From Armatimonadota bacterium (GTDB lineage Bacteria > Armatimonadota > Armatimonadia > Armatimonadales > Capsulimonadaceae): a stretch of DNA of 43,305 nt. A model generated the notes under the pieces. That model saw nothing but the letters and a program-made list of their open reading frames with translations. It was not told where the DNA came from and ran no database searches. This document shows positions 1-43,305 of the stretch, piece after piece (the first letter of the stretch is position 1; every line of letters starts with the position of its first letter). The position numbers and the translations under genes were made by a program. Location: contig JANXMY010000187.1 of assembly GCA_025354405.1 (NCBI GenBank), positions 1-43,305 of the forward strand. The letters run 5' to 3'.

Positions 1-314
1 CCCTGCCCCTGCGAGCCCATACGCCCCGCCAGGGTTACCCCCCCGTTCGCGTCGTGCATATGTCCGGGGAAGCGCTCACCGAAGGCATCCAGACGACCCA
101 GATCGGCCGCGTCCCTGTGCGTGTTTATGGTCCGGCGAAGACCGTTGCCGATTGCTTTAAATTCCGCAATAAGATCGGCCTGGATGTTGCCCTTGAAGCG
201 CTCCAGGAGTGCCGCAGAAAACGGCGAGTATCACTGGACGAGCTTTGGCTTTACGCACGCATCTGTCATGTCAGCAGTGTGATGCGCCCCTATCTGGAAA
301 GCCTTTCGCAATAG
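1..314 (+). CDS. AbiEi-type antitoxin, 3' part (gene starts before the window)
   Basis: The reading frame is open from base 3, so the gene begins upstream of the window. The first ATG inside it (54) is internal. The visible C-terminal part carries the conserved stretch VYGPAKTVADCFKFRNKIG and the ending DELWLYARIC..VMRPYLE, which I recognise from the C-terminal domain of AbiEi-family antitoxins, which are DNA-binding repressors of type IV toxin-antitoxin operons. It ends 25 nt before an AbiEii-like toxin gene on the same strand, the usual antitoxin-then-toxin order. The N-terminal winged-helix domain cannot be checked because it lies outside the window. Confidence 0.82.
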   Translation, partial: LPLRAHTPRQGYPPVRVVHMSGEALTEGIQTTQIGRVPVRVYGPAKTVADCFKFRNKIGLDVALEALQECRRKRRVSLDELWLYARICHVSSVMRPYLESLSQ

Positions 315-339
315 GCTTTTTGTCTCAAGTATCAGCCTT

Positions 340-1317
340 ATGAACAATAAAGAGATCCCACCGAAGGGGACAAATCCGAAAAAACGGCAGGGAGAACGCA
401 ACCCGGAAGCCTCTTTGCAGCAGAAACTGCGAAACCATGCCAAAACCACCGGCGATGATGTCGCACTGGTTTTGATCCGCTATATCAATGAGCGCTTTCT
501 CTATCGCCTGAGCCTCTCCCCCGACCGAGACCGGTTCATCCTGCGCGGCGCGACCCTGTTCACCCTCTGGAACCCTGAGACCCATCGCGCCACTCGCGAT
601 CTTGATCTGATGGCTTCCGGCGAAGCTTCCCCGGAAGCCATTCGACGGATGATTAGCAGGGCCTGCAGCACTCCCGTAGAGCCTGATGGCGTCAGCTTTC
701 TGCCGGAGACCATGCATCTCGAGACACGCACGGAAGGCCGGGCCTATCAGGGGTTTCACCTCGAAATGACTGCCACACTCGGAACCGCCCGTCCGCGCCT
801 CGAAATAGATATTGCCGTCGGCGAAGCGGTCATTCCGCCCCCTCTCGAGGTCGACCTGCCCGTTCTGCTGTCTATGCCTTCTCCTCGCTTGCATGCTTAC
901 CAAAAAGAGACCACAGTGGCCGAAAAGTGCGAAGCCCTCGTGAGTCTTGGCCTACCCAATACCCGCATGAAAGACTTCTATGACCTGTGGTATCTCTGCC
1001 GCACCTTCCCATTCTCCGGCACACTCCTAGCCAATGCCCTCGAAGCCACTTTTACACGGCGGAACACGCCATTTCCAGTCCAGGGCCTTCCCACCGCTCT
1101 CACAGCCGAGTTTGCCAGCGACGCCCTCAAGAACCGTCAATGGAATGCCTTTCTCGGAAAGAGCCGTCTCAACGCGCAGGCGCCTGAGTTGTCCCCCGTC
1201 ATTGCAAGCCTCCGCGAATTCCTTCAGTCTCTCCTGGAAGCCCTCCCCGACAATAAACCGTTCGCTCGCCACTGGTCCCCCGAAGCCAAGTGGCAGGACG
1301 ATCCCTCTCCCCAGTAA
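340..1317 (+). CDS. AbiEii/AbiGii-type nucleotidyltransferase toxin
   Basis: A 325-residue protein with the AbiEii signature. It has an RGA loop at 69-71, a DLDL metal-binding motif at 87-90, a probable third acidic residue near D157, an AEK at 194-196 and KDFYDL at 211-216. The family transfers nucleotides to target RNA or protein; several members modify tRNA acceptor ends and arrest growth. It follows the antitoxin by 25 nt and is probably co-transcribed with it. No clear Shine-Dalgarno precedes the ATG, which suggests coupling to the upstream gene. Length and motif order look intact. The pair may belong to the accessory segment that follows or be an independent resident. Confidence 0.88.
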   Translation: MNNKEIPPKGTNPKKRQGERNPEASLQQKLRNHAKTTGDDVALVLIRYINERFLYRLSLSPDRDRFILRGATLFTLWNPETHRATRDLDLMASGEASPEAIRRMISRACSTPVEPDGVSFLPETMHLETRTEGRAYQGFHLEMTATLGTARPRLEIDIAVGEAVIPPPLEVDLPVLLSMPSPRLHAYQKETTVAEKCEALVSLGLPNTRMKDFYDLWYLCRTFPFSGTLLANALEATFTRRNTPFPVQGLPTALTAEFASDALKNRQWNAFLGKSRLNAQAPELSPVIASLREFLQSLLEALPDNKPFARHWSPEAKWQDDPSPQ

Positions 1318-1767
1318 CCCATGATCACCCCTGTCACCCTTTCGCGTCCGTGCATCACCAAACAGTATCTCTCAGGTAGATGTAGCTCACCGGTCAGAAA
1401 CAACCTATCGGGGAACGACAATCTTGAATTGAGGCTGCCGGGCACTGAGGACAGCGCCCATGCCGCACAACCCGAGCCGGTTTTCCATTCCACCCCCCCA
1501 GCGCCTTAGTATGTGTCGCCCGTCAGAATAAAGCAAGGTTAAACCACTGCGTGGCGCTCAGAAGCGACCTTGCTTTATTCTGCCAGGCTGCCAGAGGGTT
1601 CCAGTGTTGGGGGGTTGGGGAATGGGTTTCAGAGCCGGAAGAGCAGAGCAAACACCCGGAGAAAAGGATGCGGCTTCGCCGCACATCAAAGGCGGCGGCA
1701 GCCGCCAAAGACAGGGCGGCAGCACCAGCAAGTCGCAAAAATAAACCTATCAAAAGGCTGCAATGGG
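1318..1767. other. Intergenic stretch without a convincing gene
   Basis: No reading frame here looks like protein: short frames in several registers overlap each other and lack ribosome sites. It contains the inverted repeat at 1524-1582 and a G-rich tract around 1610-1627, where several runs of three or more G lie close together. A GCCGC-rich patch near 1690-1715 can fold locally. It may hold the left boundary of the accessory segment, but no attachment-site duplicate of the dnaN end was found by eye. Confidence 0.5.
1524..1582. repeat. Perfect 16-bp inverted repeat with 27-bp spacer
   Basis: CAGAATAAAGCAAGGT at 1524-1539 is repeated as its exact reverse complement at 1567-1582. The spacer has a smaller CCAC/GTGG hairpin. 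The right arm is not followed by a clean T-run, so it is not a textbook terminator. It lies about 200 bp downstream of the toxin gene and before the first promoter of the recombinase segment. It could be a recombination or transposon-end structure, a protein site, or an RNA hairpin. Confidence 0.75.
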
Positions 1768-1797
1768 TTGACAAAGGCTGACAAAGAGTGGTATAAT
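1768..1797 (+). promoter_or_regulatory. Sigma-70-like promoter for the SWIM-protein operon
   Basis: TTGACA at 1768-1773 and TATAAT at 1792-1797 are both perfect consensus boxes, with an 18-bp spacer. Transcription would start near 1804 and run into the gene starting at 1859. Such perfect boxes are scarce elsewhere in this window. Confidence 0.75.
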
Positions 1798-1799
1798 AT

Positions 1800-1847
1800 C
1801 CTTGCAGACGGGGACAAACCTTCTAAAATCTAACCCCACCTGCAAGG
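1800..1847 (+). promoter_or_regulatory. Leader inverted repeat overlapping the ribosome site
   Basis: CCTTGCAG (1800-1807) pairs with CTGCAAGG (1840-1847), and GGGG (1810-1813) with CCCC just inside the right arm (1834-1837), separated by matching AC/AC internal loops. The right arm covers the start of the AAGGAG ribosome site (1844-1849) of the downstream gene. The left arm sits at the predicted transcription start, so it could be an operator at +1 or a hairpin that masks the ribosome site. Confidence 0.55.
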
Positions 1848-1858
1848 AGCTTTTCAGC

Positions 1859-2476
1859 ATGATTAGTTTACCCGAAAGCGGCGCACAATATGCGCTGCAG
1901 TCAGCCACCGCAGAAGCGGCGGCTTCCCTTCGCTCAGATGTCCGCGGGGTCCGTCCCCAGTGGGCCGCTTTGCCGATCGGGCCCAGCCTCGGGCACACCC
2001 TCCGAGCACCGTCCCTGAATGCGCGGCTTGCCTGCCTGATTGCAAATCGTCAGGCACAGCTCGCGGCACGCGGTCAGCACGTCATCGTCGCCGAGCCGCA
2101 TCGGCTGGCGTTCCGCAGCTTGCTCGGAGTGCGCCGCGTCGGCCATGAGCTGGATATACACGGATACGCGCTCAATATGGAGTTCACCTATCGATCCCCG
2201 TCCGGGAAGGTGTACATACTCTCCGGGGTTGCAAAAGGGTTTGCCGATGGGCCGCTCACCGGTCAGGGCTGGGCGCGGGAATGTTCCTGCCCGGACTTCC
2301 AGAAGCGGCGCGGTCCAGCACGCGATAGCCTGCGCGGGGAGGAGCGGTGCTGTAAGCATATGCGCCTGTTCCTCGTGCTGGTCAGCCAGTGGCAGGGTTC
2401 ACTTCCCTGGGTCGGCTGTGTCCCCCGCTTCTATCAGGTGCAGGGCGAGGGTTTCCAGCTTCAGGAGTTTAGTTAG
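1859..2476 (+). CDS. SWIM zinc-finger protein
   Basis: A 205-residue protein starting at the ATG at 1859, which has AAGGAG 9 nt upstream; a longer in-frame start at 1802 lies at the transcription start and is rejected. C142-x-C144 and C165-x-H167 form a C-x-C-xn-C-x-H pattern inside ECSCPDF...CCKHM, the signature of SWIM zinc fingers, which bind DNA or protein partners. The N-terminal 140 residues match nothing I recognise. It is first in a run of same-strand genes leading to a serine recombinase, so it may be an accessory function of a mobile element. The role is unknown. Confidence 0.72.
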   Translation: MISLPESGAQYALQSATAEAAASLRSDVRGVRPQWAALPIGPSLGHTLRAPSLNARLACLIANRQAQLAARGQHVIVAEPHRLAFRSLLGVRRVGHELDIHGYALNMEFTYRSPSGKVYILSGVAKGFADGPLTGQGWARECSCPDFQKRRGPARDSLRGEERCCKHMRLFLVLVSQWQGSLPWVGCVPRFYQVQGEGFQLQEFS

Positions 2477-2526
2477 GCCGGGCGGGGGGCCTTCCGCCCC
2501 CTGTCCTTCTTTGGAAGGAAAATCAA

Positions 2527-2859
2527 ATGACAATTCAAGAGTTAGAAAAAGCCACCCAGCGGCATTTCGTCGTAATCGTGACCATCAAAGACCCTCTGAC
2601 CGGGCGGATCATTATCGACAAAGTCCACGAATGCTCGGACATATTGACCGCCAAAGCGCGTTTTGCAGACTGCTCGGAAGCCTGCGAAATCATGAGCGAG
2701 TTTCTACCGGGCCTTTCCGTATCGGCCTTTGAGACCACCGAAGTCTACTCACTCACTCCTGCCGGGCATTCCGCGCTGGAACAGCTTGCAGTAGTCAGCC
2801 GTGCGGGGGCAGCCCATGACGCGCGCTGGTGGGCGGCAGCAATCGGTCAAATCAAATAG
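2527..2859 (+). CDS. Hypothetical protein (110 aa)
   Basis: A 110-residue soluble protein with no signal peptide or membrane segment and no family I recognise. The start at 2527 has AAGGA 7 nt upstream. The N-terminal half (residues 14-30) reads like an alternating beta strand region; the C-terminal part is Ala/Trp rich. It lies 50 nt after the SWIM gene and 74 nt before the excisionase-like gene, probably in the same transcript. Its stop codon lies in the first unit of a 15-bp tandem repeat. Confidence 0.6.
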   Translation: MTIQELEKATQRHFVVIVTIKDPLTGRIIIDKVHECSDILTAKARFADCSEACEIMSEFLPGLSVSAFETTEVYSLTPAGHSALEQLAVVSRAGAAHDARWWAAAIGQIK

Positions 2860-2895
2860 CTTTAAATCAAATAGCTTTAAATCAAATGGCTTTCC
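2851..2895 (+). repeat. Three tandem 15-bp repeats
   Basis: The unit ATCAAATAGCTTTAA occurs at 2851-2865 and exactly again at 2866-2880, then with changes at 2881-2895. The first unit contains the TAG stop of the 110-residue gene. The unit is AT-rich in a GC-rich setting. It could be an iteron-like protein site or a slippage product. Confidence 0.8.
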
Positions 2896-2933
2896 GGGGG
2901 GTGCGCATCCTTCACGCACAGGAGACCAATCGA

Positions 2934-3356
2934 ATGAATGACAAGATGGTAAATGACAAGATAACAAACGAAAAACCCCGGCCAGCCGCACGGCGCACCT
3001 GCCAGCGATGCGGCCAGTCTATCAACACCCAGACCGACAGCTGGGAAATGAAACACAGTGCCGACGGCAAGTATGCCCAGGGCGTTCAGCACGTCACCTG
3101 CCCCGCCAGTTCGGTGCTACAGGAGATCCACCCCGTCACCGTTCCAGCAGCCGTAGAAGCCGCCACAGACCGCCCGGTCTTTGTCACGATGGACGAAGCC
3201 GCCGAGATGCTGCGCGTCTCAAAGGCCACGATCCGCCGGCGCATCCGCGACGGCGAGCTGCCTGCCAAACGGCTGCGCGGCGGGCAGACCGTTTTGATTG
3301 AGCAGCAGCACGTCCTCTCACTGCTGGAAGATATCCCGCCGGGAAGTGTAGTCTAG
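2934..3356 (+). CDS. Excisionase-family DNA-binding protein with N-terminal CxxC
   Basis: A 140-residue protein. The start at 2934 is chosen because GGAG lies about 9 nt upstream; a longer frame runs through the 15-bp repeats and is not credible. Residues 82-135 form a MerR/Xis-type helix-turn-helix (TMDEAAEMLRVSKATIRRRI followed by a PAKRL wing). The N-terminal part has C23-x-x-C26 and a later TCP at C56, possibly a small metal knuckle. Its place just before a serine recombinase suggests a recombination directionality factor or element regulator, but the family also includes plain transcription factors. Confidence 0.7.
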   Translation: MNDKMVNDKITNEKPRPAARRTCQRCGQSINTQTDSWEMKHSADGKYAQGVQHVTCPASSVLQEIHPVTVPAAVEAATDRPVFVTMDEAAEMLRVSKATIRRRIRDGELPAKRLRGGQTVLIEQQHVLSLLEDIPPGSVV

Positions 3357-3359
3357 GGC

Positions 3360-3388
3360 TTGACAAATACAGATAATATCTGTACAAT
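3360..3388 (+). promoter_or_regulatory. Strong promoter with palindromic operator between the boxes
   Basis: TTGACA (3360-3365), a 17-bp spacer, then TACAAT (3383-3388). The spacer carries ACAGATAATATCTGT (3369-3383), an exact 15-bp odd palindrome that touches the -10 box. A protein bound there would block RNA polymerase. The predicted start of transcription, about 7 nt after the -10 box, falls on or next to the ATG at 3395. Confidence 0.75.
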
Positions 3389-3394
3389 AGAGAG

Positions 3395-3580
3395 ATGGAC
3401 AAAACAAACTCAGATCCGGGAGGGCGGAGGCGCGGGCGGGTTCCGTCAGAAGCCGAGCGCATCAAAACCACACTGCTGCTGGATTTGGATACGGTGGAAT
3501 GGGGAAAGCGCCAGCCGGGCGGCCTGTCCGAGATTATTCGGCAGCTTTTGCGGGAGAAGTACGAATCGGATCGTTCATAG
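3395..3580 (+). CDS. Small ribbon-helix-helix-like regulator
   Basis: A 61-residue protein with a basic N-terminus (GRRRGR), then a short strand (KTTLLLDLD) followed by two helices (SEIIRQLLREKY). This layout resembles Arc/CopG-type ribbon-helix-helix proteins, but it is too short for a firm family call. The ATG coincides with the predicted transcription start, so translation would be leaderless. It probably represses its own promoter through the palindrome at 3369-3383 and may control the recombinase that begins 47 nt downstream. Confidence 0.6.
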   Translation: MDKTNSDPGGRRRGRVPSEAERIKTTLLLDLDTVEWGKRQPGGLSEIIRQLLREKYESDRS

Positions 3581-3596
3581 TTGACAGGGATGTCAA
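3581..3596. promoter_or_regulatory. Inverted repeat ahead of the recombinase gene
   Basis: TTGACAGGGATGTCAA is a perfect 6-bp inverted repeat with a 4-base centre. The left arm reads as a -35 box, but no good -10 box lies 16-18 bp on (3603-3609). It starts right after the TAG of the small regulator and lies 31 nt before the recombinase ATG. It is a plausible operator or weak hairpin. Confidence 0.45.
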
Positions 3597-3627
3597 TCCA
3601 ACAGGGAAAAACGGAAGGACTCGAACA

Positions 3628-5379
3628 ATGACCATTTCTACACTGACAACCCCTCGCATCCCCGGAGCGGTCATCTACACCCGCGTCAGCACGGGCGATC
3701 AAGACAAAAACGGGACCAGCCCGGAAACCCAGCTTGCCGCCTGCCGTCAGAAAGCAGCCGCGCTCGGTCTGCCGATTGTTGCCGAATATTACGACGGTGG
3801 CATTTCCGGCGGCTTTCTGCTGATGCGAACCGAGTTTCAAGCCGCCATCGCTGACATCCAGGCCGGTCGATCAAACACGCTCATCTGTCCAAACATCAGC
3901 CGCTACTCACGCGATATGGAGCATCAGCAGGCCGTCAAGAAAGCCGTCCGTGCGGCTGGGGGGCGGCTGGTTTTCTGCGACATGGACTTTGACGACACGC
4001 CCGAAGGTGACCTTGCATTCGGCATCATGGGCGGTTTCGCCCAGTACGAAAAGGCCGTGATCAAAGACCGCACCATGAAAGGCAAGCGCAAACGGGCCGA
4101 AGAAGGCCAGCAGCCACAGCGGAGCCGCTCACCCTACGGCTACCACATCGTCACCAATGCCGAAGTCATTACAGGCATACACCCGCCGGAGATGCGCGGG
4201 CGCTACTTAATCGCGGAAGAAACTGCCCCAGTTCTACGCCGCCTCTTCGCTGGCTACCATTCGGGCGAGTACAGTTTGTCCACCCTTTGCCTTGCACTCA
4301 ACAAAGAAGGCATTCCTACTCCTGCCCAGGGCCGCGCCTGGCGGGAAGCCACCGTGCGCGTCATTCTGATGAACCCTGTCTACAAAGGGGAGCCGGTCAG
4401 CGGACGGCAGACAGTCTCCACCGACGAGAGTCGTTTAGGGCAGCGTCATAAGCTGACCGGACGACTGATTATGACCCCTGAAGTGCGAAGCCTCGCGCCC
4501 CACAGCAAGCGACTAACCCTGTCCGCGCCTCCTCTGGTGACTGAAGATGTCTGGGACGCTGTGCAGGCGCGTCTTGCCAGGGGTCGGGCGGAAGGAAGCG
4601 GCAATCCGCGTCAGATACGAATGCTCTCCGGCCATGCCTTCTGCCCCGCATGTGGCGGCAAAGCCGGATTTAAGCAGCAGAAGGCTAACGGCAAGCGCTA
4701 TCGGTACTTCATTTGTAACGCTCACAAAGATGCCCGATATCAGTTCGGGAACTCCCCCTGCCAGGGCGACTTGTACCCCGTAGAAACAGTCGAGCAGGCT
4801 GTCCTGCAAGCCGTGCGCGACGCCTGGCAGAATCCTAATGCGATCCTCGCTGCCCTGAGCGCCTATGAAAACCCCACAGTTCGAGCGGTCATCGAAGACA
4901 CGGCAGAATTGAGAGCCATACTGAGTGAGCTGGAAGAATTGAGGAAGGAGGAACAAGCGACAGCCAAAGCTCAAGTCGCTGGGATTAGAGCCGGTGCAGA
5001 TCCATCAGTATACGCTTCCCTATTCGCCAACATCGCTGGCCGGAGAAAAGAACTGAACACCCTCCGAGCAACAGCAGAACGTCCGTCAAAGACCATGCCG
5101 CAGCTCAAGCAAAAGCCAGCAGCTAAGCAAGTGCCTTGGATCAAGACTGCCAACACGGAAAAGGCTCTGCAAGTATTTGAGCAAGCTTGGCGCGTCCTGA
5201 CCAGTGCAGCAATCGAAGACCACACAAAGCGGGATTTGCTGCTGACGGTCATCGACCGAGTGATCTGCAAAAAAGATGGTGCCGAAGTAATCTTCCTCCC
5301 CGGCATCTTTGGAGAAACCAGGGAGGTAGCGGAACCAACTCTTTATACCACCTGCATCGGCATCAGTACGCACAAATAG
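3628..5379 (+). CDS. Large serine recombinase (site-specific integrase)
   Basis: A 583-residue protein. The start at 3628 is preceded by GGAAGGA at 8 nt; the in-frame extension back to 3499 overlaps the small regulator and is rejected. The resolvase domain (about 13-160) has the catalytic serine S21 in YTRVSTGDQ and the NISRYSRD motif. The recombinase domain follows, with SPYGYHI near its start. A zinc ribbon has C339, C342, C363 and C378, and a coiled coil begins near residue 425. This is the standard architecture of phage and element integrases that join attP to attB. The final 12 codons lie antisense to the end of dnaN. No frameshift is seen. Confidence 0.93.
   Translation: MTISTLTTPRIPGAVIYTRVSTGDQDKNGTSPETQLAACRQKAAALGLPIVAEYYDGGISGGFLLMRTEFQAAIADIQAGRSNTLICPNISRYSRDMEHQQAVKKAVRAAGGRLVFCDMDFDDTPEGDLAFGIMGGFAQYEKAVIKDRTMKGKRKRAEEGQQPQRSRSPYGYHIVTNAEVITGIHPPEMRGRYLIAEETAPVLRRLFAGYHSGEYSLSTLCLALNKEGIPTPAQGRAWREATVRVILMNPVYKGEPVSGRQTVSTDESRLGQRHKLTGRLIMTPEVRSLAPHSKRLTLSAPPLVTEDVWDAVQARLARGRAEGSGNPRQIRMLSGHAFCPACGGKAGFKQQKANGKRYRYFICNAHKDARYQFGNSPCQGDLYPVETVEQAVLQAVRDAWQNPNAILAALSAYENPTVRAVIEDTAELRAILSELEELRKEEQATAKAQVAGIRAGADPSVYASLFANIAGRRKELNTLRATAERPSKTMPQLKQKPAAKQVPWIKTANTEKALQVFEQAWRVLTSAAIEDHTKRDLLLTVIDRVICKKDGAEVIFLPGIFGETREVAEPTLYTTCIGISTHK
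5343..5379. other. Overlap of recombinase and dnaN 3' ends; probable attachment site
   Basis: The last 37 bp of the recombinase gene are shared, in antisense, with the last codons of dnaN (DYLCVLMPMQVV). Large serine integrases usually lie right beside one attachment junction, so the crossover probably falls in or next to this stretch, with the element restoring a working dnaN end. No second copy of this sequence was found near 1-1600 by eye; such enzymes need only very short core identity. Confidence 0.5.
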
Positions 5380-6506
5380 TCTGACGTGTCCGTGGGCCGG
5401 ATCACCCCGGGCCGGAGGGGTTCGGTGAGCTCGATGTGGAGGCCTTCGGTGTCGAGGACGTTTAGGACGTCGGCCAGATACTTGGCGTTGAAGGCGATCT
5501 CGACGGGGGTATCGTCGCCGGTGCGGGCGACTTCGACTTCTTCGTAGGCATTGCCGACGCTGCCGCTTTCGGCGGTGATGGTCAGCTTGTCGCCATCCTC
5601 AGTGGTGCGCAGTACGACCCGGCTGGCGGAATCGCGGGCGACGATGGAGGCGCGTTTGACGGCCGCGGCCAGCGGTTCACGGGCGAGGGTCAGGGTGCGA
5701 GTGGCCTGGGCGGGGATGACGCGCTCGTAGTTTGGGAACTGACCGTCGATCAGCCGGGAGATGAGGGTGGTCTTGCTGCCCTTTTCGTCGTCGATCTGGA
5801 ACTGGATCTGGTTGCCGGAGAGCGTGACCACGACTTCACCCTCTTCATTGCCGACGATCCGCAGGACTTCGTGCATGGCGCGGGCCGGGACGATTGCGCT
5901 GGCGCTGCCGGTGCCTTCTTTAACGGCGCAATCCCGGACGGCTAGGCGGTGGGTATCGGTGGCAACCAGCTTCAGGCTGTCGCCCTGGAAGACGACGAGG
6001 ACGCCGGTCAGGATCGCGCGGGTCTCGTCCGTGGAAGTCGCGAAGATGGTCTGCTTGATAGCGTCTCGCAAGGTCAGACGGTCCATAACAAAGCGGGAGT
6101 CTTCCTTCACCTGCGGCAGCAGGGGGAACTCGTCCGCGCTGAGGCCAAGGAGCTTATAGTTTGCCTTGAGGCAGCGCAGGTGCAGGGTATTGGTTTCGTC
6201 TTCGACCGTGATCGAAACGTCGGCATCGGGCATAGCGGCCAGGAGCTCGGTGAAGTTGCGGGCGGGGGCGGTCGCGGCTCCATCTTCGGTGATGCCGACA
6301 CCGGGGAGGGTATGCTCCATCCACATTTCGAGGTCAGTCGCCATGATGGAGACCTTGCCATCTTTGGCCGCGATGCGGACATGCGTCAGGATCGGCAGCG
6401 ACGAGCGCGTGGCAACCGCTTTTCCGACCGTTTGCAGGCCCTCGAAGAGTTCTTTGCGCGGGCAGTTGGCCCGGAGCAGCCCGGGGATGATGGTTTTTGC
6501 AGCCAT
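5343..6506 (-). CDS. dnaN: DNA polymerase III sliding clamp (beta subunit)
   Basis: A 387-residue protein, close to the family's usual length, with the three-fold clamp repeat. Typical stretches include RSSLPILTHV, SADEFPLLP, KQTIFATSTDETRAILTGV, VATDTHRLAVR and a C-terminal YLCVLMPMQ. It forms the ring that tethers DNA polymerase to DNA. AAGGAG lies about 10 nt before the ATG. It is downstream of an ECF sigma factor and small anti-sigma-like gene (42-nt gap) rather than beside dnaA. Its last codons overlap the convergent recombinase, so the exact C-terminus may have been supplied by the inserted element. Confidence 0.95.
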   Translation of the reverse strand: MAAKTIIPGLLRANCPRKELFEGLQTVGKAVATRSSLPILTHVRIAAKDGKVSIMATDLEMWMEHTLPGVGITEDGAATAPARNFTELLAAMPDADVSITVEDETNTLHLRCLKANYKLLGLSADEFPLLPQVKEDSRFVMDRLTLRDAIKQTIFATSTDETRAILTGVLVVFQGDSLKLVATDTHRLAVRDCAVKEGTGSASAIVPARAMHEVLRIVGNEEGEVVVTLSGNQIQFQIDDEKGSKTTLISRLIDGQFPNYERVIPAQATRTLTLAREPLAAAVKRASIVARDSASRVVLRTTEDGDKLTITAESGSVGNAYEEVEVARTGDDTPVEIAFNAKYLADVLNVLDTEGLHIELTEPLRPGVIRPTDTSDYLCVLMPMQVV

Positions 6507-6548
6507 GAGTGAAATATCTCCTTGAAAGTCAGGTGTGAATAGGGAAAG

Positions 6549-6818
6549 TTAACGGGTGTGAAAAATCTGTTCCGTTTGGCAATCCTGCGCGGCGGAATGC
6601 TCCCGCAGCAGGCGGTCGAGAGTACGCTCGACAAACCAGTCGTCAGGCTTGTCGGGCGTTAGGGCCTGGAGACGCTGCGCTGTCCGCTGGAGCGCGGCGG
6701 CTTCGGCGGCGCTCTCCGGGTGAGAAGCGAGAAAAGCCTCGGCAAAGCTGTGGAGTGCTTCGGGCAGCGTGCCTTCTACGTAGAGATCGATCAAGTCATC
6801 GCGTTCAGCTTCGGTCAT
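6549..6818 (-). CDS. Small acidic protein, putative anti-sigma partner
   Basis: An 89-residue protein beginning with ATG in an ATGA overlap with the sigma factor stop, so the two are translationally coupled. The N-terminal DDLIDLYVEGTLPEA...FLASHPES resembles the start of many anti-sigma factors, where a short helical domain contacts the sigma factor. It lacks the HxxxCxxC zinc motif and has no membrane segment. Position and N-terminal likeness support a cytoplasmic anti-sigma role; this is inference. Confidence 0.6.
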   Translation of the reverse strand: MTEAERDDLIDLYVEGTLPEALHSFAEAFLASHPESAAEAAALQRTAQRLQALTPDKPDDWFVERTLDRLLREHSAAQDCQTEQIFHTR

Positions 6819-7381
6819 ACGTCTTCTTTCTCCAGAGTTTCTAAGGCCGCTTTCAGAGCGCGGCGGGCCCGGCCGTGCAGCGACTTCGTGGCTGCGGGGG
6901 TACGTCCCAAGACGGCAGCGGCTTCAATCGACGTCAAGCCCTGCAGATCGCACAGGACCAGCACCAGATGGTGATCATCGGAGAGCGACGCCAGGGCTTC
7001 GTCGAGGTCGGAAACCAGGTCCGGCTCAGGCGAGAAGAGTACCCAGTCGCCCCGCCCCGTTTCGGTCAGCCCGGAGAGCGAAAGCGTCGGCAATCGAGGC
7101 TGCCGCAGTCGTTCCAGGCAAACGAGGCGGGCGATTCCCAGCAGCCAGGTCTTGAGTAGGCTTTCCCCGCGAAACCGGCCGGCCCGCAGGGCGCGAGACG
7201 CCCGAAGCCAGCATTCTGACGCGGCTTCCTCGGCATCTTCCCGTGTGGGCAGGAAGCGGCGGGCAAAGGCATAAGTCGCCCCGATATGGCGTCGAAACAG
7301 TGTTTCCAGGGCCAGGGCGTCATCGCCGGCTGCGCAGCGTGCTGCCAGCCGCTCATCATCGTCTCCATTATCCCATCTCAT
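6815..7381 (-). CDS. ECF-type RNA polymerase sigma factor
   Basis: A 188-residue protein. The sigma-2 region (about 20-85) has the pattern LFRRHIGATYAFARRFL..REDAEEAASECWLRA. The sigma-4 region (about 125-180) has LDEALASLSDDHHLVLVLCDLQGLTSIEAAAVLGRT with a helix-turn-helix. It directs RNA polymerase to a dedicated promoter set. It is first in a unit with its putative anti-sigma factor and dnaN. The divergent neighbour codes for a secreted Lys/Met-rich protein, a plausible target gene. The start has only a weak GGGA ribosome site. Confidence 0.88.
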   Translation of the reverse strand: MRWDNGDDDERLAARCAAGDDALALETLFRRHIGATYAFARRFLPTREDAEEAASECWLRASRALRAGRFRGESLLKTWLLGIARLVCLERLRQPRLPTLSLSGLTETGRGDWVLFSPEPDLVSDLDEALASLSDDHHLVLVLCDLQGLTSIEAAAVLGRTPAATKSLHGRARRALKAALETLEKEDV

Positions 7382-7451
7382 AAATCCCAGCTCATTTGTT
7401 GCGTGTCATTTTCTTTGTGTCATTCTCGAGGCCAAACGCGCCGCGCTAAGC

Positions 7452-7475
7452 AAAAATATTTTTCCGGGAACTTTT
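7452..7475 (+). promoter_or_regulatory. AT palindrome plus GGGAACTTT motif upstream of secreted-protein gene 1
   Basis: The palindrome AAAAATATTTTT (7452-7463) is followed by GGGAACTTTT (7466-7475), 87 nt before the ATG at 7563. GGAAC is typical of -35 boxes used by ECF sigma factors. A very similar arrangement precedes the paralogous gene at 8500. A matching -10 element could not be picked out. Confidence 0.45.
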
Positions 7476-7562
7476 CTCTTCCTTCTTTCGCTTCTTGGGA
7501 CCGTAAGACACACGCGCATCGTCGCCGTTACGAATTTGCTTCTGTTACGAAAGGGAAACTCG

Positions 7563-7877
7563 ATGAAATCATTTGCACGCCTCGCCGCCGCTCTGGGCCT
7601 CGCCGCTATGTTCGCCACTACCGCCGTGTTCGCACAGGCTCCGACAATGGGTAAAAAGAGCGCCGTCAAGGCTCATTCTTATGTGACCAAAAAAGGCACA
7701 GTTGTCCATGTCAAGGCGCATACCCGTATGATGCCGGCCAAGAAATCGACCGCAGTCAAAGGTTACACCCGCACCATGAAAAGCGGTAAAAAAGTCGCCG
7801 TCAAGGGCTACGCCCGCAAGGCTCCGATGAAGAGCATGAAGCCGATGATGAAGCCGACCATGAAGAAAACCATGTAG
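7563..7877 (+). CDS. Secreted Lys/Met-rich repeat protein 1
   Basis: A 104-residue protein. The start at 7563 has AAGGG just upstream; an earlier in-frame ATG at 7536 adds only MLLLRKGNS. Residues 1-24 are a signal peptide ending TAVFAQ. The mature protein is very basic, with loose repeats of the type VKGYTRTMKSGKKVAVKG and a tail of MKPMMKPTMKK units. It shares TTAVFAQAPTMGK with the protein at 8500-8730, so the two are paralogues. There is no catalytic motif. Lys/Met richness suggests binding of an anion, nucleic acid, cell-wall polymer or copper/silver ions, but none of these is shown. Confidence 0.75.
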   Translation: MKSFARLAAALGLAAMFATTAVFAQAPTMGKKSAVKAHSYVTKKGTVVHVKAHTRMMPAKKSTAVKGYTRTMKSGKKVAVKGYARKAPMKSMKPMMKPTMKKTM

Positions 7878-7897
7878 TCCGCACTCTAGTGTGACAC

Positions 7898-7933
7898 AAA
7901 AACGGCCCGGCGATGACTCGCCGGGCCGTTTTT
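7898..7933. terminator. Bidirectional rho-independent terminator
   Basis: ACGGCCCGGCG (7902-7912) pairs with CGCCGGGCCGT (7919-7929) across a six-base loop, flanked by A5 and T5 runs. It lies between the convergent genes ending at 7877 and 7959 and can serve both strands. Confidence 0.92.
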
Positions 7934-7958
7934 GCGTTTTTCCAGGGTTAAATCGGAC

Positions 7959-8339
7959 TTATTGAACTTTGCGCTCTTTTTCCACAATCACATTGAGCAA
8001 AGTCTCACCGCCGATTTTGCCTTCCGGGCGGACGGTGCCCTTCAGCCCCACTTTATCGCCTTCGCGGGGTGCTCCGGCCCGGCTCAGGACCCAAGCCTGC
8101 CCGGTGCCATCGCTGATCCGATAGGCGGCAATATCGGCGATTCCAAGAGGCAGCTCGTAGACTTTCGTGACTTCACCGGCGACAGTCACATCTTTATTCG
8201 CGAAAGACGCGGGTCTATTGGTGATATCTCGCAGCTTATCCATGTGTTCGTCGCACCCTGCCAGCAGGGCAGCGGCAAGCAATGGAAGGAATAGTCCAGC
8301 ACCCCATCGCTTGAAATTTTCTTTACGTGATACAGTCAT
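7959..8339 (-). CDS. Lipoprotein with OB-fold-like domain
   Basis: A 126-residue protein with a signal sequence ending in the lipobox LAGC (C29), so it should be lipid-anchored. The rest (about 40-120) has the pattern FANKDVTVAGEVTKVYELPLG..AYRISDGTGQAWV, then a KVGLKGTV strand, typical of small single OB-fold periplasmic proteins. AGAGGA lies about 8 nt before the ATG. It is convergent with secreted protein 1 and divergent from secreted protein 2. Ligand and role are unknown. Confidence 0.78.
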   Translation of the reverse strand: MTVSRKENFKRWGAGLFLPLLAAALLAGCDEHMDKLRDITNRPASFANKDVTVAGEVTKVYELPLGIADIAAYRISDGTGQAWVLSRAGAPREGDKVGLKGTVRPEGKIGGETLLNVIVEKERKVQ

Positions 8340-8405
8340 AGCTTGGTCCTCTTTCCCCGTATTTTATTTAACTTACGACGAGATCAAGCGGTGCTTGGTT
8401 CCCAG

Positions 8406-8443
8406 AAAATATTTTTTGAATATTTTACCAAAGAGGGAACTTT
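8406..8443 (+). promoter_or_regulatory. AT palindrome plus GGGAACTTT motif upstream of secreted-protein gene 2
   Basis: AAAATATTTT (8406-8415) and GGGAACTTT (8435-8443) lie 56 nt before the ATG at 8500, echoing the elements ahead of the paralogue at 7563. A second AATATTTT and a GTTCCC about 35 bp upstream (making an inverted pair with GGGAAC) are also present. Confidence 0.45.
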
Positions 8444-8499
8444 CCTGCCGTTCTGAACGCTGCTGTGCTTGAAATACACACCCAGGAGTTTTTAACTTA

Positions 8500-8730
8500 A
8501 TGAAGTTCAGCAAAGTCTTGATCGCCGCGGCAGTCGCCGCCATGGTCTCCACCACCGCCGTTTTCGCACAGGCACCCACCATGGGCAAGTCCACCATGAA
8601 ACCCACCATGGGCAAAAAGATGATGCACAAGCCGATGATGAAAAAGCCGATGATGCACAAGCCGATGGCCAAAAAAACCATGGGTAAAAGCACCATGATG
8701 CACAAACCGACGATGAAGAAAGCTATGTAG
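8500..8730 (+). CDS. Secreted Met/His/Lys-rich repeat protein 2
   Basis: A 76-residue protein with AGGAG 11 nt before the ATG. Residues 1-24 are a signal peptide (TTAVFAQ end). The mature 52 residues consist almost wholly of Met, Lys, His, Pro, Thr and Gly in repeats such as KKPMMHKPM and GKSTM. Met/His clusters are typical of periplasmic copper or silver binding proteins, while the high lysine content also suits polyanion binding. It is a paralogue of the protein at 7563-7877. Because of low complexity, similarity searches will be unreliable; the shared signal peptide and APTMGK junction are the best evidence of kinship. Confidence 0.75.
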   Translation: MKFSKVLIAAAVAAMVSTTAVFAQAPTMGKSTMKPTMGKKMMHKPMMKKPMMHKPMAKKTMGKSTMMHKPTMKKAM

Positions 8731-8750
8731 TCTCGGTCGGCCTACACAGG

Positions 8751-8790
8751 AAAACCGCCTCCGCCATATTGTGGCAGAGGCGGTTTTTTT
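8751..8790. terminator. Rho-independent terminator between secreted gene 2 and csrA
   Basis: AACCGCCTC-C-GCCA pairs with TGGC-A-GAGGCGGTT with one mismatch and a TATTG loop, followed by T7 on the plus strand and preceded by A4. It serves the convergent ends of the genes at 8730 and 8805. Confidence 0.88.
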
Positions 8791-8804
8791 GGGTTAAAGC
8801 GAAA

Positions 8805-9050
8805 TCACTTGATTTTCCCCTGTTCAGAAAGGGCATTCCCCAGGGCATCCAGACTGGCAGCATCGGGCGCGGCGGATGCCGCCCGATTTTCCTGCTGGAT
8901 TTGCAGGTAGATCTCTTTGCGATGCACAGAGACGTCGCGCGGCGCAGCGACACCAAGGCGAACCTGGTCACCCCGGACTTCGATGACGGTGATCTCGATA
9001 TCGTCACCAATTTTGATACTCTGATTTAGTCGACGTGTAAGAACTAACAT
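8805..9050 (-). CDS. csrA: Carbon storage regulator, mRNA-binding protein
   Basis: An 81-residue CsrA homologue starting [20 protein letters not shown], with the RNA-contacting R44 in VHRKEIY. CsrA binds GGA-containing leaders and blocks translation, classically that of flagellin in bacteria with FliW. The C-terminal extension (52-81, Ala-rich) is longer than in E. coli CsrA, as is common where FliW provides control. GGGAGG precedes the start. It is last in the flagellar unit, 112 nt after fliW, and ends at the terminator at 8751-8790. Confidence 0.95.
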
Positions 9051-9162
9051 TGGCCCTCCCTGGCGCTACGCGGGGGATTTTTAGTCGCGTATGCAGTATT
9101 TAATTTACGTATTGTAGTCCAAAAAATGTTCCCCTGTCAAGCGAGAATTGCTGTCAGTGGAG

Positions 9163-9618
9163 CTACTCGGACGGAAGCAGGCGATGACGCAGGCCATACT
9201 GGTCCGTCGTGAGCACGACCTGTTTGGCGAGACGCGCCGCTGGATTGACGACGACCGGGGCCATCAGGTTGGCGGTGATGCCGCAGGGGTTGCCGACCGG
9301 AACCGTGAGCAGCGTATAAAGGCGCGGTCGATCGCCCTCCTCGGTCAGTGTCAGGCTCGCGAGGTCGGCAGACGAGATGCGGGGAGCGTATTCCGGGAAG
9401 GCTTGGTGTGGCTCCATCGCCAGAAAGGCCAGTCCCTCATCTTCTAATGACTGCAGCCAGATAAACGGGCTGCCTTTGCCGCCTTCCGCCGAATGGTGCG
9501 GGACGATGGTAAAGAGGCTCAGGCCCTCAAACCCTGGCATACCGTCCGCGAACGTCAGGACATTTCGCTCTTCGATGTTGAGGGCGCCGAAGCGCGTGGT
9601 TTCGATATTCATGAACAT
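9163..9618 (-). CDS. fliW: Flagellar assembly factor FliW (CsrA antagonist)
   Basis: A 151-residue protein with the FliW pattern IETTRFG...NVLTFADGMPGFE, then FLAMEPHQAFPEY and VPVGNP..ITANLMAPVVVN. FliW binds either flagellin or CsrA, so that flagellin synthesis follows export. TAAGGAGC lies 5-11 nt before two possible ATGs (9618 and 9612). The genes on both sides, flgL upstream and csrA downstream, support the partner-switch role. Confidence 0.93.
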   Translation of the reverse strand: MFMNIETTRFGALNIEERNVLTFADGMPGFEGLSLFTIVPHHSAEGGKGSPFIWLQSLEDEGLAFLAMEPHQAFPEYAPRISSADLASLTLTEEGDRPRLYTLLTVPVGNPCGITANLMAPVVVNPAARLAKQVVLTTDQYGLRHRLLPSE

Positions 9619-9745
9619 GGGTGCTCCTTAGGGCAAATACGTGATTTGTTCCGCTGACGCGAAGTTGAAGCATCCCTGCCCTGCGCCGAGGTATCGTCGC
9701 CCCGACTTTCTCCATTTGTCTTCCACGAAGAATCTCACAAAGTAT

Positions 9746-10612
9746 TTAGTGTAGAAAATCTGCGAGACTATACTGAAAAGCTTTTGCGGTCGTAGAAAGC
9801 GAAGCCTGATAGATATTTTGTGCGCTCTGCAGCTGCACGAAAGCCGTCGCTAGGTCGACATCTTCTATCTTCGATACGGCATCGTTGTACTCACCCGCCG
9901 AACGGGCCAGCCGCTGCGTCACCGAATCGACTTCGACGATCTTTGAGCCCGTCGTCGCTCGGGCGGTGCTGATCGCCGCCAGAGCCGCATCGGCCCCCGC
10001 AATATCTGACGAGATGGCGGTGACATTGCCCGCCGCTAAATCTGTTTTCAGGCTCTTGAGCGCGGTAAACGCCGGCCCGAAAGCCGTGCTGCCAGGTGTG
10101 CTCAGTGCCATTGTGTAGTGTGGCCCCAGGGTCGCACTCACGGAATTCGTGTTTCCCGTGTAAGTCTGGGTCGCATCGTAGGGTGCCGTTTTGGTGTTCG
10201 TCCCCGCAAAAAGGTATTTGCCATGCAGGTCGGAGTTTGCGATCTGGGTTAGCTGGCTGACCAAACCGTCCACCTGGCTGCTCAAGGCAGCAAAGCTTTC
10301 GGGCGACTGATCGGAGTTTGCAGCCTGCACTGCGATCACACGGCCCTTTTGGATAAGGGTGGTCGCACTTGAAAGTGCGCTGTCGGTGGCAGAGAGATAG
10401 GCCTTCGCCGAGTCCGAGTCACGCGTATACTGCGTATTGTCGATGAGCGCACTGTGCAGAGCGACCGATTGCGAGGCGCCCGCGGGATCGTCCGAGTAGG
10501 CGGTCAGCTTTTTCCCCGTCGAAATCTGGGTCTGGACCGTGTTCAAATTATTCAGGCTGGTCTCGATGTTGTTCTGCAGGCCGCCGTAACGCAGGCTATC
10601 TGTAATTCGCAT
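9746..10612 (-). CDS. flgL: Flagellar hook-filament junction protein FlgL
   Basis: A 288-residue flagellin-like protein. The N-terminus (MRITDSLRYGGLQNNIE...STGKKLTAYSDDPAGA) and the C-terminus (SAQNIYQASLSTTAKAFQYSLADFL) are the paired helical ends that build the D0/D1 core, as in flagellins. FlgL (HAP3) joins FlgK to the filament and is exported by the flagellar type III system. It starts 10 nt after flgK. Length is typical. Confidence 0.93.
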   Translation of the reverse strand: MRITDSLRYGGLQNNIETSLNNLNTVQTQISTGKKLTAYSDDPAGASQSVALHSALIDNTQYTRDSDSAKAYLSATDSALSSATTLIQKGRVIAVQAANSDQSPESFAALSSQVDGLVSQLTQIANSDLHGKYLFAGTNTKTAPYDATQTYTGNTNSVSATLGPHYTMALSTPGSTAFGPAFTALKSLKTDLAAGNVTAISSDIAGADAALAAISTARATTGSKIVEVDSVTQRLARSAGEYNDAVSKIEDVDLATAFVQLQSAQNIYQASLSTTAKAFQYSLADFLH

Positions 10613-10622
10613 AATTATTTAC

Positions 10623-12023
10623 CTATCGCCCTGAAAATAGTCCGGTAATGAGCGTGCCGATCATATCGTCCATCGTCTGCACGACACGGGCCGAGGCTTG
10701 ATACGCCCGCTGATATTTCATCATGTTGACCATCTCGGTGTCGGTGACAACACCCGTGACAGAATCGCGCTGTTTTCCAAGCTGCGTGAGGCTAGCACCT
10801 GCACTGTTGGAAGCGGTGGAGGCACTGGCGGCTCGCCCCCCGGCATCGGCGACTGTTTGTTTGTAGTAATCCAGAACCGTGGTGTTTTGCAGTGGATCGC
10901 CGGCCGCCGTCACGGTTTTGTTCTCAATTCCAGCGAGGAGGGTGGCGTTGCTCCCATCCCCAGGCGCTCCGACCAGAGCGGGCGGTATGGGGGCAGCGGC
11001 GGCGGCAACGTCCTCCGGGTGGGCCTGCAAAACAGAGTTCACGGCGATGGTCGAAGCCTCGCTGCCAGCAGAGGCGCTGAAAAAGTTCAGCCCGGTCGTC
11101 GTGCCGTTCAGTCCGACCCCCGCACTGTGCACGGCATTCACCTGAGAGACGACGGACGCGGCGAGTGTGTTGAGCTGCCCCTGATAGGCCGTGACTTGGG
11201 TCTGTGCCGCCGTCACTCCGGCGAGGTCACCGCTTTTCAGATCACCACTCGCCGTGAGACCACTTTGAGTAACGGTGTAGGAGTCTTTGCCATCCACCAG
11301 TGCGGTTGCCCCGATCGAGACACTTACAGTTCCATCGGAATTATTTTGTGTGGTGATATTCGCCACTCCGGCCAGTTTGTCCACCAGCAGGTCTCGCTGG
11401 TCGAGCAGATCATTGGGAGACTGCCCGCTGGTCGAGTACTGCCGGATGGTTTTATTGAGAGCGGCAATCTGAGAGCCGTAATCGTTTAAGTTCTGAACAT
11501 CGGTTTTCGCCTTGCTGCCAAGGGACGTCCCGATTGCCCCGAGGCTTTGCTGAATACCTTGAAAGACGCGGGCCAGACCGTCGCCCTTCTGAACTGTCGC
11601 CGCCCGGACCCCGAGGTCTTCGGGGTTATTGGCAAGGTCTTGGAAGCTGGTGAAAAACTTCCCCAGAGTCGCGTTCAGCCCGGTGTCCGACGGTTCGTTG
11701 AAAGCCGCCCCGACCTGAGTTAATGCATCTCTCTGCGAAGTCTGCAGCCCGGTCGCCGAGGACGCATCCCGCACCTGGGTATCTAGAAATTGGTCTCGGG
11801 CCCGCAGCACTTGATTAACGACCACACCGGAGCCAAGCGGCAAATTGCTCATGGTATCTCGTGAAACCGGCTGATTATAAGCAAGTGCTTCTTGATGCGC
11901 CGACTCAACGGAATACCCTAACGTGCCAGCATTCGCGATATTGTTCCCGGTGACATCCTGCCCGATCTGCGCGGCAGCCAGCCCGGTTCGCCCGATTTCG
12001 ATCCCGAAAAATGTTCCTGGCAT
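10623..12023 (-). CDS. flgK: Flagellar hook-associated protein FlgK
   Basis: A 466-residue protein with the hook/HAP N-terminal motif (FFGIEIGRTGLAAAQIGQ, then GNNIANAGTLGYS) and the C-terminal VTDTEMVNMMKYQRAYQASARV, both diagnostic of FlgK (HAP1). Between them are the helical region and a DQRDLLVDKLAG stretch typical of the family. It sits at the hook-filament junction. AGAGGA lies 8 nt before the ATG. It is preceded by its chaperone gene flgN (32-nt gap) and followed by flgL. Confidence 0.95.
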   Translation of the reverse strand: MPGTFFGIEIGRTGLAAAQIGQDVTGNNIANAGTLGYSVESAHQEALAYNQPVSRDTMSNLPLGSGVVVNQVLRARDQFLDTQVRDASSATGLQTSQRDALTQVGAAFNEPSDTGLNATLGKFFTSFQDLANNPEDLGVRAATVQKGDGLARVFQGIQQSLGAIGTSLGSKAKTDVQNLNDYGSQIAALNKTIRQYSTSGQSPNDLLDQRDLLVDKLAGVANITTQNNSDGTVSVSIGATALVDGKDSYTVTQSGLTASGDLKSGDLAGVTAAQTQVTAYQGQLNTLAASVVSQVNAVHSAGVGLNGTTTGLNFFSASAGSEASTIAVNSVLQAHPEDVAAAAAPIPPALVGAPGDGSNATLLAGIENKTVTAAGDPLQNTTVLDYYKQTVADAGGRAASASTASNSAGASLTQLGKQRDSVTGVVTDTEMVNMMKYQRAYQASARVVQTMDDMIGTLITGLFSGR

Positions 12024-12055
12024 ACTTATATCCTCTTTGAGAAGTTAAATTGACT

Positions 12056-12526
12056 TCAGGCCACGCGGTCAAGTAAGAAACGACCGCTCGCTCGCCCCGC
12101 CCCGCCGTAACAATTATCCGCATAGCGTCCCGCTTCCACAAAGAGGTCCAGCGTGAACGCCAAATAATCAAGTTCGTTCTGTATCAAGGTCTGGTTACGC
12201 CGGGTCAGCTCTTGTACCTGATCGAGTGCCCGCCTCAGGCTGTCCTCGAGCGAGGTCAGACCCGGCAGGCTGCCAAGGGGTACGGCCTCACGCAGTGTCG
12301 AGATCGTAAGAGCCGCCCCCGCGTCATCTTTCAGCAGGTCTCTACGCTCGGCGTCCTGGGCTTCGAGCTCCAGAAGCATCAGGCCGTGTTCATCCTGAAG
12401 CGAGAGAAATCGAGCGCGGTTACAGGAAAGCAGAGCCTGTTCCTGAGCTTCCAGGAGGCGGCAGTGGCGCGTTTGGAGTGCAAGCTCATTGCGCAGCGTT
12501 TGCAGGATTTTCTTGGGTTCAAGCAT
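12056..12526 (-). CDS. flgN: Flagellar export chaperone FlgN
   Basis: A 156-residue, almost entirely helical protein. FlgN-family members are short, helical and poorly conserved; the LLEAQEQALLSCNRARFLSLQDEH region and a second long helix (LRRALDQVQELTRRNQTLIQNELDYL) fit. It would hold FlgK and FlgL in an export-ready state. Position directly before flgK and 6 nt after flgJ is the main support. Confidence 0.8.
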   Translation of the reverse strand: MLEPKKILQTLRNELALQTRHCRLLEAQEQALLSCNRARFLSLQDEHGLMLLELEAQDAERRDLLKDDAGAALTISTLREAVPLGSLPGLTSLEDSLRRALDQVQELTRRNQTLIQNELDYLAFTLDLFVEAGRYADNCYGGAGRASGRFLLDRVA

Positions 12527-12532
12527 CGTTGG

Positions 12533-12829
12533 TTAGCCTTTCTTGTCCGCCGACGCGCCAAGGCCGGGGGCGAGCTGGTCATACATCATTTTCGCCATTC
12601 CGAGATCGCCCCGGCTTGACATAGACTCTGAGAGTGACTGGTCCATCATGTCCCGAAATATCTCCTGGCCATGCCCATCGTCGCCGAGCAGCTTATCCTG
12701 AGGAACAGTTTTCCGCATCTCTTTCAGCAGCTCATGCAGAAAGTAGCCTTCGAACTGCTGGGTGGCTTTTTTCAGGTCCAGATGCTTTTTGTCCATCGCG
12801 GGCGGCGCCGTAGTCTCGATCCGCAGCAT
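12533..12829 (-). CDS. flgJ: Rod-binding protein, FlgJ N-terminal domain only
   Basis: A 98-residue protein with the rod-binding pattern ATQQFEGYFLHELLKEMRKTVP...EIFRDMMDQSLSESMSSRGDLGMAKMMYDQL. It helps rod assembly in the periplasm. The muramidase half found in gamma-proteobacterial FlgJ is absent, as in many other phyla, so peptidoglycan must be opened by another enzyme. The start overlaps the flgI stop by one base (TAATG). Confidence 0.87.
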   Translation of the reverse strand: MLRIETTAPPAMDKKHLDLKKATQQFEGYFLHELLKEMRKTVPQDKLLGDDGHGQEIFRDMMDQSLSESMSSRGDLGMAKMMYDQLAPGLGASADKKG

Positions 12830-13941
12830 TACTGCACCTCGATTTCGGCGTGGAGGGCACCGGCTTCGCGCATCGCCTGCAAAATCGCGATGAGATCGCG
12901 TGGTGTCACCCCCAGGGCGTTCAGCGACTTGACGACTTTGTCCAGTGTCGTGCTGGTCGGCAGAGGGATCAGCCGGGCATTGCCCTCCTGAACACTGATT
13001 GTCTTATGTGGGATCACCACAGTCTGACCATTTGGACTGAAGGGATTAGGCTGGGAGATAATCGGCGTGTTGGCAATCTGCACCGTCAGGCTGCCATGGG
13101 CAACGGCGCAGGCTGTAACTTCGACGTTGCCGCCCATCACCACAGTCCCGGTACGCTCATTAATGACTACCTTCGCGACTTCGTCCGTCTGTACCGGAAT
13201 GCCTTCCAGTGCGGCGATCAGCGGGACGGCGTCGGTCCCAGGAGCGAATGACACCCGGATCGTTGCCGCATCTTCGGCGCGGGCCCCGGATGCCCCCTCA
13301 GGTAAATGGGTGCGGATCGCGGCTGCCAGCCGCGCCGCCGTGGTGTAGTCCGGCTGATTCAGCGTCACGGCTAAAGAGTTGCTTCCCGCACCCTGGAGTG
13401 TCGTAGCCACGTCCTGCTCGACCATTGCTCCGCCAGGAATACGTCCGACTGTGACGAAGTTTTTGGCGACCGCGCCTCCTGCCCCACCCCCAGCCAGAAA
13501 TCCACCGACTGAGATCGCCCCCTGCGCCACGGCGTAGACCTGAGCATTAGCAGCCTGAAGCGGGGTCTGGAGCAGTGTTCCGCCCTGAAGAGATTTGGCG
13601 TCGCCCAGGCTGCTGACTGTCACGTCAATCGCGCTGCCGTTTTTCACAAAGGCCGGCAGGGTTGCCGTCACCATGACTGCGGCGACATTCTTCAGCTTCA
13701 GCGCCCCCGGTGGTACGGTAACCCCAAACTTTTGCAGCAAAGACGCCACTGACTGCGGCGTGAATGTCGAACCGGTCCCATCCCCTGAGCCGTCCAGACC
13801 GACCACCAGGCCGTAACCCACCAGCTGGTTGCCTCGAACCCCCTGCACCGCGGCAATATCTTTCAGCCGAGTCTGTGCCAGAGCTGCTGGGGTCAGTGCC
13901 GTCAGTGCAAGTGCGATGGAAAGTAGTGTGTGTGTCTTCAT
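12829..13941 (-). CDS. flgI: Flagellar P-ring protein FlgI
   Basis: A 370-residue protein with a signal peptide (1-22, ending ALAQ), then the FlgI start TRLKDIAAVQGVRGNQLVGYGLVVGLDGSGD. Later blocks include FVTVGRIPGGAMVE, VVINERTGTVVMGG and a C-terminal PRDLIAILQAMREAGALHAEIEV. It forms the periplasmic ring around the rod, using FlgA as chaperone. Length matches the family. Confidence 0.96.
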   Translation of the reverse strand: MKTHTLLSIALALTALTPAALAQTRLKDIAAVQGVRGNQLVGYGLVVGLDGSGDGTGSTFTPQSVASLLQKFGVTVPPGALKLKNVAAVMVTATLPAFVKNGSAIDVTVSSLGDAKSLQGGTLLQTPLQAANAQVYAVAQGAISVGGFLAGGGAGGAVAKNFVTVGRIPGGAMVEQDVATTLQGAGSNSLAVTLNQPDYTTAARLAAAIRTHLPEGASGARAEDAATIRVSFAPGTDAVPLIAALEGIPVQTDEVAKVVINERTGTVVMGGNVEVTACAVAHGSLTVQIANTPIISQPNPFSPNGQTVVIPHKTISVQEGNARLIPLPTSTTLDKVVKSLNALGVTPRDLIAILQAMREAGALHAEIEVQ

Positions 13942-13992
13942 AAAGTAAACCTGGTATATTTATCGGCTAGTTCAGCCTAAATATATAGTGTC

Positions 13993-14592
13993 CTAGAACA
14001 AAAACTTAAAGACGCGGCTGATGATGCCATCGTGCTGCTTATCACCCACCGGACCGCGGCCGCCGTACTTGATCTGGGCATCAGCGACTAGTGGGGACTG
14101 GATCGTGTTGTCGAACGCGATATCCTGCGGACGGACGATCCCAGTCAGCGTGATCTCCTGCGTCTCGGCATTCATACCAACTTTTCGCTTGCCAACGATC
14201 ACCAGATTGCCATTCGGCAGAACCTGCGTGACAGTCGCGGTGATGCTGGCCGCCAAGTTGTCTGTGCGGTCGGTGCTGCCGCTGGCATTGCTCCCGATCT
14301 TACCGCTGAGGCCGAATGTCGGGATGTTGTGCAGCAAGGGTCCAAAGCCCGGCCCATAGTTCAGGCTTTCGTTCTTTGCAGTGACGGTATTCGCCTTCGA
14401 AGTGGTGGACGCGTTTTCATTGATCGTGATTGTCAGCGTGTCGCCGACGTGGCGGGCTTTATTGTCGGAAAACAGGGAGACCGAGGCAGAATTCGCCCGG
14501 TTGACATCCGTGCTGCTGCCGGGGAAGAGTGAGTCAGCGCAGGCAGGTGTCGTCACAGCGAGGGCGAGAGCAAGCAGTAATCGTTTTTTCAA
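13993..14592 (-). CDS. flgH: Flagellar L-ring protein FlgH
   Basis: A 199-residue protein with the FlgH core NRANSASVSLFSDNKARHVGDTLTI followed by VLPNGNLVIVGKRKVGMNAE and LTGIVRPQDI. It forms the outer-membrane ring. The start is TTG with GGAGA 8 nt upstream, one base after flgA. The signal region ends TTPACADS; C18 may be lipidated, but the preceding residues (TPA) do not make a classical lipobox. Its presence shows that the host has an outer membrane. Confidence 0.93.
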   Translation of the reverse strand: MKKRLLLALALAVTTPACADSLFPGSSTDVNRANSASVSLFSDNKARHVGDTLTITINENASTTSKANTVTAKNESLNYGPGFGPLLHNIPTFGLSGKIGSNASGSTDRTDNLAASITATVTQVLPNGNLVIVGKRKVGMNAETQEITLTGIVRPQDIAFDNTIQSPLVADAQIKYGGRGPVGDKQHDGIISRVFKFLF

Positions 14593-14593
14593 G

Positions 14594-15223
14594 TTATATC
14601 TCCAGTCGGACCGTCTGCTCGTCCAAGATGGTCACATACAGATCGGTCATTACGCCGTCGCGGTGAACTCGAATGCAGTCTCCTACCCCGCCACTTTGCC
14701 GCGCAATACCAAGGGCGGTAATGTTCAGGGCTCCCGATTGGATGAGGATGGTGACGGGGGTGCCAGAGCGAAGAATCGGGGATTGAACCGTCGGGGCGGT
14801 GATACCCCCGGCTTTCTTCTCTGCCCCTGCCCTGTCCAGGCGAGGAGGGGCAAGGTCAGAAAGGACAGCCAGTGGAGGAGCGGGGGTCGGCCCTACCCCG
14901 GCAGTGGTGACACTGACTTCCCCCACCCCGTCCAAAACGACATCTTTGTCCGGGTTACACCCGGCCTGGCGCAGCTTCAGCGCGAGATCGCCCGCTGTCA
15001 GGCGGCGCACTTCGCCCAACAGCGGAGCACGGCCCACGGAGACCGCTCCGAAGCGTTTTCTCGAGGCTAGGTCTCCGCCGGACAGGTCGGCGACGGAAGC
15101 CAGCAGGAAAAATCCGTCGGCAGTGGACGAGACTGAGACCGCACTTTTGAGTGCAATATGGACCGGTGCAGATGCGGCAGGGCCGGCCATTGCGGCTAGA
15201 AGGAGCAAAGAGTAGAGTTTCAA
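14594..15223 (-). CDS. flgA: Flagellar P-ring assembly chaperone FlgA
   Basis: A 209-residue secreted protein (signal peptide to about 18, ending ASA). The C-terminal half (about 143-209) is the SAF-like domain, with VTILIQSGALNITALGIARQ and GDCIRVHRDG typical of FlgA. It assists FlgI polymerisation in the periplasm. The start is TTG just after a G-rich ribosome site. It lies 9 nt after flgG and 1 nt before flgH. Confidence 0.9.
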   Translation of the reverse strand: MKLYSLLLLAAMAGPAASAPVHIALKSAVSVSSTADGFFLLASVADLSGGDLASRKRFGAVSVGRAPLLGEVRRLTAGDLALKLRQAGCNPDKDVVLDGVGEVSVTTAGVGPTPAPPLAVLSDLAPPRLDRAGAEKKAGGITAPTVQSPILRSGTPVTILIQSGALNITALGIARQSGGVGDCIRVHRDGVMTDLYVTILDEQTVRLEI

Positions 15224-15232
15224 GAAGGCCCC

Positions 15233-16021
15233 CTATCGTTTCAGCTGGTTCGCCGATTGCAGCATCTCATCAGAGGTTTGAATCGCTTTCGAGTTGACTT
15301 CATAGGCACGCTGGGCGGTGATCATATTGACCATTTCCTGGACGATCTGGACATTCGACATCTCCAGAATGCCCTGCGACAGCGATCCGAACCCGGCCTG
15401 TGCAGGCGTCCCTTCGGTCGGGCTGCCCGAGGCGGCTGTCTCACGGAAGTTATTCCCGCCGAGATGCTCCAGACCTGCTGGATTGGAGAAGCGGGTGAGG
15501 GATATCTTGCCGACATTCTCCGGGGTATTGCTGCTGCCACGGGTGATAGAAACCGTGCCGTCTTTACCGATGGAAATATCGCTGGCATCCGCGGGAACGG
15601 TGATTTCGGGCTGGATAGCAAATCCATCGGAGTTGACCAATTTGCCCTGACTGTCACGTTTGAACGCGCCGTCGCGGGTATAGCCATTGGTGCCGTCGGG
15701 GAGGAGAACTTTATAGAAGCCTTCGCCTTCAATACCGACGTCAAGCTTGTTGCCGGTATTCTGGAAGGTGCCCTGCTCGAAGATGGTCTGTGTGGCGCCG
15801 GGTTTGACACCAAGCCCCACTTCGATCCCGGTGGGTGACTGTGCTCCCTGAGCGACGGGCGCACCGGCGGGCCGCATTTCCTGGTACAAAAGGTCCTGGA
15901 AGTCGGCGCGGCTGCGTTTGAAGCCGACGGTGTTGACATTGGCGAGGTTGTTGGCGATGACATCCATATTGAGCTGCTGGGCCATCATTCCGGTCGCCGA
16001 CGTGTAGAGTGCTCGCATCAT
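15233..16021 (-). CDS. flgG: Flagellar distal rod protein FlgG
   Basis: A 262-residue protein with the rod N-terminus (MRALYTSATGMMAQQLNMD, then NNLANVNTVGFKRSRADFQD) and C-terminus (EMVNMITAQRAYEVNSKAIQ). The DLLYQ...PTGIEVGLGV block marks FlgG rather than FlgF. GGAG lies about 11 nt before a double ATG. Length is standard for the distal rod. Confidence 0.96.
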   Translation of the reverse strand: MMRALYTSATGMMAQQLNMDVIANNLANVNTVGFKRSRADFQDLLYQEMRPAGAPVAQGAQSPTGIEVGLGVKPGATQTIFEQGTFQNTGNKLDVGIEGEGFYKVLLPDGTNGYTRDGAFKRDSQGKLVNSDGFAIQPEITVPADASDISIGKDGTVSITRGSSNTPENVGKISLTRFSNPAGLEHLGGNNFRETAASGSPTEGTPAQAGFGSLSQGILEMSNVQIVQEMVNMITAQRAYEVNSKAIQTSDEMLQSANQLKR

Positions 16022-16159
16022 GGTGCGTGGGTCTCCTGTGCGTTGTGAAGTCGCTTCCTCGGTCAGAGAAAGCGGGTCATCGGCTTCCGTTTGCGGCCTT
16101 TGCAGGTACAGAACAGTCCAGCCGTGTGAGAGATAAATGTGTACGACGAGTACGTACGA

Positions 16160-16900
16160 TTACAGCTTGCTGACTTCATTGACGGCTTTACCCGTCGTGT
16201 CGTCTTCGGACTGCATCATTTTTTGATTGGTTTCGTAGGCCCGCATGATCGAGATCATCGAGACCATTTCTTTGACGACATTGACATTTGACGCCTCTAG
16301 GTACCCCTGCCGAACGGCGGCTGCCGGGGAGGCCGGTCGCAGCGAACTCACGGCGTAGAGGTTATCCCCGACCTTCTTCGGTCTGTCGACGGCGGACAGG
16401 CCAACCAGCCGCAGAGTGCCAACACGAGTTCCGTCTGCCGTAACATCTCCGCGTAAGTTGATCGAAATTTCTTTCGTTTTGGACGGGATCTGGATCGGCC
16501 GGTTATCGGCACCCAGTACCGGGGTCTGTCCATCGGAGAGAGTGAGCGTTCCCTGCGCATTTAAGCTCAGTGAACCATCCCGCGTCAAACGAATACCTTG
16601 AGGCGTCTGCACAGCCAGAGCGGCATCGCCAGTCAGTGCCACGTCCAGCGCATTGCCGGATTTTTGCAGGCCACCTTCCGCAAAGTTTGTGGTCTGATCT
16701 CTCAAGGCCGCCCCACTGCCCAATTGGCCAATCCCCGATCCGCCGGTGCGTGACGCGAGTGCTGCCTCAAACGACTCAAAGCGCGGAATATCTTCTTTAT
16801 AGCCTGTGGTCGCTGCGTTCGCCAGGTTCTGCGCGATCGTGTCCTGCGCGGCCTGGCTCGCCAGCATTCCGGCGGCAGCGGTATAGACTCCGCGTGTCAT
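16160..16900 (-). CDS. flgF: Flagellar basal-body rod protein FlgF
   Basis: A rod protein of 246 residues from the ATG at 16900 (MTRGVYTAAAGMLASQAAQD); an upstream in-frame ATG at 16939 adds 13 residues unlike the family. It has QNLANAATTGYKEDIPRFESF at the N-terminus and VKEMVSMISIMRAYETNQKM at the C-terminus. FlgF forms the proximal rod. It is first in the flagellar unit, 138 nt before flgG, and divergent from the coiled-coil gene at 17013, so the operon promoter probably lies in 16901-17012. Confidence 0.9.
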   Translation of the reverse strand: MTRGVYTAAAGMLASQAAQDTIAQNLANAATTGYKEDIPRFESFEAALASRTGGSGIGQLGSGAALRDQTTNFAEGGLQKSGNALDVALTGDAALAVQTPQGIRLTRDGSLSLNAQGTLTLSDGQTPVLGADNRPIQIPSKTKEISINLRGDVTADGTRVGTLRLVGLSAVDRPKKVGDNLYAVSSLRPASPAAAVRQGYLEASNVNVVKEMVSMISIMRAYETNQKMMQSEDDTTGKAVNEVSKL

Positions 16901-17012
16901 AGGCGATTTTCTCTCTTCTTGGTTCCTGACTGCTATCATTATCGGCAGAGGGCTGGGTTTTCTTCAGAGGAAATATGCAGGGTTTTCGATAAATTGCGGG
17001 TACGATTTCAGT

Positions 17013-17315
17013 ATGATTGACTCAAGTACTGTGATTGATGATTTCACCGGCGGCACTCCCCGTGCGAGTGAATGGAAGGCGATGCGTCAGGCTCTGGCGG
17101 ACCGGCAGCGCGGCCTGCGTCTTCAATTAGAGACGGAAACCGACCCAGCGCAGATCGCCGCTCTGGAGCGACAGGTCGCCGCGATGGAAAAGCAAATCGA
17201 AACGCTGCAAACAGAGGAAGTCGTGGCAAAGTTTGTCGAGAAGTCCATCGAGGCTGCACTGGCACGTGCCCCGGGCGACCTTCTGGCGGGCGAAGAGGAT
17301 GAAGATGACGAGTGA
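17013..17315 (+). CDS. Hypothetical coiled-coil protein
   Basis: A 100-residue hydrophilic protein with a predicted coiled coil from about residue 25 to 80 (IAALERQVAAMEKQIETLQ) and an acidic tail (EEDEDDE). No family recognised and no signal peptide. The ATG at 17013 lacks a clear ribosome site. It is divergent from the flagellar operon and shares its upstream region, so a motility link is possible but unproven. Confidence 0.6.
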   Translation: MIDSSTVIDDFTGGTPRASEWKAMRQALADRQRGLRLQLETETDPAQIAALERQVAAMEKQIETLQTEEVVAKFVEKSIEAALARAPGDLLAGEEDEDDE

Positions 17316-17338
17316 ATACGAAGCACCGAAACAGAAAA

Positions 17339-17372
17339 CTGCCGCTCGGTGTGGGGATACACCGGGCGGCAG
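17339..17372. other. Strong hairpin downstream of the coiled-coil gene
   Basis: CTGCCGCTCGGTGT (17339-17352) pairs with ACACCGGGCGGCAG (17359-17372) with one wobble, closing a GGGGAT loop. It follows the stop at 17315 by about 24 nt. No T-run follows on the plus strand; a short one (TTTTC) follows on the minus strand. It is a possible transcript end or mRNA-stability element. Confidence 0.55.
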
Positions 17373-17532
17373 GCTCTGTAGATGCGCGGGGAAGCGCACG
17401 TGGAGTAATTTGTTCTTGCAGCGTTTGTGAGCGCTAATTTACTATATCACAGCTTCGCGCCCCTGTCAAGCATTTCTGACAGTTTATTTTCATGCAGATG
17501 TTTTCTTGCAGATATTTCACAAGGAGCTGAAA

Positions 17533-17575
17533 CAAAAACCGCCCGCCGCTGTCTATCCAACAGAGGCGGGCGAGC
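17533..17575 (-). terminator. Rho-independent terminator for the twin-RHPT secreted protein
   Basis: CGCCCGCC...CTGT pairs with ACAG...GGCGGGCG (17540-17572) with a single G/A mismatch. Read on the minus strand the stem is followed by a GGTTTTTG run. It lies about 20 nt after the gene ending at 17593. Confidence 0.85.
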
Positions 17576-17592
17576 GTTTATTCCACGGATAC

Positions 17593-17892
17593 TTAGTGCG
17601 CGGTATGCGCTTTGATCTCGTGGCGGGTAATCGTTCCGGCACCGATCCCAGCGAGGGTCGGATGACGCTCCGCAAAGTTGAGTTTCCGGTGATGCATCTT
17701 GGCATTCTGCGCGGAAACTTTGAGTGCGTGATGCGTCGCTAGTCCTGCACCAATACCGGTCATAGTCGGATGACGCTGGATGAAGTTCGGCCGATGCGCC
17801 GGAGCAGCGGTCTGTGCGAAAGTCGCCGGAGCCAGCAGGGCCAGAGCGGCGGGTATCAGGGCCAACGCCCCTTTGCGTGTGCGAAGTATCAT
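17593..17892 (-). CDS. Secreted protein with twin RHPT-GIGAG motifs
   Basis: A 99-residue protein with a signal peptide (about 1-26, ending TFAQ). The mature part has two copies of a roughly 23-residue unit: NFIQRHPTMTGIGAGLATHH and NFAERHPTLAGIGAGTITRH, each followed by a short basic stretch. The Gly-x-Gly-x-Gly core could insert in or pack on a membrane like a glycine zipper. AGGAGG lies 10 nt before the ATG. No known family by my reading. It has its own terminator and is divergent from the glycosyltransferase gene. Confidence 0.78.
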   Translation of the reverse strand: MILRTRKGALALIPAALALLAPATFAQTAAPAHRPNFIQRHPTMTGIGAGLATHHALKVSAQNAKMHHRKLNFAERHPTLAGIGAGTITRHEIKAHTAH

Positions 17893-17943
17893 AGGTTTCG
17901 TTCCTCCTGAGTAGAAAGCGTTAGTGAGTACTGAAAAGTTCCA

Positions 17944-19455
17944 GTGACATATTTATTTTCAATCTTTAACCGAGAGAATTTTGCGGACGATTTTATGCTG
18001 AAAGCCGAATCCTGGCGCAAACGATGGGCAAGGCGGTCCGCAAAGCTGCGAGTCCGCCCTCACCCCATGCCCTGGGGCAGTGTCGCCCTGGTTCTATTTC
18101 TAATCGTTGTCCTCCCCACAGTCGCCTATATCGCAATTGCACGGATAAACCCCGAATTTATTCGCGGCCTGCAGTACTTTATCACCACGATCTATCTTCT
18201 GACCAGCCTGATGCTTCTCGCGGAAGCCTGGGCCGCCTTCCGGGCCGGTCAAAAAAGTCCCGACGCCCTCGAGACACCGACCCTGCCTTGCTGCACAGCA
18301 ATTATCGCCGCTTACTTGCCCAATGAACAGGAGATTATTCTGGAGACCGTCCAGCATATGCTCTCCTTGGTAGACGTGCCGCCGGAGAAGTTCCAGATCA
18401 TTCTCGCCTATAACACGCCGGAATCGCTGGCAGTCGAGGCGGATTTGCAGGAAATTGCCGCTCGCGACCCGCGCCTTTTCCCCCTGCGCGTTTCAGGGAG
18501 CCGCAGCAAAGCGGAAAATGTTAACGCCGCCCTCGCAGCAGCAACCGGCGAGATCGTCGCCATCTTCGACGCAGACCATCTGCCCGCACCGGACTGCTTT
18601 TGCAAGGCTTGGAGCTGGCTCGCAGATGGTTGTGATATGGTGCAGGGCCGCTGCCTCATTCGGAATCAGCAGCAAAATTGGTTCACCCGGACCGTCGCGA
18701 TCGAATTCGACACGATCTATGCCGTCTCGCATCCGGGCCGTGCCCATCTCAGCCGCACTGCGATTTTTGGCGGATCCAACGGATACTGGCGGCGCGATGT
18801 GCTTTCGGCCCTGCAGCTTGACTCCTCCATGCTGACGGAGGACATTGATGCCAGCATCCGCGCTCTTCTCGAAGGCCGTCGACTGATGCATGACCGTTCC
18901 CTCGTCTCCACCGAGCTAGCTCCGCTGCAAGTCAGCCACTGGATGCTTCAGCGGAAGCGCTGGGCACAGGGATGGCTGGAAGTCGCGCTGAAGCACACCG
19001 GGGCAATGATGCGATCGCCGCACTACACTGTCACCCAAAAGCTGCTCTGGTTCTATCTGCTGGCCTGGCGCGAAGTCTATCCGGCATTGTCGATGCAGTT
19101 TTTCCCCTTTCTGCTGGCCTCACTGCTGAGCGGCATCCCCATTCACTGGTTTAATAGCCCTTATCTACTTGTTGCGGGTATTATCAATCTAGCTTGTGGG
19201 CCGCTGATGCTGCTGACGACCTATGTTCTTGCTCCGCCGAAGACCCGTCGGGGACTGGGGCCATGGTACTGGATCTACGGCCTTAGCAGCCTGGTCTACA
19301 CAACACTCAAACTGGCGGTCACACTGGTCGCACAGTTCAGTCATATTTTGAAGGACCGCGAATGGGTAACAACACCCCGGACGCAGCCGCACGAACCAAG
19401 AATTCAAGGAGATCATTTTGCCGAAACCAAGTTCACTCACCCAGACACAGATTGA
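17944..19455 (+). CDS. Membrane family-2 glycosyltransferase
   Basis: A 503-residue processive-type GT2. Two membrane segments (about 44-68 and 74-98) precede a cytoplasmic catalytic domain with DAD at 209-211, a GGSNGYW acceptor loop, TED at 298-300 and QRKRW at 336-340. Three or so C-terminal segments follow, then REWVTTPR. This is the layout of polysaccharide synthases such as poly-GlcNAc or cellulose-like enzymes; the sugar is not evident. The start here is GTG at 17944 without a good ribosome site; ATG at 17995 is equally possible. The end overlaps the next gene by 38 nt, so the three genes that follow one another here act as a unit. Confidence 0.85.
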   Translation: MTYLFSIFNRENFADDFMLKAESWRKRWARRSAKLRVRPHPMPWGSVALVLFLIVVLPTVAYIAIARINPEFIRGLQYFITTIYLLTSLMLLAEAWAAFRAGQKSPDALETPTLPCCTAIIAAYLPNEQEIILETVQHMLSLVDVPPEKFQIILAYNTPESLAVEADLQEIAARDPRLFPLRVSGSRSKAENVNAALAAATGEIVAIFDADHLPAPDCFCKAWSWLADGCDMVQGRCLIRNQQQNWFTRTVAIEFDTIYAVSHPGRAHLSRTAIFGGSNGYWRRDVLSALQLDSSMLTEDIDASIRALLEGRRLMHDRSLVSTELAPLQVSHWMLQRKRWAQGWLEVALKHTGAMMRSPHYTVTQKLLWFYLLAWREVYPALSMQFFPFLLASLLSGIPIHWFNSPYLLVAGIINLACGPLMLLTTYVLAPPKTRRGLGPWYWIYGLSSLVYTTLKLAVTLVAQFSHILKDREWVTTPRTQPHEPRIQGDHFAETKFTHPDTD

Positions 19456-20308
19456 CGAGTTTATTCAGCGTGGTTCCCTCTTGATCTCGGACTGCTTCTC
19501 GCGCGAAGCAGCCCAGGAGATCACAGACCGGGCATACGTACGGCTTGGCTACGATAAAAACGACCCGGCGAGCTGGGATAAATCGCGTGTACATATGCCG
19601 TCACTCACAGCCTTCGACTGCGCCACCTTTGCTCCGAAGGCCTGGGCGGCAATCGGGGACCTGCTCGGCGGCTTCGATCGCATCCATACCCCTTGCTCCT
19701 GGAGCGATGCGCTGATCGTGAACTTCTCCGATGGGGCTGGTCAGCCCTGGCAGGAACCGTCGGCCTCCGTCGGCGGATGGCATAAAGACGGCGATTTCTT
19801 TCGGCACTACCTGGATAGCCCAGAACAGGGACTGCTCGTGCTGGTGCTCTGGTCTGATATCGGCCATGAGGGCGGCGGCACGTTCATCGCACCTGATTCT
19901 CTAGCTCCGGTTGCCCGCTTCTTCGCGGCCCACCCGGAAGGCGTACTTCCCAATGAAATCCCATTCCGTCCACTCATTGAAGAGTGCCGAGAGTTTGCCG
20001 AAGTTACCGGCAAGGTCGGCGATGTCATTCTCTGCCACCCCTTCTTATTGCATGCTTCGTCGCGGAACAAATCGGGTATTCCCCGCTTTCTTACCAATCC
20101 CCCGGTGTCTCTGCGCGAGCCGATGCAGTTTGACCGCACCCAGCCGGACGATTTCTCGCCGGTCGAGCGCGTGGTTCTCAATGCTTTGGGAACGGAGCAT
20201 TTCGCATTTGCACCAACTGGATCGCGGGAGCGAATCGTGCCGGAGCGAGCACAGCGGGAGATGAAGGAGAAAGAGATTGAGCGCGAGAGGCTTGCAAAAA
20301 ACGGGTAA
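19418..20308 (+). CDS. Phytanoyl-CoA dioxygenase-like 2-oxoglutarate/Fe(II) oxygenase
   Basis: A 296-residue protein with the iron-binding H122-x-D124 in GGWHKDGDFF and a distal histidine (H207 or H212) in GDVILCHPFLLHASSRN, plus an arginine (R217 or R223) for 2-oxoglutarate. This is the PhyH fold, whose members hydroxylate small molecules, lipids or sugars using O2. The start is TTG with AAGGAG (19406-19411) 6 nt upstream, inside the glycosyltransferase gene, so the two are co-translated. The substrate is unknown; context suggests a glycan or lipid-linked sugar. The C-terminus is a charged helix. Confidence 0.82.
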   Translation: MPKPSSLTQTQIDEFIQRGSLLISDCFSREAAQEITDRAYVRLGYDKNDPASWDKSRVHMPSLTAFDCATFAPKAWAAIGDLLGGFDRIHTPCSWSDALIVNFSDGAGQPWQEPSASVGGWHKDGDFFRHYLDSPEQGLLVLVLWSDIGHEGGGTFIAPDSLAPVARFFAAHPEGVLPNEIPFRPLIEECREFAEVTGKVGDVILCHPFLLHASSRNKSGIPRFLTNPPVSLREPMQFDRTQPDDFSPVERVVLNALGTEHFAFAPTGSRERIVPERAQREMKEKEIERERLAKNG

Positions 20309-20956
20309 ATGTGTCAGAATGTTTTGTCTGTGAAAGATTGCACAAATACGCAATCACTCCTAAGATTATCACGAAAGGTAATACTACTTTTGCTGGGACC
20401 GAAAATAACACGGGTGGGCCGTCCGCTTTTTTTACTCACGACACTCGCCACCTGCGCATCTACACTCCTCTCGGCACATATCGGCCAAGCGCATTCCAGG
20501 GCGAATCATGAAGCCCATATTGCACAAATTCAGGCACAAACCTCCGCTATTCATAGCGGGAACGTCGTCAGAGCCGCGTATGCGTTTCGCGGCACCCGCT
20601 ATGTCATGGGCGGCACCTCGCGTTCCGGCTTTGACTGTTCCGGCTTTGTTCGCTATATTCTCGGTGCCACCAATGGAGTTTCCCTCCCGCGCACAGCGAC
20701 CGAACAGTACTACAACGGCAAAAAGGTCCCGAATGGCTTGCTCCAGCCTGGAGACCTAGTTTTCTTCAAAAACACCTATAAGCACGGTATCTCCCACGTC
20801 GGCATTTATGTCGGCGGCGGCGAGTTTGTCCATGCCGCAAATTCCCACAAAGGGGTTCGGATGGACCATCTGACTGACCGGTACTATCAGTCGCATTTCG
20901 CCGGGGCACGGCGTGTTCTTCCAGCTCAGATGCGAGCGGCGGCCCTGACACATTAG
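20309..20956 (+). CDS. Secreted NlpC/P60 cysteine hydrolase
   Basis: A 215-residue reading frame with an NlpC/P60 domain (about 85-205). The catalytic C110 lies in FDCSGFVRY, H163 in SHVGIYVGGG and a third polar residue H175 in FVHAA. These enzymes cut gamma-D-Glu-diamino-acid bonds in peptidoglycan stems. A membrane/signal segment lies at about 38-60. The ATG at 20309 directly follows the oxygenase TAA; a TTG at 20390 with AAAGG 11 nt upstream would give a neater signal peptide and may be the true start. It probably acts in the periplasm. Confidence 0.87.
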   Translation: MCQNVLSVKDCTNTQSLLRLSRKVILLLLGPKITRVGRPLFLLTTLATCASTLLSAHIGQAHSRANHEAHIAQIQAQTSAIHSGNVVRAAYAFRGTRYVMGGTSRSGFDCSGFVRYILGATNGVSLPRTATEQYYNGKKVPNGLLQPGDLVFFKNTYKHGISHVGIYVGGGEFVHAANSHKGVRMDHLTDRYYQSHFAGARRVLPAQMRAAALTH

Positions 20957-21003
20957 ATTGCACGCTCCGTTTTCGCCAACCCCCCGGCTTTTGTCCTGGC
21001 TGT

Positions 21004-21174
21004 ATGGTCGAAGGAGTATTGCTGGAGACTGCTATAGGGTGTTTAGACAGTCTTATCGGAGATCCATTTGAAAAAGCAAAACAAGGGATTAAAATGATAG
21101 TTGACATGGCAGTAGAATATGTTTTATCCCTGGTAGGCATGACTCTCGAACTGGCCTGTGACAAGAAAAGCTGA
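21004..21174 (+). CDS. Possible 56-residue small protein
   Basis: A short open frame reading MVEGVLLETAIGCLDSLIG..., with a helical hydrophobic stretch (IVDMAVEYVLSLVGMTLELA) and a KKS end. It lies in an otherwise empty 315-bp gap (20957-21271). Residue make-up looks protein-like and codons are more AT-rich than the neighbours. AAGGAG at 21011-21016 is inside the frame, too close to the TTG at 21019, so the start is unclear. It may be a gene remnant. Nothing else convincing is seen in this gap. Confidence 0.3.
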   Translation: MVEGVLLETAIGCLDSLIGDPFEKAKQGIKMIVDMAVEYVLSLVGMTLELACDKKS

Positions 21175-21271
21175 TCTGAAAATCGACGAAGGCCTGTCTC
21201 TTAAATACTGTTCATAATTTTAGAGATTGCCGAAAAAATTTGCTCAGGAGACAGAACGGCTGTGACAAATC

Positions 21272-21874
21272 ATGCCATCTTTTGTTGCTCGCTACGATGA
21301 TCTTCTGTTAGGGTATATAGCCCTGACTTTCGTCGAGGCATTCCTTGTCGTAACTGTCAGCCGAACTAAGAGCCGCGAACACTGGATGCCCTTCGGTCAA
21401 ATCGCGTTTCGCAAACCTTTGGGACTCCGTAGCGCGGCGGCACTATTTAGTTTTACCGTTGCTACATGGCCGCTGCTTATAGTTGGCGATGCCTCGACAC
21501 GCCATGCTATAATTTCGTCTCAGACGTGGGAATTGTTCACAATAAGTATGGTAGCTTCGTTCGCTGTCATCCTGGTCTGTGTTCGCGCGAGCGGACCGAA
21601 TGATGTAGTGATGTCACCGGAGATACGTACTTATCGAAGATTAACGGGTTGGCTAGTCTTTCCGAATGTGCGTTCTGGGACGTGGGACGACATCGCAGGG
21701 ATTTATGTCTGGAGCAATGGAAGTTCCAGTCAAGTGTACCTTGTTTACATTGCCTGGGTAGGACAACTCGGCAAAGCACCAATCGGACATTTTGGTCGAT
21801 TTTCTCGCGCCACCCGGTTCGCAGATGAAGTGTCTAAAAGACTGGATATAAAACGCATTGATCCACCACAGTAG
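21272..21874 (+). CDS. Hypothetical membrane protein
   Basis: A 200-residue protein with hydrophobic segments at about 11-30, 54-72 and 87-104, followed by a soluble region of about 90 residues that looks like alternating strands ending in a helix (RFADEVSKRLDIK), somewhat like PH-type domains next to membrane anchors. No family recognised. The ribosome site (AGGAG at 21246-21250) is about 21 nt from the ATG, further than usual. Base composition is more AT-rich than the surrounding genes, hinting at transfer. Confidence 0.65.
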   Translation: MPSFVARYDDLLLGYIALTFVEAFLVVTVSRTKSREHWMPFGQIAFRKPLGLRSAAALFSFTVATWPLLIVGDASTRHAIISSQTWELFTISMVASFAVILVCVRASGPNDVVMSPEIRTYRRLTGWLVFPNVRSGTWDDIAGIYVWSNGSSSQVYLVYIAWVGQLGKAPIGHFGRFSRATRFADEVSKRLDIKRIDPPQ

Positions 21875-21913
21875 TCATCTCTAAATTTTTTCATTGACTT
21901 TGTCCTGAATGAG

Positions 21914-21943
21914 TTGACAAACGCCGGGCGTTTTAGGTACAAT
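21914..21943 (+). promoter_or_regulatory. Sigma-70-like promoter for the HTH/LAGLIDADG-like gene
   Basis: TTGACA (21914-21919), an 18-bp spacer, and TACAAT (21938-21943). The spacer contains the small palindrome CGCCGGGCG. Predicted transcription starts near 21950, about 40 nt before the ATG at 21990. The box pair is nearly the same as those in the recombinase segment. Confidence 0.65.
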
Positions 21944-21989
21944 TGGTAAGTTGTTGGAACTCCGATAGGCTATGGAGGCACTTACAGGC

Positions 21990-22652
21990 ATGAAGTCTGC
22001 GGAAAAGCAAAGAGCGCTCTTCCTTCGTGCGCAGGGACTGAGCTACAATGACATATTGAAGGAAGTCGGCGTTTCCAAAAGCACTTTAAGCCTTTGGCTG
22101 CGCGATATTCCTCTCACGGATGAGCAAATTGCTCAAATTGAGAACAAGATTAGTGCAGGGCGCGAGAAGTTCAGCCGTAATGAGCGCAAGAGGCGCGACA
22201 TTCGCTGGGGCGAATATCGCTTGGAAGCGGAAGGCGAGTATGAATTTCTTTCGTCAAATCCGCAGTTTATGTTTGGCTTGGCTTTGTATATTGGAGAAGG
22301 CAGTAAAACCAACCAGAATGGTCTGTGCCTGTCGAACTGTGATCCGCGTGTTATCAGTTCAGGACTCAGGTTCTTTGAGACAATAGGTATTCCAGACGGC
22401 TCAATGCGCTGTGCCATTCATTTGCATCCCGGTTTGTGCGTAACGACTGCGGAGCAGTACTGGCAAAATGTAACCGGACTGGCTAGTACCAGTTTCCAGA
22501 AGACGACGGCAGCTTTAAGTCGGGCGAGTGCTGGCCATAAGGTCAATATTCAGCGATATGGCACATGCCATATTAAAGCAAGTCATACGAAGATACGACA
22601 GAAACTAGCGCGTTGGATGGATTTAGCACTCAATGTTGGCCCCTTGGTCTAG
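21990..22652 (+). CDS. Helix-turn-helix protein with LAGLIDADG-like region
   Basis: A 220-residue protein. The ATG at 21990 is chosen because GGAGG lies 11 nt upstream; the ATG at 21972 overlaps that ribosome site. Residues about 5-40 form a resolvase-type helix-turn-helix (KQRALFLRAQGLSYNDILKE...SKSTLSLWLR). The middle has GLALYIGEGSK and NCDPRVISSGLRFF, reminiscent of homing-endonuclease-like LAGLIDADG proteins, though catalytic competence is uncertain. The last 15 nt lie inside tRNA-Glu. AT-rich codons and its own promoter suggest acquired DNA. Confidence 0.68.
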   Translation: MKSAEKQRALFLRAQGLSYNDILKEVGVSKSTLSLWLRDIPLTDEQIAQIENKISAGREKFSRNERKRRDIRWGEYRLEAEGEYEFLSSNPQFMFGLALYIGEGSKTNQNGLCLSNCDPRVISSGLRFFETIGIPDGSMRCAIHLHPGLCVTTAEQYWQNVTGLASTSFQKTTAALSRASAGHKVNIQRYGTCHIKASHTKIRQKLARWMDLALNVGPLV

Positions 22653-22713
22653 TGGTTATGACGTCCGCCTTTCACGTGGAAGATCGCCGGTTCGAGACCG
22701 GCAGGGGCTACCA
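22638..22713 (+). tRNA. tRNA-Glu (anticodon TTC)
   Basis: A 76-nt cloverleaf: acceptor GGCCCCT with AGGGGCT (first pair G-U), D arm starting GTCTAGTGG, anticodon stem TCCGC/GTGGA around loop CTTTCAC with TTC at 22671-22673, T arm GCCGG-TTCGAGA-CCGGC, discriminator A and encoded CCA. All arms fold. The 5' end overlaps the stop region of the preceding protein gene by 15 nt. Confidence 0.96.
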
Positions 22714-22721
22714 AGAAGAAA

Positions 22722-22752
22722 AGAGAACCAGAAATGGTTCTCTTTTTTCTTT
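22722..22752 (+). terminator. Rho-independent terminator after tRNA-Glu
   Basis: AGAGAACC (22722-22729) pairs with GGTTCTCT (22736-22743) across AGAAAT, followed by a T-rich run. It starts 9 nt after the tRNA and may also serve cysC from the other strand. Confidence 0.9.
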
Positions 22753-22765
22753 TTCCAAAACTTGC

Positions 22766-23326
22766 TTAGTTACACCCAATTAAACCCCGCCGCTCCAGCT
22801 CCCCCAGAATCTGAGAAAGTGATTCGGCGATTGTATCACGATCTGTACGAACGGCGACCTCCGGGCTGACCGGGGCTTCATACGGGTCAGAAACACCGGT
22901 AAAATGCGGGATTTCGCCGGCCAGCGCTTTTTTGTAGAGACCTTTGACATCGCGCTCAGACAAAGCCTCCAGGCTTGCTTCCGCATAAACTTCCACAAAC
23001 GGTACCCCATTGGCATCATGCTCGGCGCGGACCTCGCCGCGAACGGCCCGGTACGGCGAAATCGCCGCCGTCAGCACAACAACCCCGTTCCGGGCCAGAA
23101 GGCGGGCGACGTAGCCAATGCGCCGGACATTGATGTCGCGGTCTTCTTTGCTGAACGTCAGCCCCTTGGAGAGATGTGTGCGCACCTCGTCGCCGTCCAG
23201 AAGCTCGACGGGATAGCCGCGGTCCCGAAAGATATCTGCCAGCGCGCTGGTCAGTGTAGATTTGCCTGACCCCGAAAGGCCGGTCAGCCAGAGTGTAAAG
23301 CCTTGATGCGTGCTGCTATCGATCAT
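22766..23326 (-). CDS. cysC: Adenylyl-sulfate (APS) kinase
   Basis: A 186-residue protein with the P-loop GLSGSGKST near residues 16-24, then [27 protein letters not shown] and [12 protein letters not shown], all typical of APS kinase. It phosphorylates adenylyl sulfate to PAPS, for sulfonation or sulfate assimilation. The start at 23326 overlaps the coaE stop as ATGA; the longer open frame upstream runs antisense-like through coaE and is rejected. No cysD/cysN gene lies nearby, so a sulfonation role is as likely as assimilation. Confidence 0.94.
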
Positions 23327-23910
23327 AGTGAATCCCAAAACTCCTGTACTTGGCGGCGCGTATCTTCCAAACTTCCGTCGGTCATAATAACAACGTCCGC
23401 GCGTGCGATTTTTGCGGAAATCGGCCACTGAGCCGCGATCTGACGCCGCGCTTCCGCTGCGCCGATGCCTTGACGTATTTGAAGGCGCGCAATTTGATTT
23501 GCTTCCCCACAAGCGACGACTACAACCGCGTCCACCAACCGCTCCAGATCAGCCTCAAAAAGCAAGGGGATTTCGGCGATGGCGATCCCGGGGCCTGCGT
23601 TATGCCACTCTGTGATCTGCAGCTCTAATGCTGCGATGATCGCGGGATGGGTAAGTGCTTCCAATCGCGCTCGGGCCTGAGCATCGGCGAAGATAAGATG
23701 GCTCAGGGCACGCCGGTCGATCCCCTCCCCCGTTGCATCGCGGCAGAGAGGGAATGCGGCGAGAACAGCCTGCGTCAGCTCCGTACCAGGGGCAAGCTGC
23801 GCACGGGCGATATCATCCGCACTGACTGTCAGCGCGCCCTCTTCGGCCAGCATCCGGGTCACTGTGCTCTTACCGGTGGCGACCCCACCGGTAATGCCAA
23901 AAATCTTCAT
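23323..23910 (-). CDS. coaE: Dephospho-CoA kinase
   Basis: A 195-residue protein starting [17 protein letters not shown], with the P-loop GGVATGKS, then [14 protein letters not shown], the [11 protein letters not shown] helix and [20 protein letters not shown]. It adds the 3'-phosphate in the last step of coenzyme A synthesis. The start at 23910 is set by the conserved N-terminus; the open frame continues far upstream through rpsA in another register without meaning. ATGA overlap couples it to cysC. Confidence 0.95.
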
Positions 23911-23923
23911 AGGGCTCAAACTC

Positions 23924-23953
23924 GAAAAGCCCCTGCAGTTGCAGGGGCTTTTC
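23924..23953 (-). terminator. Hairpin between rpsA and coaE
   Basis: GAAAAGCCCCTGCA (23924-23937) pairs perfectly with TGCAGGGGCTTTTC (23940-23953). Read from rpsA on the minus strand, the stem ends in GCTTTTC, a short T-run. It is likely a terminator or attenuator; coaE starts 14 nt beyond. Confidence 0.85.
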
Positions 23954-23962
23954 TGGTGACAC

Positions 23963-25582
23963 TTACTCTTTTTCGGCTTCGCCTTCGGCCGCTGCCGGTT
24001 CGGCTTCGGACGAGGCGGCTGCCAGGTCCTTTCCGAAATGCTCGCCGAAGACATCCGCCAGGCTGGTACCGAATGTCTCTTCGCGCTGGGTCGCACGATA
24101 GTTCTTGAACTCTTTGTAGTCGTCTTCCGAATCGCCGCCGTAACCCGTGTCACGACCGCCTCGGCTTCCGCCACCACCACCACTGCGCTCGCGCCGCGGA
24201 CGGTCACGGGGCGGGCTGACCGCTCCGCCTTCGCGCTCGCCGACCACCGGTCGGCCATCACGCTCACCGCGGCCGCTGCGAACTTCACGTCCACGGCCAC
24301 CAGCGACATCCGGCTCCGGCACATAGGGCTGTGCCGTCGTCGATTCCAGGACACGCCGAATGGACAATGTCATTTTGCGCTCGTCGGCACGCATCTCGAT
24401 GATCCGGGCCTCGACGATTTCGCCGGGGTTGACCGCATCAGAGGGTTTAGCGATACGCCGCTCGGCCAGCTCACTCGTCGGAATAATGGCTTCAACGCCC
24501 TCTTCCAATGTCACGAATGCGCCAAACGGAACCAGACGGGAGATGGTCACTTTGACCAGATCACCGACTTTATACTTGTCGCCAATCTCTGTCCACGGAT
24601 CGGGCAGTATCTGCCGCAGGCCAAGGCTGATCCGGCCCTGATCCAGCTTCAGCTTCAGGATCATGACGTCCAGCTCCTGCCCGTTTTTCAGGACTTCGCT
24701 GGGATGATTGATTCGGGACCAAGACATCTCCGAGACGTGAAGCAGGCCATCGATGCCGCCAAGGTCAATAAACGCCCCATAGTCGGTCACACGACGAACG
24801 ATACCCTTCCGGACTTCACCCTCTTTGAGGGAGGCCAGCGTCTCATCTTTTTTGCTGCGCCGCTCTTCTTCCGTCGCCATGCGGTTGGACAGAACGACTT
24901 TACGTCGATCACGATCCACTTCGATGACTTTCAGCGGAATGCTCTGGCCAACATATTTGTCCAGGTTCTGATGCTTGAAATCACCTGAGCCGACGTGGGA
25001 CGCCGGAACGAAGCCGCGGATTCCCAGGTCAACAACCAAACCGCCCTTGACACGCTCAGAGACCATCGCGTGCAGGATTGTGCCATCGTTCATCGCCTCG
25101 ATGACTTTGTCCCAGGCCTTCTCGAAGTCCGCACGCTTTTTGGACAGCAGAAGCTGCCCTTCATCGGTGCGGCCGATTACAACTACCTTGATCTGCTCGT
25201 TGATCTTGACAACGTCTTCGATGTTTTCATAAGGCTCGCGGGAGAGTTCATTGGGCCGAACAATCCCTTCGCTCTTGCTGCCGACATCGACGAGAACGCC
25301 ATCTTTGTCAATATGGACGACCGTCCCAATGACAACGTCTCCTTCCGCCAGCTCTTTAAACATGCTCTCGAAATCCGATTGACTCATCGGTTGTTCTTCG
25401 CGCACGACCACCGGCGCAGCCACCGGGATGGGCGCTGGAGCTGGGGGCGGAGCAGCGGCTTGCGCCGTGCCATTAGCTTCGACGGCGGCAGGTGCCGTCG
25501 GCGGTGTTGTAGGGGGAGCCGTCTCCACTGCCACGGGGGCAGCCTGTTCATTGGTCATAACATCTTCGGGTGCGGCCGACAT
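23963..25582 (-). CDS. rpsA: 30S ribosomal protein S1
   Basis: A 539-residue protein with four S1 RNA-binding repeats (about 79-149, 166-235, 253-323, 338-410), each with the G-D-x-x-x-G-x-V pattern. S1 binds mRNA leaders and helps start translation. Against the six-repeat E. coli form it is short in repeats. It has an Ala/Pro-rich N-terminal extension (1-62) and an Arg/Gly-rich tail (about 423-485, with RGGR and GGGGG) before an acidic end. GAGGAG precedes the ATG. Leader sequence 25583-25663 contains a small GGACA/TGTCC hairpin. Confidence 0.95.
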   Translation of the reverse strand: MSAAPEDVMTNEQAAPVAVETAPPTTPPTAPAAVEANGTAQAAAPPPAPAPIPVAAPVVVREEQPMSQSDFESMFKELAEGDVVIGTVVHIDKDGVLVDVGSKSEGIVRPNELSREPYENIEDVVKINEQIKVVVIGRTDEGQLLLSKKRADFEKAWDKVIEAMNDGTILHAMVSERVKGGLVVDLGIRGFVPASHVGSGDFKHQNLDKYVGQSIPLKVIEVDRDRRKVVLSNRMATEEERRSKKDETLASLKEGEVRKGIVRRVTDYGAFIDLGGIDGLLHVSEMSWSRINHPSEVLKNGQELDVMILKLKLDQGRISLGLRQILPDPWTEIGDKYKVGDLVKVTISRLVPFGAFVTLEEGVEAIIPTSELAERRIAKPSDAVNPGEIVEARIIEMRADERKMTLSIRRVLESTTAQPYVPEPDVAGGRGREVRSGRGERDGRPVVGEREGGAVSPPRDRPRRERSGGGGGSRGGRDTGYGGDSEDDYKEFKNYRATQREETFGTSLADVFGEHFGKDLAAASSEAEPAAAEGEAEKE

Positions 25583-25663
25583 AGTTTCGTAGTGCTCCTC
25601 AGCATTAGGACACGATTGTCCTGGATTAGTATTAGAATTTCGTAGTGGTCTTAGTTAAAAATT

Positions 25664-26491
25664 TTATTTTTGGCAAAGCGAACAGAAAACTGTTCCTCGT
25701 CCCGTAACTCGGATCCGGGTCAGCTCTGTCCCACAGGAAACGCACGGTTTCCCTCCCCGGTCATAGACACGAGGAACGAAGCGCCCAATCTGCCCATCAG
25801 CATCCACATAGTTGTCACTGATCGTCCCACCGCCCTCGGTGGCTTCGGTCAGGACGGCTTGAATCTCGCGATGCAGTTCTTTGACCTCTGGAGCTGTCAG
25901 CGAACCTGAGAGGCGAAGCGGCTGAATACCAGCTCGGTGCAATGACTCATCTGCATAAATGTTGCCAACTCCGGCTAAAACGGCTTGGTCCAGTAAAACT
26001 GCTTTAATCGCTGTTTTCGGACGCTTAGCCAGCCCCACTTGCAAATCCTGCACACTCCACTGTTCTGAGAGCGGTTCTGGGCCCATATCCCGAAGGGCAG
26101 GGTGCTCAGCCAGCTCACTTTCGGAGACAAGGCGTATCTCGCCCCAGGTCCACATATCATGGAACCGCAACTCCGCCCCATCATCCAGCGCGAAAGCCGC
26201 CGCGAGATATTTCGCATCCGGCTCATCCGCCGGGGTCAGAAGCAACTGTCCTCGCATATTTAAATGCAACAGTAGATAATACCCGGAATCCAACTTATTA
26301 ATCAAGTGTTTTCCGCGCCGCCCGACAGAAAGGATTTTTGCCCCCTGCAGACTTTTCTTGAACACATCCGGTTCGCAGAGAGTTCCCTTGATCATCTTGG
26401 CAACTTGCACCCGAGTTTCAGCGATCGTTCGCCCTACTAGATGCTTTTCCAAGCCACGACGCAGCGTCTCCACCTCCGGCAGTTCCGGCAT
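25664..26491 (-). CDS. mutM: Formamidopyrimidine-DNA glycosylase
   Basis: A 275-residue protein beginning MPELPEVETLRRGL with catalytic P2 and E3, K61 in GRRGKHL, the VGNIYADE motif and a C-terminal zinc finger of C250, C253, C270 and C273. It removes oxidised purines such as 8-oxoguanine and cuts the strand. Full length. It lies 22 nt after the ferritin-like gene and 81 nt before rpsA. Confidence 0.96.
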   Translation of the reverse strand: MPELPEVETLRRGLEKHLVGRTIAETRVQVAKMIKGTLCEPDVFKKSLQGAKILSVGRRGKHLINKLDSGYYLLLHLNMRGQLLLTPADEPDAKYLAAAFALDDGAELRFHDMWTWGEIRLVSESELAEHPALRDMGPEPLSEQWSVQDLQVGLAKRPKTAIKAVLLDQAVLAGVGNIYADESLHRAGIQPLRLSGSLTAPEVKELHREIQAVLTEATEGGGTISDNYVDADGQIGRFVPRVYDRGGKPCVSCGTELTRIRVTGRGTVFCSLCQK

Positions 26492-26513
26492 TTGATTGTC
26501 TTTCTAAATCGCT

Positions 26514-27923
26514 CTACCCGGAGGCAATTGTCTGGAACTTTGGTATCACCGGATTGTCCGACCCGGCAACCGACGTGCTGGGCCGACCAAGGATGTCCTG
26601 CACATAGCGCGGCCACCAGTCTACCTGTGGGGCAAGCAGGCGCCGCGAATCGAGAGTGGGAGTAGAGCGTCCGATGATCTCCCCCGCATTATCCAAAATA
26701 TCCTTCACCGTGCCCAGGTCGGGTTTAAGCCAGCGGCGTCCGATCTGTGCGTGCAGCACTTCATCCGCCCAGTCGAAGTCCTGGAAGTAGGTCGCCAGCG
26801 GGTCATTCGCCTGCTGGGCAATACGCCATTCTTCACGCTTGCCAGTCTTGCCATTCATTAGGCTCTGCTCGATATAGTAAAGGATCACGTGCCGTTCCAG
26901 CGGTGTCCGGTCCAGGTTCAGGTGCATTGACCAGCCGACATGGTTCGGATAACGGCTCCAGTCCACGTTATATTTGGCAAACCAGACTTCGCCCATCATC
27001 GAGTGCCGCGCTTCATCCCAAAGCTGGCGCCCCATGTCACGGTAATATTCCCACGGCTTCCCTTTGGTTTGGAGCACGATGCTCGACATCATCTCGGGAA
27101 CGTCCATCTCGTGGAAACGCTTGTACATCAGTGCCAGATTGCGCTCCTCAAAGTCCGCGGCCGGATCAGAGTAGACATCATTGGCTCGGTAGTGAAAGTT
27201 GTAAATATCCCCCGAGCGGGCGTCGCGCTTCGGATCAACATCGGCCACAAACTCGCCCAGCGCACGCGGTGCGGGCACAATCAGCCCAGCCGGAACCTCA
27301 TCGCGGCCGCTCACTCCCCCCGCCGCCACCAGATACGCTTCCAAATGTGCCTGCCAGGCTTGAGCCATCACTTGCGCCTCAGGAGACTGCGTTACGGCGG
27401 CTAACGCCTGCCGGCCCCAATCCAGCATCTGCGCCTCTTCGCTCACCGCCTGCCGCATAAACCGCCCCGTCGGGAAGTCGAAGACCGGGTTGACCGCCGC
27501 CAGATGCGCTTCATATGCCGCCAGCAGTGCCGGGCGGATGACCCCGAAGACACCAGTCAAAAACTCAACCGTGTTTTGCGCCCGAATTGTTTCATCCATC
27601 AGCGCCGCCAGTTTGTCGTCCGGGGCTTCATCAAGGAACAGTGGCGGGCGGCGCAGCTCAGCGACCCGCCCACGCAGGGCCAAGCTGTGCTCACTGTCCA
27701 AATACAGGTGCAGGCTGAGTGCGCCTTTGATCTCCCATTCCGGCGTCGGATTCATGAAAGCTGCTGAGATTTCGTACAGCCGCGCCTCAACATAGTTCAG
27801 CCGCCGCATCCGCTCGACGTTCTCATCTACGCCATAGCCGACACGCGTGGCCTCTTCGTAAGTCGCCAGCCCTGCCAGCGGGGGAATCCCAAGTTTCGTT
27901 TTTGCAAATTCGATGTCACTCAT
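26514..27923 (-). CDS. Ferritin-like-fold protein, function unknown
   Basis: A 469-residue soluble protein, mostly helical, with repeated acid/histidine helices. NYVEARLYEIS with LYLDSEHSLALRGR near the N-terminus, DEARHSMMGE (E304, H307) in the middle, and DWADEVLHAQIGRRW near the C-terminus are the E..ExxH-like patterns of diiron ferritin-like proteins. No named family by my reading. It follows the alcohol dehydrogenase gene by 24 nt and precedes mutM by 22 nt, so an oxidative or redox role is possible. A di-metal site is inferred, not shown. Confidence 0.65.
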   Translation of the reverse strand: MSDIEFAKTKLGIPPLAGLATYEEATRVGYGVDENVERMRRLNYVEARLYEISAAFMNPTPEWEIKGALSLHLYLDSEHSLALRGRVAELRRPPLFLDEAPDDKLAALMDETIRAQNTVEFLTGVFGVIRPALLAAYEAHLAAVNPVFDFPTGRFMRQAVSEEAQMLDWGRQALAAVTQSPEAQVMAQAWQAHLEAYLVAAGGVSGRDEVPAGLIVPAPRALGEFVADVDPKRDARSGDIYNFHYRANDVYSDPAADFEERNLALMYKRFHEMDVPEMMSSIVLQTKGKPWEYYRDMGRQLWDEARHSMMGEVWFAKYNVDWSRYPNHVGWSMHLNLDRTPLERHVILYYIEQSLMNGKTGKREEWRIAQQANDPLATYFQDFDWADEVLHAQIGRRWLKPDLGTVKDILDNAGEIIGRSTPTLDSRRLLAPQVDWWPRYVQDILGRPSTSVAGSDNPVIPKFQTIASG

Positions 27924-27947
27924 CTGTTTACTCGACTTTCTAGTGGC

Positions 27948-29060
27948 TTAAAATAGGATCACGCTGCGCAGCACATCCCCATGATGCATCGCTTCAAATG
28001 CTTCGTTGACGTCTCTGAGGGTAATTTTGCTCGTCACCATCTCGTCCAGCTTCAGCTTGCCGTCGAGATAAAGCTGGGCCAGGAGCGGGAAGTCGTGGGA
28101 TGGAAGGGCATCGCCGCAGTGGCTGACCCGCAAACCGGCTTTGTTCCAATAGACGCCGGTGGACATGTCGCCTAAATTCAGAGTTACCGCATCGTCGGCG
28201 GCGGGGAAGCCGATGGTGGTCGCTGTGCCGCCATAAGAGAGCATCTTAATCGCCTGCTCCGTGCATTTCGGAATACCCGTGGCCTCAAAGGCAAACTCAA
28301 CTCCGCCGTCCCAGCCATCCTCGGTCAAAGCCCGCACCTGAGCTACAGGGTCGCCAGTCGACGCGTTGACGGTGTGGGTCGCGCCGAACTCGATGGCCTG
28401 ACGCAGCTTGCTCTCGCTGACATCGACCGCGATAATCTGCCGCGCGTGCTGGAGCTTTGCCCCCTGGATGACCGACAGACCGACTCCGCCGCAGCCAATA
28501 ACAGCGACGCGGGCCCCGGGGAAGACAGGGGTCGTGTTCATCGCAGCCCCGACGCCGGTAACGACCCCGCAGGCGATAAGACAAGCTTTGTCCAGCGGCA
28601 TCTCTTTGGGCATTTTAATAGCGGCTTTGGAATGGACGACGGTGTAAGTGGAGAACGTCCCGCAGCGCAGCACTTGGGAGCAAACGGCGCCATCGCGCTT
28701 GCGCTTGATACGCTGACCGGGCCGCAGGGCCATATAGCAGTGGCGCGGGTCGCCGCGAAGGCAGGCAGGACATTGCCCGCAGGGAGCGCGGTAAGCCAGG
28801 ACCACCGGGTCGCCGACGGCTAAATGCGTGACACCTTCCCCAAGAGATTCCACATACCCTGCCCCTTCGTGCCCGAGCACGATGGGAAAGGCCATGCCGT
28901 TCCCCAGCAGGTTTTTGACAGTCAGGTCCGTGTGGCAGACACCGGAGGCGGCCAGCTTGACCCGCACTTCACCCGGGCCTGGATCATCCACAGTAATCTC
29001 TTCGATTTCGACGTCGCGACCGGGTTCGTTGAGGACGGCTGCATGGCCTTCGATGAGCAT
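27948..29060 (-). CDS. Zinc-dependent alcohol dehydrogenase (class III-like)
   Basis: A 370-residue medium-chain dehydrogenase. Catalytic zinc ligands are C42 and H64 (GHEGAG) with a later Cys in LIACGVVTGVGAA. A structural zinc loop has C94, C97, C100 and C108. The Rossmann motif is VIGCGGVGLSV. Length and the TGVGAAMNT segment resemble class III or mycothiol/glutathione-dependent formaldehyde dehydrogenases, but the substrate cannot be fixed. GGAGA lies 8 nt before the ATG. It is coupled to the ferritin-like gene and 79 nt after a response regulator. Confidence 0.88.
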   Translation of the reverse strand: MLIEGHAAVLNEPGRDVEIEEITVDDPGPGEVRVKLAASGVCHTDLTVKNLLGNGMAFPIVLGHEGAGYVESLGEGVTHLAVGDPVVLAYRAPCGQCPACLRGDPRHCYMALRPGQRIKRKRDGAVCSQVLRCGTFSTYTVVHSKAAIKMPKEMPLDKACLIACGVVTGVGAAMNTTPVFPGARVAVIGCGGVGLSVIQGAKLQHARQIIAVDVSESKLRQAIEFGATHTVNASTGDPVAQVRALTEDGWDGGVEFAFEATGIPKCTEQAIKMLSYGGTATTIGFPAADDAVTLNLGDMSTGVYWNKAGLRVSHCGDALPSHDFPLLAQLYLDGKLKLDEMVTSKITLRDVNEAFEAMHHGDVLRSVILF

Positions 29061-29139
29061 AAAAAAATCTCCAAACTAAGTTACAGAATTCGGTGTGTGG
29101 CTATTATAGACAATCGGACAAAGAGAGTCAACAGGCATG

Positions 29140-29532
29140 CTAAATGATATCTTCCGCTTTCTCAATTTTCTGGAGATAATCGGAGACAACATGCACCAAA
29201 TGTTCGGGGCTAAACGGCTTTGTAATGTATTCGTTGACCCCCACCGCGATTCCTTTCCGGATATCTTCTTCCTGCGCTTTGGCTGAGAGCATAATAATTG
29301 GCAGCGTCACCGTTTCCGGGTCGGCCCGCAGCGTACGCGCGACTTCATAGCCATCGATGCGCGGCATCATGATATCCAGCAGCACAAGGTCCGGCTTATG
29401 CTGCCGGATCTTCTCCAGTGCCTCTTCGCCGTTTACCGCTGCCATCATCTCATGTCCCTGCCGGGCCAGAATGAACTCCATCAGTCGAACAATGCTCGGC
29501 TCATCATCCACCACCAGTATCTTATACGCCAT
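29140..29532 (-). CDS. Single-domain response regulator (CheY-like)
   Basis: A 130-residue receiver with the acid pocket D9/D10, phospho-acceptor D53 in LVLLDIMMP, S83 and K105 in ITKPF. There is no output domain; the C-terminal helix ends in KIEKAEDII. It could act on the flagellar motor, a histidine kinase or another partner. AAGGAAG lies 8 nt before the ATG. No kinase gene is nearby. Confidence 0.93.
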   Translation of the reverse strand: MAYKILVVDDEPSIVRLMEFILARQGHEMMAAVNGEEALEKIRQHKPDLVLLDIMMPRIDGYEVARTLRADPETVTLPIIMLSAKAQEEDIRKGIAVGVNEYITKPFSPEHLVHVVSDYLQKIEKAEDII

Positions 29533-29901
29533 ATCAATACTTCCTTAAATTGATTGTACCTGAAACTAAGCTAGTCAGAACTGCCCCGGGTGCGCTGCCG
29601 ACCAAATTCCCTGTAGGAAATAATACGAAATAAGAACACTCCTAGGAAAGCACGATGCCCAGCCGAAAAAAACGAGGAGGGGGGAAACGCGAGGAGTCAC
29701 AGGAGCGGCGGCGATGCCTGTAAATTCGGAGACGGTGGGGGCGAAATTGGCGGCCAGCAGGACGCCCCTGCGCTCAGAGTTTTCATCGGTTGATAACCAG
29801 GATGCAGGGATGTGGATGGTGGTTTGCCAACCGAGATTTTTCGGTATAATACCAAACGGCGCTGCTTCCAAGCATGGTGTCTTAGAAAATGGGGAGACTC
29901 A
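29533..29901. other. Intergenic stretch with a probable promoter
   Basis: No credible gene: a 98-codon frame on the minus strand (29575-29871) and shorter ones on the plus strand have mixed composition and no ribosome site. A perfect TATAAT lies at 29845-29850 with a weak TTTGCC-like -35 16 bp upstream, suited to drive the small gene at 29902. Confidence 0.45.
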
Positions 29902-30081
29902 ATGAATAAAGATGTGGAAGGCCTGGTTTACGGGGCCAGCCTGGTATCAATCATCACGGCAATTTATCTGTTCGCGACCGGCAAGAAAGACACAGGCATT
30001 TTCGTCGGCCTGTGGGCACCAACGTTCCTGGGGATGGGTACGTTCTATAACAGCGTATCGCGGACTAACAGCGACGCTTAG
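29902..30081 (+). CDS. Small membrane protein (59 aa)
   Basis: A 59-residue protein from the ATG at 29902, which has GGGGAG 5 nt upstream; longer in-frame starts lack this. It has two hydrophobic segments (about 8-26 and 32-47) joined by a GKKDTG turn, forming a helical hairpin. No family recognised. It ends 3 nt before the convergent gene on the other strand. Confidence 0.7.
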   Translation: MNKDVEGLVYGASLVSIITAIYLFATGKKDTGIFVGLWAPTFLGMGTFYNSVSRTNSDA

Positions 30082-30084
30082 GCG

Positions 30085-30264
30085 CTACAGCTTTCCCTGC
30101 GCCGTGATCATCTCACGGCGCAGGAATTCCAAATAAATCCCCCCCATGGGACATTCCGGGTGATAATCCGCATAGGCTTCCGCCCACTCCGTCTCCCGTG
30201 CCAGCCCCAGCATGACGTATTCCTGCTCCGTCCAGACTTCCTCTGCTGCGTTTTCTTTGTACAT
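30085..30264 (-). CDS. Small acidic soluble protein (59 aa)
   Basis: A 59-residue frame, MYKENAAEEVWTEQEYVML... ending ITAQGKL. It is rich in Glu, Trp and Tyr, with a helix-rich make-up that looks like true coding sequence. The ATG at 30264 has only a weak ribosome site (AATAAG). It converges on the small membrane protein with a 3-nt gap and no terminator between. Function unknown. Its shortness means automatic gene calls may miss it. Confidence 0.55.
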   Translation of the reverse strand: MYKENAAEEVWTEQEYVMLGLARETEWAEAYADYHPECPMGGIYLEFLRREMITAQGKL

Positions 30265-30332
30265 TATGACTTATTGTAACACGGCGGTTTCAGTCTTTCA
30301 ACAGTAATTGTACGGGTTTCGCAAAAACTAAT

Positions 30333-30656
30333 TTACAGTGATCCGCTCTCACGGATCTGCTTGTCCGCTTCCCAGATTTCCGTCTCAGCAGCGCGCAGGT
30401 CGATCAGACGCCGGGCGATGGTTCCGGTGTCTACCTGACCCCATTCGAATTCGGTATGACGCCCACCCCGCTCCGGCCACTGGCCGACTTCGCCGGGCAG
30501 GTTTTTGAATTCGATCTCGCCCGGCATATTCGCGAGAGTATCCGCGAGTTTGAGGAATGCGGTGGATGCTGTTTTGATCTCAGCATTCAGCTTCAATATT
30601 TTATTTTCCGCGCGTGCTTTTTGGAGCAGCAACGCCCCCAGCTGTTCGTCGGTCAT
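30333..30656 (-). CDS. Hypothetical protein (107 aa), downstream of the low-complexity membrane protein
   Basis: A 107-residue soluble protein. The ATG at 30656 has GGGAGA about 7 nt upstream; the longer open frame extends antisense-like through the preceding gene and is rejected. The N-terminal half is a likely helix pair (QLGALLLQKARAENKILKLNAEIKTA), the C-terminal half has TIARRLIDLRAAETEIWEADKQI. A central segment GQWPERGGRHTEFEW is unusual. It follows the 651-residue gene by 22 nt and probably shares its transcript. Confidence 0.65.
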   Translation of the reverse strand: MTDEQLGALLLQKARAENKILKLNAEIKTASTAFLKLADTLANMPGEIEFKNLPGEVGQWPERGGRHTEFEWGQVDTGTIARRLIDLRAAETEIWEADKQIRESGSL

Positions 30657-30678
30657 GAGTTTTCTCCCTGGTGTTAAT

Positions 30679-32634
30679 TTATTTTCTACCGCTTCGGGGT
30701 TGGGGCTGGAGCGAATTGAAATATCGACGCACATCGCTTCGATAAGCCGGAGGGATATCCTCTTTGTCCATCGTCGACTCCGCGCTGGTGCGGGCGGGCG
30801 CGACGTAATCATAATAGGGCACTTTGCTGGTCGTCTGCCCGGCGGGGGTATTAGGATTGGAGCCGACTTTGCGCATCGGGCCGGTCTTGCTGGGCCCGGC
30901 GTTGAGAGGCTTGCCGAAGTACAGCTTGCCATTTTTGGGACTATCGGGGCTGATATGGCCTAGGTGCTTGAGGGGGCTGCTTCCCAGTCCGGTATCGGAG
31001 GGCTTGCCCCCCGCCATTCCCCCGCCGCCCGAGCCGCCGTTGCCCTTGCCGCTGCCATGCTTGCCATTGCTGCCTGACAGTCCCTGGCCCTCCCCTGCCC
31101 CTTCGCCCGCCCCGCTTCCCTTGCCTTTGCCTTGACCTTTGCCTTGTCCTTGCCCGGGCCGACCGGAGTCGTTTTGGATGTCCCCGGCACTGTTTGCGCC
31201 CGCCATCTCGCTCTCAGCACCTTCTACAGACTGCTGGGCATCGGCCTGGGCCTGCTGATCAGTCTGCTGCTGGGCTTCGCGCTCAGCCGCCTCGGCGGCT
31301 TTCCGTATCTCTGATGCCGCCGCTGATTTGTCGCCGCGCTTCATCGCCACCGCCGCCGCCTGAGAATGCTGCTGCGTTTCTTTCATAGGCGCGTTTTTCA
31401 AAGCTTCCGAGAGCTTCTGCAAGTCTTGGGCGGCCTGCTGCTGCTCGCCCGGCGACATCTTGCCTGACTCGGCTCGAGATGCCAGCTGACGAAGCTGCTC
31501 ACTGAGACCTTTGGCATCATTTTGCTGCATCGCCTGGGCAGCCTTCTGCATTTCCGGAGTTGAGGGAGTATTTGCTGAGGATTTCCCGGGCTGACTCTCC
31601 GAATGCTTGCCAGTGCCAGGAACATTGAAACCGCTTTTCTTATCAGCGGCCCCATTCTTGCTGCCACTGGCACCCTGTGCCCCGTTTTTCGGATTGCTTT
31701 TGTTTCCACCCCCAGCCTTCTGGCCGCCGGAAGAGGATTTACTGCCGGTTGTCCCGGACGCCGACGCGCTCGACATCGCCTGTGCCATCTGCTGACCAGC
31801 CAGCGCCATGCTCTTCGCTCCTGCTCCCGGACCGCCATTTTGCTGGGCCATCTTCTGCTGCTCGGCCCGCATCTGCTGAGTCAGCTTGGACATCTGCACC
31901 ATCGCCTGCTTCTTGTCCAAACGACCTTGGGACAGGCGCTGGCCCAGACGCTGCATACTCGCGGCGCTCCGGCGTGTTCCTTCCAGATGCTGCAGATCGG
32001 CCTGTTTTGCGATTAACTTTGCCGTCTGCTGCAATTTATCGCCGGTCTTGCTGACGATTTTACGCTCGATTTGAACGCTCGGCGGAATGAGCATGGGAAG
32101 ATTTGGCAGTATCAGGGCGAGCACAAGCAGCACCAATCCACCCAGCGCAGCTTTAGATTCCCAGGGCCATTTCCACGGCACGGCATCGACGGCCTTCAGG
32201 CCACGGGCATAGGTGGCCGCATCTTCCAATTGAAGCCGCATCAGCAGAGCGGCGTCCGGTGCGAGTGCTGCCTGCGGGGCACGCTCGAACTCCAGCGCAG
32301 AGGACAACCGCTCCTTCAAACCCAGACGCGCCTCCGCCAGTCGAGCGACATCCATCAGCGCAATGGGCCGTAAAAACGCTGTCAGCGTGCCAATACCGAT
32401 CCCCAGCAGCAGAACGATGGGGACCACAGCTTCGAGAAACAGCCAGTCGGGGAGTAAATTGAAGTGCGAGAGAGTCACGAACACAAGGCACACAGCGAGC
32501 CCGGTCAGTGCCCCACGCGAAGCATGGCGAACCCAGCGCACCAGTCTCAGCCGCACTGTCACCGATGCTAATGCATCCGAAATTACGTTTGGGCTGAGAG
32601 AAGATGGTGTATCCTGCTCAAGTGTCGTCGCCAT
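30679..32634 (-). CDS. Large low-complexity membrane protein
   Basis: A 651-residue protein. Membrane segments lie near 42-62, 66-88 and 162-182. After these comes a long Gln/Ala/Lys helical stretch, then a Gly/Ser/Lys-rich linker (about 480-545), and a conserved-looking end, EDIPPAYRSDVRRYFNSLQP. N-terminal membrane helices plus a Q/A-rich coiled region and a YRxxVRRYF-type end recall proteins found in MoxR/Bat-type or DUF4175-like gene clusters; I cannot place it firmly. No MoxR ATPase gene is seen here. It lies 68 nt after a Ser/Thr kinase gene and may be a phosphorylation target. Confidence 0.7.
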   Translation of the reverse strand: MATTLEQDTPSSLSPNVISDALASVTVRLRLVRWVRHASRGALTGLAVCLVFVTLSHFNLLPDWLFLEAVVPIVLLLGIGIGTLTAFLRPIALMDVARLAEARLGLKERLSSALEFERAPQAALAPDAALLMRLQLEDAATYARGLKAVDAVPWKWPWESKAALGGLVLLVLALILPNLPMLIPPSVQIERKIVSKTGDKLQQTAKLIAKQADLQHLEGTRRSAASMQRLGQRLSQGRLDKKQAMVQMSKLTQQMRAEQQKMAQQNGGPGAGAKSMALAGQQMAQAMSSASASGTTGSKSSSGGQKAGGGNKSNPKNGAQGASGSKNGAADKKSGFNVPGTGKHSESQPGKSSANTPSTPEMQKAAQAMQQNDAKGLSEQLRQLASRAESGKMSPGEQQQAAQDLQKLSEALKNAPMKETQQHSQAAAVAMKRGDKSAAASEIRKAAEAAEREAQQQTDQQAQADAQQSVEGAESEMAGANSAGDIQNDSGRPGQGQGKGQGKGKGSGAGEGAGEGQGLSGSNGKHGSGKGNGGSGGGGMAGGKPSDTGLGSSPLKHLGHISPDSPKNGKLYFGKPLNAGPSKTGPMRKVGSNPNTPAGQTTSKVPYYDYVAPARTSAESTMDKEDIPPAYRSDVRRYFNSLQPQPRSGRK

Positions 32635-32702
32635 GCTGCTGCCTGCTTTCAGAAGATATCTGTATTATACGCCATTTGATCGGCGAACGGCACAACAGCT
32701 TT

Positions 32703-34127
32703 TCAGTGGAGGACTCGGGGGTTGCGTAAATGCGGGGCAGCAGGTTCGGCGGCTTCCTTCACTGGGATTGCGGCAAAAATCGGGGTAGGCATCGGCCGCT
32801 GATGGATCACAGAGGAGCGCAGCCGATGACGTCGCTTGTGCGGGATACGGTGGGAATTCCCCGGTGCAATCTGTGCCGCCGCAGCGGCCGTATGAGCCTC
32901 ATCTGAAAAACGAACAGGGACGCGCTTTATTCGGCGTATCTTGGCAGAGCGCATCTTGGCAGAGCGCATCTTGGCGTGATGCAGGGTAGGCGCTGCAGCT
33001 GGCGCCGTGTTTTTTTGAACAGCAAGCATGGATGGAGGCGGGCGGAGCGGAGCATGATTAATTTTCCACCAGAAACCGCCTCCTGCCAGGAGAAGCGCCG
33101 CCGCCGTGAGAAACCCGGCCAAGACGGCGGTCCGCCGAGTGGCTGCAGTCCGCACATTTTGCTGCGGCGTTCCCCCTTCGGTCCTCGACGCAGCCTGCAA
33201 AGCAGCGGCAAAATGCCCGGCACTCTGAAAACGATCACCCGGAGCTTTGGCCAGCCCGCGCAGAACGACCGCCTCAACTTGAGGAGAAATATTCTCGCGA
33301 TGAACCCGCAGCGGCGGCGGGTCTGCGAAGACCTGACGGTGCATCACAGAGAGCTGCGCCTGTGCGCTTTCATCGGAGGCCCGGAACGGAGGCGTGCCGG
33401 TCAGGGCGAAGTAGGCAACAGCGGCAAGAGAATAGACATCGCTGCGAGCATCAGGAGCTTCGTGTCCATGCACCTGCTCGGGACTGGCATATTCGATTGT
33501 CCCCAGCAGATCACCCATCAGTGTCAGCGACGCATCAGTATCGATATGCGCGACGCCAAAATCCGTCAGTCGGGCCAGCCCATGCTTCGGCAGGAGAATA
33601 TTGGCTGGTTTGACGTCCCGGTGAATGATGTTTGCGGCATGAGCGCAGTCGAGGCCGGCGGCAACACTCTCGATGATAGCGGCAGTCTGCACTGGCGAAA
33701 GCCAGCCGTCAGCGTCGATGCGTTCGGCAAGCGTCTGGCCCGAGACATACTCCATCACAAGCGCAGCCGGGTTTCCTTCATGGAAGCGATACACAGAAAC
33801 AATGCTCGGGTGACGCAGCTGGGCCATCACCGCAGCTTCCCGGCGAAATCGGTCCATCGCGACCAGATCCGTAGTAGCCCGCTGGACCTTCACGACCACC
33901 TCGCAGCGATGCGTGTGATCCCAGCCCCGATAAATGGCATTCAGAGAGTTATGACAGAGAGGCTTGGGGGAGAGTGCGATACCGGGGAGGTCGGGCGGCA
34001 CAATATCGCCGTAGTCGTTCGATGTGACAAAGCCTGTCGCTGGTGAAGGCTGCTGCGCCCTGGCCCATCGCATACGTCTCTGCTGCTTGCAAATGGGTAA
34101 ACCTGCTTTCGGACCAGCGGGACTCAT
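32703..34127 (-). CDS. Membrane Ser/Thr protein kinase (PknB-like) with degenerate glycine loop
   Basis: A 474-residue kinase. K80 lies in VVVKVQ, HRD at 169-171 with N176, DFG at 189-191, and GTIEYASPEQ at 209-218. The glycine-rich loop expected at about 56-68 is LCHNSLNAIYRG, without the usual glycines. A membrane segment lies at about 334-354, after which an extracellular tail is rich in Lys/Arg/His and includes a KMRSA repeat. No PASTA domains. The ATG overlaps the stop of the glycosyltransferase gene as ATGA, so the two are translated together. ATP use is likely but should be tested. Confidence 0.88.
   Translation of the reverse strand: MSPAGPKAGLPICKQQRRMRWARAQQPSPATGFVTSNDYGDIVPPDLPGIALSPKPLCHNSLNAIYRGWDHTHRCEVVVKVQRATTDLVAMDRFRREAAVMAQLRHPSIVSVYRFHEGNPAALVMEYVSGQTLAERIDADGWLSPVQTAAIIESVAAGLDCAHAANIIHRDVKPANILLPKHGLARLTDFGVAHIDTDASLTLMGDLLGTIEYASPEQVHGHEAPDARSDVYSLAAVAYFALTGTPPFRASDESAQAQLSVMHRQVFADPPPLRVHRENISPQVEAVVLRGLAKAPGDRFQSAGHFAAALQAASRTEGGTPQQNVRTAATRRTAVLAGFLTAAALLLAGGGFWWKINHAPLRPPPSMLAVQKNTAPAAAPTLHHAKMRSAKMRSAKIRRIKRVPVRFSDEAHTAAAAAQIAPGNSHRIPHKRRHRLRSSVIHQRPMPTPIFAAIPVKEAAEPAAPHLRNPRVLH
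32941..32982. repeat. Tandem 15-bp repeats inside the kinase gene
   Basis: TTGGCAGAGCGCATC at 32941-32955 is repeated exactly at 32956-32970 and in part from 32971. In the protein this gives the KMRSAKMRSAKIR stretch in the tail beyond the membrane segment. The unit keeps the reading frame, so copy number can vary without breaking the gene. Confidence 0.8.
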
Positions 34128-34963
34128 AAAATCTTCGTGTCGAATTTCGGGCGCGACGAGGTCTCGTCTGACGATCTATGCTTCGCCGCATGCCGCAAGG
34201 CGACTGTCCGCACGGCTAGGGTGACCAGAAAACCGAGGTCACGCACAAAATAGCGATGCCAGAGACGTGCGGGTTCCTGCAAGAAACGATATGCCCACTC
34301 TAGTCCAACTTGCTGCATCCACACCGGCGCACGCTTTACGACGCCTCCGGCCATTTCGAAAGAGCCACCAACGCCAATAGAAACGGGAACGCTTAACAGC
34401 TCTTTATTTGCGGCGATCCATTTCTCCTGCTTTGGTGCGCCGAATCCGACCAGGAGAATATCTGGCTGAGCAGAACATACAATTTCGCGGATTCGAGACT
34501 GCTCCTCCGCTGACTCGAAAGTCTCAAAGGGGGGGCAGTAGACACCGCAGATTTGGACACCGGGGTATTTCGCGGTCACGGCCTCGCGGGCCAGTTCAGC
34601 CGCCTGCGGCGCTCCGCCCAGAAAGAAGAGGCGGAGGCCGGTCTGCTCGGACGCCCGGGCCAGCTGCCAGAAAAGATCGCTGCCAGTGACTCTCTCTTTA
34701 AGCGCGGGCCGAGAAGAGGTCGCGGCTAGGTGCGAAAGCCAAACAATCGGCTTGCCATCGGCCAGTGTCAGGTCCGAGGCCTGATAAAGGGCGCGAAATT
34801 CAGCATCATGCTCTAGTGTCACCAGATGATCCAGATTGCCAGTGCACACATAGCGCGGCTTGCCCGTCTTCTGGGCCATTTGCACGATCTGTGTGACGGC
34901 TTCCGCCATGGTGACATTGTGAAAGGCGATACCCGATATGTAAATTTTACCTAAAGATTCCAT
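34124..34963 (-). CDS. WecG/TagA/CpsF-family glycosyltransferase
   Basis: A 279-residue protein from ATG at 34963 (MESLGKIYISGIAFHNVTM); a TTG at 34990 would add nine residues. Family marks are YVCTGNLDHLVTL, LADGKPIVWLS, LFFLGGAPQAAELA and VGFGAPKQEKWIA. These enzymes add N-acetylmannosamine(-uronate) or related sugars to lipid-linked acceptors at the inner membrane. It lies between the EpsI gene and the kinase gene, with an ATGA overlap to the latter. Confidence 0.92.
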   Translation of the reverse strand: MESLGKIYISGIAFHNVTMAEAVTQIVQMAQKTGKPRYVCTGNLDHLVTLEHDAEFRALYQASDLTLADGKPIVWLSHLAATSSRPALKERVTGSDLFWQLARASEQTGLRLFFLGGAPQAAELAREAVTAKYPGVQICGVYCPPFETFESAEEQSRIREIVCSAQPDILLVGFGAPKQEKWIAANKELLSVPVSIGVGGSFEMAGGVVKRAPVWMQQVGLEWAYRFLQEPARLWHRYFVRDLGFLVTLAVRTVALRHAAKHRSSDETSSRPKFDTKIL

Positions 34964-34973
34964 AACTTTTTTT

Positions 34974-35642
34974 CTAGCCGGAAGAAGCAACTAAGCGCGG
35001 CTGGAGGTGTTTCCACATCTCTGCCGCGAATTGCTGCAGCTTTGCATGATCAGTCGTGTATTCCTGCGGGTTCGGACTGATCGAGCGGGTAAATCGCAGA
35101 AAGTATACAGGCGTTCCCCGCTGACCGAGCACTGCGCTCAGCAGCATTGCGGCCCGGATTTGTGTGACCTGATTGATCACTTTGCCATTGACGATGTAGA
35201 GATAAAGAATATCATATCCGCCCTGACTGGAAGCACCCGGAACAGCATTCTGACTGACAGCACGGCAGCTGCGCGCTTCGATCTGCGTGCCTGGCAGCAT
35301 CTCGACGTGGTCATCTTCCAGCTGCATCCCGGCCCCGATCAGACAGGAGCGTGGATCGTGCAAAGCGCTTCGGTCCGTGCCGCCGATGAGCAGAAAATTC
35401 ACATCCCCACTGGCCTGGTGATAATTTCTCGAAAGCGGGTCAGTGGAAGCCAGTGCTGCTCGAACGTCTGGCGGCAGGATATCGTCTTCCGGGGCTGAGT
35501 AGCCAGCCAGCTCCCGTGGAACTTCAGCACTCGTAATTCCGACAAAGTGAGCCGGAGGGGCAGGCTTCCAGACCATGGAAGTCGCTAGAGCCGCACCGAG
35601 AATCAGTGTTAGAAAATAGCCCATCCGGCGAATGTTCGGCAT
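34974..35642 (-). CDS. EpsI-type exosortase-associated protein
   Basis: A 222-residue protein with an N-terminal membrane anchor (about 7-25) and a soluble domain with DPRSCLIGAGMQLEDDHVEML, which matches the HxPxxCxPGxGW-like motif of EpsI/DUF3485 proteins in degenerate form. It ends with FLRFTRSISPNPQEY. EpsI proteins accompany or are fused to exosortases. The start has AAGGGG 5 nt upstream and overlaps the exosortase gene by 34 nt. Confidence 0.83.
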   Translation of the reverse strand: MPNIRRMGYFLTLILGAALATSMVWKPAPPAHFVGITSAEVPRELAGYSAPEDDILPPDVRAALASTDPLSRNYHQASGDVNFLLIGGTDRSALHDPRSCLIGAGMQLEDDHVEMLPGTQIEARSCRAVSQNAVPGASSQGGYDILYLYIVNGKVINQVTQIRAAMLLSAVLGQRGTPVYFLRFTRSISPNPQEYTTDHAKLQQFAAEMWKHLQPRLVASSG

Positions 35643-36505
35643 CCTAACCCCTTAGCCAGCCCAAACAAGGCGGCAAAACCTAACGTGAGTGTGATCATTC
35701 CGCTCCAGTCGTGGAAGGTATGGGCGGCATCAGGTCCGATGCACTCACCTACTACCCCAATCAATGCGATCCGAACCGCATTGACGACTAAACTGAGGGG
35801 CAGACTAAACAAAAACAATCCGATGCGCTTGGCTGGCTTTCCGTCTACCAGATAGGCAAACGCTGCGCTGAAGGTCAGCAGAGCGAGCAGCAGCTTGAAC
35901 CCGGAGCACGGCACATCAACAAAAAGCGAGTAGTCTTCCATGTGGATGACATTACCGACCAGCGTGGTGTGAAACAGCATCAAGTGCAGAATCTTATCTG
36001 CCAGCACCGTCGAAGCCATCTGTACATGCAGGGTCGAGTCGTTAAGCAGGGGCCGGGGCAGCGGGGCCATCAGCCACAGGAATGCCAGCGGAAAAGCCGC
36101 CGTGCGGACCACCGCCGTGCCGAGCGTCAGCCAAACACCGCCCACGATTGAAAACAAGAACGCTGCCGACTCCAGTGCTTCCGCCGGAAGCTTGATCGCA
36201 AAAACCAGAAGCGCCAGAGCAGGAACCAGCAGCAGCAATGCCAGTGGCGCTGGCCGCTTCGGAGCCGCCAGCAATGCCGCCCGCCGATGCCAGAGCATCA
36301 GGCCGACAATAAATGGGATCAGCGGCGCGTGCTGATAATACGACTCCGGAACGGAGTATTCGTAAAACCAGAACCTCAGGGTCGGCTCGGCCAGAATGCC
36401 AAGCAGTGTCACCGCCACCGCAAATGGCAAAAGATCGCGCCAATCCAGCGAACTGCCCCCAGGCGCAGTGTCCTTGATGTCGATTTTTGGTGGAGCAACT
36501 GCCAT
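35609..36505 (-). CDS. Exosortase (PEP-CTERM sorting transpeptidase)
   Basis: A 298-residue protein with about eight membrane segments. The catalytic triad is C200 in VDVPCSGFKLLL, R245 in VNAVRIALIG and a histidine in AHTFHDWSG (H262 or H265). Exosortases cleave PEP-CTERM tails of exported proteins, probably joining them to a surface polymer. A PEP-CTERM protein is encoded directly upstream and EpsI directly downstream with an overlap. The gene is of standard length. Confidence 0.93.
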   Translation of the reverse strand: MAVAPPKIDIKDTAPGGSSLDWRDLLPFAVAVTLLGILAEPTLRFWFYEYSVPESYYQHAPLIPFIVGLMLWHRRAALLAAPKRPAPLALLLLVPALALLVFAIKLPAEALESAAFLFSIVGGVWLTLGTAVVRTAAFPLAFLWLMAPLPRPLLNDSTLHVQMASTVLADKILHLMLFHTTLVGNVIHMEDYSLFVDVPCSGFKLLLALLTFSAAFAYLVDGKPAKRIGLFLFSLPLSLVVNAVRIALIGVVGECIGPDAAHTFHDWSGMITLTLGFAALFGLAKGLGCRTFAGWAIF

Positions 36506-36624
36506 AAAAAACTTAATTACAAAACTTGGGACGAAAGTAAAGAGCCTTTACCGTGTGCTCATACTTCTATCTTCGGCGAAAAGCCCTTCAGAATAGAGGG
36601 TGGTTTCGGACAATTTAAAGCAAA

Positions 36625-36653
36625 GTGGCGGGTTGTCGAAACAACACCGCCAC
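36625..36653 (-). terminator. Hairpin after the PEP-CTERM gene, possible terminator
   Basis: GTGGCGG-GTTGT pairs with ACAAC-(A)-CCGCCAC around a CGAA loop, with one bulged base. Read on the minus strand it is followed by TTTGCTTTAAATT, a loose T-rich run. A second hairpin (CGCTCTGG / CCAGAGCG, 36682-36707) lies between it and the gene. Together they fill the 243-bp gap before the exosortase gene and may separate expression of the two. Confidence 0.5.
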
Positions 36654-36748
36654 CGTACGATTTTGAGCAGCTGCCGGAACCCGCTCTGGAGAATTTCCCC
36701 AGAGCGCATCCGTCAGTTTTCCTGGGGGTCTCGCCGAAGCGAATACCA

Positions 36749-37474
36749 CTAGGCTGCTGCGCCGTTGGAACGGCGGGTTTTCCGCGCACGGAAAGCCAGG
36801 CCCATGAGGCCGAGGCCGCCCATGATAAACGGTGCCACTGTCGCCGGTTCTGGAACCGCCGCAGGTGTCGTTGCACTGAACGTGCTCGTACCACCCGCAG
36901 TGAATTGGCTCAGGTAACCGTCAGCACCAATAACGGGAGACGGCTTGACGCTGGTCATGGAAATCGAGAAAGATCCCGGATTCAATAGACCAGATTTCGT
37001 GAAGTAGGAGCCGCCGGTGTACGTGACGTTGTTCACCGTGTTGGTGATCGACGAAGTCGTTGAGCCGGAAGCCACGGTCAGGATGTTACCACCCGTGAAC
37101 GTTCCTGACAGCAGTGTATTGCTTGCATTGGTAAGGCTGAAAGTTCCCGCACCTAACCCCTGAGTGTAGGGATTAGCTGTTGAACCATCACCAGTCGCCA
37201 ATCCGGATACGCCAAAACCCGTGAAGGTAAGGATGGAACCAGGATTGTACGTAGGGCTACTCAGACCAGCGAAGGATGCACCAGAGGTCGTCGTGAACTG
37301 ACCCGTACCCCCGCCAGTGTACGTAAAAACGACACTCTGCTGAGCGATGGAACCTTCGCCAGTCGCCGAAGCGAAGGTCGCCTGATCGCCCGGTGCCGCA
37401 ATGGATGGAACCATTGCAATGACGCCAAGAGCGATCGAGGCAAGGATAGGAGCAATTGCTTTGTTGATATTCAT
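36749..37474 (-). CDS. PEP-CTERM surface protein
   Basis: A 241-residue exported protein. The signal peptide runs to about 27 (VPSIAA). The mature part is rich in Gly, Thr and Ser with likely beta structure. The C-terminus has VPEPATVAP (from 207), a membrane helix (FIMGGLGLMGLAF) and RARKTRR, the full PEP-CTERM sorting signal. The adjacent exosortase should process it. A GGGGGG-type ribosome site precedes the ATG, and the 135-bp leader with TATACT and a hairpin suggests its own promoter and high expression. Confidence 0.93.
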   Translation of the reverse strand: MNINKAIAPILASIALGVIAMVPSIAAPGDQATFASATGEGSIAQQSVVFTYTGGGTGQFTTTSGASFAGLSSPTYNPGSILTFTGFGVSGLATGDGSTANPYTQGLGAGTFSLTNASNTLLSGTFTGGNILTVASGSTTSSITNTVNNVTYTGGSYFTKSGLLNPGSFSISMTSVKPSPVIGADGYLSQFTAGGTSTFSATTPAAVPEPATVAPFIMGGLGLMGLAFRARKTRRSNGAAA

Positions 37475-37510
37475 TATGTATTCACCCCCCTTCTTGTATG
37501 GATGGTTTCC

Positions 37511-37529
37511 TTCGCTCGCAGGGAGCGAA
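37511..37529 (-). promoter_or_regulatory. Leader hairpin of the PEP-CTERM gene
   Basis: TTCGCTC pairs with GAGCGAA around a five-base loop, 37 nt before the ATG. A TATACT box lies upstream on the minus strand (about 37575). It could stabilise the leader or influence translation. Confidence 0.4.
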
Positions 37530-37609
37530 AAATCGTAAAAAACTTTATGTGTCCCTATTTGCTAGGTGATTTAGTATATCACACACAGGGCCGAAAAATC
37601 TTGTAGACT

Positions 37610-38548
37610 CTAAGGTAATTTTGCTGTTTTCTTGTCACCATTCAGTGGATAATTCTGGATGGCACTGAAGTAGCTCGCATACTTGTCCTCATCGTAATGA
37701 AACGTCGGCTTGGCCGTCTGATAAAGCTGTGCAACCGTCTTGACGATCGGTGGGGCCTTTTCCAGACGCGCTTGGCGCTCCACTTGTTCCCGAACTTTAT
37801 CCAGCGGCGGGACGACGGCGGCGCTGTTGTTACCGATCCGCATCGAGAGGTACAAAGAACCGCTGTGGAACGTCGTCACCTCACCTGCTTTCATCGTGCG
37901 GATCGAATCACTGATCTGCCTTTTGAGAACCGGTGGCAGAGCAGAGAAGTCCGGATTGAAACCGTTGATCCCTACCACGGCCATCCGGGCCTGGCGACCA
38001 ATCGCATCGGCGGGCTGGTTTTGACGCAGCAGATCTGCAGCGGTATCGGCATCCATAGAAGTCTTCGTGATCACGGTGGTCGTCTTGACTTGCTGAGGCA
38101 GCTGGAAGTCTGCTTTGTGCAGCGTGTAATAGGCTGCAAGCTCTGCCGGACTGACTGCAATGTCCTTCATCCGCAGATTATCCAGCGCAATTTTGGTCTG
38201 CAAGTCCCCTTTGAACTCGGCCATTTTTGTCGGGTCCTGCGCATAGGGCGTCAGAAGCTGCGGGGAGCGCCGCTCGATTAAAGTGATCTGCGCGTCCACA
38301 TCCTGCGTCGTCGCCGGAACACCGGCGCGGGAAGCCGCCTGGTTGATCAGTTTGCTCAGTACCATTTTGCTGAGCACATCCTGTCCGGCCTGGTGTTCGA
38401 GCTGATCCTGATACTGCTTTTTCGTGATGACTTCGCTGCCGACAGAAACCAGAGGTCGGCCGGTCGAGTAACGCATATAGAGTAGCACATTCGCGAACAG
38501 CGAAACCACTGCAATAACCGCGATGATACGCGCTGTGTAAGACTTCAT
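37610..38548 (-). CDS. SurA/PrsA-like foldase
   Basis: A 312-residue protein with an N-terminal membrane anchor or signal (about 8-25), then a SurA_N-type helical domain (VITKKQYQDQLEHQAGQDVLSKMV...) to about 135 and a parvulin-like region (about 150-245) with IRTMKAGEVTTFHSGSLYLSMRI. Such proteins fold exported proteins in the periplasm. The parvulin core is divergent, so isomerase activity is uncertain. It lies upstream of the PEP-CTERM gene, 135 nt apart, and may help that export route. Confidence 0.8.
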   Translation of the reverse strand: MKSYTARIIAVIAVVSLFANVLLYMRYSTGRPLVSVGSEVITKKQYQDQLEHQAGQDVLSKMVLSKLINQAASRAGVPATTQDVDAQITLIERRSPQLLTPYAQDPTKMAEFKGDLQTKIALDNLRMKDIAVSPAELAAYYTLHKADFQLPQQVKTTTVITKTSMDADTAADLLRQNQPADAIGRQARMAVVGINGFNPDFSALPPVLKRQISDSIRTMKAGEVTTFHSGSLYLSMRIGNNSAAVVPPLDKVREQVERQARLEKAPPIVKTVAQLYQTAKPTFHYDEDKYASYFSAIQNYPLNGDKKTAKLP

Positions 38549-38699
38549 AATTTGGGACTACCTTGTCGAGCATTCGGGCTTAGGAAACCGGCTTGAGATA
38601 AGAATGCTATGCTATTCTATAAGTGCATAATTTATGCCAACCTAAGCAGATAAGCGACGAGCACCGGATTATTTTTCAATTTATTTCAGATTTACTCGG

Positions 38700-39833
38700 C
38701 TAGACTTGTTTTGAGTGCAGGTGGCTAACCGACTCAAGATGATTCACTGCAGCCGGAACAGCCGCATCGCGCAGCGACTGGGCAATACGGATCGCCCAGT
38801 GGTCCAGGGTCGCATTCTCTTCTACCCAGCGGCGAGCGTTATGCCCAAGGCGCTGACGCAGCGCCTCGTCACTCCGAAGTCGCTGGATAGCTTCCTGCCA
38901 CCCCTCGACATCCCCCGGAGCAACCGTAAGACCATTCTCGCCATCCGTGATCACATCGGTCTGCCCGGCAGTGCGAGTTGCAATCACCGCCTTGCCCATC
39001 GCCATCGCTTCCAAAATCGTCGTGACCCCCGCCTGAAAATCGGTTTGGTACAGCGGCACGACGACGAAGCCGGATTCGGCGTAAAGGTCACGCAGTTCAC
39101 GGTACTCGTAGCGCCGGGCCTCAACATTCGCGGGCAGAGTGCGTTCAGCGGTCTCATCTTTGTGCTTCGACCAGGGCGATGCGGCGGCCAGCTTAACCGA
39201 CAGGTCTGGCATTGATTCGACCGCCGAGATCAAAGTTGGATAATCTCGCCACTCCAGGCCTGCCGCACAGATCTGATCGAGATTGATCGGAACGGACTGA
39301 GATTGATAAAAGCGATCATCGGCATGAAACGGGATCAGCGAAAGCTGCTCGGGCGAAATGTTCAGCCGGTCTGCCGCCCAGTCATACTGAGACTGGGCGT
39401 AGACAAATATCTTGTCGAGGCGGCGCTGGGCCTTCAGCAGGCGAAAGAAAAGCTGCTTTTTCCCTGTCGATAAACGGTGGCCGATAGTCACATGCCCCAC
39501 CCGGCGCGGCAGCAGGCCAAGAAGCAGTGCCAGCGGAATGCCGACATTTTCGCCATTAGAAAACAAGACGGAAAACTCGCCTCGCCGCCGAAATGCCATC
39601 ATCGCCAGGGCCGCATCGCGCCCGCCAATGCGGCGCGCCAGGCGAACGACCGGCGCGGTCTCGCGGTCGACGGCGTCATAATCCAGTATCTCGACCGTCG
39701 CCTCAGGGTCCTGTCTAAGCGCTGCGGCCAGGGCATGATAATCCATCATCGGATGACCGCCCATAGCGACTTCAGTTTCGATACCCGTCTTGACGACGCT
39801 GGGGATGAGCAGCAGAGTTTTCATTACACTCAT
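38700..39833 (-). CDS. GT4 glycosyltransferase
   Basis: A 377-residue GT-B enzyme. The C-terminal donor-binding half has GVTTILEAMAMGKAVIATRTAGQTDVITDGENG, the E-x7-E pattern of family 4. The N-terminal half binds the acceptor and includes GHPMMDYHALAAAL. It differs from the other two GT4 genes nearby and lies 71 nt after them. Starts at 39833 or 39824 are possible; neither has a good ribosome site. It probably adds a sugar to a lipid-linked exopolysaccharide. Confidence 0.88.
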   Translation of the reverse strand: MSVMKTLLLIPSVVKTGIETEVAMGGHPMMDYHALAAALRQDPEATVEILDYDAVDRETAPVVRLARRIGGRDAALAMMAFRRRGEFSVLFSNGENVGIPLALLLGLLPRRVGHVTIGHRLSTGKKQLFFRLLKAQRRLDKIFVYAQSQYDWAADRLNISPEQLSLIPFHADDRFYQSQSVPINLDQICAAGLEWRDYPTLISAVESMPDLSVKLAAASPWSKHKDETAERTLPANVEARRYEYRELRDLYAESGFVVVPLYQTDFQAGVTTILEAMAMGKAVIATRTAGQTDVITDGENGLTVAPGDVEGWQEAIQRLRSDEALRQRLGHNARRWVEENATLDHWAIRIAQSLRDAAVPAAVNHLESVSHLHSKQV

Positions 39834-39904
39834 AATCTATTGCAGAAAGCATGCCAAAAAGCGTTTATAGGCCGAAATGCTTAAAATTCCACTATTCTTA
39901 CGGG

Positions 39905-40996
39905 TTAATCGCCAGCCCCAGCAACCACGTCCACAAGGCGGCGATAATTCCGGTCTGCGTCGAAGCGCTCCGAAGCGACTTCGCGGGCGTTGATCCCCAT
40001 TTGACGGCGGAGAGGAGCATCGTCAACAAGGAGTCTCAGAGCCTCAACTAAGGCAGCCGAATCGTCGGGCGGCACGATCCATCCGGTCTCGCCATGCGTC
40101 ACCGCTTCCGGCAAGGCTCCAACCCGGGTCGTGACGACCGGCAAACCCGAGGCCATCGCTTCGAGCACGGCCAGTGGCAGACAATCGCCGCGTGTCGGAA
40201 AAACAAAGAGGTCTGCCTCGGCAAATAGTTTCAAAAGTTTGGGCGAATTCGGACCGACGTCACTCCAAACACTGATACGGGACGGATCACTAATTGGAAT
40301 ATCGGCTGTCTTTGTGACGATGTTTAGATGCATATTTACCGAAGTTGGGAGACTTTCAAACGCACGCAGCAGCGTGTCTCCTCCTTTACGCGAAAAATCT
40401 CCCCCGACAAACAGCAAATTGACCGGCCGACCAGGGCGCAGCGCGGCGCTTCGATCCACTGCCCAGCGCGGCGTATCGATTCCCGGAGGAATAACCGTGA
40501 TCTTTTCCGACGGGACACCGTAATCCGCTACCAGAGAATCTTTCGCCCACTGTGACCAGGTGACCAGCCGGCGAGCGGAGTTAAAAGACTTTTGATTTAG
40601 ACGCTTTTTAACTTCTTCCAAACGGGAGTTGCTGCTGGGAACGTGGCCGTAAAATGCCCCCAAAGCATCGTACTGCAGCGGTGTAGCATCCAGCGAAACG
40701 ATCGAGGGAACCCGGCGCATAATTCCCGGCGCGAACAAAGAGGTCACCTGAGTATGAAATAAGGCTCCGTCGAGGGACTTTGCCTGTCGGCGCAGGCCCA
40801 GCCAGGCACCCAGAGAAGCGCGAAGCGTCCAGTTAGAGCGCACGCCCGGCAGCTTTGTCCAGGCCCCGGTCATGCCGTCGTAGGGCAGGTCCACATAAGT
40901 CGGCAAAATATCGTCACGGAACTCCAGTGTCCGCTTCAAGTTCTGCGCGTGCGTGATATGACCCAGCGAGTATTCCAGAGCAAAACCGAGTCTCAT
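39905..40996 (-). CDS. GT4 glycosyltransferase, paralogue A
   Basis: A 363-residue GT-B enzyme. The ATG at 40996 is in an ATGA overlap with the upstream gene; an in-frame start at 41050 lies inside that gene. The C-terminal half has LLFVGGDFSRKGGDTLLRAF, and LAVLEAMASGLPVVTTRVGALPEAV with the family 4 E-x7-E. The N-terminal half has SLDATPLQYDALGAFYG, a motif shared with the upstream paralogue. The two are tandem duplicates that probably act in order on one polymer. Confidence 0.9.
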   Translation of the reverse strand: MRLGFALEYSLGHITHAQNLKRTLEFRDDILPTYVDLPYDGMTGAWTKLPGVRSNWTLRASLGAWLGLRRQAKSLDGALFHTQVTSLFAPGIMRRVPSIVSLDATPLQYDALGAFYGHVPSSNSRLEEVKKRLNQKSFNSARRLVTWSQWAKDSLVADYGVPSEKITVIPPGIDTPRWAVDRSAALRPGRPVNLLFVGGDFSRKGGDTLLRAFESLPTSVNMHLNIVTKTADIPISDPSRISVWSDVGPNSPKLLKLFAEADLFVFPTRGDCLPLAVLEAMASGLPVVTTRVGALPEAVTHGETGWIVPPDDSAALVEALRLLVDDAPLRRQMGINAREVASERFDADRNYRRLVDVVAGAGD

Positions 40997-42078
40997 TGGC
41001 GGCCCTGTGTTTTCATCGCTTCCAGTATCCGGCCCATATTCACCCGGCAATCAAATCGCTCCCGGGCGCGGCTAAGAGATGCCGCACCCATCGACTGCCG
41101 CAGCGCTCCATCTGTCACCAGCTGGTCCAGCCGCAGAGCAAGTGACGAATACTCGCCCGCCTCGAGCAGGAAGCCGGTCTCCCCCTCGGCGACGATTTCT
41201 GGGATGCCTCCCAGTCGGGTCGTCACGACCGGTAGCCCGCAGGACATAGCTTCCATCGCCACCAGTGAGTAGCAGTCGGCCAGCGTGGGGAGTACAAACA
41301 CATCACTGTCCTGAAAAAGCCGAATCAACTCCGGGCTATTGTTAGCAAGACCTGGATGAACGACCACTTGCGGCGTCTGCGGGACAGCATCGCGCGTTAC
41401 GATATGGAGCTCCCACGGCGTTGCGATCTCCGTTTCCCGTGCCCAGCGCAGGAGCAAATCACCGCCCTTACGCGCAAAGTTGCCCCCGACAAACAGCAGC
41501 CGCACCGGTGTGCCCTCGGGTCGAGCTTCACTCCCAGGAGTAAATAGTGCCTGGTCGACTCCCGGCGAGATCGGCGTGATTCTCTCCGGGGCAATCCCAT
41601 AATCTTCGCGCAGGCTGGCCGCAACCCACTCGTTCCAGGGAAAGAAGTGGCGAGCGGCATGGTAGAGCTTATTCGTGGCGCGGCGCTTGAAGCCCGATCC
41701 AAACCGGGCGCGGAAGCTGCTGTAGCCATAAAGTGCACCCATGGCCTCCATTTGCACTGGCGTCATATCCATTACGAGAAAGGCTGGAGTCGCCGAAACC
41801 AGATCGAGTACGGACTTTGCGGCCCAGGTAGCCCAAAGTATTGCCTCGAATCGGGATGCATCCCCCACCCCACGACGTATCTCCCCCACCCCGCGCAGAG
41901 TCCCTTTGATGCCGGACGGCACACCCGGCAGGGTGGAAAGCAAGCTGGCAGGGGCCTCATAGCGTACGGGAATCCAGGTCGGAGTGACAGTCGGATCCTC
42001 GGCGGCGACGCACTCCCAGTTGAGTGCTTGTGTGCGCAGCCCAACCTGCTGATCCATGACAAAGGCAAATTGATGCAT
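40993..42078 (-). CDS. GT4 glycosyltransferase, paralogue B
   Basis: A 361-residue GT-B enzyme. LLFVGGNFARKGGDLLLRWA and YSLVAMEAMSCGLPVVTTRLGGIPEIV show family 4. The N-terminal half has MDMTPVQMEAMGALYGYSSF, matching the paralogue's DATPLQ motif. It lies 21 nt after the SIS-domain isomerase gene. The sugar and acceptor are unknown. Confidence 0.9.
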   Translation of the reverse strand: MHQFAFVMDQQVGLRTQALNWECVAAEDPTVTPTWIPVRYEAPASLLSTLPGVPSGIKGTLRGVGEIRRGVGDASRFEAILWATWAAKSVLDLVSATPAFLVMDMTPVQMEAMGALYGYSSFRARFGSGFKRRATNKLYHAARHFFPWNEWVAASLREDYGIAPERITPISPGVDQALFTPGSEARPEGTPVRLLFVGGNFARKGGDLLLRWARETEIATPWELHIVTRDAVPQTPQVVVHPGLANNSPELIRLFQDSDVFVLPTLADCYSLVAMEAMSCGLPVVTTRLGGIPEIVAEGETGFLLEAGEYSSLALRLDQLVTDGALRQSMGAASLSRARERFDCRVNMGRILEAMKTQGRQ

Positions 42079-42099
42079 AAGAAACTTCTGAGTACCTGT

Positions 42100-42702
42100 T
42101 TAGCCTCGCGGCTGATTGTCGCGCAGGGCCGAATAAATCAGGTGACCGATGACCATGTGTGCGTCCTCCACCATTTGCATATTATCGGAGGGTATGATGA
42201 TATTATGCTGGGCTTTCTGTGCGAGCAGCCCGCCGCCAAAGCCGCTCCATCCCAGCGTGACTGCCCCGATCTCCTGCGCGGCATCCACTGCTGCCAGGAT
42301 GTTCGGAGAGTTGCCGCTGCCGCTGATCGCGACCAGCAAGTCGCCCGGCCGCAGCCAGGTCCGCACTTGCCCGGCAAAGACATTAGCATACCCGGTATCA
42401 TTGCTCCACGCCGTTAGCAGAGGCACAGAATCCACCAGGGAGAGAATCTCCCAGGGCTTACCTGTGTGCAGACACATATTTTTCTGGAAGTCTGCCGGCA
42501 GATGGCTCGCCGTTGCTGCAGAGCCGCCGTTTCCGCAGAAAACCGTCCGCCGCCCGCCCTCAAAGTTATCACGGAACAGGCCAATGGCATTGTCCACATC
42601 GCCCAGCGGGATTTCGCGGAGCAGCGCGGCCATACACGCTAGATAATCGGCTATGTACTCATTTATCAATAGGTCGTGATTATACCTCTTCCAGCACATC
42701 AT
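42100..42702 (-). CDS. SIS-domain sugar-phosphate isomerase (GmhA-like)
   Basis: A 200-residue protein with the SIS motifs CGNGGSAATASHLPADF and AISGSGNSPNILAAVDAAQ, closest to sedoheptulose-7-phosphate isomerase GmhA, which starts heptose synthesis. A different sugar phosphate is possible. AGGAGA about 10 nt upstream supports the start at 42702, which overlaps the previous gene as ATGA. Its place at the head of three glycosyltransferase genes suggests that it supplies their donor sugar. Confidence 0.87.
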   Translation of the reverse strand: MMCWKRYNHDLLINEYIADYLACMAALLREIPLGDVDNAIGLFRDNFEGGRRTVFCGNGGSAATASHLPADFQKNMCLHTGKPWEILSLVDSVPLLTAWSNDTGYANVFAGQVRTWLRPGDLLVAISGSGNSPNILAAVDAAQEIGAVTLGWSGFGGGLLAQKAQHNIIIPSDNMQMVEDAHMVIGHLIYSALRDNQPRG

Positions 42703-43305
42703 TCCGCAAAGGTCTCCTGAACCGGTCTTAAAACAGGAGGAACCTTAGGAGAGCGAGGTGCAGTCATAAACGGTTTCTCGAACAGGAGATGGAATAAATA
42801 GCCCAGGCCAAGCATCAATGGGACGACGAACAAAAATATGAATAAAACTTGCCCATTGTTTGAGAAATGTGCAATCGCGTAGCCACCCAGAGGAATGACA
42901 AGCGGGAGATGGATCAAATAGACACTGTACGAGTATATACCAAGACGTACTAGGTAGCGGCTGGACAATAAACGGTTTACTATTGCGTTAGGGCGGCTCC
43001 CTATCAAAATTATGACCGCAAACAAAAGCCCCCACATTGAATCCGTCAATGTCTGAAAATGCCCGTGCCGACCATCAATAATCGCCGCGGGTACAATTAC
43101 TGCTAGTACCAGACCATCAATCCAGTGAAGCGGATTTCTCTGTGTTTCATGCCAGCGTGCAATCATTTCAGCAGTAAACATCCCTAGGGCAAATTCGAAA
43201 CAACGGCCAAAAACACTGTACGCCAACACGTAGCCGATCTCATCGTCGGGTAGATAGCCTACATGTACAAGAAAGAGACGATACGCACTGCATACGAAAA
43301 GTACT
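42699..43305 (-). CDS. Membrane acyltransferase (family 3), C-terminal part; gene runs off the window
   Basis: The frame is open to the window end (…VLFVCSAYRLFLVHVGYLPDD), so the GTG at 43229 is not the true start. At least six hydrophobic segments are visible, with FGRCFEFALGMFTAE and LGIYSYSVYLIHLPLVIPLGG, the latter typical of OafA/Acyltransferase-3 proteins. They move acetyl or other acyl groups onto exported glycans or lipids. The active histidine near the N-terminus is outside the window. ATGA overlap ties it to the isomerase gene. Confidence 0.83.
   Translation of the reverse strand, partial: VLFVCSAYRLFLVHVGYLPDDEIGYVLAYSVFGRCFEFALGMFTAEMIARWHETQRNPLHWIDGLVLAVIVPAAIIDGRHGHFQTLTDSMWGLLFAVIILIGSRPNAIVNRLLSSRYLVRLGIYSYSVYLIHLPLVIPLGGYAIAHFSNNGQVLFIFLFVVPLMLGLGYLFHLLFEKPFMTAPRSPKVPPVLRPVQETFAE

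Follow-up and report, generated by a model that had tools for sequence, protein, structure and literature searches.

Two secreted basic repeat proteins at one locus

The window, a 43,305-nt stretch of an Armatimonadota contig, encodes two small exported proteins whose genes, here called genes 1 and 2, lie close together on the same strand (Table 1). As the original prediction had stated, the products are 104 and 76 residues long and have a common signal-peptide end, TTAVFAQAPTMGK, and both open reading frames were confirmed. The mature part of the gene 1 product is of low complexity, contains 28% Lys plus Arg and 13% Met, carries a net charge of +22 and repeats VKGYTR..SGK.V.VKGY, and that of the gene 2 product, likewise of low complexity, contains 27% Lys plus Arg and 29% Met, carries a net charge of +14 and repeats MKP/MHKPM; acidic residues are absent from both in this genome. 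The repeat make-up noted earlier therefore stands, except that the gene 1 product is less rich in Met than claimed. Neither product matches a Pfam or NCBIfam family above the curated cut-off. For the gene 1 product, beta-hairpin repeats are predicted at low confidence (pLDDT 65, pTM 0.24), and no meaningful match was found in the PDB, either by fold with this low-confidence model or by sequence.

The lipoprotein expected between the two genes is present, but its OB-fold match is weak and falls below the cut-off. An ECF sigma factor gene divergent from gene 1 was confirmed on the opposite strand, together with a putative anti-sigma gene, and we refer to this sigma factor as the neighbouring sigma. 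A dnaN-like gene (5343-6506, minus strand) comes after this pair, and a large serine-recombinase-like open reading frame (3499-5379, plus strand) lies just past the dnaN-like gene.

Table 1. Features in the window, with positions counted from its first nucleotide.
Feature	Position	Strand	Remarks
Putative anti-sigma of neighbouring sigma	6549..6818	-	89 aa; weak NCBIfam match, E 3.4e-4, far below cut-off
Neighbouring ECF sigma	6815..7381	-	Divergent from gene 1; Sigma70 r2 and r4 domains
A/T palindrome	7452..7463		Better assigned to the leader of the neighbouring sigma gene, as judged from a leader alignment of four genomes, including G002, where gene 1 is elsewhere
Gene 1 promoter, GGAACTT-N15-CGCT	7467..7492	+	11/11 motif bases; 0/400 shuffles
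Gene 1	7563..7877	+	Secreted basic repeat protein, 104 aa; ORF, ATG at 7563
Lipoprotein, OB-fold-like	7959..8339	-	126 aa; divergent from gene 2; Pfam OB E 0.054, below cut-off
Gene 2 promoter, GGAACTT-N15-CGCT	8436..8461	+	11/11 motif bases; 0/400 shuffles
Gene 2	8500..8730	+	Secreted Met/Lys-rich repeat protein, 76 aa; ORF
Third candidate target	17593..17892	-	Secreted His/Lys-rich protein, 99 aa, HPT...HH repeats; translation checked
Third promoter, GGAACTT-N15-CGCT	17917..17942	-	Exact match in whole-genome scan

The compared Armatimonadota genomes are numbered with a G (G000 holds the window and G001 is its congener). Of 251 genomes of the phylum, 6 have gene 1; the homologues in G001, G002 and G004 are joined by more distant ones in G003 and G020, and public Armatimonadetes MAG contigs carry homologues too. 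The congener has the same locus, with the neighbouring sigma gene divergent from gene 1 and a gene 2 homologue that is 86% identical; positional counterparts of gene 2 occur in G002 and G004, and the pairing of the lipoprotein gene with gene 2 is kept in all three. In G004, gene 1 stands beside the orthologous neighbouring sigma gene, and on another contig a Met/Lys/Gly repeat gene occupies the gene 2 position, divergent from the lipoprotein gene. In G002 the same module of gene 1, lipoprotein gene and gene 2 counterpart has no sigma gene alongside, the ortholog of the neighbouring sigma lying about 3.6 Mb away. A sigma neighbour at homologous loci thus held for G001 and G004 but not for G002.

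A bipartite promoter motif

Upstream of both genes we found GGGAACTTT, at 7466 for gene 1 and at 8435 for gene 2, and in both cases CGCT, overlooked in the original prediction, follows exactly 15 bases past GGAACTT. The proposal of GGAAC as an ECF -35 box was supported, the box being shared by both genes and extended by CGCT at this spacing, and as judged from its sequence GGAACTT-N15-CGCT is an ECF-type -35/-10 pair. The significance of the 11-base bipartite motif was assessed with 400 shuffles of each upstream region. Upstream of gene 1 the motif is complete in G000, G001, G002 and G004, which represent three genera, and is absent before the distant homologues in G003 and G020, so that the upstream motif anticipated at homologues elsewhere occurs at some of them only. 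Upstream of gene 2, G000 and G004 have the complete motif, G002 has 10 of its 11 bases and G001 has 9, a score equalled in 16 of 400 shuffles. Upstream of the lipoprotein gene there is no CGCT motif.

In a strict 13-base form, GGAACTTTT-N13-CGCT, the motif has 17 sites in seven genomes of the family against 0.5-1 expected, and 14 of these precede genes for an RseB-linked ECF sigma factor (five), small secreted proteins (four at gene 1, one at gene 2, two at the third window gene and one at a gene for a Lys/Ala-rich secreted protein) or a polysaccharide enzyme (one), leaving three unexplained. Conservation across targets is partly circular because most targets were found by the motif pattern, and most of the genomes are fragmented; the independent evidence comes from homologues identified through protein searches or through their position, among which the motif is present at 4 of 6 for gene 1 and, counting degraded copies, at 4 of 4 for gene 2.

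The third candidate target (Table 1) has homologues in 9 of 201 genomes and keeps the motif only in G000, G001 and G004. The HPT-repeat secreted family is widespread in the order, with paralogues (G000:C185:99178-99378, G002, G003, G005-G007), and its members and paralogues mostly lack the CGCT motif. On another contig of G000 (C126), a secreted Met/His-rich protein of 173 aa has the same promoter, as it does in G001. The polysaccharide enzyme combines GH18, polysaccharide deacetylase and GT2 domains, and its gene carries the motif in G001, G002, G006 and G029, and with one mismatch in G000.

Several candidates were set aside. A secreted protein of G001 (C36), Spy-like by our own reading only, was dropped as a target since its G000 ortholog lacks the motif. 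Single sites with one mismatch in G003, G005, G020 and G029 were discarded, as many fall within long open frames and a reversed-pattern control gave a similar number, most clearly in G029 and G020. A motif within an adenosine-deaminase-like gene (C102), also seen in G001 and G004, probably reflects coding conservation. As a separate observation, G000 (C164:626-651) and G001 (C73) share an identical GGAACTTTTTGTCCCGAAATCGCCCT flanked by a divergent ndk-like gene and a gene for a secreted YHS-domain protein; here the -10 position reads CCCT rather than CGCT.

The second element originally proposed, an A/T palindrome before both genes, fared less well: A/T tracts do lie upstream of both (7452-7463 and 8406-8415), but in G001, G002 and G004 no palindrome form precedes gene 1, and it is not conserved upstream of most homologues. 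Since most target promoters do not conserve it, it was rejected as a regulatory signature. An A-tract followed by CGCGRCRC..TTT occurs in the leader of the neighbouring sigma gene (7382-7463, minus strand), is conserved in four genomes including G002 and is perhaps the promoter of that gene. Because this leader has its own conserved element in four genomes, the palindrome before gene 1 seems, from the alignment, better assigned to it.

The candidate regulator

Contig C78 of G000, which is not that of the window, carries an ECF sigma gene (Pfam Sigma70_r2 1.5e-17, r4_2 6.1e-18) followed in its operon by a zf-HC2 anti-sigma gene (E 1.5e-6, above cut-off, with a hydrophobic segment visible in the sequence) and then by a gene for a MucB/RseB-like protein (MucB_RseB E 4.3e-5, just above cut-off). 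The motif lies upstream of this RseB-linked sigma gene itself in seven genomes of two families (G000-G005 and G029), that is, in 7 of 7 assigned by best match rather than by tree. In G029, which belongs to another family, a divergent second copy of the motif precedes the counterpart of the polysaccharide enzyme gene. In G002 and G006, the gene of a more distant ECF paralogue is preceded by GGAACTT-N15-CGTA; since the -35 box and spacing are unchanged and the -10 box differs, the latter plausibly separates the sigma paralogues (CGCT versus CGTA).

The neighbouring sigma had been proposed as the regulator, which would make the locus a local cassette of sigma factor, anti-sigma factor and targets. 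ECF sigma factors often control adjacent genes, and this one and gene 1 are divergently arranged in G000, G001 and G004. Against this, its upstream region lacks the CGCT motif, with 7-8 of 11 motif bases at chance level, and has a different conserved element instead; the G002 module retains the motif far from the neighbouring sigma's ortholog; and in seven genomes the motif is found in the promoter of another sigma gene, the RseB-linked one. In principle, one and the same -35 box could be recognised by both sigmas. We consider direct control by the neighbouring sigma improbable and regard it as quite likely that genes 1 and 2 would be controlled by the RseB-linked C78 sigma. An adjacent ECF sigma factor thus need not regulate its neighbours. 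Comparison across genomes supports and extends the original prediction of a small envelope regulon with ECF-type GGAAC promoters.

Our preferred explanation, to which we give a probability of about one half, is that genes 1 and 2 are effectors of a sigma-E-type envelope-stress regulon driven by the C78 sigma. The sigma factor would be held by its zf-HC2 membrane anti-sigma together with the periplasmic RseB-like protein and presumably released upon envelope damage, whereupon free sigma would transcribe its own operon and the scattered GGAACTT-N15-CGCT promoters. Among the products would be the GH18-deacetylase-GT2 enzyme as well as a number of small, highly basic repeat proteins that are secreted, and these proteins would most likely bind anionic surface polymers, so that the envelope is stabilised or shielded. 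We infer envelope damage as the inducing signal from the polysaccharide enzyme and the RseB-type operon, which both point there. What sequence comparison shows is the operon itself, the bipartite motif that the genes share and the conservation of this motif with its target genes.

Proposed polycationic effectors and known systems

All homologues of genes 1 and 2 contain at most 2% acidic residues and carry a net charge of +9 to +25, while their Met content spans 1-29% and their His content 0-12%. In G002 and G004, Met makes up 1-2% of the gene 1 homologues, and the gene 2 counterparts contain no His. Because Met and His vary while the charge stays, a role that depends on them is disfavoured. 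This leads us to favour a polycationic, envelope-binding role in stress over metal binding or MrpX-like Met scavenging, and polyanion binding, raised in the original prediction, would fit the conserved charge. Their probable co-expression with other small secreted proteins and with the polysaccharide enzyme suggests that a stressed cell coats or reinforces its surface. The comparison of genomes supports the regulon well, and the biochemical role is what we infer; electrostatic binding of anionic surface polymers, taken by itself, falls somewhat short of even odds.

Closest to the polycation reading, and itself a rather unlikely one, is that the proteins act as charge-driven, disordered periplasmic chaperones like Asr of E. 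coli (PMC10746267). Asr is stress-induced and periplasmic, and its layout of a signal peptide followed by a short, very basic, Lys-rich low-complexity mature part is also found here; our proteins differ from it in an ECF-type promoter, in the lack of any match to the Asr family in Pfam scans and in the VKGYTR repeats of gene 1, for which the model, at low confidence, predicts beta-hairpin repeats rather than pure disorder.

Less probable still is a role as methionine sinks that are sacrificed to hypochlorous acid, as with MrpX and BcrX, which are also ECF-controlled. An ECF sigma factor activates the operon of BcrX, a Met-rich MxKDx protein, and this operon contributes to HOCl resistance (PMC8315932); gene 2, with 29% Met and a weak TIGR02953 match (E 1.5e-4), resembles BcrX. 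This match scores 21.6 bits against a cut-off of 41, gene 1 has none, and the low Met content of gene 1 homologues in G002 and G004 speaks against scavenging, as does the lack of an MsrP-type gene with the motif, though the genome has PF00174 proteins. MsrPQ is not found at the locus, and the PF00174 genes, on other contigs, are not among the motif matches. Oxidant scavenging fits gene 2 of this genus, not the homologues.

The copper- or silver-binding role of SilE-like metal sinks, once suggested by Met/His motifs, is the least probable and goes unsupported, because the HKPM motifs of gene 2 in G000 and the Met/His-rich 173-aa protein with the same promoter are set against His/Met binding motifs not conserved among homologues (His absent from gene 2 counterparts and Met nearly absent from gene 1 homologues in G002 and G004) and the finding of no metal-transport gene with the motif.

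We know of no ECF regulon described with secreted polycationic mini-protein effectors, and none of the papers searched pairs Armatimonadetes with 'ECF sigma factor'. For a phylum with few cultured members, the present analysis offers an envelope-stress regulon that can be tested, with a defined promoter code, a candidate regulator operon and named targets, and if the polycation reading is true, secreted basic mini-proteins would be an added effector type of ECF envelope-stress sigma factors. More speculatively, and rather doubtfully, this may be a lineage-specific strategy in which a sigma-E-type regulator, rapidly diverging polycationic mini-proteins and a polysaccharide enzyme produce an electrostatic protein-polysaccharide coat.

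Besides Asr, two known systems come nearest. MrpX and BcrX, with their SigF/BcrS ECF sigma factors (TIGR02953, MxKDx), are likewise small exported repeat proteins, rich in Met and Lys, that are controlled by an ECF sigma factor, whereas the proteins described here have no Asp in their repeats, score below the TIGR02953 cut-off, do not conserve Met, are associated with a different type of anti-sigma factor and have no MsrPQ alongside. The RpoE-RseA-RseB system of Proteobacteria also places an ECF sigma factor, a zinc-finger anti-sigma factor and an RseB-domain protein in one operon, uses a GGAACTT -35 box and has its sigma gene preceded by its own motif; here, in contrast, the -10 box is CGCT, the host belongs to the Armatimonadota, and the candidate targets are small basic secreted proteins and a polysaccharide enzyme.
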